From Arthrobacter sp. SLBN-100 (lineage in GTDB: Bacteria; Actinomycetota; Actinomycetes; Actinomycetales; Micrococcaceae): DNA of 64,000 bases. Within the stretch, counting starts at the first letter, position 1. Each line of letters starts with the position of its first letter. The notes under the pieces were generated by a model, which was given only the letters and a program-made list of their open reading frames with translations, did not search any database and was not told where the DNA came from. The stretch spans positions 930,001 to 994,000 of the forward strand of contig NZ_VFMY01000001.1 in NCBI RefSeq assembly GCF_006715305.1, given 5' to 3'. The position numbers were made by a program, and so were the translations under genes. Positions 1-64,000 of the stretch are shown here, piece after piece.

Positions 1-128
1 GCTTTGGGCGGCCGTGGGTCTTGGCCGAGGAGCGCGATAGCACCTTGAACGCGTTCTTTGTCCTCGGGATGAATTTTCTTAAGTGCGCGGATGGCCGCAG
101 GTCTTAGCTCAATCCGGTAGGGACTCAT
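1..128 (-). CDS. RelE-family toxin, C-terminus cut by window edge
   Basis: Only the first 42 residues are inside the window. They begin MSPYRIELRPAAIRALKKI, the usual N-terminal strand and basic helix of RelE/ParE-type toxins. Toxins of this family with Phd/YefM partners are usually ribosome-dependent mRNA nucleases. The ATG overlaps the stop of the upstream antitoxin by four bases (ATGA, 125-128), so the two are probably translationally coupled. The catalytic C-terminal residues lie outside the window, so activity cannot be judged. Confidence 0.8.
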   Translation of the reverse strand, partial: MSPYRIELRPAAIRALKKIHPEDKERVQGAIALLGQDPRPPK

Positions 129-373
129 GCCCAGCCCAGATCCGCCTTCACTTGTACCCAGGGAATGTTCTCGCCTTCTTCCGCCATTGCTGCATCGAAT
201 GCCGCAATGTCCTCGACTTCTTCCAAAGCATCAAGCATCTGCTCATATCGCTCTGGCGATACTAGAACTGCTGCCCGATGTCCGCGACGCTCAATGAATA
301 CCGGCTCCGACTCGGCCTTTTCGATGAGCTCTGGCAAGTGTGATCGCGCGTCAGTGATATTGATGGTCGACAT
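125..373 (-). CDS. Phd/YefM-family antitoxin
   Basis: 82 residues from the ATG at 373. The N-terminal half (STINITDARSHLPELIEKA) matches the DNA-binding fold of Phd/YefM antitoxins, followed by the family turn 'RRGHRAAVLVSPERYE'. The acidic C-terminal tail (LEEVEDIAAFDAAMAEEGE) is the part expected to wrap and neutralise the toxin. A longer frame reaches 487, but its extra N-terminus is not family-like and would place the two operator-like TGTACA palindromes inside the gene, so the shorter start is preferred. The gene precedes the RelE-type toxin with a 4-base overlap. Autorepression by the antitoxin-toxin complex is likely. Confidence 0.85.
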   Translation of the reverse strand: MSTINITDARSHLPELIEKAESEPVFIERRGHRAAVLVSPERYEQMLDALEEVEDIAAFDAAMAEEGENIPWVQVKADLGWA

Positions 374-380
374 GAAACAA

Positions 381-409
381 ATGTACATCCGCTGGCACCA
401 GATGTACAT
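381..409 (-). promoter_or_regulatory. Paired TGTACA palindromes, candidate antitoxin operator
   Basis: Two identical 8-bp palindromes ATGTACAT lie at 381-388 and 402-409, centred 21 bp apart (two helical turns), just upstream of the antitoxin ATG at 373. TGTACA is the core recognised by YefM in the E. coli yefM-yoeB system, so the pair is a good candidate for the autoregulatory operator. Binding itself is an inference. Confidence 0.6.
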
Positions 410-671
410 CTGCTCCACCACCATCATGCGAAACGAGCGAGTGTGAGACCTAGGGTTACTTGGCGGAAAGCGCCAGACGTGAACCACGGTGCTTCCGCGG
501 TTTTGTTCAGCTGCTTACCGGTGTCGGCCGACTAACCTAGTTGGCGAAATCAAGAGGTGATGTGGGGTCACAACCTGGCAGCTCGGAGGTACAGGACTCC
601 GTGCCGCCGCTGTCATGGAGCCTCCTGCGACTGCGAGATCCGAACCGAGTCAATCGGCTCGAACTCCCGCG
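410..671. other. Intergenic, nothing recognised
   Basis: Between the toxin-antitoxin operator and the 3' end of the DUF262-DUF1524 gene. Short open frames exist on both strands, but none has family-like composition or a convincing ribosome site. No repeat or RNA gene was recognised. Confidence 0.4.
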
Positions 672-2636
672 TCAAGGACCCGCAAAGTGGATGTCAACAT
701 CGTAGCCAGCCTCTCGTAGATCCTCGCGGAGCACGTTCACCATTGCCCGGTCGTGACGGCGAATTGCCGTCTTGTCCCATGTGGTTCCGCTCTTGACCAT
801 GTCCGACATGAGTTGAAGTTTGGTGCTCTGCTTGACGATCTCTGTCTTGTTCGCCTTGTACGGGGGCAAGTTGTTGCTGAATTTGGAGTTCGTGCTGACA
901 CTCACTAGCGCGAGGTTTCCGAACATGTGGAGCTCCTTATCATCAGGCGTCACCAGGTCCCAGCCGTTATCGTCTCGATTTGCGTACTGAGGGAAGAAGT
1001 GCTCCACGGAGTTCCGGTACACGAAAGTGAAGTTGGGGTCGGCCGGGGAGGCGGGACCGGCACCCTCCGTTGCCAAGAGGTAGTCAAGGTAGGTGAACAC
1101 GATTCGCTCAATATTGAACCCGGCTGGCTGGGACCCGACAAAGAATGCTTGCTGCACCTTCTGGCGCGCGTGTGTCCTTAAGACGGCGAGGATCGATTGA
1201 GCAGCGTCCTGCTGCGTCAGGCCGATGATCGGTTCGCGTAGGATTCTCGTGATCCACTGCATTGTCCGCGGGGAGGTGTAGGTGACTCGGAACATTGATT
1301 GGAGCAGCAGCACGTCGCGTGTCGCATCGTCAACGGGGGTGTCTTCCCTCTCCGCTCTGTCGGGCGAGAAGGCGTTCGGAAAGCGCGCATTGACCGTAGT
1401 GCGTTTGCCTCGTTGAGAGGCTGACTCTCCCCGGGTCAGGCGTTTAAGAGACCAGGCGCCGTCGTCAGCGTTGGTTGCCGTGAACTCACGCTTGAGAACG
1501 TAATTGTCGAGCACGAACTTGCATCGCAGGAGAACCTCGATGAACCCCTTGACCCGGTCCGACCGCTGAGTCTCGGAGAGAGGTTTGAAATCGCTTTCGA
1601 AAAGCTTGATCAACTTGCCGTCGTCGAGGTGGCCATCGACGTCGTCCTCGCCGTCCGTCTCCCTCAGAACTTTTAGCGCGTGAAGGAGCAGAGTTGGGAA
1701 CTTGATGGGCGACTCGAACCGGCGACTTTCGGAGTCTTCCTCGGTTGGCTCCGCAGGGGTTCTGGCGTAGAGCCGGAGCGCTTCGCCCATGCTCACGCCC
1801 GCACTCCGGCTCACGCCGCTCCGGGCGTGAACCTGCGGACTTTTGAGGACCAGGTCATCGAATGTCGAAACCGTAAGGCGGTCCCATCTCGGGCTAAATA
1901 TTTCGTCTCGCAAGTCGGTGTTGTTTGGAGTCAGCGCCATTTGGATGTACGAGTTCATCTCAGCGCAGGCGTCCCAGACCCACGCGAGGCAAGCCCTATC
2001 GTCCTCGACCTCCCCCGCCTCGTTGCGCAGGTAACTCATTAGTCGCGCCTTGATAATGTCGACCTGCTCCAGCTGCTGGCCACGGGTGTTCATGATCTCG
2101 AAGTACTTATTCAAGTCGGTCTGTACAGGGAGAATCGCTCGCACGAGCTGCACGTTATCCTCTAGGAATCTCTGAAAAGTGTCTCGTTCTTCGGGGGTCC
2201 TGAACTTCGCCATGCGCGACTTGATCACCTGAAATCCCAGCTGGATGCCGGCACCTTCGTCATCGTCCGAAGTCATGAGGCGCGTCAGCGCTTGGGTCGC
2301 GTTCCTCCGAGATTGATACGTGAGTTGCGCCTTCGGTGCGACTCCGAGGTGCGTCAATAGCATCAACAGGGTTGTCAGTCGTTGCTGACCATCAACGACC
2401 TCGAAGGTCACGCCATCCCTCCTGAGGCCGGGAGGCTTCCGGGCCACTATCAAATTACCTAAGAAGTAATCGTCAGCTTCCGCCTGTGCTGCCGCCCACA
2501 CGTCATCAATGAGTTGCTCGATCTGCTCAACGCCCCAGGCGTAGCTGCGCTGATAAATTGGAATTTCGTAGTGCGTTTTCACCTCATCAAAGAGCTCGCC
2601 GACCGTAAACAAATTCGCTGCTAATTTTTCGATCAT
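672..2636 (-). CDS. DUF262-DUF1524 protein, GmrSD-like putative type IV restriction nuclease
   Basis: 654 residues. The N-terminal DUF262 domain is shown by IPIYQRSYAW (about 25-34) and VDGQQRLTTL (about 81-90), the ParB/Srx-like nucleotide-binding motifs of GmrS. The C-terminus (about 540-650) carries the DUF1524 His-Me finger signature: SVEHFFPQ, then an FGNL segment and NSKFSN. Known relatives (GmrSD, SspE, BrxU) cleave modified phage DNA or nick DNA during defence. The ATG at 2636 shares its A with the TGA of the upstream DUF262 gene, so the pair is coupled. The invariant His and Asn positions look intact, so catalysis is plausible. The substrate is unknown. Confidence 0.85.
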   Translation of the reverse strand: MIEKLAANLFTVGELFDEVKTHYEIPIYQRSYAWGVEQIEQLIDDVWAAAQAEADDYFLGNLIVARKPPGLRRDGVTFEVVDGQQRLTTLLMLLTHLGVAPKAQLTYQSRRNATQALTRLMTSDDDEGAGIQLGFQVIKSRMAKFRTPEERDTFQRFLEDNVQLVRAILPVQTDLNKYFEIMNTRGQQLEQVDIIKARLMSYLRNEAGEVEDDRACLAWVWDACAEMNSYIQMALTPNNTDLRDEIFSPRWDRLTVSTFDDLVLKSPQVHARSGVSRSAGVSMGEALRLYARTPAEPTEEDSESRRFESPIKFPTLLLHALKVLRETDGEDDVDGHLDDGKLIKLFESDFKPLSETQRSDRVKGFIEVLLRCKFVLDNYVLKREFTATNADDGAWSLKRLTRGESASQRGKRTTVNARFPNAFSPDRAEREDTPVDDATRDVLLLQSMFRVTYTSPRTMQWITRILREPIIGLTQQDAAQSILAVLRTHARQKVQQAFFVGSQPAGFNIERIVFTYLDYLLATEGAGPASPADPNFTFVYRNSVEHFFPQYANRDDNGWDLVTPDDKELHMFGNLALVSVSTNSKFSNNLPPYKANKTEIVKQSTKLQLMSDMVKSGTTWDKTAIRRHDRAMVNVLREDLREAGYDVDIHFAGP

Positions 2637-4027
2637 CAACCGGCCAACCTATCCAAGAGGCGCATCAAATCCTGCTCATGCTTTGGGATGTCGTCTCGTC
2701 CTTTGACCTCGAGGCGTAACCGCCGAAGTTCGGTTGAGGTCTCAGCACTCCGAAGAAGAACGAAAGCCGATGCATTGTGGTCTAAAGAACTGGCGTGGTT
2801 GTTCACGGTGACTAGCTGAAGCCGCTGGTAGCTCGTCCGGAGGGTATAGGCCCACGTGAACAACCGGCTCTTTGCCTCGCGAATGTCGACGTCGCCGAAT
2901 TTGTTTGTGTAGTAGAGCAGTGCTGCCAGATAAAGCTCGGAAACGTATCGATACCTTGCTCGCGATGGGAGCTCGCGAAAGTCGTCGTCCGTGGAGGCGA
3001 AGTGGCCCCAAGACTTTTCCTTGCCCTCGTTCCCGTCCTGTTCATCGAAGCCCTCTTCGCGGAGTCTTCGTAATTCTGCCAACATGAACGCAACCATCTC
3101 GAAGAAGGACCGTCCTGCGACCACGGGTGCGTCGATTTGGAAGCGCGTTCGGTTGGTCATCCGGTTCGCTTCATCGGAGCGCTCAACCCAGGCCGCGAGC
3201 ATAGGCACGGCGGTTTGAGCAGCGAGGTGGTAGCGCGCGGCGGGCGTGCTTGCCGATTTGGGTGTCAAGCCCTTGAAGGAGTCGATGTATCGCGTTGAGA
3301 AAGTTGGTGCGGAAAGTCCACGCGTCCACCGCTTGATACGCCAAAGGTACGTTGAGAAGAGCCGGTCGAGCTCTGCATCGGGGACATTCTGCCAACCTTC
3401 GACGAGGGCTTCTCGCATAGCGTCAGACTCGTCGCTCATCTCGCGCAGATGGTATGCCTTCAGCAAATCGTGTGGCAGCAGGGGTTTGCCCCGATAGTTC
3501 TGCGAGTCGAAGACCCGGAAAGCTTCGTCGGTGTCGTCCGTCTCCACACGGATGATCTCGCAGTTGTTGCGGACGAAGTCAGCGAATGCATGAATCGGCT
3601 CCTCCATGTGTCTAACCCGACGGGCCAGCTCCGTACGGACCCGAACTACGGGCGCGGCCTGGTCCTCGTGCTCTATCGGCAGGACTTCGGTGGGGAACTC
3701 GCTCGCTTCGTCGAGTAGATCTAACAGCATGGTGAGCGTCAAGAGACGCTGCTGGCCGTCGACGACATGGGTTTGGACATCCTCGTTGTCCCGGTGGAGG
3801 ATGACGGCGCCGAGCACATACGAAGGCTCTGGAGCCTGCTCCGCATCTGGTGAGGCGTTCGGCGCAACGTTCTCTGGCCTAAATGCATTTCGGATGTCGT
3901 CGAAAAGTTGGAGCGCAGTGGCAGGCTCCCAGCTGTAGGGCCTTTGATAGGACGGGATCGTCAGTCCTTCATCTAACAGCTCACCAACGGTGACAACTCT
4001 GACGCCCTTCTCGCGATCAATAGCCAC
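2636..4027 (-). CDS. DUF262 protein without nuclease domain, partner of downstream DUF262-DUF1524 gene
   Basis: 463 residues from a GTG at 4027, which follows an AGAGGGG ribosome site at 6-base spacing; a TTG at 4054 is a weaker alternative. DUF262 motifs are clear: IPSYQRPYSW (about 24-33) and VVDGQQRLLTL (about 88-98). The C-terminal half is helical and charged, with no HNH or DUF1524 signature. It may act as a second NTP-sensing or recognition subunit for the nuclease encoded immediately downstream. Its stop overlaps the next start (TGATG), which supports equimolar expression of a two-protein system. The function is inferred from the domain and the coupling. Confidence 0.8.
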   Translation of the reverse strand: MAIDREKGVRVVTVGELLDEGLTIPSYQRPYSWEPATALQLFDDIRNAFRPENVAPNASPDAEQAPEPSYVLGAVILHRDNEDVQTHVVDGQQRLLTLTMLLDLLDEASEFPTEVLPIEHEDQAAPVVRVRTELARRVRHMEEPIHAFADFVRNNCEIIRVETDDTDEAFRVFDSQNYRGKPLLPHDLLKAYHLREMSDESDAMREALVEGWQNVPDAELDRLFSTYLWRIKRWTRGLSAPTFSTRYIDSFKGLTPKSASTPAARYHLAAQTAVPMLAAWVERSDEANRMTNRTRFQIDAPVVAGRSFFEMVAFMLAELRRLREEGFDEQDGNEGKEKSWGHFASTDDDFRELPSRARYRYVSELYLAALLYYTNKFGDVDIREAKSRLFTWAYTLRTSYQRLQLVTVNNHASSLDHNASAFVLLRSAETSTELRRLRLEVKGRDDIPKHEQDLMRLLDRLAG

Positions 4028-4472
4028 ACGACACCCCTCTCGCAAATTGGGCAACCTACCAGCAGCCCGTCATTGAGACTCTAAGTGACTAGCTGCCCTA
4101 CACAGTGCTTCGCGTGACGATCTACAGAGTGTGTCCTATGGGAAGACAACGAATACGTTGGCACTCTTGGAACAATAGGATCTGGAGCAGACCACCCCTT
4201 GGATCTCAGCCCAGGGCCGGCTCCCCCGTGGCCGCGCGGAGAACAGGGATGAACGTTGCCTGGCCCCCTGGCTCTCGGAGCGTCGGCGTGAAGCAGCTGA
4301 AGGGGCCCGTGACCCGGCCTACCGGAACGGACGCGCGCGTTCCGGAATGGGACGGAAACTAAAGGACAGCTGCGGACAACGCGCGATGGCAGGCCCGCAT
4401 GGCCGTTCGTCGGCTTCCGGCGGGTGACACAGTCGAATCTGCCTGTTCGACTGTGCCAGGTATGGGTCGGGT
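4028..4472. other. Intergenic region with one 8-bp inverted repeat
   Basis: This stretch lies upstream of the DUF262 pair and downstream of the small unknown gene, so it should hold the promoter of the DUF262 operon. No strong -10/-35 pair was picked by eye. A long minus-strand frame covers much of it, but its proline/arginine/histidine-rich translation looks like noise. Confidence 0.4.
4322..4345. repeat. Perfect 8-bp inverted repeat
   Basis: CCGGAACG at 4322-4329 pairs with CGTTCCGG at 4338-4345 across an 8-nt spacer. There is no T-tract on either side, so it is a poor terminator and could be an operator for the DUF262 genes downstream on the minus strand. Its role is unknown. Confidence 0.4.
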
Positions 4473-4901
4473 CTAGCACGGCCGATAGGTCTTGCCGCCT
4501 GGTGCGTAGCAGCGCGGGCCTGTATATGCGTCACTTCCGGACGGGCCGGATCCGGAGTTATAGTCCCTCATTGCGGCTTCGTATGCTCGCCGATCCGCCT
4601 CCCGCTGGGGCGCAGCTGCATCCCACGCGGCCTCCCGGGCAGCGGCTTCGGCCTCGTTTTTGACCTGATACCCGTATGCCTTCTGAAGGTCGTCACTTCG
4701 CATATCTAGACGTCTAGAAATGTAGGAAATATTTGATGTAAGCAAATCAGAAGTCTGACGCGACTTTAGGACCAGGCTTGCCCCTGAATGGGGTTGGGTG
4801 CTCACCAGATTGGCAAGGGCGACAGCTGACTCCTTAACGGCCGCAAGCCCTGTAATGACGGCTAATTGCTTGGCCGAGGTGGATCGATCGCTGTCGGCCA
4901 T
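4473..4901 (-). CDS. Hypothetical protein with C-terminal Gly/Cys motif
   Basis: 142 residues, not recognised. The first 60 residues are helical and Ala/Ser/Leu-rich; 70-110 form an Ala/Glu/Arg/Asp-rich probable coiled coil; the end is a Gly/Ser linker followed by GPRCYAPGGKTYRPC with two cysteines. No signal peptide is evident. The ATG at 4901 has only a weak ribosome site, and the same frame reads open and protein-like for about 20 codons upstream but without a start codon, so the true N-terminus is uncertain. It lies 65 bp after the lipoprotein stop on the same strand and is probably co-transcribed with it. Confidence 0.55.
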   Translation of the reverse strand: MADSDRSTSAKQLAVITGLAAVKESAVALANLVSTQPHSGASLVLKSRQTSDLLTSNISYISRRLDMRSDDLQKAYGYQVKNEAEAAAREAAWDAAAPQREADRRAYEAAMRDYNSGSGPSGSDAYTGPRCYAPGGKTYRPC

Positions 4902-4966
4902 TGCGACCGATGCCCGCTCCGAAAGAAGTGCGACCTGGCCCGCGAGAGTGAACTCGTCGCAGACGG

Positions 4967-6055
4967 CTACCTCCAGGCCAGCAGTACGTTCTTTTCGACT
5001 AGAGGCCCCAGCTCGGATGAGATTCCCACTTTCTTGGGACTACCGCCGCTGGCTGGAACAATAAAGAGGTCGACAGTTCCGCCGGAGTTACTGGACAGGA
5101 ATGCCACGTTGCCGCCGTCGGGGCTTACTACGGGCGACGATACCTTGCGATTCGTCTCAGGTATCAGCGGGGTGCCAGGCCCCCCACTGTTATCTAATTC
5201 CAGGGGCTTAGCCTCGGAGCGGTAAATCATCGTTCTGCTGATACCGACCGAAACATACTCCGTATTGTTTATCCAATCCTGCACACTTGAGCTTCCAAGA
5301 CCAGGACTGCCGTTTTCAAGGAACGTTTTGCACCCAGCGCAGACGCCGACGGCCATGCCATCGGTGTTTACGAAATAGTTGACGCCGGCCAGCTTCTTGT
5401 ATTCCGTTACCGTCGTTGGATCTTTGATGGTGGTTTTCATGATTGTTGGCGGCGCTTTGGTGCTCATGCCCTCCGGCACGCGGGCGGCGAAGTAGAACGA
5501 CCCGTCCGCGCCGAACATTGGGGTGTCGTGGGTAACAGTTGACGAAAAATCTGCGCCGCTGTCTGTCACGCTGGCCGATACATCTGTGAACGTTCCTTGG
5601 GTATCCACCCAGCCTACGTGAGTGGTTTTGTCTGCCGCTTTACGAACAGCGACAGCCAGTTGGAAGTCAGGCGAAAAAAGAGCACGCCGGATAACGGCGC
5701 CTCCGGAATTCATCTTCACGATTTCCTCAATTCGCCCACTCGCTTTAGAGAAATCTGCGACTACACGAGTGATGCCGGTGTCTGGGTCGATTTGCGAGAT
5801 GGTCGTTCCGATGAAGTCACCGGTTGGACCGAAGCTCTCCGATGTCTGGCCCGTAAGGACGATGATGCCGCGAGGAGTTGTCTTTGACGGCGAGGGTGCT
5901 TCAGATGGATTCCGCGGCGGGGTGCTCGCTACGGGGGCGACGGATGAAGATGATGGGGTCGCTGCTTGAGGTGTCGGGGATCCACACCCACCGAGGGTCA
6001 GTCCTGAGACGGTAGCGAGTCCAATAATGCCTAGAGAGAAGTGCAATCTTTTCAC
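4967..6055 (-). CDS. Secreted lipoprotein with beta-propeller-like (PD40) repeats
   Basis: 362 residues from a GTG at 6055, which has a GGGGGA ribosome site six bases upstream. The signal peptide has KR at 2-3, a hydrophobic core and the lipobox LGGC with Cys24 as the lipidated residue, followed by a Ser/Pro/Thr linker to about residue 60. The rest resembles TolB/WD40-like propellers: repeated 'SPDFQLAVAV', 'FGADGSFYFAARV' and 'VSPDGGNVAFLSSNSGG' blades. A CxxC (AGCK region) sits mid-protein. It is probably anchored on the outer face of the membrane. The specific function is unknown. It lies upstream of the small Cys-motif gene, probably in one transcript. Confidence 0.7.
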   Translation of the reverse strand: MKRLHFSLGIIGLATVSGLTLGGCGSPTPQAATPSSSSVAPVASTPPRNPSEAPSPSKTTPRGIIVLTGQTSESFGPTGDFIGTTISQIDPDTGITRVVADFSKASGRIEEIVKMNSGGAVIRRALFSPDFQLAVAVRKAADKTTHVGWVDTQGTFTDVSASVTDSGADFSSTVTHDTPMFGADGSFYFAARVPEGMSTKAPPTIMKTTIKDPTTVTEYKKLAGVNYFVNTDGMAVGVCAGCKTFLENGSPGLGSSSVQDWINNTEYVSVGISRTMIYRSEAKPLELDNSGGPGTPLIPETNRKVSSPVVSPDGGNVAFLSSNSGGTVDLFIVPASGGSPKKVGISSELGPLVEKNVLLAWR

Positions 6056-6603
6056 GGTATTCCCCCATTTTCCTGTGCAATGATGGCCGAAGATTATCAT
6101 CGCGGCCAACCCTACGACCTCTTATGCAGCAATGTTTCGCACTAAATCCCATTCCTCGGCACAGTTGATCCGCTAGAAACGGAAGACGAACAATCAGGGT
6201 CTGGCGACTATCTGATCAGGACACGATGGCGGACGTCTTGGAGTAGACCAAGATCCGGCGCTCCCATTTCGGCACCTTGGCGGTGAGTTTCTCGGAGCTC
6301 AGGTGCCAGTGGTGGAAAACGACGACGTCCAAGGTTGAAGTAGGGCAGATAGAGCCGTAGGCGCAAAAAAGCAACATGAAGACGATGTGTGGCATAGCGA
6401 GTGACCGACGCAACGTCCAGAGCCACAGTAGGATAGGGCGGCTGGGTTGCCCGAAACTTGAGAGGCACGGTCGGCCTTCAGAGTCATTCCCCGGCGGTCA
6501 GGCCGGTAGAGGCCACGAGCCGCGTGTCAGTACACAGCCGGAAGCGGCAAGCATCCGAAAGCTCCGCTTCCGACTGTGCCCTACCATCCAATGCCCCCAA
6601 CCA
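6056..6603. other. Intergenic, no gene supported
   Basis: About 550 bp between the lipoprotein start and the end of the PIN gene. It should contain the lipoprotein promoter. Overlapping short frames on both strands (around 6210-6470 and 6376-6840) lack ribosome sites and do not resemble known proteins. One minus-strand stretch near 6216-6330 reads protein-like and could be a decayed gene fragment, but it cannot be assigned. Confidence 0.35.
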
Positions 6604-8679
6604 TCACGGTGTAGTAATACCTTCGGCTTTTTCCTGTTGCAGCACGATGGGAAGGCCAGCCAGCCTACGACGGCGACGTTCGATCCAAGTGCTCAATCGA
6701 CCCTCCAAAGGCGCCAACCACTCCCGCACCGTGCCTTTGGCAAAATGCCGTGCTGTTGCGACGCTCACAAGAAAAACGCCAAAAACGGCAGCGACAACGC
6801 CAAACCAGTTCGGCGCCTGGGTCATCCATGGAGGATTTAGAAACTTCAGAATCGCGATTGCGGCCGAGGGAACGAGAAGGAGGAGAAACAATGTGCTGAT
6901 AACCCCCCTAGCCGTAGCTTGCGCCCCCGCACGAAGCACGGCGTCACGTTCTGACGACTCCTGGTTTCGTTTTAGTAGTTCAGCCCGAGTGGCTTCCACT
7001 TGCCGTTGAGCCGCATCTCGTTGCGCGGTGGTTTTATCCAGCACGTCTGATTGGTCCAGCCACGATTTCGCCACCATGTCCGCGGACCGGGCCAGGTCCT
7101 CCTGCGATTTGCCGACTTGATCCATTCTTTGCAGCAATGGATGCTCAATGTCCTTCTTGATGCGCCCGAGGACTTCGACCGCGGAATCTGCCGACAAATA
7201 TTGCTCGTCGCCGAGTGTCTCCTCCATCAGGGCTGTGCGGCCGACTGTTGTAGCCCGAAGAATTACGGCGTCATCAGCGTTCACGACGCCGCGCGATTCC
7301 AGTTTGGCTACCTCTTCGAGGTATCTCGCCCAAAGATGGCTATCCGGCTGCATGCCAGCGTATGCGGTAGCCAGGATCTGCTTTCGTGGGAGATCCGCTC
7401 CCACCGTTGGGCTCCGAACCCACAGAACGGCGGCAAGGGCACCGTCCGTCATTGCCAGCGGCCACTCGTGATTCTCTTGGTCCAATTTCTCAACGGCACG
7501 TACGAGACCATCGTTATCGGTGATCAGGATGTAGCCACACTTTTCAAATTGTCTAGGGGAGCTGCCTCGACGAAGACGATGAATAGCCGACAGGCTGTCT
7601 ACGTCATACCTTCTCGTCCCGTCCGATCGATAACGGACGTGATTCTGAATTAGGTCCTCCAAACGCCCCTCGTCCAGCCCGTATTCCTTGTATCCATCTG
7701 GCTTAGGTCGGCGCTCGATCTGGAGTTCGACGAGGGCGGCGGGAACACGATCGCGGGCGAGAGCGATGTCAGACGGCGAAGTACGTGATTCCTGAAAATG
7801 CAGGTCAATAGGACGAAGACCTTCACGTCTGCGTCCACCGGCGCGGACTACTCCCTCTGCGCTAGCCAGTACACCGTCGAGCTCTTTCAAGGAGTGATCG
7901 AAACAATAAGTGGACGCACCGAGAGCTTGGGCGAGCTTGATCATCTGAAGGGTCGCCTGCAGCTGCGCCTCACCAGAAAATCCGAGCGCATTGATGAGCA
8001 CCGGAGTGTCCAGATAAATCGAAAGGCCCTTCAGGGACTGGGCAAACGTCGAAGTATCCAGGGTTACTACGGAAGCGAGTATCGCACCCTTGACAGCGTC
8101 CTCAACGTAGCCGAAACCCGTCTGATCGACGTCCGCCAGATGCGCAATGAACTTTGAGATGACGTATTCTGAGGCCCGGCTTCCAGCCTCCCCAGCGGCC
8201 TTACGTCCCGTAAGGGATTGAGAAAGTAGCGGTACTGCGTGGTACTCGAGGTATCTGGCAAGCTCCCCCGCCGGATCAATGTTCAAGTCCCTGCTATGTT
8301 CTGCGTACCTTTCGCTGATGAATTCCGTGTACTTTGTTACGAGCTCGTTCTGCTGGCGTTCGTAGCGGGCGATGGACGCGGTGACGCCGGGTGCAGTTTT
8401 TTGGCCTTTGTCCGTGATCCTGTACATCTTCCCAACTCGGGATGCGTCGCCATCGCGAACTGCACGCTTGAGGATCTTCTCCACAACCAGATCTGGTGTA
8501 GTCAGACCGAACCGAGACCTAAGAATCTGAGCCAGACTTGCGCAAGTTATTCCAGACTGATGCTGGCAGAGGATGTCCAAGGCAAAACTACGAAAGTTGT
8601 CGACATAGCTTGGCGCCTGTGCGTCATAATTTGCCCTCAAGACAGCAAAGCCTATGAGCGAGGACTGGCTCGCGTTCAT
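6604..8679 (-). CDS. Membrane-anchored PIN-domain protein with N-terminal winged-helix-like region
   Basis: 691 residues; the ATG at 8679 follows a GGGGGAA ribosome site (an in-frame start at 8775 has none). Residues 26-95 look like a winged helix. The PIN-like fold spans about 219-420 with acidic positions Asp224 (IYLDTPVLINAL), Glu266 (SLKELDGV), Asp361 (DVDSLSAIHRLRRG) and Asp388/Asp390 (ILITDND), the usual metal-binding set of PIN RNases. A coiled-coil-like stretch (about 540-588) leads to two membrane helices near 594-612 and 625-642 and a basic tail. PIN domains cleave RNA, so a membrane-tethered RNase effector is plausible. It is isolated, with no recognised antitoxin beside it. Confidence 0.65.
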   Translation of the reverse strand: MNASQSSLIGFAVLRANYDAQAPSYVDNFRSFALDILCQHQSGITCASLAQILRSRFGLTTPDLVVEKILKRAVRDGDASRVGKMYRITDKGQKTAPGVTASIARYERQQNELVTKYTEFISERYAEHSRDLNIDPAGELARYLEYHAVPLLSQSLTGRKAAGEAGSRASEYVISKFIAHLADVDQTGFGYVEDAVKGAILASVVTLDTSTFAQSLKGLSIYLDTPVLINALGFSGEAQLQATLQMIKLAQALGASTYCFDHSLKELDGVLASAEGVVRAGGRRREGLRPIDLHFQESRTSPSDIALARDRVPAALVELQIERRPKPDGYKEYGLDEGRLEDLIQNHVRYRSDGTRRYDVDSLSAIHRLRRGSSPRQFEKCGYILITDNDGLVRAVEKLDQENHEWPLAMTDGALAAVLWVRSPTVGADLPRKQILATAYAGMQPDSHLWARYLEEVAKLESRGVVNADDAVILRATTVGRTALMEETLGDEQYLSADSAVEVLGRIKKDIEHPLLQRMDQVGKSQEDLARSADMVAKSWLDQSDVLDKTTAQRDAAQRQVEATRAELLKRNQESSERDAVLRAGAQATARGVISTLFLLLLVPSAAIAILKFLNPPWMTQAPNWFGVVAAVFGVFLVSVATARHFAKGTVREWLAPLEGRLSTWIERRRRRLAGLPIVLQQEKAEGITTP

Positions 8680-9057
8680 ACTTCCCCCAACTAATCGAGT
8701 CTCACAATTCGGATATATGGTTCTCCCGCACACATCTCCGTGCAGGGGCACTGTAGTTGGGACAAGGGTCAACATCGCTCATATTGGTGCACTCGGCGGT
8801 TGAAGGCTTTGCGGCGCTCGAAGTCATCATCTACCCAATCGCTGGCCAGCCACCGACATCACACTCCGGTCCTGCGCCTGTACAAACAGGCGTAGTCGGC
8901 ATGTCAACGACCAAGTCGAGTGGCAGTCCGCGATCGCTTTGGGTTTCGCCAAACGGGTCTTAACGCCAATCAGCGTGCGCTTCACAGATGGCAGGTAACT
9001 TGTCCCGTGTGCCAGCTACCTATCTTGGCGACTCACGTTCTAACATCACGGCGCAAA

Positions 9058-9103
9058 GGACCAATCATCTTGTCCAAGGATCAATTAGTTGTCTAAAGAC
9101 CAA
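9058..9103 (-). repeat. Imperfect tandem repeats, 19-20 bp unit
   Basis: Read on the minus strand, units begin TTGGTC at 9103, TTGATC at 9084 and TTGGTCC at 9064, with a shared pattern TTGRTCYTTnGACAA in the first two and a partial third copy. The spacing is 19 and 20 bp. The pattern could be an operator array, a recombination site or a remnant of a mobile element end. Confidence 0.45.
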
Positions 9104-9126
9104 CTGGGTCGTTTTTCTACAATCAC

Positions 9127-9162
9127 CTACTTGGCCAACTGTATGAACAGCTGGCCAAGTAG
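9127..9162. repeat. 15-bp inverted repeat with one mismatch and 6-nt loop
   Basis: CTACTTGGCCA (9127-9137) pairs perfectly with TGGCCAAGTAG (9152-9162). After one mismatch the stem continues CTG/CAG around the loop TATGAA. It sits about 80 bp after the nrdF stop, so it may end nrd transcription, but there is no clear U-tract on the minus strand. Because it also marks the edge of the accessory block, a recombination-site role is an alternative. Confidence 0.5.
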
Positions 9163-9242
9163 TGTGAAACGTGGACATCTAACTTGGGAATTGGCCAGGT
9201 TCCGTGGAACCTCACAATCGCGGCAGGGGTCAGAAGTCGAGA

Positions 9243-10226
<984 letters not shown>

Positions 10227-10259
10227 TCAAAAGTTGGGTGGTTTTCTCTAAGTTAAAGC

Positions 10260-10291
10260 GTACGACGGCGGGCGGGCACCCGCCGTCGTAC
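10260..10291. terminator. 13-bp hairpin in the nrdE-nrdF gap
   Basis: GTACGACGGCGGG (10260-10272) and CCCGCCGTCGTAC (10279-10291) form a perfect stem with a 6-nt loop. On the minus strand it is followed only by GCTTTAACTT, so it is more likely a partial terminator or mRNA-stabilising/processing structure than a full stop. A second small palindrome, AGTTGAA-GA-TTCAACT, covers 10303-10318 at the nrdE stop codon. Confidence 0.6.
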
Positions 10292-10316
10292 TTCTACATT
10301 TCAGTTGAAGATTCAA

Positions 10317-12437
10317 CTAAAGTGCGCAGCTGACGCAGCCCTCCACCTCAGTCCCTTCCAGCGCGAGCTGGCGGAGACGGATGTAGTAGATGGTCTTGAT
10401 GCCCTTTTTCCAGGCGTAGATCTGGGCCTTGTTGATGTCGCGTGTAGTGGCGGTGTCCTTGAAGAACAGCGTCAGGGACAGGCCCTGGTCCACGTGCTGC
10501 GTGGCGGCCGCGTAGGTGTCGATGACCTTCTCGTAGCCGATCTCGTACGCGTCCTGGTAGTACTCCAGGTTGTCGTTGGTCAGGTACGGCGCCGGGTAAT
10601 ACACGCGCCCCAGCTTGCCTTCCTTGCGGATCTCAATCTTGGACGCCACGGGGTGGATCGAGGAGGTGGAGTTGTTGATGTAGGAGATGGATCCCGTGGG
10701 CGGCACAGCCTGCAGGTTCTGGTTGTAGATGCCGTGCTCCATAACGGAAGCCTTCAGCGCCAGCCAGTCAGCCTGCGTGGGGATGTGCACATTCTTGAAG
10801 AGCTCCGCAACCTTCTCAGTCTGCGGAACCCATTCCTGCTCCGTGTACTTGTCGAAGAACTCGCCGGAAGCGTACTTGGACTTCTCGAAGCCGCCGAAGG
10901 TCTGGCCGGTCTCGATGGCCAGCAGGTTGGACGCACGGACAGCGTGGTACACCACGGAGTAGAAGTAGATGTTGGTGAAGTCCAGGCCTTCTTCGGAACC
11001 GTAGTGGACCCGCTCGCGGGCCAGGTAGCCGTGCAGGTTCATCTGGCCCAGGCCGATGGCGTGGCTCTGGTCGTTGCCCTTGGCGATGGACGGCACCGAG
11101 GTGATGTTGGACATGTCCGAGACTGCCGAGAGGGACCGGATGGCTGTCTCAACTGTCAGGCCAAAGTCAGGCGAGTCCATGGCCTTGGCAATGTTCAGCG
11201 AGCCCAGGTTGCAGGAAATGTCCTTGCCGGTGTCCGCGTAAGACAAGTCATCGTTGTACGTGGTGGGCTGGGAAACCTGGAGGATCTCCGAGCACAGGTT
11301 GGACATGATGATCTTGCCGTCAATCGGGTTTGCCCGGTTCACGGTGTCCTCGAACATGATGTACGGGTAGCCGGACTCGAACTGGATCTCGGCAAGGGTC
11401 TGGAAGAACTCGCGCGCCTTGATCTTGGTCTTCTTGATCCGGGAATCGTCCACCATCTCGTAGTACTTTTCGGTGACCGAGACGTCGGAGAACGGCATGC
11501 CGTAGACGCGTTCCACGTCGTACGGCGAGAACAGGTACATGTCCTCGTCCCTCTTGGCCAGCTCGAACGTGATGTCCGGGATGACAACGCCAAGGGAGAG
11601 GGTCTTGATGCGGATCTTCTCGTCCGCGTTCTCGCGCTTGGTGTCCAGGAAGCGGTAGATGTCCGGGTGGTGGGCGTGCAGGTACACGGCACCGGCACCT
11701 TGGCGGGCACCAAGCTGGTTGGCGTAGGAGAAGCTGTCTTCGAGGAGCTTCATCACGGGGATCACGCCGGAGGACTGGTTCTCGATCTGCTTGATCGGCG
11801 CGCCGACTTCGCGGATGTTGGTCAGGGCGAACGCCACACCGCCGCCGCGCTTGGAGAGCTGCAGCGCGGAGTTGATGGAGCGGCCGATCGACTCCATATT
11901 GTCTTCGATGCGCAGCAGGAAGCAGGAAACCAGTTCGCCGCGCTGCTTCTTGCCGGCGTTCAGGAACGTGGGGGTGGCCGGCTGGAAGCGGCCCTCGATG
12001 ATCTCGTCCACCATCTGCAGGGCGAGCTGCTCGTTGCCGCGGGCCAGGTGCAGGGCCACCATGCAGACCCGGTCCTCGTAGCGCTCCAGGAAACGCTTGC
12101 CGTCAAACGTCTTCAGTGTGTACGAGGTGTAGAACTTGAAAGCGCCCAGGAAAGTCTCGAAGCGGAACTTCTTTTTGTACGCGCGGTTGAACAGGTCACG
12201 GATGAAGTTCATCGTGTACTGGTCGAGGGTTTCGCGCTCGTAGTAGTCGTTCTTGACCAGGTACTCGAGCTTCTCCTCCAGGTCATGGAAGAACACGGTG
12301 TTGTTGTTCACGTGCTGCAGGAAGTACTGGTGGGCGGCCTCCCGGTCCGCCTCGAACTGGATCTCGCCGCTGGGACCATACAGGTTCAGCATCGCATTCA
12401 GCTCGTGATACCCAAGGCCCTTGTAGGCGGCGGGCAT
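10317..12437 (-). CDS. nrdE: Class Ib ribonucleoside-diphosphate reductase, alpha subunit
   Basis: 706 residues from the ATG at 12437 ([17 protein letters not shown]). The catalytic large subunit reduces NDPs using the radical from NrdF and electrons from NrdH. Visible signatures are the active-site loop [19 protein letters not shown], the NLCSEI cysteine region, ISCNLGSLN, and the C-terminal redox pair GCVSCAL. Its frame is open back to 12572, overlapping nrdI, but those extra residues are not family-like. The nrdI stop lies 20 bp upstream of the chosen start. The C-terminal CxxC tail shuttles electrons from NrdH. Confidence 0.96.
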
Positions 12438-12457
12438 CTCAGGCTTCTGGGCCCTGG

Positions 12458-12979
12458 TTACTTCTGTGTCTGCGACAGTCGTGTCCAAAACATGTCCAAT
12501 CCATTGTTGACACGGGTCACGTCGTCCGGCGTGCCCATTAATTCGAAGCGGTAGAGGTGCGGTACTCCGCACTTGGCGGCGATGATGTCCCCCGCCATGC
12601 AGTAGTTGTCCCCGAAGTTTGTGTTGCCGGCTCCGATGACTCCGCGGATCAGCTGCCTGTTCTGCGGGTTGTTCAGGAACCGGATGACCTGCTTCGGAAC
12701 GGACCCCTCTCCCCCGGTGCCGCCATACGTTGGCACCACCAGCACAAACGGCCGGGTGGCAAGGAGGGGTGCATCCTTCGGGAGCAGCGGAATCCGGGCC
12801 ACCTCACGGCCAAGCTTCAAGACGAAGCGGCTGGTGTTCTCGGATGCCGAGGAAAAATAGATAAGTTGACTGCCGGTGACAACCGCAGGAACCGGCGTCC
12901 CTGGGTCCACGCGCTGAGCCGCGTGAACGTCCTGGGAAGTGCGGGATTCCTGTGCTGCTGGTGCTGCCACGGGAGTCAC
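12458..12979 (-). CDS. nrdI: Flavodoxin-like protein NrdI for class Ib RNR cofactor assembly
   Basis: Up to 173 residues. NrdI is the FMN protein that supplies superoxide to assemble the dimanganese-tyrosyl radical in NrdF. The flavodoxin-like start is [15 protein letters not shown] (phosphate loop), followed by [18 protein letters not shown] and [18 protein letters not shown], all typical NrdI segments. The first 35 residues are a Pro/Ala-rich extension absent from many homologues. A GTG at 12970 has better spacing (8 bases) from the GAGG site than the GTG at 12979, so the start may be three codons shorter. It lies between nrdH and nrdE. Confidence 0.94.
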
Positions 12980-13021
12980 CTCAGCTGCTTGACGGTTGCC
13001 GGCAGGAAAAAGTGTGACCCC

Positions 13022-13267
13022 TTAGGCCACGGAGGAAACAGCGGAGAGCGCCAGTTCCTCGATCTTGTCCGGGCGGAAGCCTGACCAGTGGTCCTGGTCC
13101 GTGACCACAACGGGGGCCTGCATGTAACCCAGTGCCTTCAAGCGCTCGAGGGCTTCGGCGTCCTGGGAGATGTCAACGCTCTGGTACGCGATGCCCTTTT
13201 TGTCGAGAGCCCGGTAGGTGGCGTTGCACTGAACACAAGCAGGCTTAGTGTAAACCGTTACGGTCAT
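13022..13267 (-). CDS. nrdH: Glutaredoxin-like NrdH redoxin
   Basis: 81 residues from the ATG at 13267, which has an AGGA site just upstream. NrdH is the thioredoxin-reductase-dependent electron donor of NrdE. The active site is CVQC (Cys11/Cys14) in a grasp typical of NrdH (VYTKPACVQC), followed by the family signature region GYMQAPVVV and HWSGFRPDKI. An in-frame start at 13318 would add 17 residues without a ribosome site. It is the first gene of nrdHIEF, with the operon promoter in the divergent gap at 13268-13651. Confidence 0.96.
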   Translation of the reverse strand: MTVTVYTKPACVQCNATYRALDKKGIAYQSVDISQDAEALERLKALGYMQAPVVVTDQDHWSGFRPDKIEELALSAVSSVA

Positions 13268-13651
13268 GGTTCCTGTCCCCTTTTCTGGAAAACTTGCTCG
13301 TCCGGTGTTCCCGCCCAAGCTGTATCTAGATACTACATCTAGTGCAGACGCCTCTTTGGAACCCCAAGATGATGTATTACAAGTATGTCATTTAATGCAC
13401 CTTTAATCCACAGGGAGGCGCCTTCAAAATGTCCGGAATCCCGCTGTTTTTGCGGACGGAATCCACATGCTGTGGAGTACTTAGCCACAATTAACGCCCA
13501 GCGTGTCGTGGAAAAGACGGCGTGTCGCCAGCAGGTTCCCTATGGCCGCACTCTTAGGACTCACGCTGGAAGCCAGCTACTCCTTGTACCGCCCCATTGT
13601 CGTTGGCATCATGAGAACACCAATCATGCCGGAACCTCAGACGGGAAGGCC
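13268..13651. other. Divergent promoter region of nrdHIEF and the MDR oxidoreductase
   Basis: 384 bp between two divergent genes. The nrd-proximal half holds the palindromes described at 13322-13345. The MDR-proximal half shows no recognised element apart from the GGGAAGG ribosome site near 13643. The frame of the MDR gene stays open back to 13385, but the translation of that extension is Cys/His-rich and not family-like. Confidence 0.5.
13322..13345 (-). promoter_or_regulatory. Palindromes upstream of nrdH, possible NrdR-type box
   Basis: GTATCTAGATAC at 13322-13333 is a perfect 12-bp palindrome, and the overlapping ATACTACATCTAGTGC (13330-13345) resembles the NrdR box pattern CACTA-n-AT-n-TAGT on the minus strand. 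NrdR normally binds two boxes about 31 bp apart; I could not find a convincing second box, so the assignment is tentative. Confidence 0.4.
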
Positions 13652-14581
13652 ATGAAGGCTGTTCAATTTGCCGAGTACGGAGGGCCGGAAGTCCTCAAGG
13701 TCGTCGACGTGGAGGAACCGCACGCCGGGCCGGGTCAGATCCGCGTGGCCGTTCGAGCGGCCGGCGTGAATGCCTTCGACTGGCAGTTCCGACGTGGGGC
13801 ACTGGCAGCCTTCATGCGGGTCGAGTTACCTACGGGGGTAGGGCTTGATGCCTCCGGCATCGTTGACGAGGTCGGCGACGGCGTGAAGGGGACCGCTGTC
13901 GGAGACGAGGTTTTCGGCAGCATCCCCATAAATCCCGCAGGCACCTGGACGGCGGCGGCGGCCCAATATGCGGTGCTCGCTGAGTGGGTGAAGAAGCCGG
14001 AGAGTCTCTCGTTCGAGGAGGCTGCCGGGTACCCGATGTCGACCGAAGCGGCACGCCGGGCGCTGAACGTGTTGCCCCTGGAATCCGGTCAGACTCTTCT
14101 CATCAATGGGGCCGCAGGCGGCGTGGGCCTGGCCGCCGTCCAATTCGCCCTCGCCAGCGAAGCCACCGTGATCGGCACCGCCAGTGAAGGGCATCACCAG
14201 TATCTGCGCGCCCTTGGTGCGATCCCAACGACGTATGGCGCCGGCTTGGTCGATCGTGTGCGGGAGCTTGCCCCGAACGGCGTTGATGTCGCTTTCGACG
14301 CGGTGGGCTTCGGGGTCCTGCCGGAGCTTATTGAGCTCACGGGCAGTGCGGGGAAGGTAATTACGATAGCCGACAACCGGGCCTCCGAGTATGGTGCGCG
14401 GTTTTCCGGCGGCGTGGGCCCGGACCGTGCGCCGGAAGCACGCGCCGAAGCGGCGGCGCTGTTCGAGCAGGGAAACTTCCGGCTGCCGGTCGCGGAAACC
14501 TTTTCCTTGGACAATGTCGCGGCCGCGCACGCGAAAAGCGAGCAAGGCCACGTGCTCGGAAAGTTCATCGTGACCTTGTAG
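13652..14581 (+). CDS. Zinc-independent MDR-family NADP-dependent oxidoreductase
   Basis: 309 residues from the ATG at 13652, with GGGAAGG upstream. The quinone-oxidoreductase subgroup of medium-chain dehydrogenases is indicated by the opening MKAVQFAEYGGPEVLKV, the GHE-equivalent region PTGVGLDASGIVDEVG without zinc cysteines, and the nucleotide-binding INGAAGGVGLAAVQFA (about 149-164). Such enzymes reduce quinones or activated alkenes using NADPH in the cytosol; the substrate cannot be told. It is a single gene reading away from nrdHIEF and just before tspO, with 63 bp between them. Confidence 0.85.
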   Translation: MKAVQFAEYGGPEVLKVVDVEEPHAGPGQIRVAVRAAGVNAFDWQFRRGALAAFMRVELPTGVGLDASGIVDEVGDGVKGTAVGDEVFGSIPINPAGTWTAAAAQYAVLAEWVKKPESLSFEEAAGYPMSTEAARRALNVLPLESGQTLLINGAAGGVGLAAVQFALASEATVIGTASEGHHQYLRALGAIPTTYGAGLVDRVRELAPNGVDVAFDAVGFGVLPELIELTGSAGKVITIADNRASEYGARFSGGVGPDRAPEARAEAAALFEQGNFRLPVAETFSLDNVAAAHAKSEQGHVLGKFIVTL

Positions 14582-14644
14582 TCCATCGGCAGGCAGTTTG
14601 TTGCAGCAACCCACCCTTGACCGCTAACGGAAAGAGGATCAGCG

Positions 14645-15199
14645 ATGAAACCGATGACACTGGCGTGCACTGCGGCTGCGACCGTTGCCACCGCAGCAGC
14701 CGGCTCGGCGGCGACGGATCCGGACAGCGGCTGGTACCGGCGGCTTCGCAAGCCGGACTGGCAGCCGCCCGCGATTGCCTTTCCCGTCGTGTGGACGGCA
14801 CTTTACGCGGACCTCGCAGTGAGTTCCGCCGTGGCCCTGGACAGTGCCGCTGCGCTGGACAAAGCGGCAGCTACTGACAAAGCGGCTACGGACGGTGCGG
14901 CCACGGGCACCAGGAACCACAGCCGGGAAGTCCGCTCCTATCGAGGCGCGCTGGCCGCAAACCTCGTCCTCAATGCAACGTGGAGCTGGCTCTTCTGGCG
15001 TTCCCGCCGCCCGTGGCTCGCCGCGGCGGAGGCGGCCCTGCTCGCGGTAAGCAGTGCCGACCTGGTGCGGCGAACGCACCGCCTGAGCCCCGGCGCCGGC
15101 GTCTCCCTCGCCCCGTACGCCGCCTGGTGCGGTTTCGCCACCGCTTTGTCCACGGCGATTGCTGGGATCAATCCCGGAAAAGGCAACCGCCGACAGTAA
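14645..15199 (+). CDS. tspO: TspO/MBR-family membrane protein
   Basis: 184 residues; an AAGAGG site precedes the ATG. TspO proteins are five-helix membrane proteins that bind porphyrins and influence tetrapyrrole and stress responses. Family motifs are WYRRLRKPDWQPPAIAFPVVWT (start of TM2), ANLVLNATWSWLFW (TM3/4) and LAPYAAWCGFATALS (TM5). It is longer than usual (about 150-165) because of an Ala/Asp/Lys/Thr-rich insert at about residues 60-95 built from short AADKAA-like repeats between TM2 and TM3. It lies next to a lipid-modification operon on the opposite strand. Confidence 0.85.
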   Translation: MKPMTLACTAAATVATAAAGSAATDPDSGWYRRLRKPDWQPPAIAFPVVWTALYADLAVSSAVALDSAAALDKAAATDKAATDGAATGTRNHSREVRSYRGALAANLVLNATWSWLFWRSRRPWLAAAEAALLAVSSADLVRRTHRLSPGAGVSLAPYAAWCGFATALSTAIAGINPGKGNRRQ

Positions 15200-15217
15200 T
15201 TTGCCGGCCCCGGAATC

Positions 15218-16609
15218 CTAGAGCTGGACCTCCCGGCGGTCCAGCACCACCTGCTGCACATCCAGGTAGCCCGACTGGAAGCCGGCCCGGGAGTAGCAGA
15301 GGTAGAACAGCCACATCCGCTGGAACACCGCATCAAAGCCCAGCTCCCCCACCGCCTGCGAGCGCGCAAGGAACCGTTCCTCCCACAGCCGCAGGGTGGC
15401 CGCGTAGTGGTCCCCCATGCCCGTCCGCTCGCGCACGCGCAACGTGGTGTGCTGCTGGGTGACGCTCTCGATGGCCCGGACGGAGGGCAGGAAGCCGCCG
15501 GGGAAGATGTACTTGTGCACCCAGGTGTAGGCGTTCCGGGTGGCCAGCATCCGGCCGTGTGGCATGGTGATCGCCTGGATGGCCACCTTCCCGCCGGGCG
15601 CCAGGACACGGTCGATGGTCTGGAAGTAGATGGGCCAGTATTCGTAGCCGACGGCCTCGACCATCTCTACGGACACCACAGCGTCGTACTCGCCTTCCAC
15701 CGCGCGATAGTCCTGGAGCGCCACCGTCACCCGGTCGGCGTAACCCGCCGCAGCGATCCGCTCCTGCGCGAGTGCCTGCTGCTCGCTGGAGAGGGTGACA
15801 CTGTAGACAGTCGCCCCGCGCGCTGCTGCCCTCAGTGCCAGCTCACCCCAGCCGGTGCCGATTTCCAGCAGCCGGGTGCCTTCACCCACACCGGCCTTGT
15901 CCAGCAGCCTGTCGATTTTTGCCCGCTGCGCCGCCGCCAGCGCCTCCCACCCCACGGACCCCAGCTGTCCTGCCTCAGCCGGAAACAGGGCCGACGAGTA
16001 GCTCATCGTGGAGTCGAGAAAGTTCGAGAACAGGCTGTTGGAGAGGTCGTAGTGCCGCGAGATGTTGCTCCGCGTGTTCGCCTCGGCGTTCCTTTCCTGC
16101 CGGGGCGTGCGCGGCAGGTACAGGGCCCGCAGTTTCTGCAGCGGCGCGGGGATCAGCGTGTCCACCGAGGCGGCAAATACTTCGAGGACGCCGGCCAGGT
16201 TGCTCGCTTCCCAGTCCCCCGCCATGAAGGACTCCCCCAGCCCGATCAGGCCGTTGTCACCGATCCGGGCTTCGAACGCCTGGGGCCGGACCATCACCAT
16301 CACCGGGGCGTCAGGCCCGCCGTTGCCCAGGACTATGCCGTCCGGGTACTCAACGCGCAGGGGCAGTCGCTTTACGGCCCCCTTGAAGAGGAGGCCTGCG
16401 GCCTTGCCTGCCACAACAGCTTTGGCGCCCGACGGCGGCTGCGCAACTTCCGGCCATACGTCGGCGTCGATGGTGGCGGGCGACGCCGGCACTCCCGTCG
16501 CCGTCCAGGCTGCGGCATAGTGCGGTGGGGCGTGGTCCGAAACCTTGCCTCCAGCGTTGTGTTCCCTGACAGGAGCTGCAGCCGTTTCGTTGTGATCAAT
16601 CAGTGTCAT
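15218..16609 (-). CDS. Cyclopropane/methyl-branched fatty acid synthase, UfaA1-like
   Basis: 463 residues from the ATG at 16609, which overlaps the DUF1365 stop (ATGA). The SAM-binding motif is LLEIGTGWGELAL. Other family landmarks are NISRHYDLSNSLFSNFLD, SVEMVEAVGYEYWPIYF and the C-terminal FYLCYSRAGFQSGYLDVQQVVL, where the Cys matches the conserved bicarbonate/active-site cysteine of CFA synthases. It transfers a methylene or methyl group from SAM to membrane unsaturated acyl chains. Third gene of an operon matching M. tuberculosis Rv0449c-Rv0448c-Rv0447c, where Rv0447c (UfaA1) has been linked to tuberculostearate synthesis. The exact product here is not known. Confidence 0.88.
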   Translation of the reverse strand: MTLIDHNETAAAPVREHNAGGKVSDHAPPHYAAAWTATGVPASPATIDADVWPEVAQPPSGAKAVVAGKAAGLLFKGAVKRLPLRVEYPDGIVLGNGGPDAPVMVMVRPQAFEARIGDNGLIGLGESFMAGDWEASNLAGVLEVFAASVDTLIPAPLQKLRALYLPRTPRQERNAEANTRSNISRHYDLSNSLFSNFLDSTMSYSSALFPAEAGQLGSVGWEALAAAQRAKIDRLLDKAGVGEGTRLLEIGTGWGELALRAAARGATVYSVTLSSEQQALAQERIAAAGYADRVTVALQDYRAVEGEYDAVVSVEMVEAVGYEYWPIYFQTIDRVLAPGGKVAIQAITMPHGRMLATRNAYTWVHKYIFPGGFLPSVRAIESVTQQHTTLRVRERTGMGDHYAATLRLWEERFLARSQAVGELGFDAVFQRMWLFYLCYSRAGFQSGYLDVQQVVLDRREVQL

Positions 16610-17331
16610 TGAACTGCCTCCTGTGAGGGGTGGTGTGGCCGGGCGATGACGGGCAGGCGCCTTGCCCAGAGGGTAATGCCCTGTATCCGGATGAGGGCGG
16701 ACACCAGCAGCGGCGCGGCCGGAACTGTGAACGCCGCAGCCAGGATGTTCCGCAGGGTGGCGGGCCGCCGCTTGCCGTCCACGGTCGCGATGAACGGCCG
16801 GTGGCCTTCGCGCTCCAGGACGATGGACACGGCCAGCCGCTCCCCCGGTGCAGGCAGCTTCATCCGGTATTGCCCGTCCACGTCGTTGAAGGGTGAAACG
16901 TAGAACGCCTTGGGAACGGAGGCACGCCCGGACGGGTCCGTCCTGAGGAGGTAGCAGTGCCGCTCGCCGTAAGTGTTGTGGACTTCGGCAACCACGGACC
17001 CCAGTCCGCCGTCCGCCCGGTGGCACCAGAACAAAGTGAGCGGATTGAAAACATAACCGAAGACCCTGGCGCTGGTCAGCATGTGGATAGGGCCGCCGTC
17101 GGGCTCTATCCCCTGCGTGCGCAGGTACCGCTCCACGTTGCTGCGGATGGTTGCGTCCGGATCGCCCAGATGGTCCCCGGCCCGGAACACGGCCAATGGC
17201 CGCAGCAGGAACGGGAGCCGCGGGAGCTCATCAACGTCGAGGAACCAGCTGTAGCTGCGGTACGTGAACGAGTTCTTCAAGGGGGTGTGCCGCACGTGGG
17301 AAATCGAGGTGCGGTAAATGGTGGCACTCAT
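16606..17331 (-). CDS. DUF1365 family protein
   Basis: 241 residues. DUF1365 is recognised from MSATIYRTSISHVRHTPLKNSF, the run FLDVDELPRLP, SARVFGYVFNPLTLFWCHRADG, and AFYVSPFNDVDGQYRM. The biochemical role of the family is not established, but it is nearly always encoded between an FAD-dependent oxidoreductase of the COG2907 type and a cyclopropane synthase, as here. It overlaps both neighbours by four bases (ATGA at each junction), so the three proteins are probably made together for one lipid modification. Confidence 0.88.
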   Translation of the reverse strand: MSATIYRTSISHVRHTPLKNSFTYRSYSWFLDVDELPRLPFLLRPLAVFRAGDHLGDPDATIRSNVERYLRTQGIEPDGGPIHMLTSARVFGYVFNPLTLFWCHRADGGLGSVVAEVHNTYGERHCYLLRTDPSGRASVPKAFYVSPFNDVDGQYRMKLPAPGERLAVSIVLEREGHRPFIATVDGKRRPATLRNILAAAFTVPAAPLLVSALIRIQGITLWARRLPVIARPHHPSQEAVQ

Positions 17332-18728
17332 GAAGGATCCGCGGCGGCGGCAAGCTCCCGCTCTCCGTCCTCGGATAAGCCGGGCCCGTCAATGGGCAGG
17401 ACGGGAGCCCATTGCCGGCCAAGCTTCTCGGCGGCACGGACGCCCGAAAGTGCGCCATCTTCATGGAACCCCCAGCCCAGGTAGGCACCCGCATAGGCGA
17501 TACGGGAGTCGCTGAGTGCGGCGATTGCCTGCTGGGCCCGCACCGATTCCGGTGTGTACTGGGGGTGCTCGTAGACCATCCGCTCCAGCACTGCGTCATC
17601 GGAGATGAGTCCGGACTCCCCCAGGCTCACCAGGTAGCGCTTGCCGTCCACAGGGCTCAACCGCTGCAGGCGGGTCAGGTCGTAGCTGACCAGGACCTTG
17701 TCCGGACGGGCTTCACAGGACGGAAGCCGGTAGTTCCAGGATGCCTTGGCGTTGTCAGCGGTGGGCAGGACGGCAGGATCGCGGTGGAACACGGTGTGGT
17801 TGACGGAATACGGCATCCCGCCGAGTGCCTCCTTTTCATCCGGCGTGGCATCGGCCAGGAATCCGAGCGCCTGGGCCGGATGGGTGGCAATGACAACGGC
17901 CTCGAAATCCTCCACGCCCGCTTCCGTCACCAGTTCGATCCCCAGTACGTTCCGGCGGATGCCGATGACAGGGGTGTTGAGCCGGACATCCGGCAGGGTG
18001 GCCGCCAGCTTCTCCACGTACCGTGCGGAGCCGCCGGTCACCGTCCGCCACTGCGGAGAACCCTTAACGTCCAGCAATCCGTGGTGGCCAAGGAACGTGA
18101 AGAGGTAGCGGGCGGGGTAGGCCAAGGCCGTGGTGGGGTCGCAGGACCAGACGGCGCTCACCACAGGGGTCATAAAGTGGGAGACGAAGTAGGGGCTGAA
18201 GTTTTCACGCTGAAGGAACTCACCCAGGGTCACCTCGGGAACTGCCCCGTCCGGGCTGGCCGCGGAAACGGGGGCCATGTTCAGCAGTGCGCGGGCTTTC
18301 CGGTAGAAGCGGGTGACCTCCAGCAGCATCAGGAGATAGCGGCCCCGCAGCAGGCTGGAGGGGCGGGCGATGATTCCGCGGGCACCGTCGCGGGCGCCGG
18401 CGTATTCCAGGCCGCAGCCGTCGCAGCGGATGGACATGCTCATTTCGGAGGCCTGCGTTTCCACCCCCAGCTCGGCAAAAAGCCGCAGCAGCGTCGGGTA
18501 GGTCCGCTCGTTATGGACGATGAAGCCGGTGTCCACACCCAGCACCGAGCCGTCCGGTTGCGGCATGTCATGGGTGTGGGCGTGCCCGCCCAGCCGCGAA
18601 TCCGCCTCGAAAAGGGTCACGTCGTCCTGCCGGTTGAGGACATAGGCGGCCGTGAGGCCCGCGACGCCGCTGCCGATGACGGCCACCCGCCGTCGTCCGC
18701 CGCCGCTTACTGCTGGGTCAGGTGACAA
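17328..18728 (-). CDS. FAD-dependent oxidoreductase (COG2907-like), lipid-modification operon
   Basis: 466 residues from a TTG at 18728, which follows an AGGAG site at 6-base spacing; the frame is open to 18797 but no better start is seen. The Rossmann dinucleotide motif VAVIGSGVAGLTAAYVL at the N-terminus is followed by the amine-oxidase-like FEADSRLGGHAHTH. The C-terminus has the second FAD contact IAYAGAYLGWGFHEDGALSG. First gene of the FAD-DUF1365-CFA operon and counterpart of M. tuberculosis Rv0449c. It probably desaturates or reduces an acyl intermediate; this is an inference. A divergent LysR gene starts 125 bp away and may control it. Confidence 0.85.
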   Translation of the reverse strand: MSPDPAVSGGGRRRVAVIGSGVAGLTAAYVLNRQDDVTLFEADSRLGGHAHTHDMPQPDGSVLGVDTGFIVHNERTYPTLLRLFAELGVETQASEMSMSIRCDGCGLEYAGARDGARGIIARPSSLLRGRYLLMLLEVTRFYRKARALLNMAPVSAASPDGAVPEVTLGEFLQRENFSPYFVSHFMTPVVSAVWSCDPTTALAYPARYLFTFLGHHGLLDVKGSPQWRTVTGGSARYVEKLAATLPDVRLNTPVIGIRRNVLGIELVTEAGVEDFEAVVIATHPAQALGFLADATPDEKEALGGMPYSVNHTVFHRDPAVLPTADNAKASWNYRLPSCEARPDKVLVSYDLTRLQRLSPVDGKRYLVSLGESGLISDDAVLERMVYEHPQYTPESVRAQQAIAALSDSRIAYAGAYLGWGFHEDGALSGVRAAEKLGRQWAPVLPIDGPGLSEDGERELAAAADPS

Positions 18729-18853
18729 TTTATGCTCCTCTGCTGAACATTTGCCAGTGATGGGTATACAGGGGGCAATTCGCAGCGCCCGGGGCAACGG
18801 ATGGGTATGCGTTGACGCTTCTTCGCCAGGAGACGGCAGAGTACTGTGGGCTG

Positions 18854-19771
18854 GTGGTAAATCCGGTACACCTGAAGACCCTCCTGGAGGTCACGCGGCT
18901 GGGCTCGTTCGCGGCCGCCGCGGCAACGCTTGGCTACACCGCCTCGGCAGTCTCCCAACAGATGTCCGCGCTGGAACGTGACACCGGCGTGGTCCTCTTC
19001 CAGCGCTCGGCACGCAGCGTGGTGCCCACGGAAGCCGCCGTCGTGATGACCCGGCACGCCGCGAAGGTGCTCACGGACATCGAGGCGCTGATGGCCGCCG
19101 CCTCCAAAACCCAGGATTCGGCCCACCAGGAACTGCGCCTGGGAATCTTCCCCAGCCTCGCCACCTTTGTCCTGCCGCGAATTCTGAAGAATCCGACGTG
19201 GAAGAACCTGGGGATCGACCTGAAGGTCTCCGTCGCTGAACCCGGCCAGACCATCCAGGGGCTGCGCACCGGTGGGGACCTGGACCTGGCAGTGGTTTTC
19301 CAGGTAGGCCAGACCGGCTTCGCTTGGCCCAACACGATCAACAGGCAATGGATCGGCGACGACGACTTCCGCGTGGTGCTGCCCGCTGGCTGGGGGTTCC
19401 GGGCCGACGCAAAAGTGGCAGCCGACCACCTGTCCGAAATGCCCTGGATCATGCACCACCCGGGCACCAGCGACGCCATGGTCATCGAACGGCTTTTTGC
19501 CGGCTGCAACCTGCACCCCCGGGTAGTGGCCCACAGTGACGACTTCCATGCAAGCCTGGAAATGGCGGCGGCCGGGCTGGGCGCAGCACTGGTCCCCGAG
19601 CTTGCGCTGCGGAACAAGCCCGCCGGCGTGGTGGTGCTGGATGTCCCGGAAATCCGGCTGGCCCGCAACGTTTTCGCGCTGCTCATCAACGACAGGAAAA
19701 CTGCCCGGGTACAGCTGTTCGTCGACCTGCTGGCCGAAACCTTCGCCGGGATGCGCAGGGCGGTGAATTAG
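18854..19771 (+). CDS. LysR-family transcriptional regulator
   Basis: About 305 residues from a GTG at 18854; a TTG at 18812 is an alternative, and neither has an ideally spaced ribosome site. The N-terminal winged helix is typical: LKTLLEVTRLGSFAAAAATLGYTASAVSQQMSALERDTG. A periplasmic-binding-protein-like effector domain follows (about 90-295). It is divergent from the FAD oxidoreductase operon, the usual arrangement for LysR control of the neighbouring genes, so the lipid operon is the likely target. The ligand is unknown. Confidence 0.85.
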   Translation: MVNPVHLKTLLEVTRLGSFAAAAATLGYTASAVSQQMSALERDTGVVLFQRSARSVVPTEAAVVMTRHAAKVLTDIEALMAAASKTQDSAHQELRLGIFPSLATFVLPRILKNPTWKNLGIDLKVSVAEPGQTIQGLRTGGDLDLAVVFQVGQTGFAWPNTINRQWIGDDDFRVVLPAGWGFRADAKVAADHLSEMPWIMHHPGTSDAMVIERLFAGCNLHPRVVAHSDDFHASLEMAAAGLGAALVPELALRNKPAGVVVLDVPEIRLARNVFALLINDRKTARVQLFVDLLAETFAGMRRAVN

Positions 19772-19816
19772 GCCTGAACGCTGGAATGCACCGCTGTTCG
19801 GGACTATGTTGAAACT

Positions 19817-20323
19817 ATGAACAAGGTAGCGAGCCAGCACTTTGGAGAGATCGAGCTCAATCACGGCGGGGACCACAACATCGCCGTCAAGCATGAGCTG
19901 CGGGGCCATCCGCTGGAACTCGACCTGAACATCACCGCGCACGACCACTTCGACGAGGCAGCACTGCGCAAGGTGGATTACCGTTTGCGGTTCCTGCCTG
20001 AACTGGTGGACGAGGTGCGGGACATGATTGCGGAGGAGCTGGACCAGGAAGGCACCAGCCCGCAGGAATACCTGCATTTCCACTGCAATGCGCTCAAGGA
20101 TGAGCACCTGCATAAAGTTTTTGGTGTGGAGCACCGCAGTCAACTCACCAACGAAGTGTTCCTCAAAGCACTCAAGCTCGGCCACGTTGGCATCTATCCC
20201 GGCCAGCCCGAGCGCTACTTCGTCCTGGACTTCACCCTGGGCGAGCATTTCACCGATGAAGTCCTGGTGGCCTCGGCCGACGAGGACGGCGTGGTGGACG
20301 ACGAGATCGTCTGGGAGTCCTGA
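19817..20323 (+). CDS. DUF2004 family protein
   Basis: 168 residues, acidic, with no signal peptide or membrane segment. It resembles the DUF2004 family: HFGEIELNHGGDHNIAVKHELRGHPLELDLNI, then helical EELDQEGTSPQEYLHFHCNALKDEHL and the C-terminal DFTLGEHFTDEVLVASADEDG. The function of the family is not known. It stands alone, 45 bp after the LysR gene, and converges on metE across two hairpins that probably end both transcripts. Confidence 0.7.
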   Translation: MNKVASQHFGEIELNHGGDHNIAVKHELRGHPLELDLNITAHDHFDEAALRKVDYRLRFLPELVDEVRDMIAEELDQEGTSPQEYLHFHCNALKDEHLHKVFGVEHRSQLTNEVFLKALKLGHVGIYPGQPERYFVLDFTLGEHFTDEVLVASADEDGVVDDEIVWES

Positions 20324-20344
20324 CGCGGGATTCATTTAAACCAA

Positions 20345-20376
20345 AACGGTGGCTGAGCAGACGCTCAACCACCGTT
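20345..20376. terminator. Hairpin between DUF2004 gene and metE
   Basis: AACGGTGGCTGAGC and GCTCAACCACCGTT pair with one mismatch around an AGAC loop. It lies downstream of both convergent genes, so it may work as a terminator, although no T-run follows on either strand. Confidence 0.4.
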
Positions 20377-20379
20377 CCT

Positions 20380-20423
20380 GGTTTCGACAGGCTCAACCAC
20401 CGGTGGTTGAGCCTGTCGAAACC
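20380..20423. repeat. Perfect 44-bp palindrome, REP-like element
   Basis: The half GGTTTCGACAGG...CCACC (20380-20401) is repeated exactly in reverse complement at 20402-20423 with no spacer. The preceding hairpin shares its CTCAACCACC part. The word TTCGACAGGCTCAACCACC looks like a dispersed intergenic repeat common in this group of bacteria. It is probably a bidirectional terminator or REP element between convergent genes. Confidence 0.65.
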
Positions 20424-20435
20424 CTTGCCGTTGTT

Positions 20436-22766
20436 TTACTTGGCAGCTTCCAGCAGGCCGGCGCGGACGGCCTTGGTGGCCTCGACCAGGTTCCGCAGTG
20501 ATTCCTCGGTCTCGGTGTAACCGCGGGTCTTGAGGCCGCAGTCCGGGTTGACCCAGAGCTGGCGGGACGGAACGTGCTTCACGGCGGTGCTGAGCAGTTC
20601 AGTGACTTCCCCGGTGCCGGGAACGCGCGGCGAGTGGATGTCGTAGACACCCGGACCAACGCCGCGGCCGAAGCCATGGGACTCGAGGTCGTGCACAACC
20701 TCCATGCGGGACCGGGCAGCCTCGATGGAGGTCACGTCGGCGTCCAGGCCATCGATGGCGTCGATGATCACACCGAACTCGGAGTAGCAGAGGTGGGTGT
20801 GGATCTGGGTTGCGTCGGCAGCACCGGCGGTGGCCAGGCGGAAGGAGTCCACGGACCACTTCAGGTAGTCGGCGTGATCGGCCTTGCGCAGCGGGAGGAG
20901 TTCGCGCAGCGCGGGCTCGTCAACCTGGATGACCTTGATGCCGGCGGCTTCGAGGTCGGCGATCTCGTCGCGCAGGGCCAGGCCAACCTGGTTGGCGGTC
21001 TCGCCCAGCGGCTGGTCGTCGCGGACGAAAGACCAAGCCAGGATGGTGACCGGACCGGTGAGCATGCCCTTCATCGGCTTGCTGGTCAGCGACTGCGCGT
21101 ACCTGGCCCACTCCACCGTGATGGGAGCGCTGCGCGTCACGTCGCCCCACAGGATGGACGGACGCGTGCAGCGCGAACCATAAGACTGGACCCAGCCGTG
21201 GTCGGTGACGTCGAAGCCTTCGAGGTTCTCGGCGAAGTACTGCACCATGTCGTTGCGCTCGGGCTCGCCGTGGACCAGGACGTCGTAGCCCAGCTCTTCC
21301 TGCAGGTCCACAACGCGCTTGATCTCGTCCTTCATGAGCTTTTCGTACTGCTCGTTGGTGAGATCGCCCTTGTTGTTGCGGGCGCGGGCCGAACGGATCT
21401 CCGAGGTCTGCGGGAAGGAACCGATGGTGGTGGTGGGCAGCGGCGGGAGGTGCAGCGCCTCTTCCTGGGCAGCTTCGCGGACAGAGTACTCGGAACGGGA
21501 GAAGTCGGCGGCGGTCAGGGCTTCGGTGCGGGCCCGGACGTCTGAACGGCGGACGCCTTCTGCGGTGGCGCGTGAGGCGATCACTGCTGTTGCTTCCTCG
21601 ATGGCAGCCTTGGCGGCAGCAGGATCGGCCAGGTAGGACGCGAGGGTGGTGACCTCAACGGCCTTCTGGTCCGAGAACGCGAGCCAGCTGCGGAGCTGCT
21701 CGGAAAGCTGCGTCTCCTCGGCAACGTCGTGCGGAACGTGCTGGGTGGAGGTGGAGGTGGAGACCGCGAGCTTGCCGGCGGCTGCCTTCGATGCGTCCAG
21801 CTTCGCAGCGGAAGCGGCGAGGTCGTTGCGCCAGATGTTGTGGCCGTCCACGACGCCGGCAACCAGGGTTTTGTTGCCCAGGCCCGCCAGGGCGGCTGGG
21901 GACGGAACGGCGCCCTTGAAGACGTCGATGTGCAGGGCGTCGATGTTGGTGGCGGCGAGGGTGCCGAGCTGGGCGTCGAGCGAGCCGTACGGGGTGGAGA
22001 CGAGGATCTGCGGGCGGCTTGCCGCAGCGGTAAGGACCTCATAGGCGCGGGCAACGGCTGCTTCGATTTCGGCGGCCGGGGTGTCCTGGTCAACCACAAG
22101 TGCCGGCTCGTCGAGCTGGACCCAGCTGGCTCCGGCGGCGGCGAGCTTCTCGAGGAGCTGGACGTAGACGGGCAGGATGTCCTCGAGGCGGGACAGCGGG
22201 GCGAAGCCGGCGGGGGCGTCGTCGGAGGCCTTGGAGAGCAGCAGGTAGGTGACCGGGCCAACGAGGTAGGGGCGGGTCTCGATGCCGTTGGCCAGGGCGA
22301 AGGCGAACTCGTCGACCTTGGCGGTGGACGCGAGGGTGAACTCGGTCTCCGGGCCGATTTCCGGCACCAGGTAGTGGTAGTTGGTGTCGAACCACTTGGT
22401 CATTTCCAGCGGCTGCTGTTCCTTGTTGCCGCGGGCCAGCGTGAAGTAGCCGTCGACGTCGAGCTGTCCCTCCGCGTTGAGGAGCTGGCCGAAGCGGGCC
22501 GGTACTGCGCCGAGGTGCGCGGTGGTGTCCAGGACCTGGTCGTAGTAGGAGAAGGTGCCAGGCACGGCAGCGGCTTCGGTCAGGCCGAGCTCCTGCAGGC
22601 GCTTGGCGATGGTGAGCTGGATGTCCCTCGCGGCTGCGTCCAGTGCGGCGGCGTCGATCTTGCCGGCCCAGTAGGCCTCGACGGCCTTCTTAAGCTCGCG
22701 CCGGCGGCCGATGCGGGGGTAGCCCAGGAGTGAGGCGGACGGGAATGGCGTGTTGTTTTTAGACAT
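20436..22766 (-). CDS. metE: Cobalamin-independent methionine synthase
   Basis: 776 residues, normal length for MetE; the AGAGGAA site upstream supports the ATG at 22766. It transfers the methyl group of 5-methyltetrahydropteroyl-triglutamate to homocysteine to make methionine. The N-terminal GYPRIGRRRELKKAVEAYW and the C-terminal catalytic barrel are intact, with zinc ligands in HTHLCYSEF and NPDCGLKTR. It is downstream of metF by 85 bp on the same strand, so MetF product feeds directly into MetE. No cobalamin riboswitch was recognised upstream. Confidence 0.97.
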   Translation of the reverse strand: MSKNNTPFPSASLLGYPRIGRRRELKKAVEAYWAGKIDAAALDAAARDIQLTIAKRLQELGLTEAAAVPGTFSYYDQVLDTTAHLGAVPARFGQLLNAEGQLDVDGYFTLARGNKEQQPLEMTKWFDTNYHYLVPEIGPETEFTLASTAKVDEFAFALANGIETRPYLVGPVTYLLLSKASDDAPAGFAPLSRLEDILPVYVQLLEKLAAAGASWVQLDEPALVVDQDTPAAEIEAAVARAYEVLTAAASRPQILVSTPYGSLDAQLGTLAATNIDALHIDVFKGAVPSPAALAGLGNKTLVAGVVDGHNIWRNDLAASAAKLDASKAAAGKLAVSTSTSTQHVPHDVAEETQLSEQLRSWLAFSDQKAVEVTTLASYLADPAAAKAAIEEATAVIASRATAEGVRRSDVRARTEALTAADFSRSEYSVREAAQEEALHLPPLPTTTIGSFPQTSEIRSARARNNKGDLTNEQYEKLMKDEIKRVVDLQEELGYDVLVHGEPERNDMVQYFAENLEGFDVTDHGWVQSYGSRCTRPSILWGDVTRSAPITVEWARYAQSLTSKPMKGMLTGPVTILAWSFVRDDQPLGETANQVGLALRDEIADLEAAGIKVIQVDEPALRELLPLRKADHADYLKWSVDSFRLATAGAADATQIHTHLCYSEFGVIIDAIDGLDADVTSIEAARSRMEVVHDLESHGFGRGVGPGVYDIHSPRVPGTGEVTELLSTAVKHVPSRQLWVNPDCGLKTRGYTETEESLRNLVEATKAVRAGLLEAAK

Positions 22767-22851
22767 GGCAAATTCCTCTGATAGGAGCTGGGTCTGAAAG
22801 TGGGGGCTCTAAAGCCGGGGTCTATAGCTGCGCGCGTGTTTGGCGGAATGT

Positions 22852-23817
22852 TCAGCTGGCGAGCTGGCGCCGGACGAGGGCATCGCGCCGGATGCCTGAA
22901 CGGGAGTGCCGCGGAAGTGCCAGCTTGTCCAGCACCTCCAGCGCGCTCTGGTGCTCGTTGAAGGTGTAGAGGTGGATACCGGGCGCGCCGGCATCAAGGG
23001 CTGCGTTGGCCAGGTCCACGGTGGCATCGACGCCGATATGGAGGCGTTCGATGTCGTTGTCCGCGCCGGCCAGGCGTTCCATCAGTTCGGGAGCGGGCTC
23101 CACTCCCGCCAGTTCGCCCAGCCGGTTGAGCCGGCGGAGGCTGGTGAGCGGCATAACGCCGGGAATGATGGGGATGGTGACCCCGGCACGGCGTGCCCTG
23201 GCGAGGAGATCCGCGTATTGCCCGCTGTGGAAAAACACCTGCGTGATGGCGAAGTCCGCGCCGGACCGCTGCTTGGCGAGCAGCACCTCGACATCGTGCT
23301 CCTCGCTCGGCGATTCGGGATGACGGGTGGGGTACGCCGCCACGCCAACCGCAATCTTGCCCGCGCACAGCAGCGCCGAACGGCGCTGCTCCACCCGGCG
23401 GATGAGTTCGATCAGGTCCTGGGCGTACCGGAGGGCCCCGGAAACAGGTTCGCCGCCGTCCTTGGGAAGATCGCCCCGCAGCGCCAGGATGCCGCGCACA
23501 CCGGTGTCCAGCAGTTCACCGATGATCCCCGCCAGTTCCTGGGGCGTGTTGCCAACGCAGGTCAGGTGGGCCAGCGGCCGGAGGGTGGTTTCGAGCAGGA
23601 GCCGGTTGATGAGTTCGACGGCGGTGTCCCGGTTGGAGCCGCTGGCACCATAGGTGACGGAGACGTAGTCGGGCTCCGTGGTTTCCAGTTCGCGGATGGT
23701 GGTCCAGAGCGTTTCCGCAGCTGCCGGCGAACGGGGCGGGAACAGCTCATAGGACAGCGCCACCGGGGCGGCGTCGGAGAGGTTCGGGTGTGTGTCAATA
23801 AGGCTGGGTGGCGACAT
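22852..23817 (-). CDS. metF: 5,10-methylenetetrahydrofolate reductase
   Basis: 321 residues from the ATG at 23817 (MSPPSLIDTHPNL), six bases after an AAGG; the frame is open to 23964 but the extension is not conserved-looking. The FAD/folate TIM barrel is shown by LSYELFPPRSP, EPDYVSVTYGASGSNRD, HLTCVGNTPQELAG, GILALRGDLPKDGG and FAITQVFFHSGQYADL. It reduces methylene-THF to methyl-THF, the substrate of MetE encoded next. The leader upstream carries a palindrome and a folded RNA candidate (23966-24040). Confidence 0.96.
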   Translation of the reverse strand: MSPPSLIDTHPNLSDAAPVALSYELFPPRSPAAAETLWTTIRELETTEPDYVSVTYGASGSNRDTAVELINRLLLETTLRPLAHLTCVGNTPQELAGIIGELLDTGVRGILALRGDLPKDGGEPVSGALRYAQDLIELIRRVEQRRSALLCAGKIAVGVAAYPTRHPESPSEEHDVEVLLAKQRSGADFAITQVFFHSGQYADLLARARRAGVTIPIIPGVMPLTSLRRLNRLGELAGVEPAPELMERLAGADNDIERLHIGVDATVDLANAALDAGAPGIHLYTFNEHQSALEVLDKLALPRHSRSGIRRDALVRRQLAS

Positions 23818-24169
23818 TTGCATCCTTGGCTTTGGGCCATTGGAGGCTCCCCTGCCAGGAAATGGACGGGAAGCCGGCAATGAATTGAGTTTGGGGAACA
23901 CGAAAGAACTCCACAAGGACGCAGCCGCGACTGTTACGCCTGAAATGAAGTTGTCCGTGAGCAAATGTCAGGCCCACATGGGGGCACCCACACCCTCCGC
24001 AACGGAGGATCGCTGACACGTTACCGCGGTAACTTGTATAGAACTCTAGGAGCGCCTGGAGGAGCATTCAAGTTGCGCCCCGAATTAAGACGCAGTCTTA
24101 CGCCTTGTTTCGCCACACAGCGCAATAATCTTCGCTGCCCGGCCCCTTAAAGTTGCCCAACACCCCAAG
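23818..24169. other. metF leader and promoter region
   Basis: About 350 bp. The part nearer the upstream operon has no recognised gene. The region 23966-24040 carries a possible -10, an operator-like palindrome and a structured RNA candidate described separately. A frame open from 23964 into metF is judged to be leader sequence. Confidence 0.5.
23966..24040 (-). promoter_or_regulatory. Candidate metF promoter, operator and structured leader
   Basis: On the minus strand TATACA (24040-24035) is a plausible -10. The perfect 14-bp palindrome GTTACCGCGGTAAC (24033-24020) starts 2 nt after it, where a repressor would block initiation. The transcript would then fold: TGTCAG (24018-24013) pairs with CTGACA (23971-23966), enclosing a CCTCCG/CGGAGG hairpin with 3-nt loop (23994-24008) and a second GU-rich hairpin. 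I do not recognise a known SAM, SAH, THF or cobalamin riboswitch. Confidence 0.45.
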
Positions 24170-24889
24170 TCACCAGGGACGCTCAGGACCGGGAGCGGCT
24201 CCGGTGTCCTCAAGGTAGTCCGCCCGTTCCCGGCCATTGTTACGCTCGCGCTGGGACTCCCGTCCACTTTCCTCCAACTGTTCCAACTGGTTCAGGCTCG
24301 GGGAATCGGCTTCGGGCTCCGCCGGTACATTCTCCTCCGCCGCGTCTGCCTGTTCCCCGGCGGAACCCGTGGCCGCCGCGAGTTTCCCGTTCAGGCGCCC
24401 TTCAGCCTCGCTCAGCTTCCCGCCGGCTGCAGCAGCGGGGCGCTCGGAAAAGCAACCGCCCGGAGCCGCGCCGGCGGCCTCCAGCGCTTCGGTAAACAGG
24501 GCAGCAGCAGACGCAGGATCCTCCGAACGGAGCTTGGCGTCGCCGAGCCGCTCAATGGCCAGGACCAGGTTAAGCCGGATGATGCACGCATCCTGTAAGC
24601 CAGCGGAGCCGCCCGGGACAAGTTCCAGGGCTTCCTCGAAGCGCAGCCGGGCAGCGGCAAAGTTGCCGGTGAGCGCCTGCGCGTCCCCGACGGCGAAGGG
24701 AGCCTTGTGCGGCTCCACGATGTTCCCGGCCTGCAGCGCGTCTGCCGCGAACTCGACGGCGGCGGCATCCTTCGCGTCGAAGGCCCTGGCGGCGTGCCCC
24801 GCAAGTGGGTCCAGGCTGAGCAGCTTGGCCGCAAGGCACAGCACCAGCAAGGCGGGCAAGGCCGACCACACCAGCAGGCGGCGCCTCAT
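24170..24889 (-). CDS. Membrane-anchored TPR-like protein of the MoxR-VWA operon
   Basis: 239 residues. One N-terminal membrane anchor (LLVWSALPALLVLCLAAKLL, residues 5-24) is followed by helical Ala-rich repeats (about 35-140) that read like degenerate TPRs (GDAQALTGNFAAARLRFEEALEL) and a charged, disordered Glu/Arg-rich tail. The role is inferred from position: last gene of an operon with MoxR, DUF58 and two VWA genes, where a BatB/C-type TPR partner often occurs. It overlaps the preceding VWA gene by four bases. Confidence 0.65.
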   Translation of the reverse strand: MRRRLLVWSALPALLVLCLAAKLLSLDPLAGHAARAFDAKDAAAVEFAADALQAGNIVEPHKAPFAVGDAQALTGNFAAARLRFEEALELVPGGSAGLQDACIIRLNLVLAIERLGDAKLRSEDPASAAALFTEALEAAGAAPGGCFSERPAAAAGGKLSEAEGRLNGKLAAATGSAGEQADAAEENVPAEPEADSPSLNQLEQLEESGRESQRERNNGRERADYLEDTGAAPGPERPW

Positions 24890-25935
24890 CGCACCATCTC
24901 CTTTGCCTGGTTGTCGCGTGCCTCCCGCTGTGACCCGCCGGCGGCGGGCCGCAGTTGACGCAACTGCCGAATGATCGTCAGGATCTCGGCCAGGCCGAGA
25001 ACGAAGGCACCGGCGGCGAGGAGCCAGTAGAACTCGGTTCTGCCCCCGAGGGTACCGTCTTCTGCTGTGCGATCCAGTGCGCCGGGGCGCGCCTGCTGCA
25101 GCATGGCAGGGACGGCGTCCCCCGCAGACCGGTGCACATAGGGCAGGCCGAGTTGGCCCGCAATCTCCCGGAGCCTGCCCTCATCAATGACGGACATTGC
25201 ATCCCTCGCGGAACCCCCGCTGGTGTCCTGGATGTAGGGGGCATCGCCGTCGGACTCCAGCCCGGTGTTCTCCTTCATGCGTCCACCGCCGGCGGTTCCG
25301 TAGCCCAGCACCGCTCCCCCGGCCACCAATCCGTCGTCAAGCTTCAGGGGCGCTGGTTCCTTCCCGCTGGTTTGCTCGCCGTCACCCAGGTAGAAGATCA
25401 GCCGGGGCCGGCCCGGATGACTGTCTTTGGCGGCGGCCAGGCGTTCAGCCAGCACCTCGCGGGCAGCGGTGATGCTGCTGCCCCTGGCATAGGCGGTGAC
25501 TTGCGGCTGGAGGATGGAAGTGATGGTTTCCAGTGCGGAGGTGTCGGTGGTCAGGGGCATCCGGACGTGCGCTTCGGTGTCGAAGGTGATGACGGAAAAA
25601 CGTGCACCGGGCAGTTCCTGGGCGACCGCCATGATGTCCTGGCGGACGCCGTCAAGCCGTGGGGCGCCTTGTCCGTAGTCCTCGGCCACCATGCTGCTGG
25701 TGGTGTCCACCACAAAGAAAACGTTGAGGTCCGCGGTGGCCGCCTGGGCGGAGCCGCCCGGCAGCCCGGGCCGGAGTGCTGCCGCCAAGAGGAGCAGCAC
25801 CAGCACGCTGCGGCGGACCTCCGTCCGGCCGGCCGGCCTTCGCCGGCCGAGAATCATCCGCCGGCCCAGGAACACCAGTGCGGCGGCGATGACGGGCAGG
25901 AGGAGCCACCACGGCAGGATCGGCTGCAGCGTCAT
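24886..25935 (-). CDS. VWA-domain membrane protein (second of two)
   Basis: 349 residues from the ATG at 25935, which overlaps the preceding stop by four bases. Topology: an N-terminal helix (WWLLLPVIAAALVFLG), a basic segment, a second helix, the VWA domain (about 85-275), and a C-terminal helix (FYWLLAAGAFVLGLAEIL). The MIDAS motif is FVVDTTSSM, a DxTxS form rather than DxSxS, with STxxT-like threonine positions later. It probably binds metal and a protein partner on the outer face of the membrane. Partner of the upstream VWA gene and MoxR. Confidence 0.8.
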   Translation of the reverse strand: MTLQPILPWWLLLPVIAAALVFLGRRMILGRRRPAGRTEVRRSVLVLLLLAAALRPGLPGGSAQAATADLNVFFVVDTTSSMVAEDYGQGAPRLDGVRQDIMAVAQELPGARFSVITFDTEAHVRMPLTTDTSALETITSILQPQVTAYARGSSITAAREVLAERLAAAKDSHPGRPRLIFYLGDGEQTSGKEPAPLKLDDGLVAGGAVLGYGTAGGGRMKENTGLESDGDAPYIQDTSGGSARDAMSVIDEGRLREIAGQLGLPYVHRSAGDAVPAMLQQARPGALDRTAEDGTLGGRTEFYWLLAAGAFVLGLAEILTIIRQLRQLRPAAGGSQREARDNQAKEMVR

Positions 25936-26966
25936 GGCCGGAGCCGCCACGACGCCACAGCAAGGACAAGTCCGGATAACAACGCGAAGGCAAGCGGCAG
26001 GTCAGGCCGCTCGGTGACCACAGCGCGCCGCGCGCCCTGGAGGGCGGATGCTTCCGTTTCCTGCACCGCACGCACAATCCCGGGCACCGCCTCCGCGCTG
26101 TCCAGGGCGTAGTAGGCTCCGCCGCCCAGCTCGGCGGCTGCCCTCAGTTGCGCCCCGGGCTGGCCGGCATCGCTGCCGTAATCCAGGTCTCCAGGATTCA
26201 GGGCATAAACACGCACGCCCCGCTCCTTCGCCATTCCGGCAGCCTCCGGGAGCGTCAAAATTGGATCTCCGGACACAAAGTTGTCCGTGGCAAGGACCAC
26301 CGACCGCGAGCGCTGTGGCTGACGGCCTGCCTGGTCCGCCGCGCTTCCTTGGTCGCTGCCTTCCTGATCCCGACCCGGCGGGAAGCTGGTGACGCAGGAG
26401 GCCAGGCCGTCCCCGATCAACGATGAGCCGCGCCCGCTCCAGGTGCCGTCGAGGAAGCCGGACGTGCCGGGTTTCCCGTTGAAGGCGTCGCGTGCCAGCT
26501 TCAACTGTTCCCGGGCGTACCCATAGTCGTCCGTGAGGGGGAAGACCTGGATGGCTGTGCTGTCAAAGATGGTGAGGCCGATCCGTTCACCCTTGAAGTC
26601 TTGGGCCAGCCGGGCGAACACCTCCACCACCTCCGCGTCTGCGCTGCTCATGGATCCGGATGCATCCAGGCAGAGGACAATGTCGCGGTTGTGCTGCTCC
26701 GGCCGGATGGTGCCAAGGTCCACCGGCCGCGCTGCGGCCAGCAGCGTTGACGCCAGCAAGGCGCCGCAGGCGCTTGCTGCTACTGCCAGCCAGCGGCGGT
26801 GCCGACGCAGCGCTGCCTGGTACTCAGGCAGCGAGGTAAGCCTTTCCGCGTGGGCTGCCGGCCGGCGTCGTGCGTTGGCATTCCTGTCCGGACGCAGTGC
26901 CGCCCATGCCGCGAGGCCGGCCCCGACGGCACCCAAGGGAACCAGCCACCAGAACATCAGCTCCAT
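25932..26966 (-). CDS. VWA-domain membrane protein (first of two)
   Basis: 344 residues. An N-terminal helix (FWWLVPLGAVGAGLAAWAAL), a second helix (about 60-78), a complete MIDAS in LCLDASGSMSSAD, the VWA domain to about 300, and a C-terminal helix (LPLAFALLSGLVLAVASW). It resembles BatA-type proteins co-encoded with MoxR ATPases, which assist assembly or maturation of envelope complexes in other bacteria; the client here is unknown. The ATG overlaps the preceding gene by 10 bases. Confidence 0.82.
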   Translation of the reverse strand: MELMFWWLVPLGAVGAGLAAWAALRPDRNANARRRPAAHAERLTSLPEYQAALRRHRRWLAVAASACGALLASTLLAAARPVDLGTIRPEQHNRDIVLCLDASGSMSSADAEVVEVFARLAQDFKGERIGLTIFDSTAIQVFPLTDDYGYAREQLKLARDAFNGKPGTSGFLDGTWSGRGSSLIGDGLASCVTSFPPGRDQEGSDQGSAADQAGRQPQRSRSVVLATDNFVSGDPILTLPEAAGMAKERGVRVYALNPGDLDYGSDAGQPGAQLRAAAELGGGAYYALDSAEAVPGIVRAVQETEASALQGARRAVVTERPDLPLAFALLSGLVLAVASWRLRP

Positions 26967-27424
26967 GAGCGCACCGCCTCGCGTGCCGTGGCGGCAGAGG
27001 CTGCGACGGCGGGCAGCGGTTCGGACCCGAACTCGCCGGGGTACAGCGCGCCAACAGCCTCCGCGGCCCTGGGCAGGGGGTGCCTCGTGAGGTCGGCATG
27101 CGTCATCCTCGGCGCGTCCACCCCGGTGGCGTCGCGGACGAAGCGGCGGAACAGGAGGCTGATCTCCTGATGGGCCGCACGGGCGCTGATGTTCCCGGCG
27201 GCTGCCTCCTGCTCCACGTCATCGATCCGCTGGAGGTAGGCCGACTGGAGTGCGGGCAGGTCGGTGAGCGGTGCCGGGAAGGAAGCGGACCCCGGCCGGG
27301 GGCGCCTGGTGCTGGCAAAGACAAACGTGTACCAGGCAGCCACCAGCAGCAACAGAATCGCGCCTGCCCACGTCCACAGCGGGCTGTATTGCAGCGGTCC
27401 AAGAAATTCGGGGTCAGCCTGCAC
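26957..27424 (-). CDS. Single-pass membrane protein of the MoxR operon (DUF4381-like)
   Basis: 155 residues from a GTG. One membrane helix (WTWAGAILLLLVAAWYTFVF, about 17-36) is followed by a basic cytosolic part with helical composition (ALQSAYLQRIDDVEQEAAAG, LFRRFVRDATGVDAPRMTHADL). Size and position between the DUF58 and VWA genes fit DUF4381-type proteins of MoxR operons, but I cannot confirm the family from sequence alone. It overlaps its neighbours by 11 and 10 bases, indicating tight co-expression. Confidence 0.65.
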   Translation of the reverse strand: MQADPEFLGPLQYSPLWTWAGAILLLLVAAWYTFVFASTRRPRPGSASFPAPLTDLPALQSAYLQRIDDVEQEAAAGNISARAAHQEISLLFRRFVRDATGVDAPRMTHADLTRHPLPRAAEAVGALYPGEFGSEPLPAVAASAATAREAVRSWS

Positions 27425-28286
27425 GCCGGTGCCTTTCCAGGAGTGCGAACAGTTCGGTCACCACGTCCTGGCTGCCGGCAACCGAGCCCTCCGTGATTCC
27501 TGCCTGGCGCAGCATGTCCTGCCGGCCGGCGTCCCTGTCCTTCACGGACCGGGCATACGCTGTGGCTACTCCCGGAGACCCGGCCAGGTGCCCTATCAGT
27601 GGCGTGGAATCGTGCACGCTGTACCAATCCCCTGCCGTGGCCAGTTCCGCATCGCGGACAGTGAGCCAGAGGATCTCGTGCTGCGCCCGAAGCCGGCGGA
27701 GCAACCGGGCCAGCGAAGGGGTGGCCGCTATCTCGTCCGCCACGACGAACAGCAGGAACCTGCCCTTCACGGTGCGGGCCACATGATCAAGCTGGTCCTC
27801 AAGCCGGCTGGCAGCGGAATCCACAGTGGCATTGGCATCCACATGGCGCAGAAGCCGTTCCAGGTGCGCCTCGCCGCCTTTGGCCGGAAGCGATCTGGTC
27901 CCGCGGGCATCACCACACACCAGGCCCACCACGTCGCCGTGGCGGTGGGCCAGGTACCCCACCATCCCCAGCGCCATGATGGCAATATCCTTTTTGGTCT
28001 CGCCGCCCGCTGCTTCGGCCACCATATTGCGCCCGGTGTCCGTGATGAGCAGGACTGTCTGCCGCCGGACGGCCACGTACCTCCTGATCAGCGGCGAGCC
28101 GTGGCGCGCCGTCGCCTTCCAGTCGATGTCGCGGACCTCGTCGCCCGGCACATAGGCGCGGAGGTCATCAAAGTCCAGGCTGCGTCCGCGGAACACGGAA
28201 CCGTATTCGCCGTCGAGCATGCCCTGGACCTTGCGGTGCGCGAAGATGGCCACCTTCGACTTCACCCGGTGGAGGAGGCTGGTCAT
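27414..28286 (-). CDS. DUF58 family protein
   Basis: 290 residues from the ATG at 28286, which follows TGAGG; the frame continues to 28328 but would overlap moxR. The DUF58 hallmark is GRSLDFDDLRAYVPGDEVRDIDWKATARHGSPLIRRY, with a VWA-like fold after it (QTVLLITDTGRNM, DxG instead of DxSxS). Such proteins are the usual partner of MoxR ATPases. No membrane segment is present. It begins 7 bp after the MoxR stop. Confidence 0.88.
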   Translation of the reverse strand: MTSLLHRVKSKVAIFAHRKVQGMLDGEYGSVFRGRSLDFDDLRAYVPGDEVRDIDWKATARHGSPLIRRYVAVRRQTVLLITDTGRNMVAEAAGGETKKDIAIMALGMVGYLAHRHGDVVGLVCGDARGTRSLPAKGGEAHLERLLRHVDANATVDSAASRLEDQLDHVARTVKGRFLLFVVADEIAATPSLARLLRRLRAQHEILWLTVRDAELATAGDWYSVHDSTPLIGHLAGSPGVATAYARSVKDRDAGRQDMLRQAGITEGSVAGSQDVVTELFALLERHRRAG

Positions 28287-28293
28287 CCCGGCC

Positions 28294-29301
28294 TCAGGGT
28301 GTCTGGACTGCGGCGACCACGGCGTCAATCACCGTTTCCACCGGCACCTGTTCAGCCACGGCCTCAAAATTCAGGATGAGGCGGTGCCGCAGGACCCGGT
28401 GGGCGAGCGACTTCACATCCTCCGGGATCACATGGTCCCGGCCCTGCAGCAGGGCCACTGCGCGGGCTGCCTGGCTGAAGGCGATGCTGGCCCGCGGACT
28501 GGCACCGAACTCGATAAAGCCGGCAAGCCGCGGGTCGATGTACTGCTGCGCGTTCCGGGTGACGTAGGCCAGCCCCACGATGTAATTGATCACCGAAGGA
28601 TCAATGTAGATCCGCTTCACCACGTCCTGGACCCGGGCCACCGCGTCCAGGGACGCCGCAGCCGCCGGTTTCTGCCCGTCGGTGAAAACCCCGGTGTCAA
28701 TCCGGCGGATGATCTCGGCCTCCTCTGCCGGCGAGGGATAGTCGAGGACGTCCTTGAGCATAAAGCGGTCCATCTGGGCTTCCGGGAGCTGATAGGTGCC
28801 CTCCTGCTCAATGGGGTTCTGGGTGGCCAGGACCAGGAACGGGGACGGCAGCCGGTACTCCTGGCCGCCAATGGACGTCTGCCGTTCCTGCATCGCCTCC
28901 AGCATGGCGCTCTGGGTCTTGGCGCTGGAGCGGTTGATCTCGTCCAGGAGCACGATGTTGGCGTGGACCGGGCCCAACTGCGTGACGAAGGTTCCCTTGG
29001 CGGCATCGTAGATCTGCGTCCCTACAATGTCGCTGGGCAGCAGGTCCGGGGTGCACTGGATCCGGCGGAACTCGGCGCTGATGGCTTCGGCGACCGTATG
29101 GGCAGCCGTTGTTTTGGCCAGGCCAGGAACGCTCTCCAGCAGGATATGGCCGCCGGTGAGCAGGCCCACCAGCAGCGATTCCCGCAGCCGGGACTGTCCC
29201 ACCATCTTCGCGTCGAAGCTCCTGGAAATGTTGGCCGCAACCTGCTGCGCCCGTGCCAGCTCCGCCGGTTCGATCCTTGCCGAAGAGCTGGTCTGAAGCA
29301 C
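28294..29301 (-). CDS. MoxR-family AAA+ ATPase
   Basis: 335 residues from a GTG at 29301 with a GGGGGAA site five bases upstream (the frame is open to 29403). Walker A is degenerate, ESVPGLAKTTAA; Walker B is IVLLDEINR; sensor 1 is LATQNPIEQEGTYQLPEAQMDRF, a MoxR signature. It probably remodels or activates client complexes together with the DUF58 and VWA proteins of the same operon. The Walker A sequence GLAKTT in place of GxGKTT is common in this subfamily. First gene of a five-gene operon. Confidence 0.9.
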   Translation of the reverse strand: MLQTSSSARIEPAELARAQQVAANISRSFDAKMVGQSRLRESLLVGLLTGGHILLESVPGLAKTTAAHTVAEAISAEFRRIQCTPDLLPSDIVGTQIYDAAKGTFVTQLGPVHANIVLLDEINRSSAKTQSAMLEAMQERQTSIGGQEYRLPSPFLVLATQNPIEQEGTYQLPEAQMDRFMLKDVLDYPSPAEEAEIIRRIDTGVFTDGQKPAAAASLDAVARVQDVVKRIYIDPSVINYIVGLAYVTRNAQQYIDPRLAGFIEFGASPRASIAFSQAARAVALLQGRDHVIPEDVKSLAHRVLRHRLILNFEAVAEQVPVETVIDAVVAAVQTP

Positions 29302-29441
29302 TGCAATTCCCCCTGGTAGCTGTGTTGGGCAGGCGTTCCGGCCGGACCGCACCCCGTTCGCCATCCTATCCAAGCCCGGCCCGCCGGTTCCGGCAATGGG
29401 CACCCCTCCCCACCGCGGCTCCTCAGGTCTATCCTTTTGAC

Positions 29442-29645
29442 ATGAGCGAGCTTCCAGCCAGTTACAAGGAGTTTCTCGCCGACAAAAGCGAGATGTTCAT
29501 CAGCACCGTCAAGCCTGTCCTGCAGCAGTCAGCCGCGGACAAGCTCCACGGAGTCCGGGTTGTTTACAACCCCGGCTCCACCGGCCACCAGGCACACCTG
29601 GACGACAGCATCCCGTACGGTGTTGTCCTCGAGGATATCGACTAG
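29442..29645 (+). CDS. Small conserved-looking hypothetical protein
   Basis: 67 residues: MSELPASYKEFLADKSEMF..., then a beta-rich region VRVVYNPGSTGHQAHLDDSIPYGVVLEDID. No membrane segment. The frame is open upstream to 29253, but the ATG at 29442 sits just after the divergent moxR promoter region and its composition changes to protein-like there. The function is unknown. The gene is divergent from moxR and its stop lies 6 bp from the end of the convergent permease gene. Confidence 0.6.
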   Translation: MSELPASYKEFLADKSEMFISTVKPVLQQSAADKLHGVRVVYNPGSTGHQAHLDDSIPYGVVLEDID

Positions 29646-29651
29646 GAGGCC

Positions 29652-30533
29652 TCAGCCCCTGACCGCGCCCGACAAGGCGAATGAGCTGCCGGCCCCCTTG
29701 GCCACGATGGCATACAGGGCCAGCACCGGCAGGGAGTACAGGATGGAGAACGCGGCCAGCTGGCCGTAGGCAACTGCCCCGTGCTGTCCAAAGAAGCTGA
29801 AGATGGACACCGCCGCCGGCTGCTTCGCCTCGGACAGGAGCAGCACGAACGGGACGAAAAAGTTTCCCCAGGCCTGGATGAACACAAAAATGAACACGAC
29901 ACCGAGCCCCTGGCGCATCAGCGGCAGGACGATGGTGCGCAGCGCCGCCATCCTGGACGCGCCGTCCACCCACGCCGCTTCCTCCAGGGACACCGGCACG
30001 GCGTCCATAAAGTTCCTCGTCATCCAGATCGCCATGGGCAGGGCGGTGGCGGCCATAAACAGGACGGTGGCCGGCATCGAATCCAGCAGTTCCAGCTGGA
30101 CGAAGAGTCCGTAGACCGGCACCATGATGGCCGTGATGGGAAGGCACGTGCCGAGGAGCACAGCGTACATAAACGGTGTGTTGAACCGGGACCGGTAGCG
30201 GGACAGCGGGTACGCGGCGAACACGGCCGCCACAAGCGTGACAGCAGCCGTCCCGGCCGAGAGGAGCAGGCTGTTCCACAGCGGCTGCAGCAGCAGCGCG
30301 GGTGTCATCACGGCGGCGAAATTGTCGAGGGTGACGGCGCCTGGAACCCTTGTTTCGTGGCCTGCCTCGGCGTCGAAGGAGGCCAGGACGAGCCAGAGCA
30401 GCGGCAGCACAAAACAGGCGCACAGGACCAGCAGCGCCACGTCGGCAGGACCGCTGCGGCGGTGCCCCGGCCTGCCCGGACCGGCGGCCCCCTCGGAGGG
30501 CGCCGCCCTGGACGCCCTTGCCGGTGCCGTCAA
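29652..30533 (-). CDS. Carbohydrate ABC transporter permease (MalG-type)
   Basis: 293 residues from a TTG that overlaps the upstream permease stop (TTGA), with GAGGGGAAG upstream. Six membrane helices. The EAA loop that docks on the ATPase is EEAAWVDGASRMAALRTIVLPLMRQGLG. The family is MalG/CUT1. Last gene of the operon. No ATP-binding gene is present nearby, so a shared MsiK-type ATPase elsewhere in the genome probably powers uptake, as is usual in actinobacteria. Confidence 0.88.
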   Translation of the reverse strand: MTAPARASRAAPSEGAAGPGRPGHRRSGPADVALLVLCACFVLPLLWLVLASFDAEAGHETRVPGAVTLDNFAAVMTPALLLQPLWNSLLLSAGTAAVTLVAAVFAAYPLSRYRSRFNTPFMYAVLLGTCLPITAIMVPVYGLFVQLELLDSMPATVLFMAATALPMAIWMTRNFMDAVPVSLEEAAWVDGASRMAALRTIVLPLMRQGLGVVFIFVFIQAWGNFFVPFVLLLSEAKQPAAVSIFSFFGQHGAVAYGQLAAFSILYSLPVLALYAIVAKGAGSSFALSGAVRG

Positions 30534-31411
30534 CGCTTCCCCTCCCTCAGCAGCCGGATGTAGCCAACACCGAACACCGCTCCGATCAGGAGCAGCACCG
30601 AAGCCACCGCGGTCCCGTACCCGATGTCACCGAACTTGAAGGCCTCCTGGTAGGCCAGGACCGGGAGGGTGGTGCTGGCGTTGGCCGGTCCGCCTGCCGT
30701 CATCACCCAGACCAGGGTGAAAACGGCGAGCGTCTGCAGCGTAATGAGCATCAGGTTGGTGGCGATGCTCCCGCGGATCATGGGCAGCGTGATGAAGGCC
30801 AGCCGCTGCCAGCCGCCCGCACCGTCCATCTGGGCCGCTTCGGCCACTTCAACCGGGATATCGTTCAGGGCCGCGCGGTACACCAGCATGGAAAAGGCCG
30901 TGCCCCGCCAGACGTTTGCCAGTACCACCGCCGCCATCGGCCAGGAATAAAGCCAGTCCGGCTGGGTCATCCCCAGGCCGCCCAGCAACTGGTTCAGCGT
31001 CCCGTCCCTGCTGAAGTAGGCGTACGCGGCAAAGGCCGCCACTATCTCGGGAAGCACCCAGGCCGCCACCACTGCGGTGCCCACCAGCGAAGACACAGCC
31101 CGGCGCGCGCGCCGCATCAACACGGCGAGGGCCAGCCCCAGCAGGTTCTGGCCCAGGACAGCAGAGCCCGCCACGAACAACACGGTCAGCCCCAACGAGA
31201 GGGGAAATACCGGGTCCAGCAGCAGCCGCTGGTAGTTTTCCAGCCCCACCCACTCCGGGTTGCGGGCGTTCCTGCCCGTTAGCCCGGTATTGGTGAAGGA
31301 CGCCTGAAAAGCCCAGAACACGGGACCTGCAAGGAAAACAAGCAGCAGCAGGAGGGCAGGCAGGACGGGCAGGTAGCGCAGCAGCCCACGTTCCCCCATT
31401 CGGGCCGGCAC
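30530..31411 (-). CDS. Carbohydrate ABC transporter permease (MalF-type)
   Basis: 293 residues from a GTG 4 bp after the binding-protein stop. Six membrane helices with the opening LPVLPALLLLLVFLAGPVFWAFQASF and the EAA loop VEVAEAAQMDGAGGWQRLAFITLPMIRGSI. It forms a heterodimer with the downstream permease to import a sugar delivered by the lipoprotein encoded upstream. The substrate is not known from sequence. Confidence 0.88.
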   Translation of the reverse strand: MPARMGERGLLRYLPVLPALLLLLVFLAGPVFWAFQASFTNTGLTGRNARNPEWVGLENYQRLLLDPVFPLSLGLTVLFVAGSAVLGQNLLGLALAVLMRRARRAVSSLVGTAVVAAWVLPEIVAAFAAYAYFSRDGTLNQLLGGLGMTQPDWLYSWPMAAVVLANVWRGTAFSMLVYRAALNDIPVEVAEAAQMDGAGGWQRLAFITLPMIRGSIATNLMLITLQTLAVFTLVWVMTAGGPANASTTLPVLAYQEAFKFGDIGYGTAVASVLLLIGAVFGVGYIRLLREGKR

Positions 31412-31414
31412 CGC

Positions 31415-32767
31415 TTACTTCCGGACGGTCTTGTCGCCGCCCACGATCTCCACCACGGCTGCGTCATAATCCGCTGCCGCCTGTTCCGGCGACTTGGCGC
31501 CGGTGATCACCGCCTCCGTTGCCTCCTGGACGGCCGCTGAGATGCGCGGGTAGTCGGATGTGGCCGGGCGGTAGCGGGTGACCGAGACGAGTCCCGAGAC
31601 GTCCTTCACGAACGGGTTGGCTGCCTGGTAGCCGGAGTCCTCCGCGACGTCGCTTCTGACCGCGATCTGGGAACTTTCGAGCGTGAACTTCAGGGAATTG
31701 TCCCGGTTCAGTGCCGAGTTGAGGAATTTGAAGGCGAGGTCCGGCTCCTTTGTCCCGGCTCCGATGGCAAGCGTCCAGCCTCCGGACATGCTCACGGCAC
31801 CGGGGCTGCCGCCGTCCTGCGTGGGGAACGCGGCAACGGCCATGTCCTGCGCGTAGCCGGGCCATTCGTAGCTGCCGCCCTCCTGCCAGAACGACGGCGC
31901 GTAGGAACCCTCCACGGTGGCACCCAGTTTTCCGGTGGGGAACCACTCGCCGAAAACCTTTTTCCAGACGTTCGCATCCAGCGCCTCGGCAGGCGTCACT
32001 GCCAGTCCCTCGTCATAGAGGGTTTCGAGGAAGCCCAGCGAATCCTTGAAACCTGCAGAACCCACCACCCACTTTTTTGACTCCTCGTCGTAGAGGGTGG
32101 ATCCGGTGCCGTAGAGGAGCTCATAGAAACCCTGCATCACGGTTCCTTCGCCGGTGCCCTTTCCGGCGTACATGTTGAAGGGGATCACCGATGGATTGTC
32201 CGCCTTGATCTTCCGGGCCGTATCCAGGATGTCCTGCCAGTTCCGCGGCTCCCAGGGGAGACTGATCCCGGCGGCTTCGAAGACCTTTTTGTTGTACCAG
32301 ATGGCCCGGGTGTCGGTGCCCAGCGGCACTGCGTACGTTCCGCCGTCGTCCGCGCGCCCTGCTGCCTTGGCACCGTCGTCGAACTTTTCCCAGTCCGCCC
32401 AGCCCTCCAGGTGGCTGTCCAGCTTCAGCAGGTAGCCGGCGTCGACGTCGGAGCGGACTTTGAAGGTGTCCTCGTAGAAGATGTCCGGCGCTGTGGACGG
32501 CGATCTCAGGGCAAGGGCCAGCTTGGTGCCGTAGTCGTCGTCGTTGCCCTGGATGGGCTGCAGCTCAACGGTGACTCCCTGGTTGGCCGCCTCAAACTCC
32601 TGCTTGGCAGCCTGGAACATCGTCTCCAGCGCGGTGAAGGAATCGGTCTTCTGATAGACCACTTTCAGGGTCTTGGAGCTGTCCTCGGGAGACGCCGGGG
32701 TGCACGCCGTGAGGATGAACAGTGCGGAAGCGATCAGGGACATACTCTTCAGGGCCGGGCGACGCAT
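31415..32767 (-). CDS. Carbohydrate ABC transporter substrate-binding lipoprotein
   Basis: 450 residues. The signal peptide MRRPALKSMSLIASALFILTAC has a lipobox LTAC with the lipidated Cys at about residue 22. The CUT1 binding-protein fold is shown by QPIQGNDDDYGTKLALAL, APDIFYEDTFKVRSDVDAGYLLKLDS, GTDTRAIWYNKKVFEAAGI and the hinge segment MSGGWTLAIGAGTKEPDLA. A GGAG site precedes the ATG, with the palindrome TTCGATCGAA immediately before it. First structural gene of the sugar operon. Confidence 0.9.
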   Translation of the reverse strand: MRRPALKSMSLIASALFILTACTPASPEDSSKTLKVVYQKTDSFTALETMFQAAKQEFEAANQGVTVELQPIQGNDDDYGTKLALALRSPSTAPDIFYEDTFKVRSDVDAGYLLKLDSHLEGWADWEKFDDGAKAAGRADDGGTYAVPLGTDTRAIWYNKKVFEAAGISLPWEPRNWQDILDTARKIKADNPSVIPFNMYAGKGTGEGTVMQGFYELLYGTGSTLYDEESKKWVVGSAGFKDSLGFLETLYDEGLAVTPAEALDANVWKKVFGEWFPTGKLGATVEGSYAPSFWQEGGSYEWPGYAQDMAVAAFPTQDGGSPGAVSMSGGWTLAIGAGTKEPDLAFKFLNSALNRDNSLKFTLESSQIAVRSDVAEDSGYQAANPFVKDVSGLVSVTRYRPATSDYPRISAAVQEATEAVITGAKSPEQAAADYDAAVVEIVGGDKTVRK

Positions 32768-32776
32768 GGTGCTCCA

Positions 32777-32786
32777 TTCGATCGAA
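32777..32786. promoter_or_regulatory. Palindrome TTCGATCGAA before the sugar-binding protein gene
   Basis: A perfect 10-bp palindrome 10 bp upstream of the ATG at 32767, next to the ribosome site. It could be part of an operator for the ROK or another regulator. It differs from the palindrome in front of the ROK gene, so a common regulator is not shown. Confidence 0.3.
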
Positions 32787-32875
32787 GGCTGCGGACCCCG
32801 TTGTCAGCGGGCCCCAGCCGCGGCAATACGCAAATGCTAGATGGATGTCCCGCCCCCGACAAGGGGAGGACTCCC

Positions 32876-34129
32876 TCAGCTTTCCAGGAGCAGCCTCTGG
32901 GCACGCGGTGCCAGGGTGTGTTCCAGGACCAGGGAGGCCGCGCCAATGGCGCCCACGTCCTCGCCCACCCCGGTGCCCACCACCTCGATGGGATGGATCA
33001 GCCGCGCAGCGCTGTTGGCGTCCAGCAGCGGCGGCACTTTCTCGAGGTAGCGTTCGGCCAGGCCACTCCAGAACGGCCCGCCGAAAACCACCCGTTCAAC
33101 GTCAAGGGCATTGGTGACCACCGACACCGCGCGGGCCACCAGTACCGCGGACTTGTCGATAATGGCCAGCGCCTGTTCGTCACCGGCGTCCGCGAGTTCG
33201 CACAGCCGGGCGAAACTTTGCTGTACCTCGGCGCCGCTGTTGCCGGACCGGGAGCCATCCAGGATGCCGGCGGCCTCGGCCTCGGCCACCAGGACCTGCG
33301 GGATGCAGGAGGATTTGACGCAGCCGCGCAGGCCGCAGTCGCACGGCGGGCCGTCCGGATCCACCACGATGTGTCCGATCTCGCCTGCATTGCCTGATGT
33401 GCCCCGCACCACCTCGTCGTTGAGCACGATCCCGCAGCCGATGCCGGTGCCCATGTACATAAAAATGAAGCTGCCAGCTCCGCTCGGACCGCCAGCCCAG
33501 GTTTCCGCCACAGCCGCGCTGGTGACGTCCTTGTCCATCAGGACGGAGTATCCGGTGGCCTCGGACAGCGCGTTGCGCAGTTCCACCCGGTCCCAGCCGG
33601 GAAGGAGCGGCGGGTCAACCACTGTGCCGTTGTCCAGGTCGATGGGGCCCGGGGCCGCCACGCCAAGGCCTGCGATCCTGTCCCTGTCCACCCCGGAGTC
33701 TTCCACCAGTTGGGCGATCTCGGCGGCAATGGTGGAAATAACCGCCGAGGGATCGTTGCCGCCGGGTGTCTTGATGCGGGAGTGCTGCACCACCGCGCCC
33801 ACCAGGTCCAGGACCACGAATGTCGTCACGGCGGGGTCCAGGTGGACGCCGACGGCGAACATCCCGCGAGGATTAAGGCGGAGGATGGTGCGGGGCTTGC
33901 CGGGGCCGCTGCCTTCCTTGCCGGCCTCGACTATGAGGTTCTGGTCCAGGAGGCGTCGGGAAATGTTCGAGATGGTCTGCGGCGAGAGCCCCACGATCTG
34001 TGCCAGTTCCACCCTGCTCAGGCCGCCGGAGGCCCGGCGGACGGCGTCGAGGATCACCGTCAGGTTGAAGTCGCCCATCCGGGGCAGGTTCGTGCCGCGC
34101 CTCGGTGAGGATTGACGGATCTCAGTCAC
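32876..34129 (-). CDS. ROK-family transcriptional repressor
   Basis: 417 residues from a GTG at 34129 preceded by AAGGGGA (the long frame to 34411 is not used). An N-terminal winged helix (LSRVELAQIVGLSPQTISNISRRLLDQNLIVE, about 38-69) joins a ROK sugar-kinase-like domain: FMYMGTGIGCGIVLN, GTSGNAGEIGHIVVDPDGPPCDCGLRGCV with the zinc motif CDCGxxGC. The catalytic region reads MDKDVTSAA, so kinase activity is doubtful and a sugar-sensing repressor is more likely. It lies directly upstream of the ABC genes on the same strand, its probable targets. Confidence 0.87.
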   Translation of the reverse strand: MTEIRQSSPRRGTNLPRMGDFNLTVILDAVRRASGGLSRVELAQIVGLSPQTISNISRRLLDQNLIVEAGKEGSGPGKPRTILRLNPRGMFAVGVHLDPAVTTFVVLDLVGAVVQHSRIKTPGGNDPSAVISTIAAEIAQLVEDSGVDRDRIAGLGVAAPGPIDLDNGTVVDPPLLPGWDRVELRNALSEATGYSVLMDKDVTSAAVAETWAGGPSGAGSFIFMYMGTGIGCGIVLNDEVVRGTSGNAGEIGHIVVDPDGPPCDCGLRGCVKSSCIPQVLVAEAEAAGILDGSRSGNSGAEVQQSFARLCELADAGDEQALAIIDKSAVLVARAVSVVTNALDVERVVFGGPFWSGLAERYLEKVPPLLDANSAARLIHPIEVVGTGVGEDVGAIGAASLVLEHTLAPRAQRLLLES

Positions 34130-34174
34130 GAACGTCCCCTTCGTCTTCGGCACAAACATACTGATGTCTGAATC

Positions 34175-34187
34175 GTACGTTACGTAC
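34175..34187 (-). promoter_or_regulatory. Palindrome GTACGT-T-ACGTAC upstream of the ROK gene
   Basis: 6-bp inverted halves around one base, 46 bp upstream of the ROK GTG and therefore placed to overlap its promoter. A candidate autoregulatory operator. Binding is inferred from position only. Confidence 0.4.
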
Positions 34188-34284
34188 CGGCACAGACCCA
34201 TAGGAACGGCCGACGGCGCGGCGGCGCCTTCTGCGGCGGGCGGGCGGGGCGGTGACGTGGGGCGGTTCGCTGCCGCCGCAAGGG

Positions 34285-35436
34285 TCAGAGCGGCCCGCGG
34301 CGGGTGCTCAGGGTCACCGTGAATTTGGGATTCTGGCCCTTCACGACAGTGGGGCCGACGTGGCGTTCGAGGGCCGGGAGGTAGGCCAGGTGCCGGTTGA
34401 ACACGGTCCACAGTTCACCGCGGGGGGCCAGTACCCGGCCTGCTGCTTCGATGAGCTTCAGGCCCGCTCCGGCATGGACACCGGCACCCACGTGGAACGG
34501 CGGATTCAAGAGGATCAGGTCTGCGCTGCCGTCCGCCAGCGTGGCCATGGCATCGTCCTGCAGGACGCGGACCTGCCCGGCCAGTCCGTTGGCGGCGGCC
34601 GTTGCCAGTGCGGAGGCCACCGCTGCGGCTGACTGGTCGGTGGCAGTGACAGTTGAGCCTGGGTGCTGCCGGGCATACATGGCGGCAAGGATGCCGGTGC
34701 CGCAGCCAAGGTCCACGGCGTGCTGTGCGGTGCGCATGGAGGGCAGGAACGTCAGCAGGAACCGGGTGCCGATGTCCAGCCGCGGGCCGGCGAACACGGC
34801 CCCGTGGGCAGCAACGTTGAGATCGATTTCGGCGAGGTGTTCGACGACGGGAAAGCGCTCCGGCCGGTCGTTCCCGCGCGGACCAGCGGCCACGATCACG
34901 CGCGATTTCTGCCTGGCGAGCTGGGGTGTGACGGAGCTGAAGTGGCGTTCCAGGACCGCGTTCATCCCCAGGGACATGTGCTTCACCCGGCCGCCGGCCA
35001 GGAGCACCACGTCCGGCGCGGCGTGCCGCGCCACCGCCGCCGCGATCTGGTCCAGCTCCGCAAGGGTCTTGGGCAGTTGCAGCAGGACCATACCCGCGCC
35101 CTCGAGCAGTTCCGGGCCGAGGGGAAACTGGGTGAAGCCGGCTTCCGCGGCATTAGCGCCAAGCACCTCGGCAGCGTTCAGGCGCAGCGCCTGCTCACCG
35201 GTGATGAGGTCCTGGTGCACCCTCAGCGTCCCGGGACTGAGCACCGCCAGCGCGCCAAGGGTCAGGGCGCCGTAGCGGTCACCAATGACCGTCAAGCTGC
35301 TTCCCGGCAGCATCCGTTCGGCCGCGGTGTCCAGCAGCAGGCGGTCCGTTGCATCCCAGGCCTGCAGGTTGGGTGCTTCCACGTCCGGCCGCCGCCGGAG
35401 CATCGGGAGGACGTCCTCAAGACTCTTTACTGCCAC
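34285..35436 (-). CDS. Class I SAM-dependent methyltransferase, RlmG/RsmC-like
   Basis: 383 residues from a GTG at 35436 with AGGA at 5-base spacing; a TTG at 35499 is less likely because it has no ribosome site and overlaps the next gene. Two tandem methyltransferase-like domains: a degenerate N-terminal one (about 20-190) and an active C-terminal one with SAM motif AVDLGCGTGILAAMYA and the catalytic LLNPPFHVG, the NPPF signature of nucleic-acid N-methyltransferases. This layout is typical of RsmC/RlmG rRNA guanine-N2 methyltransferases. The rRNA target is not certain. Confidence 0.8.
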   Translation of the reverse strand: MAVKSLEDVLPMLRRRPDVEAPNLQAWDATDRLLLDTAAERMLPGSSLTVIGDRYGALTLGALAVLSPGTLRVHQDLITGEQALRLNAAEVLGANAAEAGFTQFPLGPELLEGAGMVLLQLPKTLAELDQIAAAVARHAAPDVVLLAGGRVKHMSLGMNAVLERHFSSVTPQLARQKSRVIVAAGPRGNDRPERFPVVEHLAEIDLNVAAHGAVFAGPRLDIGTRFLLTFLPSMRTAQHAVDLGCGTGILAAMYARQHPGSTVTATDQSAAAVASALATAAANGLAGQVRVLQDDAMATLADGSADLILLNPPFHVGAGVHAGAGLKLIEAAGRVLAPRGELWTVFNRHLAYLPALERHVGPTVVKGQNPKFTVTLSTRRGPL

Positions 35437-35489
35437 CTGGTTCCTGCCGCCTTCTCCTGTTTGCGAAACTCCGTCCGGGCTCCAGACGG

Positions 35490-36569
35490 TCAGCCCCAAT
35501 TTACCGTTCCGGCCGGGCGGATCCCGGGCAGTTTCAAGATTGCGGCCACAGCGGCGCGTCCGGCGCGGTTAGCGCCGATGGTGGACGACGACGGGCCGTA
35601 GCCCACCAGGTGGACGCGCGGCTCGCCGGCCACCTGCGTTCCGTCCATCACGATGCCCCCGCCCGGGCCGCGAAGGTGCAGCGGGGCGAGGTGTTCAAGT
35701 TCCGCCCGAAAACCGGTGGCCCACAAAATGACGTCTGCTGCCAGGTGGCCGCCGTCCGCCAGCCAGACGCCGTCGGGTTCGATGGACGTGAACATGGGCT
35801 GCCGGTTGAGGGCACCCCGTGCTGCCGCCGCCCGGAGTGAAGGCGTCCAGATCAGGCCCGTCACGGACACAACATTTTGCGGCGCCAGGCCTTGGCGCAC
35901 CCGCCCCTCCACCAGTGCCACGGCGTCGTGCCCGGCCTTCGCATCAAACTCGGCGTCCCGCCACACCGGCTCCCGCCGCGTGAACCAGCTGGTGGTGGTG
36001 ACGAGGGAAATTTCGTCCAGGAGGCCGACGGCGGATATCCCGCCCCCGACCACAATGACGTGTTTGCCCACAAATTCTTCGGCCGAAACGTAATCGGCCA
36101 CGTGCAGTTGCCTGCCCCGGAACGTGTTCTGTCCGGGATAGATCGGCCAGAACGGCCGGGTCCAGGTGCCGGTGGCATTGATCACCGCGGCGGCGCTCCA
36201 TTCCCCGCTGGACGTGCTGACCAGCAGCCTTCCTGCAGGGTCCTCATCTTCGCGGCTGACGGACCGTACCTTGACCGGGCGCCGGACCGACAGGTCCAGT
36301 TCTTCCTCATAATCGCGGAAATAGCGGGTGAGGAACTCCGAACTGGGCTCCCTGGGGTCCACGGCGGGCTTGGCAATGCCGGGAAGATCGCTGATGCCGT
36401 TGACCGTAGCCATCCGGAGGCTCTTCCACCGGTGCCGCCACGCACCGCCCGGCCCTTCCTCGGCGTCGAGCACTGTGAAATCCAGTCCGCGGCGCTGGAG
36501 GTGGTACGCGGCCGAAAGCCCCGCCTGGCCCGCGCCAATAACAACAACGTCGGCACGGGGAGAATTCAC
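35490..36569 (-). CDS. Flavin-containing monooxygenase-like NAD(P)/FAD oxidoreductase
   Basis: 359 residues. The FAD motif is VVVIGAGQAGLSAAYHL at residues 8-24, the NADP motif IVVGGGISAVG at about 171-181, and the monooxygenase fingerprint FRGRQLHVADY between them, close to the FxGxxxHxxxW pattern. It belongs to the FMO / Baeyer-Villiger-like group with a short C-terminus (LVGYGPSSSTIGANRAG). The substrate is unknown. It is divergent from the second cyclopropane-synthase-like gene. Confidence 0.82.
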   Translation of the reverse strand: MNSPRADVVVIGAGQAGLSAAYHLQRRGLDFTVLDAEEGPGGAWRHRWKSLRMATVNGISDLPGIAKPAVDPREPSSEFLTRYFRDYEEELDLSVRRPVKVRSVSREDEDPAGRLLVSTSSGEWSAAAVINATGTWTRPFWPIYPGQNTFRGRQLHVADYVSAEEFVGKHVIVVGGGISAVGLLDEISLVTTTSWFTRREPVWRDAEFDAKAGHDAVALVEGRVRQGLAPQNVVSVTGLIWTPSLRAAAARGALNRQPMFTSIEPDGVWLADGGHLAADVILWATGFRAELEHLAPLHLRGPGGGIVMDGTQVAGEPRVHLVGYGPSSSTIGANRAGRAAVAAILKLPGIRPAGTVNWG

Positions 36570-36636
36570 CCACCCATGATAGTCGTGCGGTGTGTCCCTC
36601 CCTTAGGGTTGGCCCAAGGACAAAGGGAGGACCGCC

Positions 36637-37983
36637 ATGGCCATCAGAAACGGGAATGCAGATCGGCTCGCGAAGGCGCTGGCGATTGTGCTGGGCACCG
36701 AGGAAATCCCGCTCAGGCTGCGGGCGTGGGACGGTTCCGAGGCGGGACCGGACGGGGCGCCTGTCCTGGAATTCCGTTCACGCCGGGCTTTGCGGCGGAT
36801 CCTGTGGTCTCCCGGCCAGCTCGGCCTCAGCCGTGCGTACGTCTCGGGTGACATCGATTCTCCCGGGGACATCTTCGCTGCCTTCACGGCCCTGAGCTCA
36901 GCCGGCAAGTTTGCCGAACCCGGGCCGTTCAAGCCGCTCACAGCGGGTGAGCTTTGGACGCTGTTCAGGACGGCGGTAAGGCTGGGAGCGCTTGGCCCGA
37001 ACCCTGCTCCCCCGCCCGAGGAAGCGCGAGTCGCAAGGAAGGGCCGCGTCCACTCGCGGCGCCGTGATTCGGCTGCCATCTCCCACCACTACGACGTGGG
37101 CAACGACTTTTATTCGCTGGTGCTGGGTCCGTCCATGGTGTATTCCTGCGCTGTATGGCCTGAAGCAGCGTTGCCGGAAGCAGGGCCGCCGGAGCCGGCG
37201 GAAGAACAGGAGCCGGCGGGTGCCCGCCTGGCCGGTGACTTGGACGCCGCACAGGAAGCCAAACTGGATCTCGTGTGCCGCAAGCTGGGGCTCAAACCGG
37301 GCATGCGGGTGTTGGACGTCGGCTGCGGCTGGGGCAGCTTCGCCCTGCATGCCGCCGGCAACTACGGCGTCAGTGTGGTGGGCGTGACGCTGTCCAGTGA
37401 GCAGGCCATCCTGGCACGCAAGCGCGCAGCGGACGCCGGCCTCACGGAGAGCGTGGACATCCGCGTGCAGGATTACCGGGATATTCAGGACGGGCCCTTT
37501 GATGCCATCAGCTCCATCGGGATGTCAGAGCATGTGGGCCGGGCGGAGATGCCCCGGTACGCGGCCGCACTGTTCAAGCTGCTGCGTCCCGGCGGCCGGC
37601 TGCTGAACCATGCCATTTCGTGGAACGCCGGCCCCACCGACCCCGACCCGGATTCCTTTATCCCCCGATACGTTTTTCCCGACGGCGAAATGGTCAGCCT
37701 TGGCGACATGGCCATCGCCCTGGAGTCCGCGGGATTCGAGATCCTGGATGTGGAGGCACTGCGCCGACACTACGCGCTTACCCTCCGGGCATGGGTCAGC
37801 AGGCTGGAAGAACACTGGGACGAGGCCGTGAAGCTGACCAGCCTGGGCCGCGCCCGCGTGTGGCGGCTGTATATGGCGTCCAGTGCTTTGGGGTTCGAAA
37901 ACGGGCTGACAGGAGTGAACCAGGTCCTGGTCCAGCGGCCGGGTGGAGACCCGCCGCCGCTGCGCCGCACGGCATGGCTGTAA
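36637..37983 (+). CDS. Cyclopropane-synthase-like SAM methyltransferase
   Basis: 448 residues; AGGGAGGA precedes the ATG. SAM motif VLDVGCGWGSFALHAA at about 225-240, SAAISHHYDVGNDFYSLVLG, SIGMSEHVGRAEMPRYAAALFKLL, and a C-terminus RLYMASSALGFENGLTGVNQVLVQ. The position of the usual CFA active-site Cys reads Ser here (ASSALGFENG), unlike the CFA gene at 15218-16609. This separates it into a distinct subgroup that may add a methyl branch rather than a cyclopropane ring. It probably acts on membrane phospholipid acyl chains. Confidence 0.82.
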   Translation: MAIRNGNADRLAKALAIVLGTEEIPLRLRAWDGSEAGPDGAPVLEFRSRRALRRILWSPGQLGLSRAYVSGDIDSPGDIFAAFTALSSAGKFAEPGPFKPLTAGELWTLFRTAVRLGALGPNPAPPPEEARVARKGRVHSRRRDSAAISHHYDVGNDFYSLVLGPSMVYSCAVWPEAALPEAGPPEPAEEQEPAGARLAGDLDAAQEAKLDLVCRKLGLKPGMRVLDVGCGWGSFALHAAGNYGVSVVGVTLSSEQAILARKRAADAGLTESVDIRVQDYRDIQDGPFDAISSIGMSEHVGRAEMPRYAAALFKLLRPGGRLLNHAISWNAGPTDPDPDSFIPRYVFPDGEMVSLGDMAIALESAGFEILDVEALRRHYALTLRAWVSRLEEHWDEAVKLTSLGRARVWRLYMASSALGFENGLTGVNQVLVQRPGGDPPPLRRTAWL

Positions 37984-38104
37984 GAGCCGGTGGGCCCGTT
38001 CCCGGAACGCGCCGTCACCTCCTGCAGCCTTCCCCCGAACGCGCCATCACCTCCTGCAGCTTTTTGGGCATTGCTCTATCAGTTCCTGCTGAAGTTCGAC
38101 GCCG
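37984..38104 (+). other. Intergenic with direct repeats
   Basis: Short spacer after the CFA-like gene that contains the 24-bp direct repeat pair listed separately. Nothing else was recognised. Confidence 0.4.
38005..38060 (+). repeat. Two 24-bp direct repeats, 32-bp period
   Basis: The unit at 38005-38028 (GAACGCGCCGTCACCTCCTG then CAGC) recurs at 38037-38060 with one change (G to A). It looks like a piece of a dispersed intergenic repeat. It lies at the left edge of a patch with a broken AraC gene. Confidence 0.55.
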
Positions 38105-38199
38105 GTGCCGCCGCGGGCAGCGTTCAGGAGGGTTTCCGCTGGAGATGCGAAACGTGGCTCTTCCTATGTGAGGTGGGGGGTGGGACAGTCCGCCGCCCG

Positions 38200-38491
38200 T
38201 GTCAGCAGCACTCATCTGGCACGGCGGTTCAAGGAGCTCATCGGCGTCACGCCGAAGCGGCTGGCCCACACCTACCGCTTCGCCGCCACCGTGTTCGCGA
38301 TCAACACCACCGGGCCGGGCGACTGGGGCAACCTCGCCGGTGGCGCAGGCTACTTCGACCAGGCCCACTTCGGCCACGAGTTCCGGGCGTTCACAAGGCT
38401 CACCCCGACCCGGTACGTCGAAGTCCGGCGGCGGTTCCTGCACGAACATCCCAGCCACGCGCTGGGCGGCTGGCCGCTGCTTACCGATTGA
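38200..38491 (+). pseudogene. AraC-family regulator fragment, 5' truncated
   Basis: The translation SSTHLARRFKELIGVTPKRLAHTYRF, followed by the second helix-turn-helix region WGNLAGGAGYFDQAHFGHEFRAFTRLTPTRY, is the C-terminal DNA-binding half of an AraC regulator. The frame is open back to 38105 but the upstream part is not homologous, and the sensor domain and first helix are missing. It is probably a remnant left by deletion or transfer. It sits directly before the DHFR-like gene, a pairing that may have been acquired together. Confidence 0.7.
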
Positions 38492-38556
38492 TTTCTTACT
38501 AGAGCAACAGCTCACGACACGCTAGTGTGGGGGCACCCAAAGCAGAGGAGAGCCCC

Positions 38557-39138
38557 GTGGGCAAGGTGGTCATGTACAGCTCGGTGTCGGTGGACGGCTT
38601 CATCGCGGACGAGCACGACCAGCCCGGACCGCTGTTCGACTGGTTGTCCAACGGTGACGTCCCGTTGGACGAGAGCGGCGAGTTGAAGGTGTCGCAGACG
38701 TCCTACGACTACACCCGGCCGTACTGGGGCCAGATCGGGGTCACACTCGTCGGCCGCCACGTCTTCGACATGGCGGACGGCTGGGACGGGAAGCCTCCTA
38801 GCGGGATCGACCACGTGGTCGTCGTGACGCACCGGCCGAAGCCCGAGGGCTGGGACCCCGAGGCGCCGTTTCACTTCGTCGACGGCGTCGAGGCAGCCAT
38901 GGCCAAGGCGCAAGAGCTTGCGGGCGACCGCATCGTCGAGGTCGCCGCTGGTGACGTCGGTGGCCAGGTGCTTGCCGCGGGCGTGGTCGACGAGGTGCGC
39001 ATGGACGTCGTACCCGTCGTGTTCGGGTCCGGCAAGCGCTACTTCGGGTCGGTCCACGCCCAGCACCTGTTGGAGGATCCCGACGTGGTGATTCAGGGGA
39101 ACCGGGTGCTTCACCTGCGCTATCGGGTGCGCCCTTGA
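38557..39138 (+). CDS. Dihydrofolate reductase / RibD C-terminal-like protein
   Basis: 193 residues from a GTG at 38557 with GAGGAG upstream. The RibD/DHFR fold is shown by VVMYSSVSVDGFIADEHDQPGPLFDWL, VTLVGRHVFDMADGWDG, HVVVVTHRPKP and VVPVVFGSGKRYFG. The group contains stand-alone NAD(P)H reductases of mostly unknown substrate. It is not part of the core folate pathway. It follows the AraC fragment and lies before the tRNA-Ala pair. Confidence 0.8.
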   Translation: MGKVVMYSSVSVDGFIADEHDQPGPLFDWLSNGDVPLDESGELKVSQTSYDYTRPYWGQIGVTLVGRHVFDMADGWDGKPPSGIDHVVVVTHRPKPEGWDPEAPFHFVDGVEAAMAKAQELAGDRIVEVAAGDVGGQVLAAGVVDEVRMDVVPVVFGSGKRYFGSVHAQHLLEDPDVVIQGNRVLHLRYRVRP

Positions 39139-39562
39139 CCGATCTGAGCGGGTAACCGAAGAAGTCCACTGCGAACGGTGACACAAGATCGGGCCTCCGG
39201 CTGCGGTTGCTCATCGCTGCCCCGGGACCCATGCGCCAGCCAACATCCAACCAGCGATTACACCCTCAACTGTTAAGAGCCCGTTGAGCATCCTGCCCGG
39301 TTGCTGGTCGCACGCGTCAACAAGGCCCGCGGACGTGCAGCCCATCGGCGCCCGACCCCGACCCGACGCGGACGGTGAGCAGCCCGACCTCGCGGTCGGC
39401 AGAGCCCGAAAAGTGATGGAGCGTCCACCGATGTGATGCATCAGGTGATGGCGGGTTTTGCTCTGGTGCTCTTAAGGGGACAGCTGCCGCAGCAATAACC
39501 AAAAAAGGAACCATCCCGCGGGATGGTTCCTTTTTGGTTCCTCTTCGCTGGAGGATGTCCGG
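39139..39562. other. Intergenic before tRNA-Ala, terminator at right end
   Basis: About 420 bp. No gene is supported; a minus-strand frame at 39211-39441 has no family match or ribosome site. The right end holds the tRNA terminator at 39507-39530. Confidence 0.4.
39507..39530 (-). terminator. Rho-independent terminator of tRNA-Ala copy 1, likely bidirectional
   Basis: A perfect 24-bp palindrome GGAACCATCCCG/CGGGATGGTTCC flanked by A6 on the left and T5 on the right, so it can end transcription from both directions. It lies 32 bp after the 3' end of the tRNA gene. Confidence 0.85.
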
Positions 39563-39635
39563 TGGAGCTGAGGGGACTCGAACCCCTGACCCCCTGCATG
39601 CCATGCAGGTGCGCTACCAGCTGCGCCACAGCCCC
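39563..39635 (-). tRNA. tRNA-Ala (GGC), copy 1
   Basis: 73 nt without encoded CCA (only CC follows). The acceptor stem GGGGCTG pairs with CAGCTCC (one G-U) and the discriminator is A. The anticodon arm CCTGC-ATGGCAT-GCAGG gives anticodon GGC (Ala, GCC codons). The T-loop GGTTCGAGTCC is normal. Identical to the copy at 39833-39905. Confidence 0.95.
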
Positions 39636-39794
39636 GGACTTTGCTGCCTTGCGGTGTCCCGCCGAAGCAACCTGATCAGCTTAATGCACTTTCGCTCGGT
39701 GCGCCAATCGGGGCGATTCGACCTGGCTCCAGAGGCCACCATCCCATTGTCCTAAGGCTTGGGATGGGAGGCAGCAACACAGGCGAAAAACAAA

Positions 39795-39827
39795 AATCCG
39801 CCGGAATCATATGGATTCCGGCGGATT
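39795..39827 (-). terminator. Rho-independent terminator of tRNA-Ala copy 2
   Basis: A 14-bp perfect stem (39795-39808 with 39814-39827) around loop ATATG, followed on the minus strand by TTTTGTTTTT. It lies directly after the second tRNA gene. Confidence 0.88.
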
Positions 39828-39832
39828 ATCGG

Positions 39833-39905
39833 TGGAGCTGAGGGGACTCGAACCCCTGACCCCCTGCATGCCATGCAGGTGCGCTACCAGCTGCGCCACA
39901 GCCCC
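39833..39905 (-). tRNA. tRNA-Ala (GGC), copy 2
   Basis: 73 nt, identical base for base to copy 1, with the same stems and anticodon GGC. It is transcribed first; its own terminator separates it from copy 1, so each copy seems to be an independent unit. Confidence 0.95.
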
Positions 39906-40021
39906 GAATTATTGCTGCTCTGCGAGCTTTTCTCCCGGGTTTCCCCGGAGCAACTCAAATATCTTAGAACAGCAATTCCGAAAATTCCAAATCGGGCATA
40001 TTCCGCGTGGTTCCCCTGTTG

Positions 40022-40423
40022 TTATTCCGCGTCGGAGGCTGCAGCAGCCTTCGCCGAGGTGTCGTCGCCCAGCTGCAGGTCCACCACCGGGCAGTCCTTC
40101 CAGAGGCGCTCGAGTGCGTAGAAGACACGGTCTTCTTCGTGCTGGACGTGGATGACGATGTCCGAGTAGTCCAGCAGGACCCAGCGGCCGCCGGAACGGC
40201 CTTCGCGGCGCACCGGCCGCAGATCCTGCTTGGCGAGTTCTTCCTCGATGCCGTCGACGATGGCGTTGACCTGCCGCTCACTGGGGGCGGAAGCAATGAG
40301 GAAAACGTCGGCCAGGGCGAGGCGTTCGCTCACGTCCAGGGCCACGATGTCCTGGGCAATCTTGTCAGCGGCCGCTTTGGCGGCGGCGCGGGCTGTAATG
40401 ATGGATGCTTCTGATGCAGTCAC
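40022..40423 (-). CDS. rsfS: Ribosome silencing factor RsfS
   Basis: 133 residues from a GTG at 40423 with AAGGAG upstream. RsfS binds L14 and blocks subunit joining in starvation. Family core: DIVALDVSERLALADVFLIASAPSERQVNAIVDGIEEEL, then GGRWVLLDYSDIVIHVQHEEDRVFYALERLWKDCP. The short C-terminal tail is Ala/Asp-rich. Last gene of the obg-proB-proA-nadD-rsfS neighbourhood. Confidence 0.95.
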   Translation of the reverse strand: MTASEASIITARAAAKAAADKIAQDIVALDVSERLALADVFLIASAPSERQVNAIVDGIEEELAKQDLRPVRREGRSGGRWVLLDYSDIVIHVQHEEDRVFYALERLWKDCPVVDLQLGDDTSAKAAAASDAE

Positions 40424-40470
40424 GGGACTCCTTGTTGGTTTAAAAGCGTGGGTGCCGGCGGCCGGGCCGG

Positions 40471-41841
40471 TCAATGGGACAGGCCGCTGATGATCAGGAC
40501 GATGCCCGAGATGAGGGCCAGGATCCCGAAAGCCAGGATGCAGAACTGGAGGATCCGGTTGCGGTTGGCGCGGGCGAGACCTGCTGTGGCCGCGTCCAGG
40601 GGATCGAGTCCATGGGCGGACCGTGCAGGGATGCGCGGCAGGTGTTCAAACGCGTCCTCGGAGTCAACGTTGGCCACCGCTGCCGGTGGAAGCACCGCAG
40701 GCTTTGGGCGGCCTGCCGCCCTGGCAGCGGCTTCGGCACGGGCAATGACCTGCGAACGGCCGGTTCCGCCATCGGACGGCGCTGGCCGGGCACCGCCGGC
40801 AGGTCGGCGCTTCTTGGTGCCGGCCACAGGAGGAACCTTGGTACCGGGGCGGGTTGTGACCGGAACATGGGACGTTGCCGGCGGCTTCATCACCGGCCGG
40901 TCCACCCCGGGCACCTGGACGAATTCCAGCGGGGTGACCATGGCAAGGTTGCTGGCAGCCGAGGGGGCTGGCCGCTGCTCCGAAGGAGCCGCTGCATTTG
41001 GTACCTGCCGGGAAGACTTCTGCTGGCCCGGCGCAGGTTTCTGGCCCGCGGCAGGTTTCTGGCCGGGTACAGGTTTCCTGCCCGCGGCAGTATTTTTTCC
41101 CGGGACAGGCTCCGGGGCAAGTACCGGTTCGTGGCCGGGTGAAGGTTCCTGGCCCGCTACGGGGACGCCGGTCTGTTCGGCCAGCTTCTGCCTGGCCATG
41201 GCCCGGCGGTTCATCACGGCGGCACGTTCTGCCAGCGCAATCTGCTCCGCCAGGACCTGCGGGTCCACCGCTTCCGGATCCAGGGACGCGATGTGCTGCA
41301 TCTTGGCGATCTGGTTCTTGGCCTGCTCGACGATCAGGGTCCTGGCCGCCAACGCTTGTTCAACGGTCATCCCCTCGGGAGCCGTGGAAGTCCGCGAAGC
41401 CGCAACTGGATTGCTGGCAACCTTGGGGTCCCGGACGGCCGGGGAGTTTTCCTTGCCGGAACGGCTTCCGGGCTCGTTCACCACTGGATCGGCTGACGCG
41501 GCGGGGGCCACGATCGGGGTAGCGGCGGTAAGTGCCTGCTCCTTGAGCTGCTGCAGGCGGAGTTGGCGCCGTGTGGGCGCACCGCCGCCTGCCAGCTGAC
41601 CCTCTTTTTCTTCCAGCTCCTTGATGGTCCGCAGTGCGGCCCGGTCCCGGGCACGGATCTGCGAGGAACGCTGGGTGAGTGTCTGTTCGGATGCCTGGGA
41701 AGTTGCCCCTGGGGCACCGGGGGCAGGCCGTTTTGCGGCAGGAGAAAGCTCATCCGTACCTGTGGACACGGATGTCTCTTGTCCTTCCCTGGCCTTCCGG
41801 AGTTCCCGGCGGCTGCGGATGGGGGGCTGTTCCTGACTCAT
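40471..41841 (-). CDS. Hypothetical membrane-anchored repeat-rich protein
   Basis: 456 residues from the ATG at 41841 (MSQEQPPIRSRRELRKAREG); the ribosome site is weak, so translational coupling to nadD, whose stop lies 7 bp upstream, is possible. Cytosolic basic N-terminus, a helical region (about 70-115 and 160-225), then a low-complexity stretch (about 240-300) of GQKPAAGQKPAPGQ-like repeats, and one C-terminal helix (ILQFCILAFGILALISGIVLIISGL). Tail-anchored topology. The function is unknown, but its place between nadD and rsfS seems fixed in this group. Confidence 0.65.
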   Translation of the reverse strand: MSQEQPPIRSRRELRKAREGQETSVSTGTDELSPAAKRPAPGAPGATSQASEQTLTQRSSQIRARDRAALRTIKELEEKEGQLAGGGAPTRRQLRLQQLKEQALTAATPIVAPAASADPVVNEPGSRSGKENSPAVRDPKVASNPVAASRTSTAPEGMTVEQALAARTLIVEQAKNQIAKMQHIASLDPEAVDPQVLAEQIALAERAAVMNRRAMARQKLAEQTGVPVAGQEPSPGHEPVLAPEPVPGKNTAAGRKPVPGQKPAAGQKPAPGQQKSSRQVPNAAAPSEQRPAPSAASNLAMVTPLEFVQVPGVDRPVMKPPATSHVPVTTRPGTKVPPVAGTKKRRPAGGARPAPSDGGTGRSQVIARAEAAARAAGRPKPAVLPPAAVANVDSEDAFEHLPRIPARSAHGLDPLDAATAGLARANRNRILQFCILAFGILALISGIVLIISGLSH

Positions 41842-41848
41842 TGAGAAC

Positions 41849-42505
41849 TCATTCAGTGCTGGCTGGTTCGCTTGCTTCGGAGGTTGGAGCTTTCCCGCCT
41901 GCCGGATCCTCCAAGTAAAGGCCGTACTTGGCAATGTACTGCACCACCCCGTCAGGAACGAGGTACCAGACAGGATTGTTCGCGGCCACGCGGGAACGGC
42001 AGTCCGTGGAGGAGATGGCCATCGCCGGTACCTCCAGCAGGCTGACATCCGTCCGGCCCATGCCGTCCAGCACGTGCCCCGGCCTGGTCACGCCAACGAA
42101 ATGGGCCAGGGACCACAGTTCGTCAATGTCCTTCCAGGACAGGATCTGCGCCATGGCGTCTGCTCCGGTGATAAAGAACAGGTCCGCGTCCGGGCGCTGG
42201 GCGCGCAGGTCACGCAGGGTGTCGATGGTGTAGGTGGTCCCGGGACGGTCCACGTCAACCCTGCTGACAGTGAACCGAGGGTTGGAGGCGGTGGCGATGA
42301 CGGTCATCAGGTACCGGTGCTCCGCCTCGGTGACCTGCTTGTGGGACTTCTGCCATGGCTGCCCGGTAGGAACGAAAACAACCTCATCCAGGTCGAACTC
42401 CGCAGCCACTTCACTGGCTGCCACGAGGTGGCCGTGATGGATGGGATCAAACGTCCCGCCCATCACGCCCAGCCGCAGCCTGCCATTGGCACCGTTCCGG
42501 TGCAA
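41849..42505 (-). CDS. nadD: Nicotinate-nucleotide adenylyltransferase
   Basis: 218 residues from a TTG at 42505; no better start is visible upstream of the nucleotide-binding motif. It joins nicotinate mononucleotide with ATP to make deamido-NAD. Motifs: [18 protein letters not shown] (HxGH), [13 protein letters not shown], and [13 protein letters not shown] (ISSTxxR), the nucleotidyltransferase signature of NadD. Located between the small membrane protein gene and the repeat-rich gene. Confidence 0.95.
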
Positions 42506-42518
42506 AGCGCGGGAAATG

Positions 42519-42752
42519 TTAGTGGCCCTGCCCGTGATCGTGCTTGTTCGGGTGCTGGCGGTGCGGATCCGCGTGCTCCTCAGTAGCAGAGTGGCGGTTG
42601 CCCAGGTTGTTGTAGGAGAGGGTGATGAACATCAGCACCACCAGGATGGCGAAAATGCTGACGCCGAAAACCCACGGCTCAACCCACAGCGGCGCGAGCT
42701 GTTCATGTTCTCCGCCCTCGGCGACGGTTGTGGCAATCTGCTGGAACAGCAT
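42519..42752 (-). CDS. Small single-pass membrane protein, unknown
   Basis: 77 residues with one membrane helix ([20 protein letters not shown], about 28-47), an acidic start and a His-rich tail ([18 protein letters not shown]). The His-rich tail could bind metal, but this is speculation. It lies between proA and nadD on the same strand, 13 bp before the nadD start. Confidence 0.7.
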
Positions 42753-42830
42753 GTTCTCCCCTAGTACTCAAAGGATTGTGGCAGCGGAAAGCTCCGCCGT
42801 TTCTGACTTCTGGTCTATGTTACCGCGTTG

Positions 42831-44213
42831 CTACCCGCGGACCTGGCCCTCGCCCTGCACGATCCACTTGGTGGTGGTGAGCTCGGTCAGGCCCATGGGG
42901 CCGCGGGCATGCAGCTTCTGGGTGGAGATGCCCACCTCCGCGCCAAGGCCCAGTTCCCCGCCGTCGGTGAACCGGGTGGAAGCGTTGACGATCACCGCGG
43001 CGGAGTCCACTTCGCCGATAAATCGCTCGGCGTTGGACAGGTTGTTGGTGAGGATCGCTTCGGTGTGCCCCGTGGTCCAGGTGCGGATGTGCTGCACGGC
43101 TTCGTCGAGGCTGTCCACCATGGCAACGGCAAGGTCGAGGTCCATGTACTCGGTGCCCCAGTCCTCGTCGGTGGCCGGTTCCGACTCGATCGAGGCGGGA
43201 AGGGCAGCGCGGATGCGCTCGTCGACGTGCAGCCGGACGCCTGCCTTGCTGAGGGCCGCGGCGACGGCGGGCAGCACGGTGGAGCCGGAGTGGACCAGCA
43301 GGGTCTCCACGGTGTTGCACACGCTGGGACGCTGCGTCTTGGCATTCAGGAGGATCTCCACTGCCATGTCTTCGCTGGCGGATTCGTCAATGAAGATGTG
43401 CACGTTCCCCTCCCCTGTCTCGATGACCGGGACGGCGGAATTGGTGACCACTGTCTGGATGAGGTCACGGCCGCCGCGGGGAATGAGCACGTCCACCCGG
43501 CCGCGTGCGCGCATAAGGACGTTGGCACCGGCGCGCCCGTACCGGTCCACGGTCTGCACGGCATCAGCAGGCAGGCCGACCGATTCCAGTGCCTCACGCA
43601 GTACGCGGACCAGGACTTCATTGGTGGACTCGGCTGCGCTGCCGCCGCGCAGGATCACCGCGTTGCCGCTCTTGAGGGCAAGTCCTGCAATATCCACCGT
43701 GACGTTGGGCCGTGCCTCATAGATGGCGGCAACCACGCCCATGGGTACGTTGACCTGCCGCAGGCGAAGCCCGTTGGGCAGAGTCTGCCCGCGGACCACG
43801 TTGCCTACGGGATCAGGAAGGTTGGCCAGATTCTCCAGGGCAGCGACAAGCCCGGCGATCCGGGCATCGGTGAGCGTGAGCCGGTCCAGCATGGCTGCTG
43901 AAGTACCGTTGGCTTTGCCTGCCGCGACATCTTTGGCGTTGGCAGCGAGAATGCCTGCCGTGTTTGCCTGCAGTGCCGCCCCCACCGCCCGAAGGGCGCG
44001 GTCCTTCCAGGCACGGTTTGCCATGGCCATCCGGCGCGCGGCATGACGGGAACGGTCCGCTATGGCGTGGACCGCAGCTTCGACATCACCGCTGCCGGAT
44101 ACCGGAGCCTCGGCCGGAACCTTTGCTGCAGATGAGTCGGCCGGCTGCACTGTGGAAGCAGCAGCGGTGTCTCCGGAGTTTTCAGCAGTCTTGTGGATCA
44201 GGGCCTCAGTCAT
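42831..44213 (-). CDS. proA: Glutamate-5-semialdehyde dehydrogenase
   Basis: 460 residues, slightly longer than usual (about 415) because of a 45-residue Ser/Ala-rich N-terminal extension. It reduces glutamyl-5-phosphate to the semialdehyde in proline synthesis. Landmarks: [32 protein letters not shown], and the catalytic Cys in [14 protein letters not shown]. It follows proB by 27 bp, so the two steps are co-expressed. Confidence 0.96.
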
Positions 44214-44240
44214 GTTTCCAAGTTTAGGCGAGCCCGGAGC

Positions 44241-47070
<2,830 letters not shown>

Positions 47071-47087
47071 CGCTTCAGAACTGTTTG

Positions 47088-47351
47088 TTACTCTGCAGCT
47101 GCAGCAGCAACGATGTTGACGACGCGACGACCGCGGCGGGTACCGAATTCAACGGCTCCCGGGGTCAGTGCGAACAGGGTGTCGTCGCCGCCACGGCCAA
47201 CGCCGGCGCCCGGGTGGAAGTGGGTGCCGCGCTGGCGGACGATGATTTCGCCTGCGGAAACTACCTGGCCGCCGAAGCGCTTGACGCCGAGGTACTGAGC
47301 GTTGGAATCACGACCGTTGCGAGTGGAGCTCGCGCCCTTTTTATGTGCCAT
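47088..47351 (-). CDS. rpmA: 50S ribosomal protein L27
   Basis: 87 residues, full length. [29 protein letters not shown] is the typical L27 N-terminus that reaches the peptidyl-transferase centre, followed by [19 protein letters not shown]. The start is at the conserved MAHKK, with no N-terminal extension of the type cleaved in Firmicutes. Downstream of rplU by 60 bp, and with it one operon. Confidence 0.98.
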
Positions 47352-47411
47352 CTGAAATGCCTGCCTCTAAATTCTGGGGAATCTGCTGAAAAACCTGAAC
47401 AGTAACGAAGG

Positions 47412-47720
47412 TTACTGGATACCGGTGATCTTGACCTTGGTCAGTTCCTGACGGTGACCCTGGCGCTTCTTGTAACCGGTCTTGTTCTTGAACTTCTGGA
47501 TGACAATCTTCGGACCACGGAGGTCGTTCAGGATCTCAGCCGTAACAGTTACCTTGGCCAGGTCAGCAGCGGCAGAGGTGACCTTGTCACCGTCAACCAG
47601 GAGCAGCGCGGGCAGCTGAATGGTGCTGCCAGCCCCACCGGCGACGCGGTTCAGGGTAACGAAGTCTCCGACGGAAACCTTCTCTTGCCGGCCGCCTGCG
47701 CGGACAATCGCGTACACCAC
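47412..47720 (-). CDS. rplU: 50S ribosomal protein L21
   Basis: 102 residues from the GTG at 47720 ([19 protein letters not shown]); a GTG four codons upstream at 47732 is an alternative. L21 landmarks are [49 protein letters not shown]. It binds 23S rRNA in the 50S subunit. The 5' region (47721-47983) may hold a leader that regulates it, as is common for this operon. Confidence 0.97.
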
Positions 47721-47983
47721 TTGGGAACTCACTTCTCTCGACGTTTATAACTAAATTTGCGTGCGGAACCGACTATCAAAAGCCTGGTTTCTCGCTGTGC
47801 CTCAACGCCGTGGGGTCATAACCCAAGTGTTGGCGTAAGCACCGAAGATCCAGAATACGCTAATTCTGTCTTCGGCCGCAAATGAGGCTGGTTCCCGGCG
47901 GGTTGCTGTGATAGGTACCACAGCTCAGGTCCGGCGTCCGCACCCTGCCCCACCATAGTACCGGTCCGGCCGCGGGCAGCAGT
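47721..47983. other. rplU leader and promoter region
   Basis: About 260 bp between the rplU start and the end of the ThiD-TenA gene. It should carry the promoter of rplU-rpmA; no known ribosomal-protein leader fold was recognised by eye. A small CTGTG/CACAG hairpin near 47910 lies after the upstream gene, without a T-run. Confidence 0.4.
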
Positions 47984-49534
47984 TCAGGAGTACAGTCGCG
48001 GCGCGTCGAAGAAGTCCACTTCGAGGCGGCAGGACTGCTTGAATGCGGTGATCATGGCCTGCCGGTCCGCGGCCGAGGCCTTGCGCCCCGCCTCATCCAC
48101 GATGGCGATGGCTTGGCGGGTGGCAGCCGCGAAGTCTTCGTCGGCATATGTGCGCAGCCAGGCCGCGTACGGGTGTCCGGCGGGTTCGCCGGCGGCGAGG
48201 AACTGGGCGTGCAGCGTGGCGCCTACCTCTGCGTAGAGCCAGAAGCAGGGCAGGACGGCGGCCGCCAGGACAGCATAACTGCCCGACGCCGATGCGGCGG
48301 TCAGGTGGTCAACGTAGGACTTTGTTACCGGGCCGAGCTGAGGCTGGACGGAGCGGGTACTCAGCCAGGAGCGGTGCAGTTCAGACTCGACCTCCAGGCA
48401 CTGCCTGGCTGAGCCGGCCCAAAAGAGCTGTTCTGCCTCCGTTGGCGCCAAGGCACTCGCCCGTGCCAGCACGCGGGAATAGCCGTTGAGGTAGATGGCG
48501 TCCTGCGCAAGGTAATACCCGAACTCCTTCTCCTGCAGGCTGCCGGAAGCCAGGCCGCGGATGAAGTCCAGCGCGTGGATATCGTCCAGGTCCTGCCGGG
48601 CCTCGGTCCAGAGTTGTGCGGCGAAGCTCCCTTCGGACGGAAGCGGCTGCAGGTGGTGGAAGTGGTGGACCGGGCCGTTGCCGCTTCCCACCTCCAGCGT
48701 TCCGGACGCTTCAAGTGCCCCGGCCAGCCAGGGCTTCACTTCGCGCAGCGACGCCTCCCAGTCACCCAGCCGCGCCTGTGCAGTGGCCATCGCGGAGGAC
48801 AGCGAACATCCCGTGCCGTGGCTGTTGCGGGTCGCCACCCGCTCCCCCTGCAACGTCACCACTTCCGCGGACAGCACGCCCGCGGTGTTGACCAGGGCGT
48901 CCGGGCACTCGTTGCCGTCCAGGTGTCCGCCTTTAACCAGCACGGTAGCCCCGGTAGCGGCGGAAAGCGCGCGGCCCTGCTCCAGGGCTCCGGCCCAGCT
49001 CCCCTGGACTTCGCCGCCAACAAGGATGGCGAGCTCAACCAGGTTGGGGGTGATGAGGTGGGCCAGCGGCAGGAGAGCGTGCAGGGCGGCTTCGGCGGAC
49101 TCCTTCAGCAGCCGGTCTCCGCTGGTGGCAACCATCACCGGGTCCAGGACCACGACGGCGGGGCGAACCTTCCGGAGCCAGTCCCCCACCGCCTCGATCA
49201 CCTCGGCGCTGCCGAGCATTCCGATCTTGACGGCATCGATGCCGATGTCGTCGCTGATGGCGTCCAGCTGCGCGGCCAGGAAGTCGGCAGGCGGCACGTG
49301 CACGGACCGGACGCCGTGGGTGTTCTGGGCAGTGAGGGCCGTGATGGCGGCCATTCCGTAGCCGCCGAATGCCGCGATGCTTTTGAGGTCGGCCTGGATG
49401 CCGGCACCGCCGGATGGATCGGAGCCGGCAATGGAAAGCACCCGGGGTACAGGCCGCCCTGCCGCGGGGGGCGCATGGAATGTTACCGGGGCGGGTGACG
49501 GGGTGGCAGTGGGCATTGCAAGAGTCGCAGACAA
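47984..49534 (-). CDS. ThiD-TenA fusion: HMP/HMP-P kinase plus thiaminase II domain
   Basis: About 516 residues from a TTG at 49534 with AAGGGA upstream; an ATG at 49516 is the alternative. N-terminal ThiD kinase (about 30-290): VLSIAGSDPSGGAGIQADLK, ALTAQNTHGV, VLDPVMVATSGDRLL, NSHGTGCSLSSAMA. C-terminal TenA (about 305-515): the active-site Cys in AAVLPCFWLYAEVG and a late Glu in LEVDFFDAP, matching thiaminase II Cys/Glu. TenA recovers HMP from degraded thiamin and ThiD phosphorylates it, so the fusion joins two salvage steps. Controlled by the TPP riboswitch just upstream. Confidence 0.92.
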   Translation of the reverse strand: MSATLAMPTATPSPAPVTFHAPPAAGRPVPRVLSIAGSDPSGGAGIQADLKSIAAFGGYGMAAITALTAQNTHGVRSVHVPPADFLAAQLDAISDDIGIDAVKIGMLGSAEVIEAVGDWLRKVRPAVVVLDPVMVATSGDRLLKESAEAALHALLPLAHLITPNLVELAILVGGEVQGSWAGALEQGRALSAATGATVLVKGGHLDGNECPDALVNTAGVLSAEVVTLQGERVATRNSHGTGCSLSSAMATAQARLGDWEASLREVKPWLAGALEASGTLEVGSGNGPVHHFHHLQPLPSEGSFAAQLWTEARQDLDDIHALDFIRGLASGSLQEKEFGYYLAQDAIYLNGYSRVLARASALAPTEAEQLFWAGSARQCLEVESELHRSWLSTRSVQPQLGPVTKSYVDHLTAASASGSYAVLAAAVLPCFWLYAEVGATLHAQFLAAGEPAGHPYAAWLRTYADEDFAAATRQAIAIVDEAGRKASAADRQAMITAFKQSCRLEVDFFDAPRLYS

Positions 49535-49540
49535 GAGACA

Positions 49541-49617
49541 TCCCTTCGCCGGTGCTAGCCGGACAGGTTCAACGGGTGTGGATCTCAGCCGGCTCTCTGC
49601 GCGGCACCCCGTGTCGG
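49541..49617 (-). promoter_or_regulatory. TPP riboswitch (thi-box)
   Basis: On the minus strand the conserved core reads ACACGGGGTGCC, then GCTGAGA, ACCCGTTGAACCTG, TCCGGCTAG and CACCGGCGAAGGGA, matching the TPP aptamer. It ends 6 bases before the TTG start of the ThiD-TenA gene, and AAGGGA in its last helix doubles as the ribosome site, so control is probably by hiding translation initiation. Confidence 0.95.
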
Positions 49618-49731
49618 TTTCCCAGCCTAGCTTTTTTGGCGGATGCAGGCAGCAGGTGACACATTGCGACCGGCGGAGCCGGGCTTTTTCCTTGTGCCGG
49701 CCGCCGGAACGGTTTGAGCGCGGGTACAGGA

Positions 49732-49768
49732 ATGCCCGGCCGGCCACTGTTGGTGGCCGGCCGGGCAT
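49732..49768 (-). terminator. 16-bp hairpin after the RNase E/G gene
   Basis: The stem at 49732-49747 pairs perfectly with 49753-49768 around TGTTG. It lies 31 bp after the RNase E/G stop and upstream of the TPP riboswitch. A very strong GC stem with no U-tract; it could terminate or stabilise the transcript. Confidence 0.6.
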
Positions 49769-49799
49769 GACCTGCTGAAGACGGGGTTTCTCGGCCCCT

Positions 49800-52700
49800 T
49801 TAGAGCTCCGAGGCCGGAACCCCTACGCCCAGGATGATGGGCGCGTCCGCTGACTTCGCAGCTGGCGTGCCCGCGCCTGTGTCTGCAGCGTCTGTGTTTG
49901 CAGCCGCCGGGTTTCCGGCGCTGGCAGGTTCGGGCGCTTTTGCCTGGTGGGAATGGCCCGTGCTGGCCACAGCCACGCTCTCGTGCTGCTGCACGGCGGT
50001 TTCGTTGGCAGCACCCTGGGCACGGCTGGCGCTGCGGTGGCGCCGGGGCCGCCGCTGCCGCGGCTGCTCCAGCGTGTGGTCGCTGTAGTCCTTCTCTGGT
50101 GCTTCAACGCGCTGCTGAGCGGGCTCGGACACCGGCGACACCTGCTCGGCCTGGGGCTTCAGCTCAGGTTCTGCCTGCGCCGCCTGCGCTTCCGTGTCCG
50201 CTTCAGGCTGGCCGAGGTGGGCGAAGGCTTCTGCGAGCCTGTCCAGGGTGAGGGCCGGCCGCGGCTGCTGCTCGTCCGCGTGTTCAACGAACGGCAACGC
50301 GACCTTCTCGCCGCCGAAGGTGAGCACGGCGGCCGGACGGGCATCGGCGTCGCGCTTTTCGACTACCTGCGTGGCATCAGGCTTCTCCGCAGCCTGCTGC
50401 CTGGCTGCCGCCACTTCGTCGTCGTGCAGGTGCGCTGCGTGCGCCGCGGCGGCGATGTTGGCCAGGGCAAGCCTGGTAGCTTCCGCCTTGGCGTGCCGCT
50501 CCGCATCCGAGGGTTCGGGGTGGACGGTGTGGATCTGGACCGCGGCGGCGGGCGCTGTTTCAGGCGCCTGGCCGTTGCGGCCCCGGCGCCTCTTGCGGTC
50601 CGGGCGGGCGGCGGACTGGTTGTTATCCGGGCGCAGGCTGTCGGGGCGGTGGCCTTCGCTGCGGGCTTCGGGCCTGCTGTCCGAGCGCTGAACGTGGTGC
50701 TCGGCGGCCACGATGTTGGCCCGGCGGTGCTCCACGGGGTCGTCATGGGTGACGACGCCGCGGCCCGCGCACGCCTCGCACTGCTCGCCGAACACTTCGA
50801 GCAGCCCGGTACCCATCCGCTTGCGCGTCATCTGGACCAGGCCAAGCGAGGTAACCTCCGCGACCTGGTGCTTGGTGCGGTCGCGTCCCAGGCACTCCAC
50901 GAGGCGTCGCAGCACAAGGTCACGGTTGGATTCGAGGACCATGTCAATGAAGTCGATGACGATGATGCCGCCGATGTCGCGGAGCCGGAGCTGGCGCACC
51001 ACTTCCTCCGCAGCCTCGAGGTTGTTCTTCGTTACCGTCTCTTCAAGGTTGCCGCCGCTGCCGGTGAACTTGCCGGTGTTGACGTCCACCACGGTCATGG
51101 CTTCGGTGCGGTCGATCACCAGCGAACCGCCGGAGGGAAGGAAGACCTTCCGCTCCAGCGCCTTGTGGATCTGCTCGTCGATGCGCCAGGCGGTAAAGAT
51201 GTCCTGGTCCTTGGTCCACTTCTCGAGCCGTCCCACGAGGTCCGGAGCCACATAGGTGACATACGCCTCGATGGTGTCCCAGGCTTCCTCGCCGGAGACG
51301 ATCAGCTTGGAAAAGTCCTCGTTGAAGACGTCGCGGACCACCTTGATGGTGAGGTCCGGTTCGCCGTAGAGCAGCTCCGGGGCAAGGATCTTGGTGGACT
51401 TCGACTGGCTCTCGATGCCCTCCCACTGGGCGCGCAGCCGGTTGATGTCGTGCGTCAGCTCTTCCTCGGACGCACCCTCCGCAGCGGTACGCACAATAAC
51501 GCCGGCCTGCTCCGGAAGGCGGTCCTTCAGGATGCGCTTGAGGCGGTTGCGTTCAACGTCGGGCAGCTTGCGGGAGATGCCGGTCATGGAACCGCCGGGT
51601 ACGTACACCAGGTAGCGGCCGGGCAGGGAGATCTGGCTGGTCAGGCGGGCGCCCTTGTGGCCCACGGGGTCCTTGGTCACCTGGACCAGGACGGTATCGC
51701 CCGACTTCAGCGCGTTTTCGATCCGGCGCTGCTTGCCTTCGAGGTTAACGGCTTCCCAGTTCACTTCACCGGCGTACAGGACGGCGTTGCGGCCGCGTCC
51801 GATGTCCACGAAGGCAGCTTCCATGGACGGCAGCACATTCTGGACCTTGCCCAGGTAAACGTTGCCGATCAGGGAGTCCTGCTGCGTCTTGGACACAAAA
51901 TGTTCGGCCAGGACCCCGTCTTCGAGGACGGCGATCTGGATCCTGTCGTCGCGCTGGCGCACGATCATCTGCCGGTCCACGGATTCGCGGCGGGCCAGGA
52001 ACTCCGCTTCGGTGATGACTGTGCGGCGGCGGCCGGTGTCCCGCGACTCGCGCCGGCGCTGCTTCTTCGCCTCCAGGCGGGTGGATCCCTTGACGCTGGT
52101 GACCCGGTTGCTGACGGCGGGTTCGCTGACGGCGCGCGGCGCCCGGACCCGGGTGACGGTGTTGGGCGGGTCGTCTTCCCCGCCGCCCGTCAGCTCAAGG
52201 TCCTGGTCACCCCGGCGGCGGCGGCGGCGACGGCGGGACGTGACGCCTTCCTCCAGCTGCCCTGCAGCCTCCTCATCGCCGTCCTCGGAGGCATCGGCGT
52301 CGGCCTCCTCGCTGCCTTCAAGCTCAGCGCCTTCACCCTCGCCGGGACGGTTGCGGTTACGGCGGCCGCGGCCCCGGCGCCTGCGGCGGCCGTTGGCGTC
52401 ATCGGTGTCGCTGTCATCGGCTTCGTCCTCGACTGCTTCCGCGGCGGCGGCGGGTGCCGGGCGCACTACGGTGCTCAGGTCCGGGGCCTGGAACAGCACG
52501 GAGGTGGGGGAAGCGGGTTCCAGGAACAGGGAACCAAAGGGGCTGGCTGGGGCGGCGGGCGCCTGCTCCCTGGATGCTGCTTCAACGGAAGCCTCTGCGG
52601 ACGGCTGTGCCTGGGGAGCCTGCTCTGCGGGCGCTTCTGCGGCTGCCGCTTCTCCGGCTCCAGCCTGTTCTGCTGCAGCCTCTGCTACCGCGGCCTCTTC

Positions 52701-53207
52701 TACCGGCACCTGTTCTACTGGGGCCTCGCCGGCCTCGTTGGCAGACGGGACGGGGGCTGCTGCGACGGCATCCGCCGGCGCTGCTTCTGCAGCCACCGGT
52801 TCTGCAGCTGCCGGTTCGGTTGCTGCCGCGGTGGCGGCTTCGGCTCCACTTGGCGCCGAGGTCTTACGGGTAGCCACGCGGCGGCGGCGGACCGGCTTCG
52901 CATCGGGCTCAACCTGCGCGGTGGCTTCCACAGCCGGAAGCCCGGGAGCGCCGGCAGTTTCCGGGGCTGCTTCCCCTGCAAATGCCGGCAGCGGCTCAGC
53001 GACGTCCACCTTTTTGCGGGAGCGCGAGCGGCGGGCGGGAGCCGTGGCCTCGGGAGCGCCTGCTTCCTCGGCGTCGGGCACGGGGATCAGGGCGCCATCG
53101 GCCTTGGGTTCCGCTTTGCGCCGGGTCCTGGCGGCTTTCTTTGGCGCGGCCCCGGCCTCCGTGACCGGTGCATCCTCGTTAACGGCTGAAACTTGTTCAT
53201 TATCCAT
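49800..53207 (-). CDS. rne: Ribonuclease E/G
   Basis: 1135 residues from the ATG at 53207 (MDNEQVSAVNEDAP). Main RNA decay and rRNA-processing endonuclease. The catalytic core lies in the middle (about 425-860): S1 domain (SLIGNVYLGKVQNVLPSMEAAFVDIGRGRNAVLYAGEVNW), RNase H-like part, DNase-I-like part with VVDVNTGKF and IIVIDFIDM (catalytic Asp positions), and the zinc link CEACAGRG. It is flanked by long low-complexity arms: Ala/Glu/Pro-rich at the N-terminus (about 40-380, with RRRRGRGRR patches) and Arg/Ala/Gln-rich at the C-terminus, likely disordered RNA- and protein-binding regions. This layout is normal for actinobacterial RNase E. Confidence 0.95.
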   Translation of the reverse strand: MDNEQVSAVNEDAPVTEAGAAPKKAARTRRKAEPKADGALIPVPDAEEAGAPEATAPARRSRSRKKVDVAEPLPAFAGEAAPETAGAPGLPAVEATAQVEPDAKPVRRRRVATRKTSAPSGAEAATAAATEPAAAEPVAAEAAPADAVAAAPVPSANEAGEAPVEQVPVEEAAVAEAAAEQAGAGEAAAAEAPAEQAPQAQPSAEASVEAASREQAPAAPASPFGSLFLEPASPTSVLFQAPDLSTVVRPAPAAAAEAVEDEADDSDTDDANGRRRRRGRGRRNRNRPGEGEGAELEGSEEADADASEDGDEEAAGQLEEGVTSRRRRRRRRGDQDLELTGGGEDDPPNTVTRVRAPRAVSEPAVSNRVTSVKGSTRLEAKKQRRRESRDTGRRRTVITEAEFLARRESVDRQMIVRQRDDRIQIAVLEDGVLAEHFVSKTQQDSLIGNVYLGKVQNVLPSMEAAFVDIGRGRNAVLYAGEVNWEAVNLEGKQRRIENALKSGDTVLVQVTKDPVGHKGARLTSQISLPGRYLVYVPGGSMTGISRKLPDVERNRLKRILKDRLPEQAGVIVRTAAEGASEEELTHDINRLRAQWEGIESQSKSTKILAPELLYGEPDLTIKVVRDVFNEDFSKLIVSGEEAWDTIEAYVTYVAPDLVGRLEKWTKDQDIFTAWRIDEQIHKALERKVFLPSGGSLVIDRTEAMTVVDVNTGKFTGSGGNLEETVTKNNLEAAEEVVRQLRLRDIGGIIVIDFIDMVLESNRDLVLRRLVECLGRDRTKHQVAEVTSLGLVQMTRKRMGTGLLEVFGEQCEACAGRGVVTHDDPVEHRRANIVAAEHHVQRSDSRPEARSEGHRPDSLRPDNNQSAARPDRKRRRGRNGQAPETAPAAAVQIHTVHPEPSDAERHAKAEATRLALANIAAAAHAAHLHDDEVAAARQQAAEKPDATQVVEKRDADARPAAVLTFGGEKVALPFVEHADEQQPRPALTLDRLAEAFAHLGQPEADTEAQAAQAEPELKPQAEQVSPVSEPAQQRVEAPEKDYSDHTLEQPRQRRPRRHRSASRAQGAANETAVQQHESVAVASTGHSHQAKAPEPASAGNPAAANTDAADTGAGTPAAKSADAPIILGVGVPASEL

Positions 53208-53659
53208 ATGTGGCAACACTCCTGCCCCTGACGTACCGCCACATCCGGCACCCATTGGGGCACATATTGTCAAAACCCGCAGGCGTTGACAGAAGTCAAG
53301 TGGATACCCCCAGGTTCGCACCGGCAGTGGGGTGCGGCAGCCCGTGGGGGCCGGCAGGATGTTCTAAAAACCCGTTGTTCTACGTGCCACAACCAGGTGC
53401 CGCCCAATGGAGTCGCGGGAGACTGCCTCGGTGGAACCGATGCCTGCCCTGCTCATCACTGGCGGTCTTGGAACAAGCCACCGGACCGGAGTCCGAATGT
53501 GGTTCGGCTTCCAGCCACGTTCATTCTCTCATACCCAAGGTAAATCCCGGCGGAAGCCGGGCGGGGCCGTTAGCCCGGCCCGGCATCCCTGGACGGCCCT
53601 TCCAGCGTCCGGCGTTACAATCAGGGCAAGGAGCACCGGATGAAAAGGACGCCATACCA
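53208..53659. other. Divergent gap between rne and the VKOR gene, likely long rne 5' UTR
   Basis: About 450 bp. rne genes often have long regulated 5' UTRs, which may fill most of it. TACAAT near 53613 is a plausible -10 for the VKOR gene. A CCCGGC-GGAA-GCCGGG hairpin lies near 53550. The frame of the VKOR gene is open to 53210, but the translation of that part is not family-like. Confidence 0.45.
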
Positions 53660-54343
53660 ATGCCCAGCATCTCCCCCCTCAGCGGCAGGCCTGCGCCGGA
53701 ACGGAGCCTGAACCAGGACAGCGGTCCGGCTGCCAGGACAGCAGGAACCGTTCCTCCCATGACCCGGAGCCGGCCCTTCGGCTGGCTGCTGGTGATCACG
53801 GGCGCCATCGGCTGGCTCGCCTCCGGAACCCTGGTCCTGGAAAAACTCGAGGTCCTCAAGGATCCGAACCACACCACCGTATGCGATGTGAACCCGTGGA
53901 TCTCGTGTGGGCAAGTGATGCAGACGTGGCAGAGCTCCCTGTTCGGCTTCCCCAACATGTTCATCGGAATCGTCGCTTTTGCCATCATCATCACCGTGGG
54001 CATGGCGCTGCTCGCCGGGGCAACCTTCGCCCGCTGGTACTGGCTGGGGCTGCAGGCAGGCGTCACCCTTGGATTCGCGTTCGTGGTGTGGCTCTGGTCC
54101 CAGGCCCTGTACTCGATCCACATCCTTTGCCCGTTCTGCATGATCGTGTGGGCAGCCATGATTCCACTCTTCGTCTGGATGACCATCCGGAACATCACTG
54201 CCGGCGTCATCCCGGTGCCGGCAAACGCTGCCCGCGTCCTGGGTGACTCCGGCTGGATCATCACCGCTCTGCTCTACGTGGCCGTGATCGCCACCATCTT
54301 CTTTGCCTTCATCCAGGTTTTCGCGGGAACCTCCGGTTTCTAG
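53660..54343 (+). CDS. Vitamin K epoxide reductase family membrane protein
   Basis: 227 residues from the ATG at 53660. Four to five membrane helices; Cys75 and Cys83 in CDVNPWISCGQ and the redox CPFC (Cys157/Cys160) in SIHILCPFCMIVW are the four cysteines of bacterial VKOR. It reoxidises DsbA-like proteins via menaquinone to support disulfide formation outside the cell. No fused thioredoxin domain. Alone on its strand and ended by a strong terminator. Confidence 0.92.
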   Translation: MPSISPLSGRPAPERSLNQDSGPAARTAGTVPPMTRSRPFGWLLVITGAIGWLASGTLVLEKLEVLKDPNHTTVCDVNPWISCGQVMQTWQSSLFGFPNMFIGIVAFAIIITVGMALLAGATFARWYWLGLQAGVTLGFAFVVWLWSQALYSIHILCPFCMIVWAAMIPLFVWMTIRNITAGVIPVPANAARVLGDSGWIITALLYVAVIATIFFAFIQVFAGTSGF

Positions 54344-54362
54344 CCTTCGGCGCTTCCGCGCA

Positions 54363-54410
54363 AACGCAGCGGCCCCCGGTTCCGTGGAACCGGGGGCCGC
54401 TGCGTTTTTT
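54363..54410 (+). terminator. Rho-independent terminator after the VKOR gene
   Basis: A 21-bp stem (54363-54383 with 54386-54406) of the GCGGCCCCCGG type ends in GTTTTTT on the plus strand. It lies 20 bp after the VKOR stop and 10 bp before the end of convergent ndk, so it may serve both. Confidence 0.92.
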
Positions 54411-54420
54411 CCTTGGACCG

Positions 54421-54840
54421 TCAGCCCTCGAACCAGATCTTGATCTCACGCTCGGCAGAATAGGTGGAGTCGGAGCCGTGCACCAGGTTCTGCTGGACCT
54501 TCAGGCCCCAGTCGCGGCCGAAGTCGCCGCGGATAGTGCCGGGGGCTGCCGTGGTGGGGTCGGTGGTGCCGGCCAGCGAACGGAAGCCTTCGATGACGCG
54601 ATCGCCTTCGAAGATCGCTGCCACCACAGGGCCTGAGAGCATGAATTCCACCAGGGGCTCGTAGAAGGGCTTGCCCACGTGCTCCTCGTAGTGCTGCTCC
54701 AGCAGTTCGCGCGTGGCGTCCACCTTCTTCAATTCAGCCAAGGCGTAGCCTTTGGCTTCGATCCGGGCCAGGATGGCGCCGGTAAGGTTGCGGGCGACGC
54801 CGTCGGGCTTGATCAGGACGAGGGTGCGCTCAGTAGTCAC
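54421..54840 (-). CDS. ndk: Nucleoside diphosphate kinase
   Basis: 139 residues from a GTG at 54840 ([17 protein letters not shown]) preceded by GGAG. It transfers phosphate from ATP to other NDPs via the active-site His in [19 protein letters not shown] is the family end signature. The frame is open to 54954 but the extra part overlaps the DUF4233 gene. Last gene of ileS-folC-DUF4233-ndk. Confidence 0.97.
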
Positions 54841-54893
54841 AACTGCTCCAATGCGTTGGTGGGGTTTCGGGGACAAGTCTACGGGGACTTTGT

Positions 54894-55361
54894 TTACGGG
54901 GACTGGGGCTGCTGGCCGGGCCCGGCGGCCTGGTCCGGATGGGCTGCTTCCCATTCGGCCTGTTCGCGGGCCCGCTGGCCGGCTTCACGGTCCAGCCGGA
55001 TGCCCGTGCGGATCCCGTACCACCACGCCAGGGCGAACAGTGCTCCCACCAGGAACATGGCCGGCTCGAAGATGCCGGTGAGGATCAGAACGAGCTGCAG
55101 GATCCAGCCGAGTCCAACACCCCAGGCCTTGGTGAGGAAGGCGCACGCCACGATCATCACCACGCTCAGGCCGATACCCACGCCCAGGATCAGCGCCGGC
55201 GGAAATTCCCCGCGGCGCAGCCCGAACACCGCCAGGGTGGCGAAAAACATCACGAAAGCTTCCAGCAGCAGCACGGTGGAGGCGAACATGACCTTGGTGG
55301 AGCGGCGCTTCTTGGGCATGCCCGGCCGCCACTCGCGCTGGGCCTTGGTCAGCTTGGCCAC
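54894..55361 (-). CDS. DUF4233 membrane protein
   Basis: 155 residues with four membrane helices in pairs ([80 protein letters not shown]) and a Gln/Pro tail. DUF4233 is an actinobacterial family usually encoded between folC and ndk, as here. Its function is unknown. It starts 3 bp after the folC stop. Confidence 0.85.
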
Positions 55362-55364
55362 GGC

Positions 55365-56723
55365 CTACGCCTCCGTCTTTCCGAGCAGGATCCGCGCTTC
55401 GGCCACCAGGGTGATGGAGCCGGTCACCAGCACGCCGCCGGAAAGGTCGTCGTTGGCTTCGGCCCGTTCGACAGCCCACTCCAGGGCGTCGTCGAGCTTT
55501 TCCTCTACGTGCACATTGTCCTCACCGAAGCCAAGGTCAATGGCCAGCTCGGCCAGTTCGGCGGCCGGGACGGCCCGCGGCGAATTCGACTGGGTGAAGC
55601 AGTACTCCTCTGCCACGCCGCCGAAGGATTCCTTGAGCTGGCGAAGGATTTCCTCGGCGTCTTTTTCCTTGAGGATTCCCACCACCGGCACCAGCCTGGT
55701 GAAGGTGAACGCTTCCTGAAGGGCGGCTGCCGACACCTTGACGCCGTCGGGGTTGTGGGCGGCGTCCACCACAATGGTCGGTGCCGTGCGGACCACTTCG
55801 AGACGGCCCGGGGAGGTGACGGCGGCAAATCCTTCCTGCAGCACGTCGAAGCCGAGTTCCTTTTCACCGCCGAAGAAGGCTTCCAGGGCTGCCACCGCTA
55901 CGGCGGCGTTCTGTGCCTGGTGGGCTCCGTGCAGCGGCACCAGGAGGTCGGGGTAGCGGCCGGCGATGCCCTGGATGGTGACCATCTGTCCGCCCACGGC
56001 CACGGTCCGGGACTCGACGCCGAACTCCACGCCCTCGAATTTGAAGGGAACGCCAACGTCCTTGGCTTTGTCGAGCAGGACCTGCGCCGCGTCAAGGGGC
56101 TGGGCGGCGCTGATGAGGTAACCGCCGGGCTTGATGATCCCGGCCTTTTCGTGGGCAATGTCTTCGGTGGTGTCGCCCAGCAGGTCCGTGTGATCCAGCG
56201 AAATGGGCGTGACCACCGAAACCTGCCCGTCCCCCACGTTCGTGGCATCCGTGATGCCGCCGAGTCCTACCTCGATGACCGCCACGTTCACGGGCTGGTC
56301 GGCGAAGATGGCGAAGCCCAGGATGGTGAGGCATTCGAAGTAGGTGAGGCGGGGCTGCCCCTCAGCCTCCAGTTCCGAGTCCACAATCTGCAGGTAGGGA
56401 CGGATCTCGTCCCAGATCCGGACGAAGGTTTCATCCGGTACGGGCTGCCCGTCGATGCTGATCCGTTCTGTGACCTTGGACAGGTGCGGGCTGGTGTACC
56501 GCCCGGTGCTGAGGCCGTGGGCCCGCAAAACCGATTCGATCATGCGCGCAGTGGAGGTCTTGCCGTTGGTCCCGGTCACGTGGATGATCGGGTACGCCTT
56601 GTTGGGCTCTCCCAGCACGTCCATGGCCCGGAACAGCGGGGCCAACCGCGGCTCCATCTTGTTCTCCGGCGCCCGGCCCAGCAGTTCGGCGTAGACGCTT
56701 TCTACGGAAAATTCGTCAGTCAT
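55365..56723 (-). CDS. folC: Folylpolyglutamate / dihydrofolate synthase
   Basis: 452 residues. Mur-ligase-like fold with HVTGTNGKTSTARMIESVL (P-loop), GRYTSPHLSKVTERISIDG, EVGLGGITDATN and VVDAAHNPDGVKV. It adds glutamate to folates; whether it also makes dihydrofolate from dihydropteroate cannot be told from sequence. It lies 3 bp after the ileS stop. Confidence 0.95.
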   Translation of the reverse strand: MTDEFSVESVYAELLGRAPENKMEPRLAPLFRAMDVLGEPNKAYPIIHVTGTNGKTSTARMIESVLRAHGLSTGRYTSPHLSKVTERISIDGQPVPDETFVRIWDEIRPYLQIVDSELEAEGQPRLTYFECLTILGFAIFADQPVNVAVIEVGLGGITDATNVGDGQVSVVTPISLDHTDLLGDTTEDIAHEKAGIIKPGGYLISAAQPLDAAQVLLDKAKDVGVPFKFEGVEFGVESRTVAVGGQMVTIQGIAGRYPDLLVPLHGAHQAQNAAVAVAALEAFFGGEKELGFDVLQEGFAAVTSPGRLEVVRTAPTIVVDAAHNPDGVKVSAAALQEAFTFTRLVPVVGILKEKDAEEILRQLKESFGGVAEEYCFTQSNSPRAVPAAELAELAIDLGFGEDNVHVEEKLDDALEWAVERAEANDDLSGGVLVTGSITLVAEARILLGKTEA

Positions 56724-56726
56724 GGA

Positions 56727-59700
56727 TTAGGCCTCTACTTTTTCGACGGTGACAGCCGGCTCGGCGAGGTCCGAGGGTTCTGCCGCGAGGTCCACGGTAA
56801 GGGTCTCGCCCTTCACCAGTTCCGCGTTGGCCAGCAGGGCGTCGACGACGTTCTGCCCGGCAGTCACGGAAGTCCTGATCCGGTCGCTGACATTCAGTCC
56901 GGCATCCTTGCGTGCCTGCTGGATGGAGCGGACCATGTCCCGGGCCAGGCCTTCAGCCTCCAACTCGGGGGTGACCTCAGTGTTGAGGACCACAAAACCG
57001 CCCCCGGGGAGGACTGCGACGGAAGCAGAACCGCCGTCGGACTCTGCTACCACCGTCTCCAGCGTGTACTCCTGGGGTTCCAGCTGGAGCCCGCCCGAAA
57101 CAACGACGCCGTCGACGCCATCGATTGTCTGGACCGACCAGTCACCGGACTTGGAGCCCTTGATGGCAGCCTGGACGTTCTTGCCCAGCCGCGGACCTGC
57201 AGCCCGGGCATTGACCACGAGCTTCTGCTGGATCCCGAACTCCTCCGGGGAGGCCGTGGCGGCGTCCAGGAGGCGGACCGAGCGGAGGTTGAGTTCATCC
57301 GCGACGACGGCGGCAAAGCCAGCCAGCGCATCGGCACCAGGTGCCACCACGGTCAGTTCCTGCAGCGGCAGGCGGACGCGCAGGTTTGCTGCCTTGCGCA
57401 GCGAGGAACCGGTGGAGCAGATCTGCTGCACCTTGTCCATGGCCTGGACCAGGTCCGGGTTCGCCGGGAACAGGCCCGCATCGGGCCAGTCAGCCAGGTG
57501 CACGGAGCGGCCACCGGTGAGGCCGCGCCAGATTTCCTCGGAAACCAGGGGCAGGAGGGAGGCCGCCACCCGGGTGACGGTTTCCAGCGCGGTGAACAGT
57601 GCGTCGAAAGCGTCGTGGTCCTCGTCAAAGAACCGCTGCCGGCTCCGGCGGACGTACCAGTTGGTGAGCATGTCAAGGTAGCTGCGCAGTTCGTCACAGG
57701 CACCGGAGATGTCGTAGGTATCCAGCTGCTCCGTCATGTTCCGGACCAGCTCGCCGGTGTTGGCCAGCAGGTACTGGTCCAGCGTGTCGGCGTAACCGTC
57801 GTAGCGCAGCCTGGCGTCATACCCCGAACCGCCGTTGGCGGCATTGGTGTAGAGCGTGAAGAAGCTGTACACGTTCCACAGCGGCAGGATGACCTGGCGG
57901 ACGCCGTCGCGGATTCCCTGCTCGGTGACCACCAGGTTGCCGCCGCGGAGGATGGGGCTGGACATCAGGAACCAGCGCATGGCGTCTGAGCCGTCACGGT
58001 CCAGCACCTCTGAAACGTCCGGGTAGTTGCGCAGGCTCTTGGACATCTTCTGCCCATCGGAGCCCAGCACGATGCCGTGGCTGATGACGTTCCGGAACGC
58101 CGGCCGGTCAAACAGTGCGGTGGAGAGGATGTGCAGCATGTAGAACCAGCCGCGCGTCTGGCCGATGTACTCCACGATGAAGTCCGCGGGGTTGTGGGTG
58201 TCGAACCAGGACTCGTTCTGGAAAGGGTAGTGCACTTGGCCGTAGGGCATGGAACCGGAGTCGAACCAGACGTCCAGCACGTCCTCCACTCGGCGCATCA
58301 CCGACTGGCCTTCTTCGGGGGTGCGGGGATCGTCCGGGTTTGGCCTGGTCAGTTCGTCGATGAAGGGGCGGTGCAGGTCAACCTGGCCGTCTTTGTCCAG
58401 GGGCAGGCGGCCGAAATCAGCTTCGATCTCGGCGAGTGAGCCGTACACGTCCGTGCGGGGGTACTCGGGGTCGGTGGACTGCCACACGGGGATGGGGCTG
58501 CCCCAGTACCGGTTGCGGCTGATGGACCAGTCGCGGGCGTTTTCCAGCCACTTGCCGAACTGGCCGTCCTTGACATTGCCCGGGATCCAGTTGATCTCCT
58601 GGTTCAGTTCGGACATCCGGTCCTTGAACTTGGTGACCTCCACGTACCAGGAGGACACGGCGCGGTAGATCAGCGGGTTGCGGCAGCGCCAGCAGTGCGG
58701 GTAGCTGTGCTCATAGCTGGCCTGCCGGACCAGTCGGCCCTGGGCGCGCAGCACCTGGGTGATGGGCTTGTTGGCCTCGAAGACCTGCAGGCCCACGATG
58801 TCGTGGAGGTCGCCGTGCTTGAACAGCGGGAGGAATTTGGCACCCTCGTCAACGGAGAGGATCACCGGGATGCCTGCTTCTTCACAGACTTTCTGGTCGT
58901 CCTCGCCATAGGCCGGAGCCTGGTGGACGATGCCGGTGCCGTCGGTGGTGGTGACGTAGTCGGCCACCAGGATCCGCCAGGCATTTTCCATCCCGTATTT
59001 TTCGTTGTCGCTGAAGTCCTGCCACAGCGGCTGGTAGCCAAGGCCGTCCAGCTCAGCACCCGTGTGCGTGGAAACTACGGCGGCCTGCGCTGCCTTGAAG
59101 TCGTCGTACCCGAGGTCCTTGGCGTAGCTCGCCAGCAGGTCGGCTGCGAGCAGGAAACTGCCGCTGACCGGCGCGTCCGCGGAGGCAGCCTTGATGCCGT
59201 TCGGGCCAACCGGCAGCACGGCGTAGGTGATGGAAGGCCCGACGGCGAGCGCGGCGTTGGTGGGCAGGGTCCAGGGCGTGGTGGTCCAGGCGAGGGCCTG
59301 GACGCCGGCCAACTGCCGGGAGAGTTCGGACTCGCCGGCGAGGAGGGGGAACGTCACCGTGACGGTCTGGTCCTGGCGGTTCTTGTAGACGTCGTCGTCC
59401 ATGCGCAGCTCATGGTTGGACAGCGGCGTTTCGTCTTTCCAGCAGTAGGGCAGGACGCGGTAGCCGTTGTAGGTCAGGCCCTTTTCATGGAGCTGCTTGA
59501 AGGCCCAGAGGACGGACTCCATGTATTCGACGTTGAGGGTCTTGTAGTCGTTGTCGAAGTCCACCCAGCGTGCCTGGCGGGTGACGTAGCTGCGCCATTC
59601 GTCGGCGTACTTCATCACGGAGGCGCGGCAGGCGTCGTTGAACTTGTCGATGCCCATGGCCTCGATCTGCGTCTTGTCCGTCATGCCGAGCTGCTTCATG

Positions 59701-60062
59701 GCTTCCAGCTCTGCCGGCAGGCCGTGGGTGTCCCAGCCGAAGCGGCGCTCCACGCGCTTGCCGCGCTGGGTCTGGTACCGGCCCACGAGGTCCTTGGCGT
59801 ACCCGGTCAAAAGGTGGCCGTAGTGCGGCAGGCCGTTGGCGAACGGCGGGCCGTCGTAGAAAACGAATTCGTTGCTGCCGGGTTCACCGCCGGGGGCGTC
59901 CGGGCTGCGCTGGTCGATGCTGGCCTGGAAGGTGCCGTCCTGGTCCCAGTACTTAAGGATGCGCTCTTCGATTTCCGGGAACTTCACGGAAGCGGACACG
60001 CCTGTGCTGTGGCTGGAAGAGGTGCCACTGGCGGAGGCTGAGGCCTTGGGGTAATACGTCAT
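56727..60062 (-). CDS. ileS: Isoleucyl-tRNA synthetase (long, eukaryote-like type)
   Basis: 1111 residues from the ATG at 60062 ([13 protein letters not shown]), which has an AGGA site at 8-base spacing; another ATG three codons upstream overlaps that site. Class I motifs: [14 protein letters not shown] (HIGH variant HYGH) and [11 protein letters not shown] (KMSKS). The editing domain and a long C-terminal anticodon-binding part ([13 protein letters not shown]) are present. The length and C-terminus match the eukaryote-like IleS type often resistant to mupirocin. Expression is under the T-box leader upstream. Confidence 0.96.
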
Positions 60063-60111
60063 TCTCGACATCCTGGGTTGAGCTTGGCGAACTGCCGGCT
60101 TGCGCCTTCGT

Positions 60112-60345
60112 TCCGTTCAGGATGCGAGGACGGCTGCCGTTTTGTCCTCCCGGACGCCACGCCCACCGCGGTACCACCTCACTTACCGGCGCTGCCGGCT
60201 CCCTGGGGAACCGCCCTGCTCCGGCCGCTCATTGACTGCTGTGACGGGCTTACCCGTCCGGTTCTACTGACGCTGCCCGCCGTTGTGACGGGGCTGGCGT
60301 GTTCTTCCGGAAGCTCACCGGTGATAGCCGGGTCATAGCCGGTTT
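60112..60345 (-). promoter_or_regulatory. ileS T-box leader, ultra-short Stem I, translational type
   Basis: On the minus strand the specifier codon ATC (Ile) lies at 60325-60323 in the context CTATCACCGGTGAG, which resembles known actinobacterial ileS Stem I. The T-box sequence GAGGTGGTACCGCGG covers 60180-60166 with the UGG that pairs with the tRNA end. A GAGGAC/GTCCTC hairpin (60126-60149) lies after it, before the ribosome site at about 60070. No U-run is visible, so uncharged tRNA-Ile should free the ribosome site instead of stopping termination. Confidence 0.93.
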
Positions 60346-60421
60346 CAAGTCTACTATTCACCGGCCAACGTTTTCCATTCAGTACTGCCATCACCGGCCA
60401 ACGGTGCCTAGAATCGGAGCC

Positions 60422-61456
60422 ATGATTGCTGCCTGCGGCCGGCGCGGGGTTGGCGGTGAAAAACCCCGCAAACGCGCAACCCGTACGGCCCTGGCCTTTC
60501 GCTGGTTGGCTGCCGGGGCGGCGGCACCCGCGGCGGCAACATCCTTCCTTCGTGCCACATCCGCCGACTGGCCGGTCCAGGCCGTGCAGCTGCTGTCCTT
60601 CGTACCTTGGTTCACGGTTCCGGCCACTGCCGCCTTCCTGCTGGCCCTGCCGGCGCGCAGCAGGCCGCTGCAACTGCTGACTGCGGCGCTGCTCGCGGTG
60701 CACGTTGCGTGGCTCCTCCCGGTAACCGCCAGCCCCGCGGCGGCGCACCCCGGTGGGCAGAAGGTTCAGCTAAGGGCAATGAGCCTTAATGCGGAGCTGG
60801 GCGGGGCAGAAGCGGACGACATCGTCAAGCTGGTCCGGGAGCAGGGGATAGAGCTGCTGGCCCTCGAAGAATACACCGCGGCTTTGGGGGACAGGCTCGC
60901 CGCGGCGGGGCTCTTGTCCCTGCTCCCCCACCATGTATCGCATCCACGCGATGGCGCCGGGGGCGCAGCCGTGTATTCCTCCTTCCAGTTGCGCGATGCC
61001 GGCGCTATACGTGGCACTGGGTTCAGCATGCCGGTTGTGGATCTGGACTTGGGTGCCGGAAATGGGGCGGCCCTGCGGGTGGTGGCTGTGCATTGCCTGG
61101 CTCCGGTGGGTGACGGCCTGGTCCGCTGGCGGAGCGACCTTGCCGCCTTGGCCCGGACCGGCACCGGATCCGGGCCGCTGCTGCTGGCCGGCGACTTCAA
61201 CGCCACGCTCGACCACCACGAATTCCGGGCGCTGCTGGCGGGGACCGGAGAAGGACGCAAACTGGTGGACGTGGCGGCCTCCCTCGGGAACAGGTTGATC
61301 CCCACCTGGCCTATGGGCGGCTACCACCTTCCCGGCATAACACTGGACCATCTGGTCACGAGCCAGGACGTCCGGGGCGCCGACTACTCAGTCCATCGGG
61401 TGCCGGGCACGGACCACGCAGCGGTGCTGGCCACCTTGGCCATCCCGGCAGGCTAG
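60422..61456 (+). CDS. Membrane-anchored endonuclease/exonuclease/phosphatase family protein
   Basis: 344 residues from the ATG at 60422. Three N-terminal membrane helices (about 25-115), then an EEP domain: MSLNAELGGAEADDIVKLV, the metal-binding Glu in LLALEEYT, AGDFNATLDHHEF, and GITLDHLVTS with DHAAVLATL at the end. The domain probably faces outside. EEP enzymes cleave phosphodiester bonds in nucleic acids or lipids; the substrate is unknown. Its stop overlaps the convergent SDR stop by four bases. Confidence 0.82.
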   Translation: MIAACGRRGVGGEKPRKRATRTALAFRWLAAGAAAPAAATSFLRATSADWPVQAVQLLSFVPWFTVPATAAFLLALPARSRPLQLLTAALLAVHVAWLLPVTASPAAAHPGGQKVQLRAMSLNAELGGAEADDIVKLVREQGIELLALEEYTAALGDRLAAAGLLSLLPHHVSHPRDGAGGAAVYSSFQLRDAGAIRGTGFSMPVVDLDLGAGNGAALRVVAVHCLAPVGDGLVRWRSDLAALARTGTGSGPLLLAGDFNATLDHHEFRALLAGTGEGRKLVDVAASLGNRLIPTWPMGGYHLPGITLDHLVTSQDVRGADYSVHRVPGTDHAAVLATLAIPAG

Positions 61457-62211
61457 CCCTTGCGGATCAGTTTGTGATTGGCGGCCTGCGCCACCGGCCG
61501 GATCACGATCTGGTCCAGATTGACGTGGTGGGGGGCAGTTACGGCGTACCTGACCACGTCTGCCACGTCTGCGGCGGTGAGCGGCTTATCCACTCCCTGG
61601 TACACCTTTTGTGCGGCCTGCGGGTCACCGAGCCGGTTCAGTGCGAATTCCTCCGTGTAGACCAGCCCGGGGGCCACTTCGATGACCCGGAGGTTGTTTT
61701 CCGCTTCCTCCAGCCGCAGCGCCCCCGTCATCGCATGCTGGGCGAACTTGGCAGCGTTGTAGCCGCCCCCGCCTTCGTAGGCAGCCAGGCCGGCCGTGGA
61801 GGTCAGGTTCAGGACGGTCCCTTCGCCGTTGGCGCGGAGCATGGGCAGGAACGCCCGGATGAGCTTCATGGTGCCCAGCACGTTGACCCGGTACATCCAC
61901 TCCCAGTCCTCGGTGCTGGCCTCGCCCACGGTATCGGCGCCCCGGGCGCCGCCGGCGATGTTGATCAGCGTGTCTATACCCCCAGCTTCCGTCACCCGGG
62001 CAAGGAGCCGGGACACGTCGTCGTCCGCGGAAATATCGGCAGTAATTGCGACGGCGCCGGTCTCGGCTTCCAGGGCGGCGAGCCGCTCCGCGCGGCGGGC
62101 CACGGCGAAGACCGTCCAGCCTTCCGCTGCCAGGGCGCGGACTGTCGCCTCACCGATTCCGCTGCTCGCGCCGGTCACCAAAGCTGCCTTTTTCTGCACG
62201 TCCGAAGTCAT
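61453..62211 (-). CDS. Short-chain dehydrogenase/reductase
   Basis: 252 residues. The NAD(P) motif is VTGASSGIGEATVRAL; the catalytic residues are Ser in NLTSTAG, Tyr and Lys in GGYNAAKF. The C-terminal region (DQIVIRPVAQAANHKLIRKG) is near the YdfG-type serine/3-hydroxy acid dehydrogenases. Arg after the first strand (VARRAERL) suggests NADPH. The substrate is unknown. It shares four bases with the convergent EEP gene and is divergent from valS. Confidence 0.88.
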   Translation of the reverse strand: MTSDVQKKAALVTGASSGIGEATVRALAAEGWTVFAVARRAERLAALEAETGAVAITADISADDDVSRLLARVTEAGGIDTLINIAGGARGADTVGEASTEDWEWMYRVNVLGTMKLIRAFLPMLRANGEGTVLNLTSTAGLAAYEGGGGYNAAKFAQHAMTGALRLEEAENNLRVIEVAPGLVYTEEFALNRLGDPQAAQKVYQGVDKPLTAADVADVVRYAVTAPHHVNLDQIVIRPVAQAANHKLIRKG

Positions 62212-62329
62212 GGGACCACCCTAACCTCAGCTGCCCGGAGATCACCGAGCGTGTTTCGCCGGGTGAAACGGGCGGCTGCGGACCTGCAGTTGGGCCGGGG
62301 GACGTTCGCGGCCATGAAACAATTGGCAG

Positions 62330-64000
62330 ATGGCTGAAGACAAACAGGGTACAGACACGCCCAACACCGCCCCCATCAACGTTCCGGACAAGCCGGCCCT
62401 CGAAGGCCTCGAAGCTGCCCTGACGCAGCGCTGGCTTGCCGAGGGGACCTACAAGTTCAACCGGGACACCACCCGGGAGCAGGTCTACTCGATCGACACT
62501 CCCCCGCCCACCGCCTCCGGATCGCTGCATGTGGGACACATGTTCTCCTACACGCAGACCGATGTGCTGGCCCGGTACCAGCGCATGATCGGCAAGAACG
62601 TCTTCTACCCCATGGGCTGGGACGACAACGGGCTGCCCACCGAACGCCGGGTGCAGAACTACTACGGCGTGCGCTGCGATCCTGCCATCCCGTACAACCC
62701 GGACTACCGTCCCCCGGCACAGCCTGCCAAGAACCAGCGGGACTTCGATGTGGTTTCCCGCCGGAACTTCATCGGGCTGTGTGAAGAGCTGGCCGTCGAG
62801 GACGAGAAGGTCTTCGAAAACCTTTTCCAGACGCTGGGCCTGTCCGTGGACTGGGAACTGACGTACCGGACCATCGACGACAACTCGAGGGCCGTCTCGC
62901 AGCGCGCGTTCCTGGCCAACCTGGCCGCAGGCGACGCCTACATGGCCGAGGCACCCACCCTGTGGGATGTCACGTTCCGCACGGCGGTGGCCCAGGCCGA
63001 GCTTGAGGACCGCGAGGTGCCCGGCGCGTACTACCGCTACCCGTTCTTCACGGAGGACGGGGAGAAGATCCACATCGAGACCACCCGTCCCGAACTGCTG
63101 GCGGCCTGCGCCGCGCTGGTGGCGAATCCCGACGACGAACGGTACCAGCCGCTGTTCGGCAAGAAGGTCACGTCCCCCGTTTTCGGCGTCGAAGTTGAAG
63201 TCAAGGCGCACCCGCTCGCCAAAGCCGACAAGGGATCCGGCATCGCCATGGTGTGTACCTTCGGCGACCTGACGGACGTCACTTGGTGGCGTGAACTGCA
63301 GCTCCCCACCCGCGCGATCGTAGGCCGCGACGGCCGGATCGTCAGCGAGACCCCCGAGTGGATCACCACCGACATCGGCCGTGAGGCCTTCGCCGCCATT
63401 GCCGGCAAAACTGTCTTCAGCGCCAAGGAAGAAGTGGTAAAGCTCCTCACGGCGGCGGACCTGCTCGAGGGCGAACCGAAGAAGATCATGCACCCCGTGA
63501 ACTTCTACGAAAAAGGCGACAAGCCCCTCGAGGTCGTCACCTCCCGCCAGTGGTACATCCGCAACGGCGGCCGGGACGAGGACCGCCGCGAGCGGCTCAT
63601 CGCACGCGGGCATGAGATCGACTTCCACCCGGCCTTCATGCGCTCGCGTTACGAAAACTGGATCTCCGGCCTGAACGGCGACTGGCTGGTGTCCCGCCAG
63701 CGCTTCTTCGGTGTGCCCATCCCCGTGTGGTACCCGCTGGATGCCGACGGCAACCCGGACTACGACTCCCCCATTGTGCCCTCCGACGAGCAGCTCCCCG
63801 TTGACCCGGCCGCCGATGCCGCTCCGGGCTTCGACGAGGCACAGCGCGGCGTCCCCGGCGGATTCACCGGGGACGCCGACATCCTCGACACCTGGGCCAC
63901 GTCCTCCCTGACGCCCAAAATCGTGGGCGGCTGGAAGCGTGACGAGGAACTGTTCGCCAAGGTGTTCCCGTTTGACGTCCGACCCCAAGGCCACGACATC
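62330..64000 (+). CDS. valS: Valyl-tRNA synthetase, 3' part beyond window
   Basis: The first 557 codons are present and run off the edge. Class I aminoacyl-tRNA synthetase: the HIGH motif is HVGHM in SGSLHVGHMFSYTQTD, then NVFYPMGWDDNGLPTERRVQ (Val-type), the editing domain (about 200-370) and GDWLVSRQRFFGVPIPVWYP. The KMSKS loop is outside the window. It charges tRNA-Val. The ATG at 62330 opens MAEDKQGTDTPN, with no strong ribosome site. Confidence 0.95.
   Translation, partial: MAEDKQGTDTPNTAPINVPDKPALEGLEAALTQRWLAEGTYKFNRDTTREQVYSIDTPPPTASGSLHVGHMFSYTQTDVLARYQRMIGKNVFYPMGWDDNGLPTERRVQNYYGVRCDPAIPYNPDYRPPAQPAKNQRDFDVVSRRNFIGLCEELAVEDEKVFENLFQTLGLSVDWELTYRTIDDNSRAVSQRAFLANLAAGDAYMAEAPTLWDVTFRTAVAQAELEDREVPGAYYRYPFFTEDGEKIHIETTRPELLAACAALVANPDDERYQPLFGKKVTSPVFGVEVEVKAHPLAKADKGSGIAMVCTFGDLTDVTWWRELQLPTRAIVGRDGRIVSETPEWITTDIGREAFAAIAGKTVFSAKEEVVKLLTAADLLEGEPKKIMHPVNFYEKGDKPLEVVTSRQWYIRNGGRDEDRRERLIARGHEIDFHPAFMRSRYENWISGLNGDWLVSRQRFFGVPIPVWYPLDADGNPDYDSPIVPSDEQLPVDPAADAAPGFDEAQRGVPGGFTGDADILDTWATSSLTPKIVGGWKRDEELFAKVFPFDVRPQGHDI

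Follow-up and report, generated by a model that had tools for sequence, protein, structure and literature searches.

Defence systems that pair two DUF262 proteins, one of which carries a DUF1524 nuclease domain, have been published as TgvAB in 2024 (PMC11411939) and as GrwAB in 2025 (PMC12137116). In TgvAB, both proteins contain DUF262 and TgvB also contains DUF1524; both proteins are required, defence is abolished by loss of either protein or of either DGQQR motif, and TgvB residues H571 and N602 are required for function (PMC11411939). The system is active on T-even-type phages with sugar-modified cytosine, and TgvB alone does not protect, for reasons that the same report calls unclear (PMC11411939). 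The published gene order is HsdM (VC1769), HsdS (VC1768), TgvA (VC1767), TgvB (VC1766) and HsdR (VC1765) (PMC12409362), and since such five-gene type I restriction-modification (RM) operons number 79 against 1,341 tgvAB hits, embedding in them is not required (PMC11411939). TgvAB is named in the DefenseFinder listing (PMC13268207). GrwAB, from VSP-II of WASA V. cholerae, encodes its nuclease protein, GrwA, first and a partner, GrwB, that is reported to differ from TgvA; here too, defence is lost when either protein or either DGQQR motif is missing (PMC12137116). DUF262 proteins are reported to be frequent neighbours of GmrSD homologues (PMC4619093) and, among one-gene relatives, BrxU is an intertwined homodimer that is split by ATP and whose nuclease requires prior nucleotide hydrolysis (PMC8565348), while DndI is a homodimer in the crystal (PMC11662687).

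The window analysed here is a stretch of 64,000 nucleotides (positions 930001-994000 of its contig, in a 4.94-Mb genome), and it carries a minus-strand pair of DUF262 genes at 672-4027, a span that runs exactly from the start codon of gene A at 4027 to the stop of gene B at 672. Gene A (2636-4027) begins with a GTG preceded by a GAGAGGGG stretch, ends with a TGA at 2638-2636 and encodes a TgvA-like protein of 463 aa in which Pfam finds DUF262 (GmrSD_N; PF03235, 5.9e-28) and, as the C-terminal half, DUF7834 (PF25202, 1.9e-55), a conserved family in its own right; the nuclease family PF07510 was not found in A by the same search. Gene B (672-2636) is an intact open reading frame with an ATG at 2636 and encodes a TgvB-like protein of 654 aa with DUF262 (PF03235, 3.6e-32) and the His-Me/HNH nuclease domain DUF1524 (GmrSD_C; PF07510, 1.3e-10). 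The two genes overlap in a TGATG, the TGA and the ATG having base 2636 in common. Both proteins keep the IPxYQRxYxW, DGQQR and FxxxN motifs, as IPSYQRPYSW, DGQQR (R94) and FDSQN in A and as IPIYQRSYAW, DGQQR (R86) and FEIMN in B; computed from residue numbers, the DGQQR nucleotide-pocket motifs lie at 3746-3760 in A (residues 90-94) and at 2379-2393 in B (residues 82-86). The His-Me finger, from H546 to N583 (888-1001, likewise computed, with the alignment as guide), is found in B and not in A, and among 72 aligned B-type proteins H546 and N583 are invariant and N574 is present in at least 90%. An earlier, sequence-only reading of this DNA had described the TGATG overlap, the DUF262 motifs in both proteins and a DUF1524 motif limited to the downstream gene, and on each point our coordinates and domain searches bear it out. 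The pair is not a chance arrangement, because relatives reach 92% identity for A and 96% for B and both genes are adjacent in four other same-genus genomes.

That reading had also asked whether the two genes stay together. DUF262 proteins are common in general, 103 of 206 same-genus genomes having one; DUF7834 (E <= 0.001) occurs in five of the 206 and B (E <= 1e-40) in the same five, adjacent every time, so that at these thresholds B, which itself has the full DUF262 plus DUF1524 architecture, is found without A in none. We extended the count to 100 stretches (80 genome-contig loci, one plasmid, 14 Vibrio-genus stretches and five from the same genus, the window included), where 79 proteins qualified as A-type by scoring above 110 bits and above the B profile, L153 and L160 among them being repeats of genomes already counted, and the other 21 stretches had none over threshold. 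A B gene lies within 1 kb and on the same strand beside 77 of the 79; of the two misses, L030 has a contig end inside the next DUF262 open reading frame and L077 has a doubtful A whose A and B profile scores are nearly equal. The co-occurrence of A homologues with B is therefore strict, the reverse of the absence of co-occurrence that the earlier reading had named as telling against it. Two other genomes carry apparently decaying copies: in L046 B is broken into two open reading frames, and in L158 A is shortened and followed by a 283-base gap before B.

For a comparison with TgvAB we searched 227 Vibrio-genus genomes and took 15 stretches from them, of which one, L157, has the TgvAB order of HsdM, HsdS, A, B and HsdR and a B protein in which residue 571 is H and residue 602 is N. 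The A protein of L157 carries PF25202 at 2.2e-43, and TgvA-type proteins therefore combine DUF262 with DUF7834, as window A does. Overall identity between the window pair and L157 is 22-25%: the B proteins align at 24% along most of B (5e-37), the A proteins at 29% over 211 columns that cover the DUF262 part and a later patch, and the H546 and N583 columns of the B-type alignment (n=72) include H571 and N602 of L157. By these sequence comparisons, in which the Vibrio-genus locus L157 stood in for TgvAB, we place the window pair in the TgvAB family. As in TgvAB, a nuclease-less gene precedes a nuclease gene, both proteins have the DUF262 motifs, the His-Me nuclease is confined to B and A carries DUF7834 (as seen through the A protein of L157); some members of the family also have type I RM genes close by. 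A phmmer search with nine hsd queries (E <= 1e-6), in which HsdR queries may match other helicases, placed an hsd-like gene in 27 of the 77 pair stretches and at least two in 23, mostly outside the window's branch. The window pair differs in that its A sits on a separate deep branch of the A tree and in that it stands outside any type I RM operon, with only a C-terminal fragment of HsdR nearby. We conclude that it represents a divergent branch within TgvAB, whose two-protein design is already named; our literature searches found no published test of this branch.

This outcome divides the proposal of the sequence-only reading, namely a possible restriction system with two sensors in which one partner licenses the nuclease of the other. 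The working it envisaged fits what is published for TgvAB and GrwAB, in which both proteins, both DGQQR motifs and the nuclease residues of one partner are needed; the novelty it implied fails because the pair belongs to TgvAB, and a match to a named defence subtype is what that reading itself had said would count against it.

Other described systems resemble the pair less closely. GrwAB, going by its published description, likewise consists of two DUF262 proteins, one with DUF1524 and both needed, but the window order is the opposite and its partner has DUF7834, whereas GrwB is described as having a long C-terminus of unknown domains; gene order, with the nuclease second, and this different partner speak against membership. 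In GmrSD, Eco94GmrSD and BrxU we find the DUF262, helical and DUF1524 parts of B, and the fold of B matches BrxU, but these are single-protein systems (or have separate S and D) without a second DUF262 protein. HEC-06 is the best PADLOC model for both B (9.6e-34) and A (2e-28), the best stretch falling inside the DUF262 part, yet it is described as a single-protein system.

Predicted models of the two proteins are confident (pLDDT 90.0 for A and 87.1 for B), and for both the leading solved-structure matches are SspE and DndI, followed by BrxU. In the superposition of A on 7drs the DUF262 domain fits tightly (2.3 A over 167 residues) and the remainder loosely; the aligned range of A ends at residue 468 of DndI and 464 of BrxU. 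The C-terminal part of B also matches Cas9 HNH domains, with low Z scores of 2.1-2.7. With the domains, motifs, strict coupling, family membership and fold matches established here, we consider it probable that this TgvAB-family pair acts as a type IV, modification-dependent restriction system built from two proteins, which work as an A:B heterodimer. A and B would assemble into one complex in which each DUF262 domain binds and hydrolyses nucleotide and DUF262 surfaces recognise modified DNA; once such DNA is recognised, the one His-Me nuclease domain of the complex, carried by B, would cut the invading phage DNA. One-gene relatives such as BrxU and DndI form homodimers, and a heterodimer is the likely reason for two genes: A would be a sensor/NTPase protomer with a helical domain of its own (DUF7834) and B the catalytic protomer, and on the simplest reading A takes the place of one protomer, so that each complex would hold two NTPase sensors and a single nuclease. 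Since A would supply one protomer and B the catalytic one, B alone should be inactive. We infer this geometry, and likewise the target recognised by the window's branch and activity in the host. Taken together, the strict coupling, the DUF7834 partner and the homodimers of BrxU and DndI offer a simple and testable answer, a heterodimer with one nuclease, to why TgvB alone fails.

Elsewhere in the host genome is a gene for a C5-cytosine methylase, accompanied by an MvaI/BcnI-type endonuclease and Vsr. If that methylase is active, the host's own DNA contains methylcytosine and the pair should not cut that mark, which would favour a larger modification as the target. Near the methylase, endonuclease and Vsr genes (L170, G000:C1:4130000-4146000) lies a third host DUF262 protein, of 635 aa, whose DUF1524 match falls just below cut-off. 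It is possible, if on balance somewhat unlikely, that the branch to which the window pair belongs has a function of its own, as a heterodimeric type IV enzyme and obligate A:B pseudo-dimer in which the DUF7834 protein A reads a mark different from that of TgvAB, the branches being tuned to the phages of their hosts.

A different division of labour would make A a brake or antitoxin rather than a co-sensor, with the nuclease of B restrained by A and freed on infection. Antitoxin genes often come first in an operon and overlap the next gene, and A does precede and overlap B in this manner; DndI alone, moreover, is reported to harm cells that lack its mark (PMC11662687). We nevertheless judge a brake improbable: TgvAB and GrwAB both cease to defend when either protein, or DGQQR in either, is lost (PMC11411939, PMC12137116), and A keeps all DUF262 motifs, for which an inert brake would have no need.

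Phosphorothioate gating, in which sulfur marks on the host's own DNA govern cutting, is suggested by the ranking of SspE and DndI as the best structural matches of A and B. These are single proteins tied to phosphorothioate modification genes. DndC and SspD are members of the PAPS-reductase Pfam family, and a search of the host genome for that family alone gave two places, both in open reading frames of L171 beside a CysN-like GTPase; because by eye these resemble CysD and CysH, the search revealed no DndC/SspD-like enzyme. Gating of this kind is accordingly very unlikely.

We give equally little credence to the pair being a decayed or silent remnant, an idea that its surroundings might prompt. 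Directly downstream are Phd/YefM-type antitoxin and ParE-type toxin genes (window 1-487 and L169:7868-8488), and past these, on the other strand and just left of the window, are the remains of a type I RM system (L169:6756-7841): a 157-aa open reading frame, which shares 66% identity with the equivalent frame next to hsdR in the related species G489, and a 185-aa C-terminal fragment of HsdR, 92% identical to the end of the intact G489 protein. The window pair thus adjoins a broken type I RM system, and the pair of G489 an intact hsdR. Both window genes nonetheless have uninterrupted reading frames and every motif, and close relatives are intact in four other same-genus genomes. A YhcG-type nuclease lies beyond the HsdR fragment, likewise on the other strand and outside the window. 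GC content per kb is 55-61% up to 14 kb into the window and 64-69% between 14 and 20 kb, which would fit acquired DNA; composition alone marks no island, because a class Ib ribonucleotide reductase gene sits in the same low-GC stretch.

That A and B are independent single-protein systems and neighbours by accident is the least probable reading, and we set it aside on their co-occurrence over very distant bacteria, on their co-divergence (72 pairs; a Mantel r of 0.966 against a highest value of 0.159 in 999 permutations, a concordance for which linkage alone would suffice) and on the overlap of the two genes, which, with B taken from the earliest start available, is present in 71 of 77 pairs and measures one base or four in 28.

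Relatives of the pair are widespread on plasmids. A relatives occur in 969 of 72,556 plasmid records, 906 of these from Klebsiella, and window B as query matches 901 records, 857 from Klebsiella. Sixty rows spread evenly over the 901 comprise 30 at 38.7-42.6% identity, 26 at 30.0-31.2% and four shorter or weaker, which suggests, on identity alone, that the window's branch is present in roughly half of the B-matching plasmid records and another branch in most others; a B protein from another branch, used as query, matches 1,075 plasmid records. One Klebsiella plasmid pair, that of L085, lies on a stretch that also carries sopA and umuD; of 5,426 E. coli genomes, 80 contain it at no less than 95% identity, 77 of them with coverage of at least 80%, at 78 chromosomal places and two plasmid ones. 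Should the window's branch be a separate enzyme, it would rank, being present in E. coli and on conjugative plasmids of Klebsiella, among the commonest plasmid-borne defences without a published test; with relatives on Klebsiella plasmids and in these 80 E. coli genomes, the question of why TgvB alone fails can be put to the test in standard laboratory species. At the one E. coli locus examined, the pair lies near a relaxase, a type II RM system and an abortive-infection gene.

Elsewhere in the window, at 6604-8775 on the minus strand, is a gene for a 723-aa protein without a match in Pfam, NCBIfam or PADLOC, in which a PIN-like LDT stretch and, at the C-terminus, a hydrophobic segment can be picked out by eye. 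A different tandem DUF262 pair, in GrwAB-like order, is found in the same-genus genomes G409, G520 and G488 (L162, L163 and L164) and, judged by the spacing of PF03235 places, in at least 10 of the 206; by Pfam in L162 and L164, its first protein (575-581 aa) has DUF262 and a weak DUF1524 and is followed by a DUF262 protein of 766-804 aa. Near this pair, L162:9036-11651 (minus strand) encodes an 871-aa protein with DUF262, DUF1524, DUF4268 and a sub-threshold alkyltransferase-like DNA-binding match.
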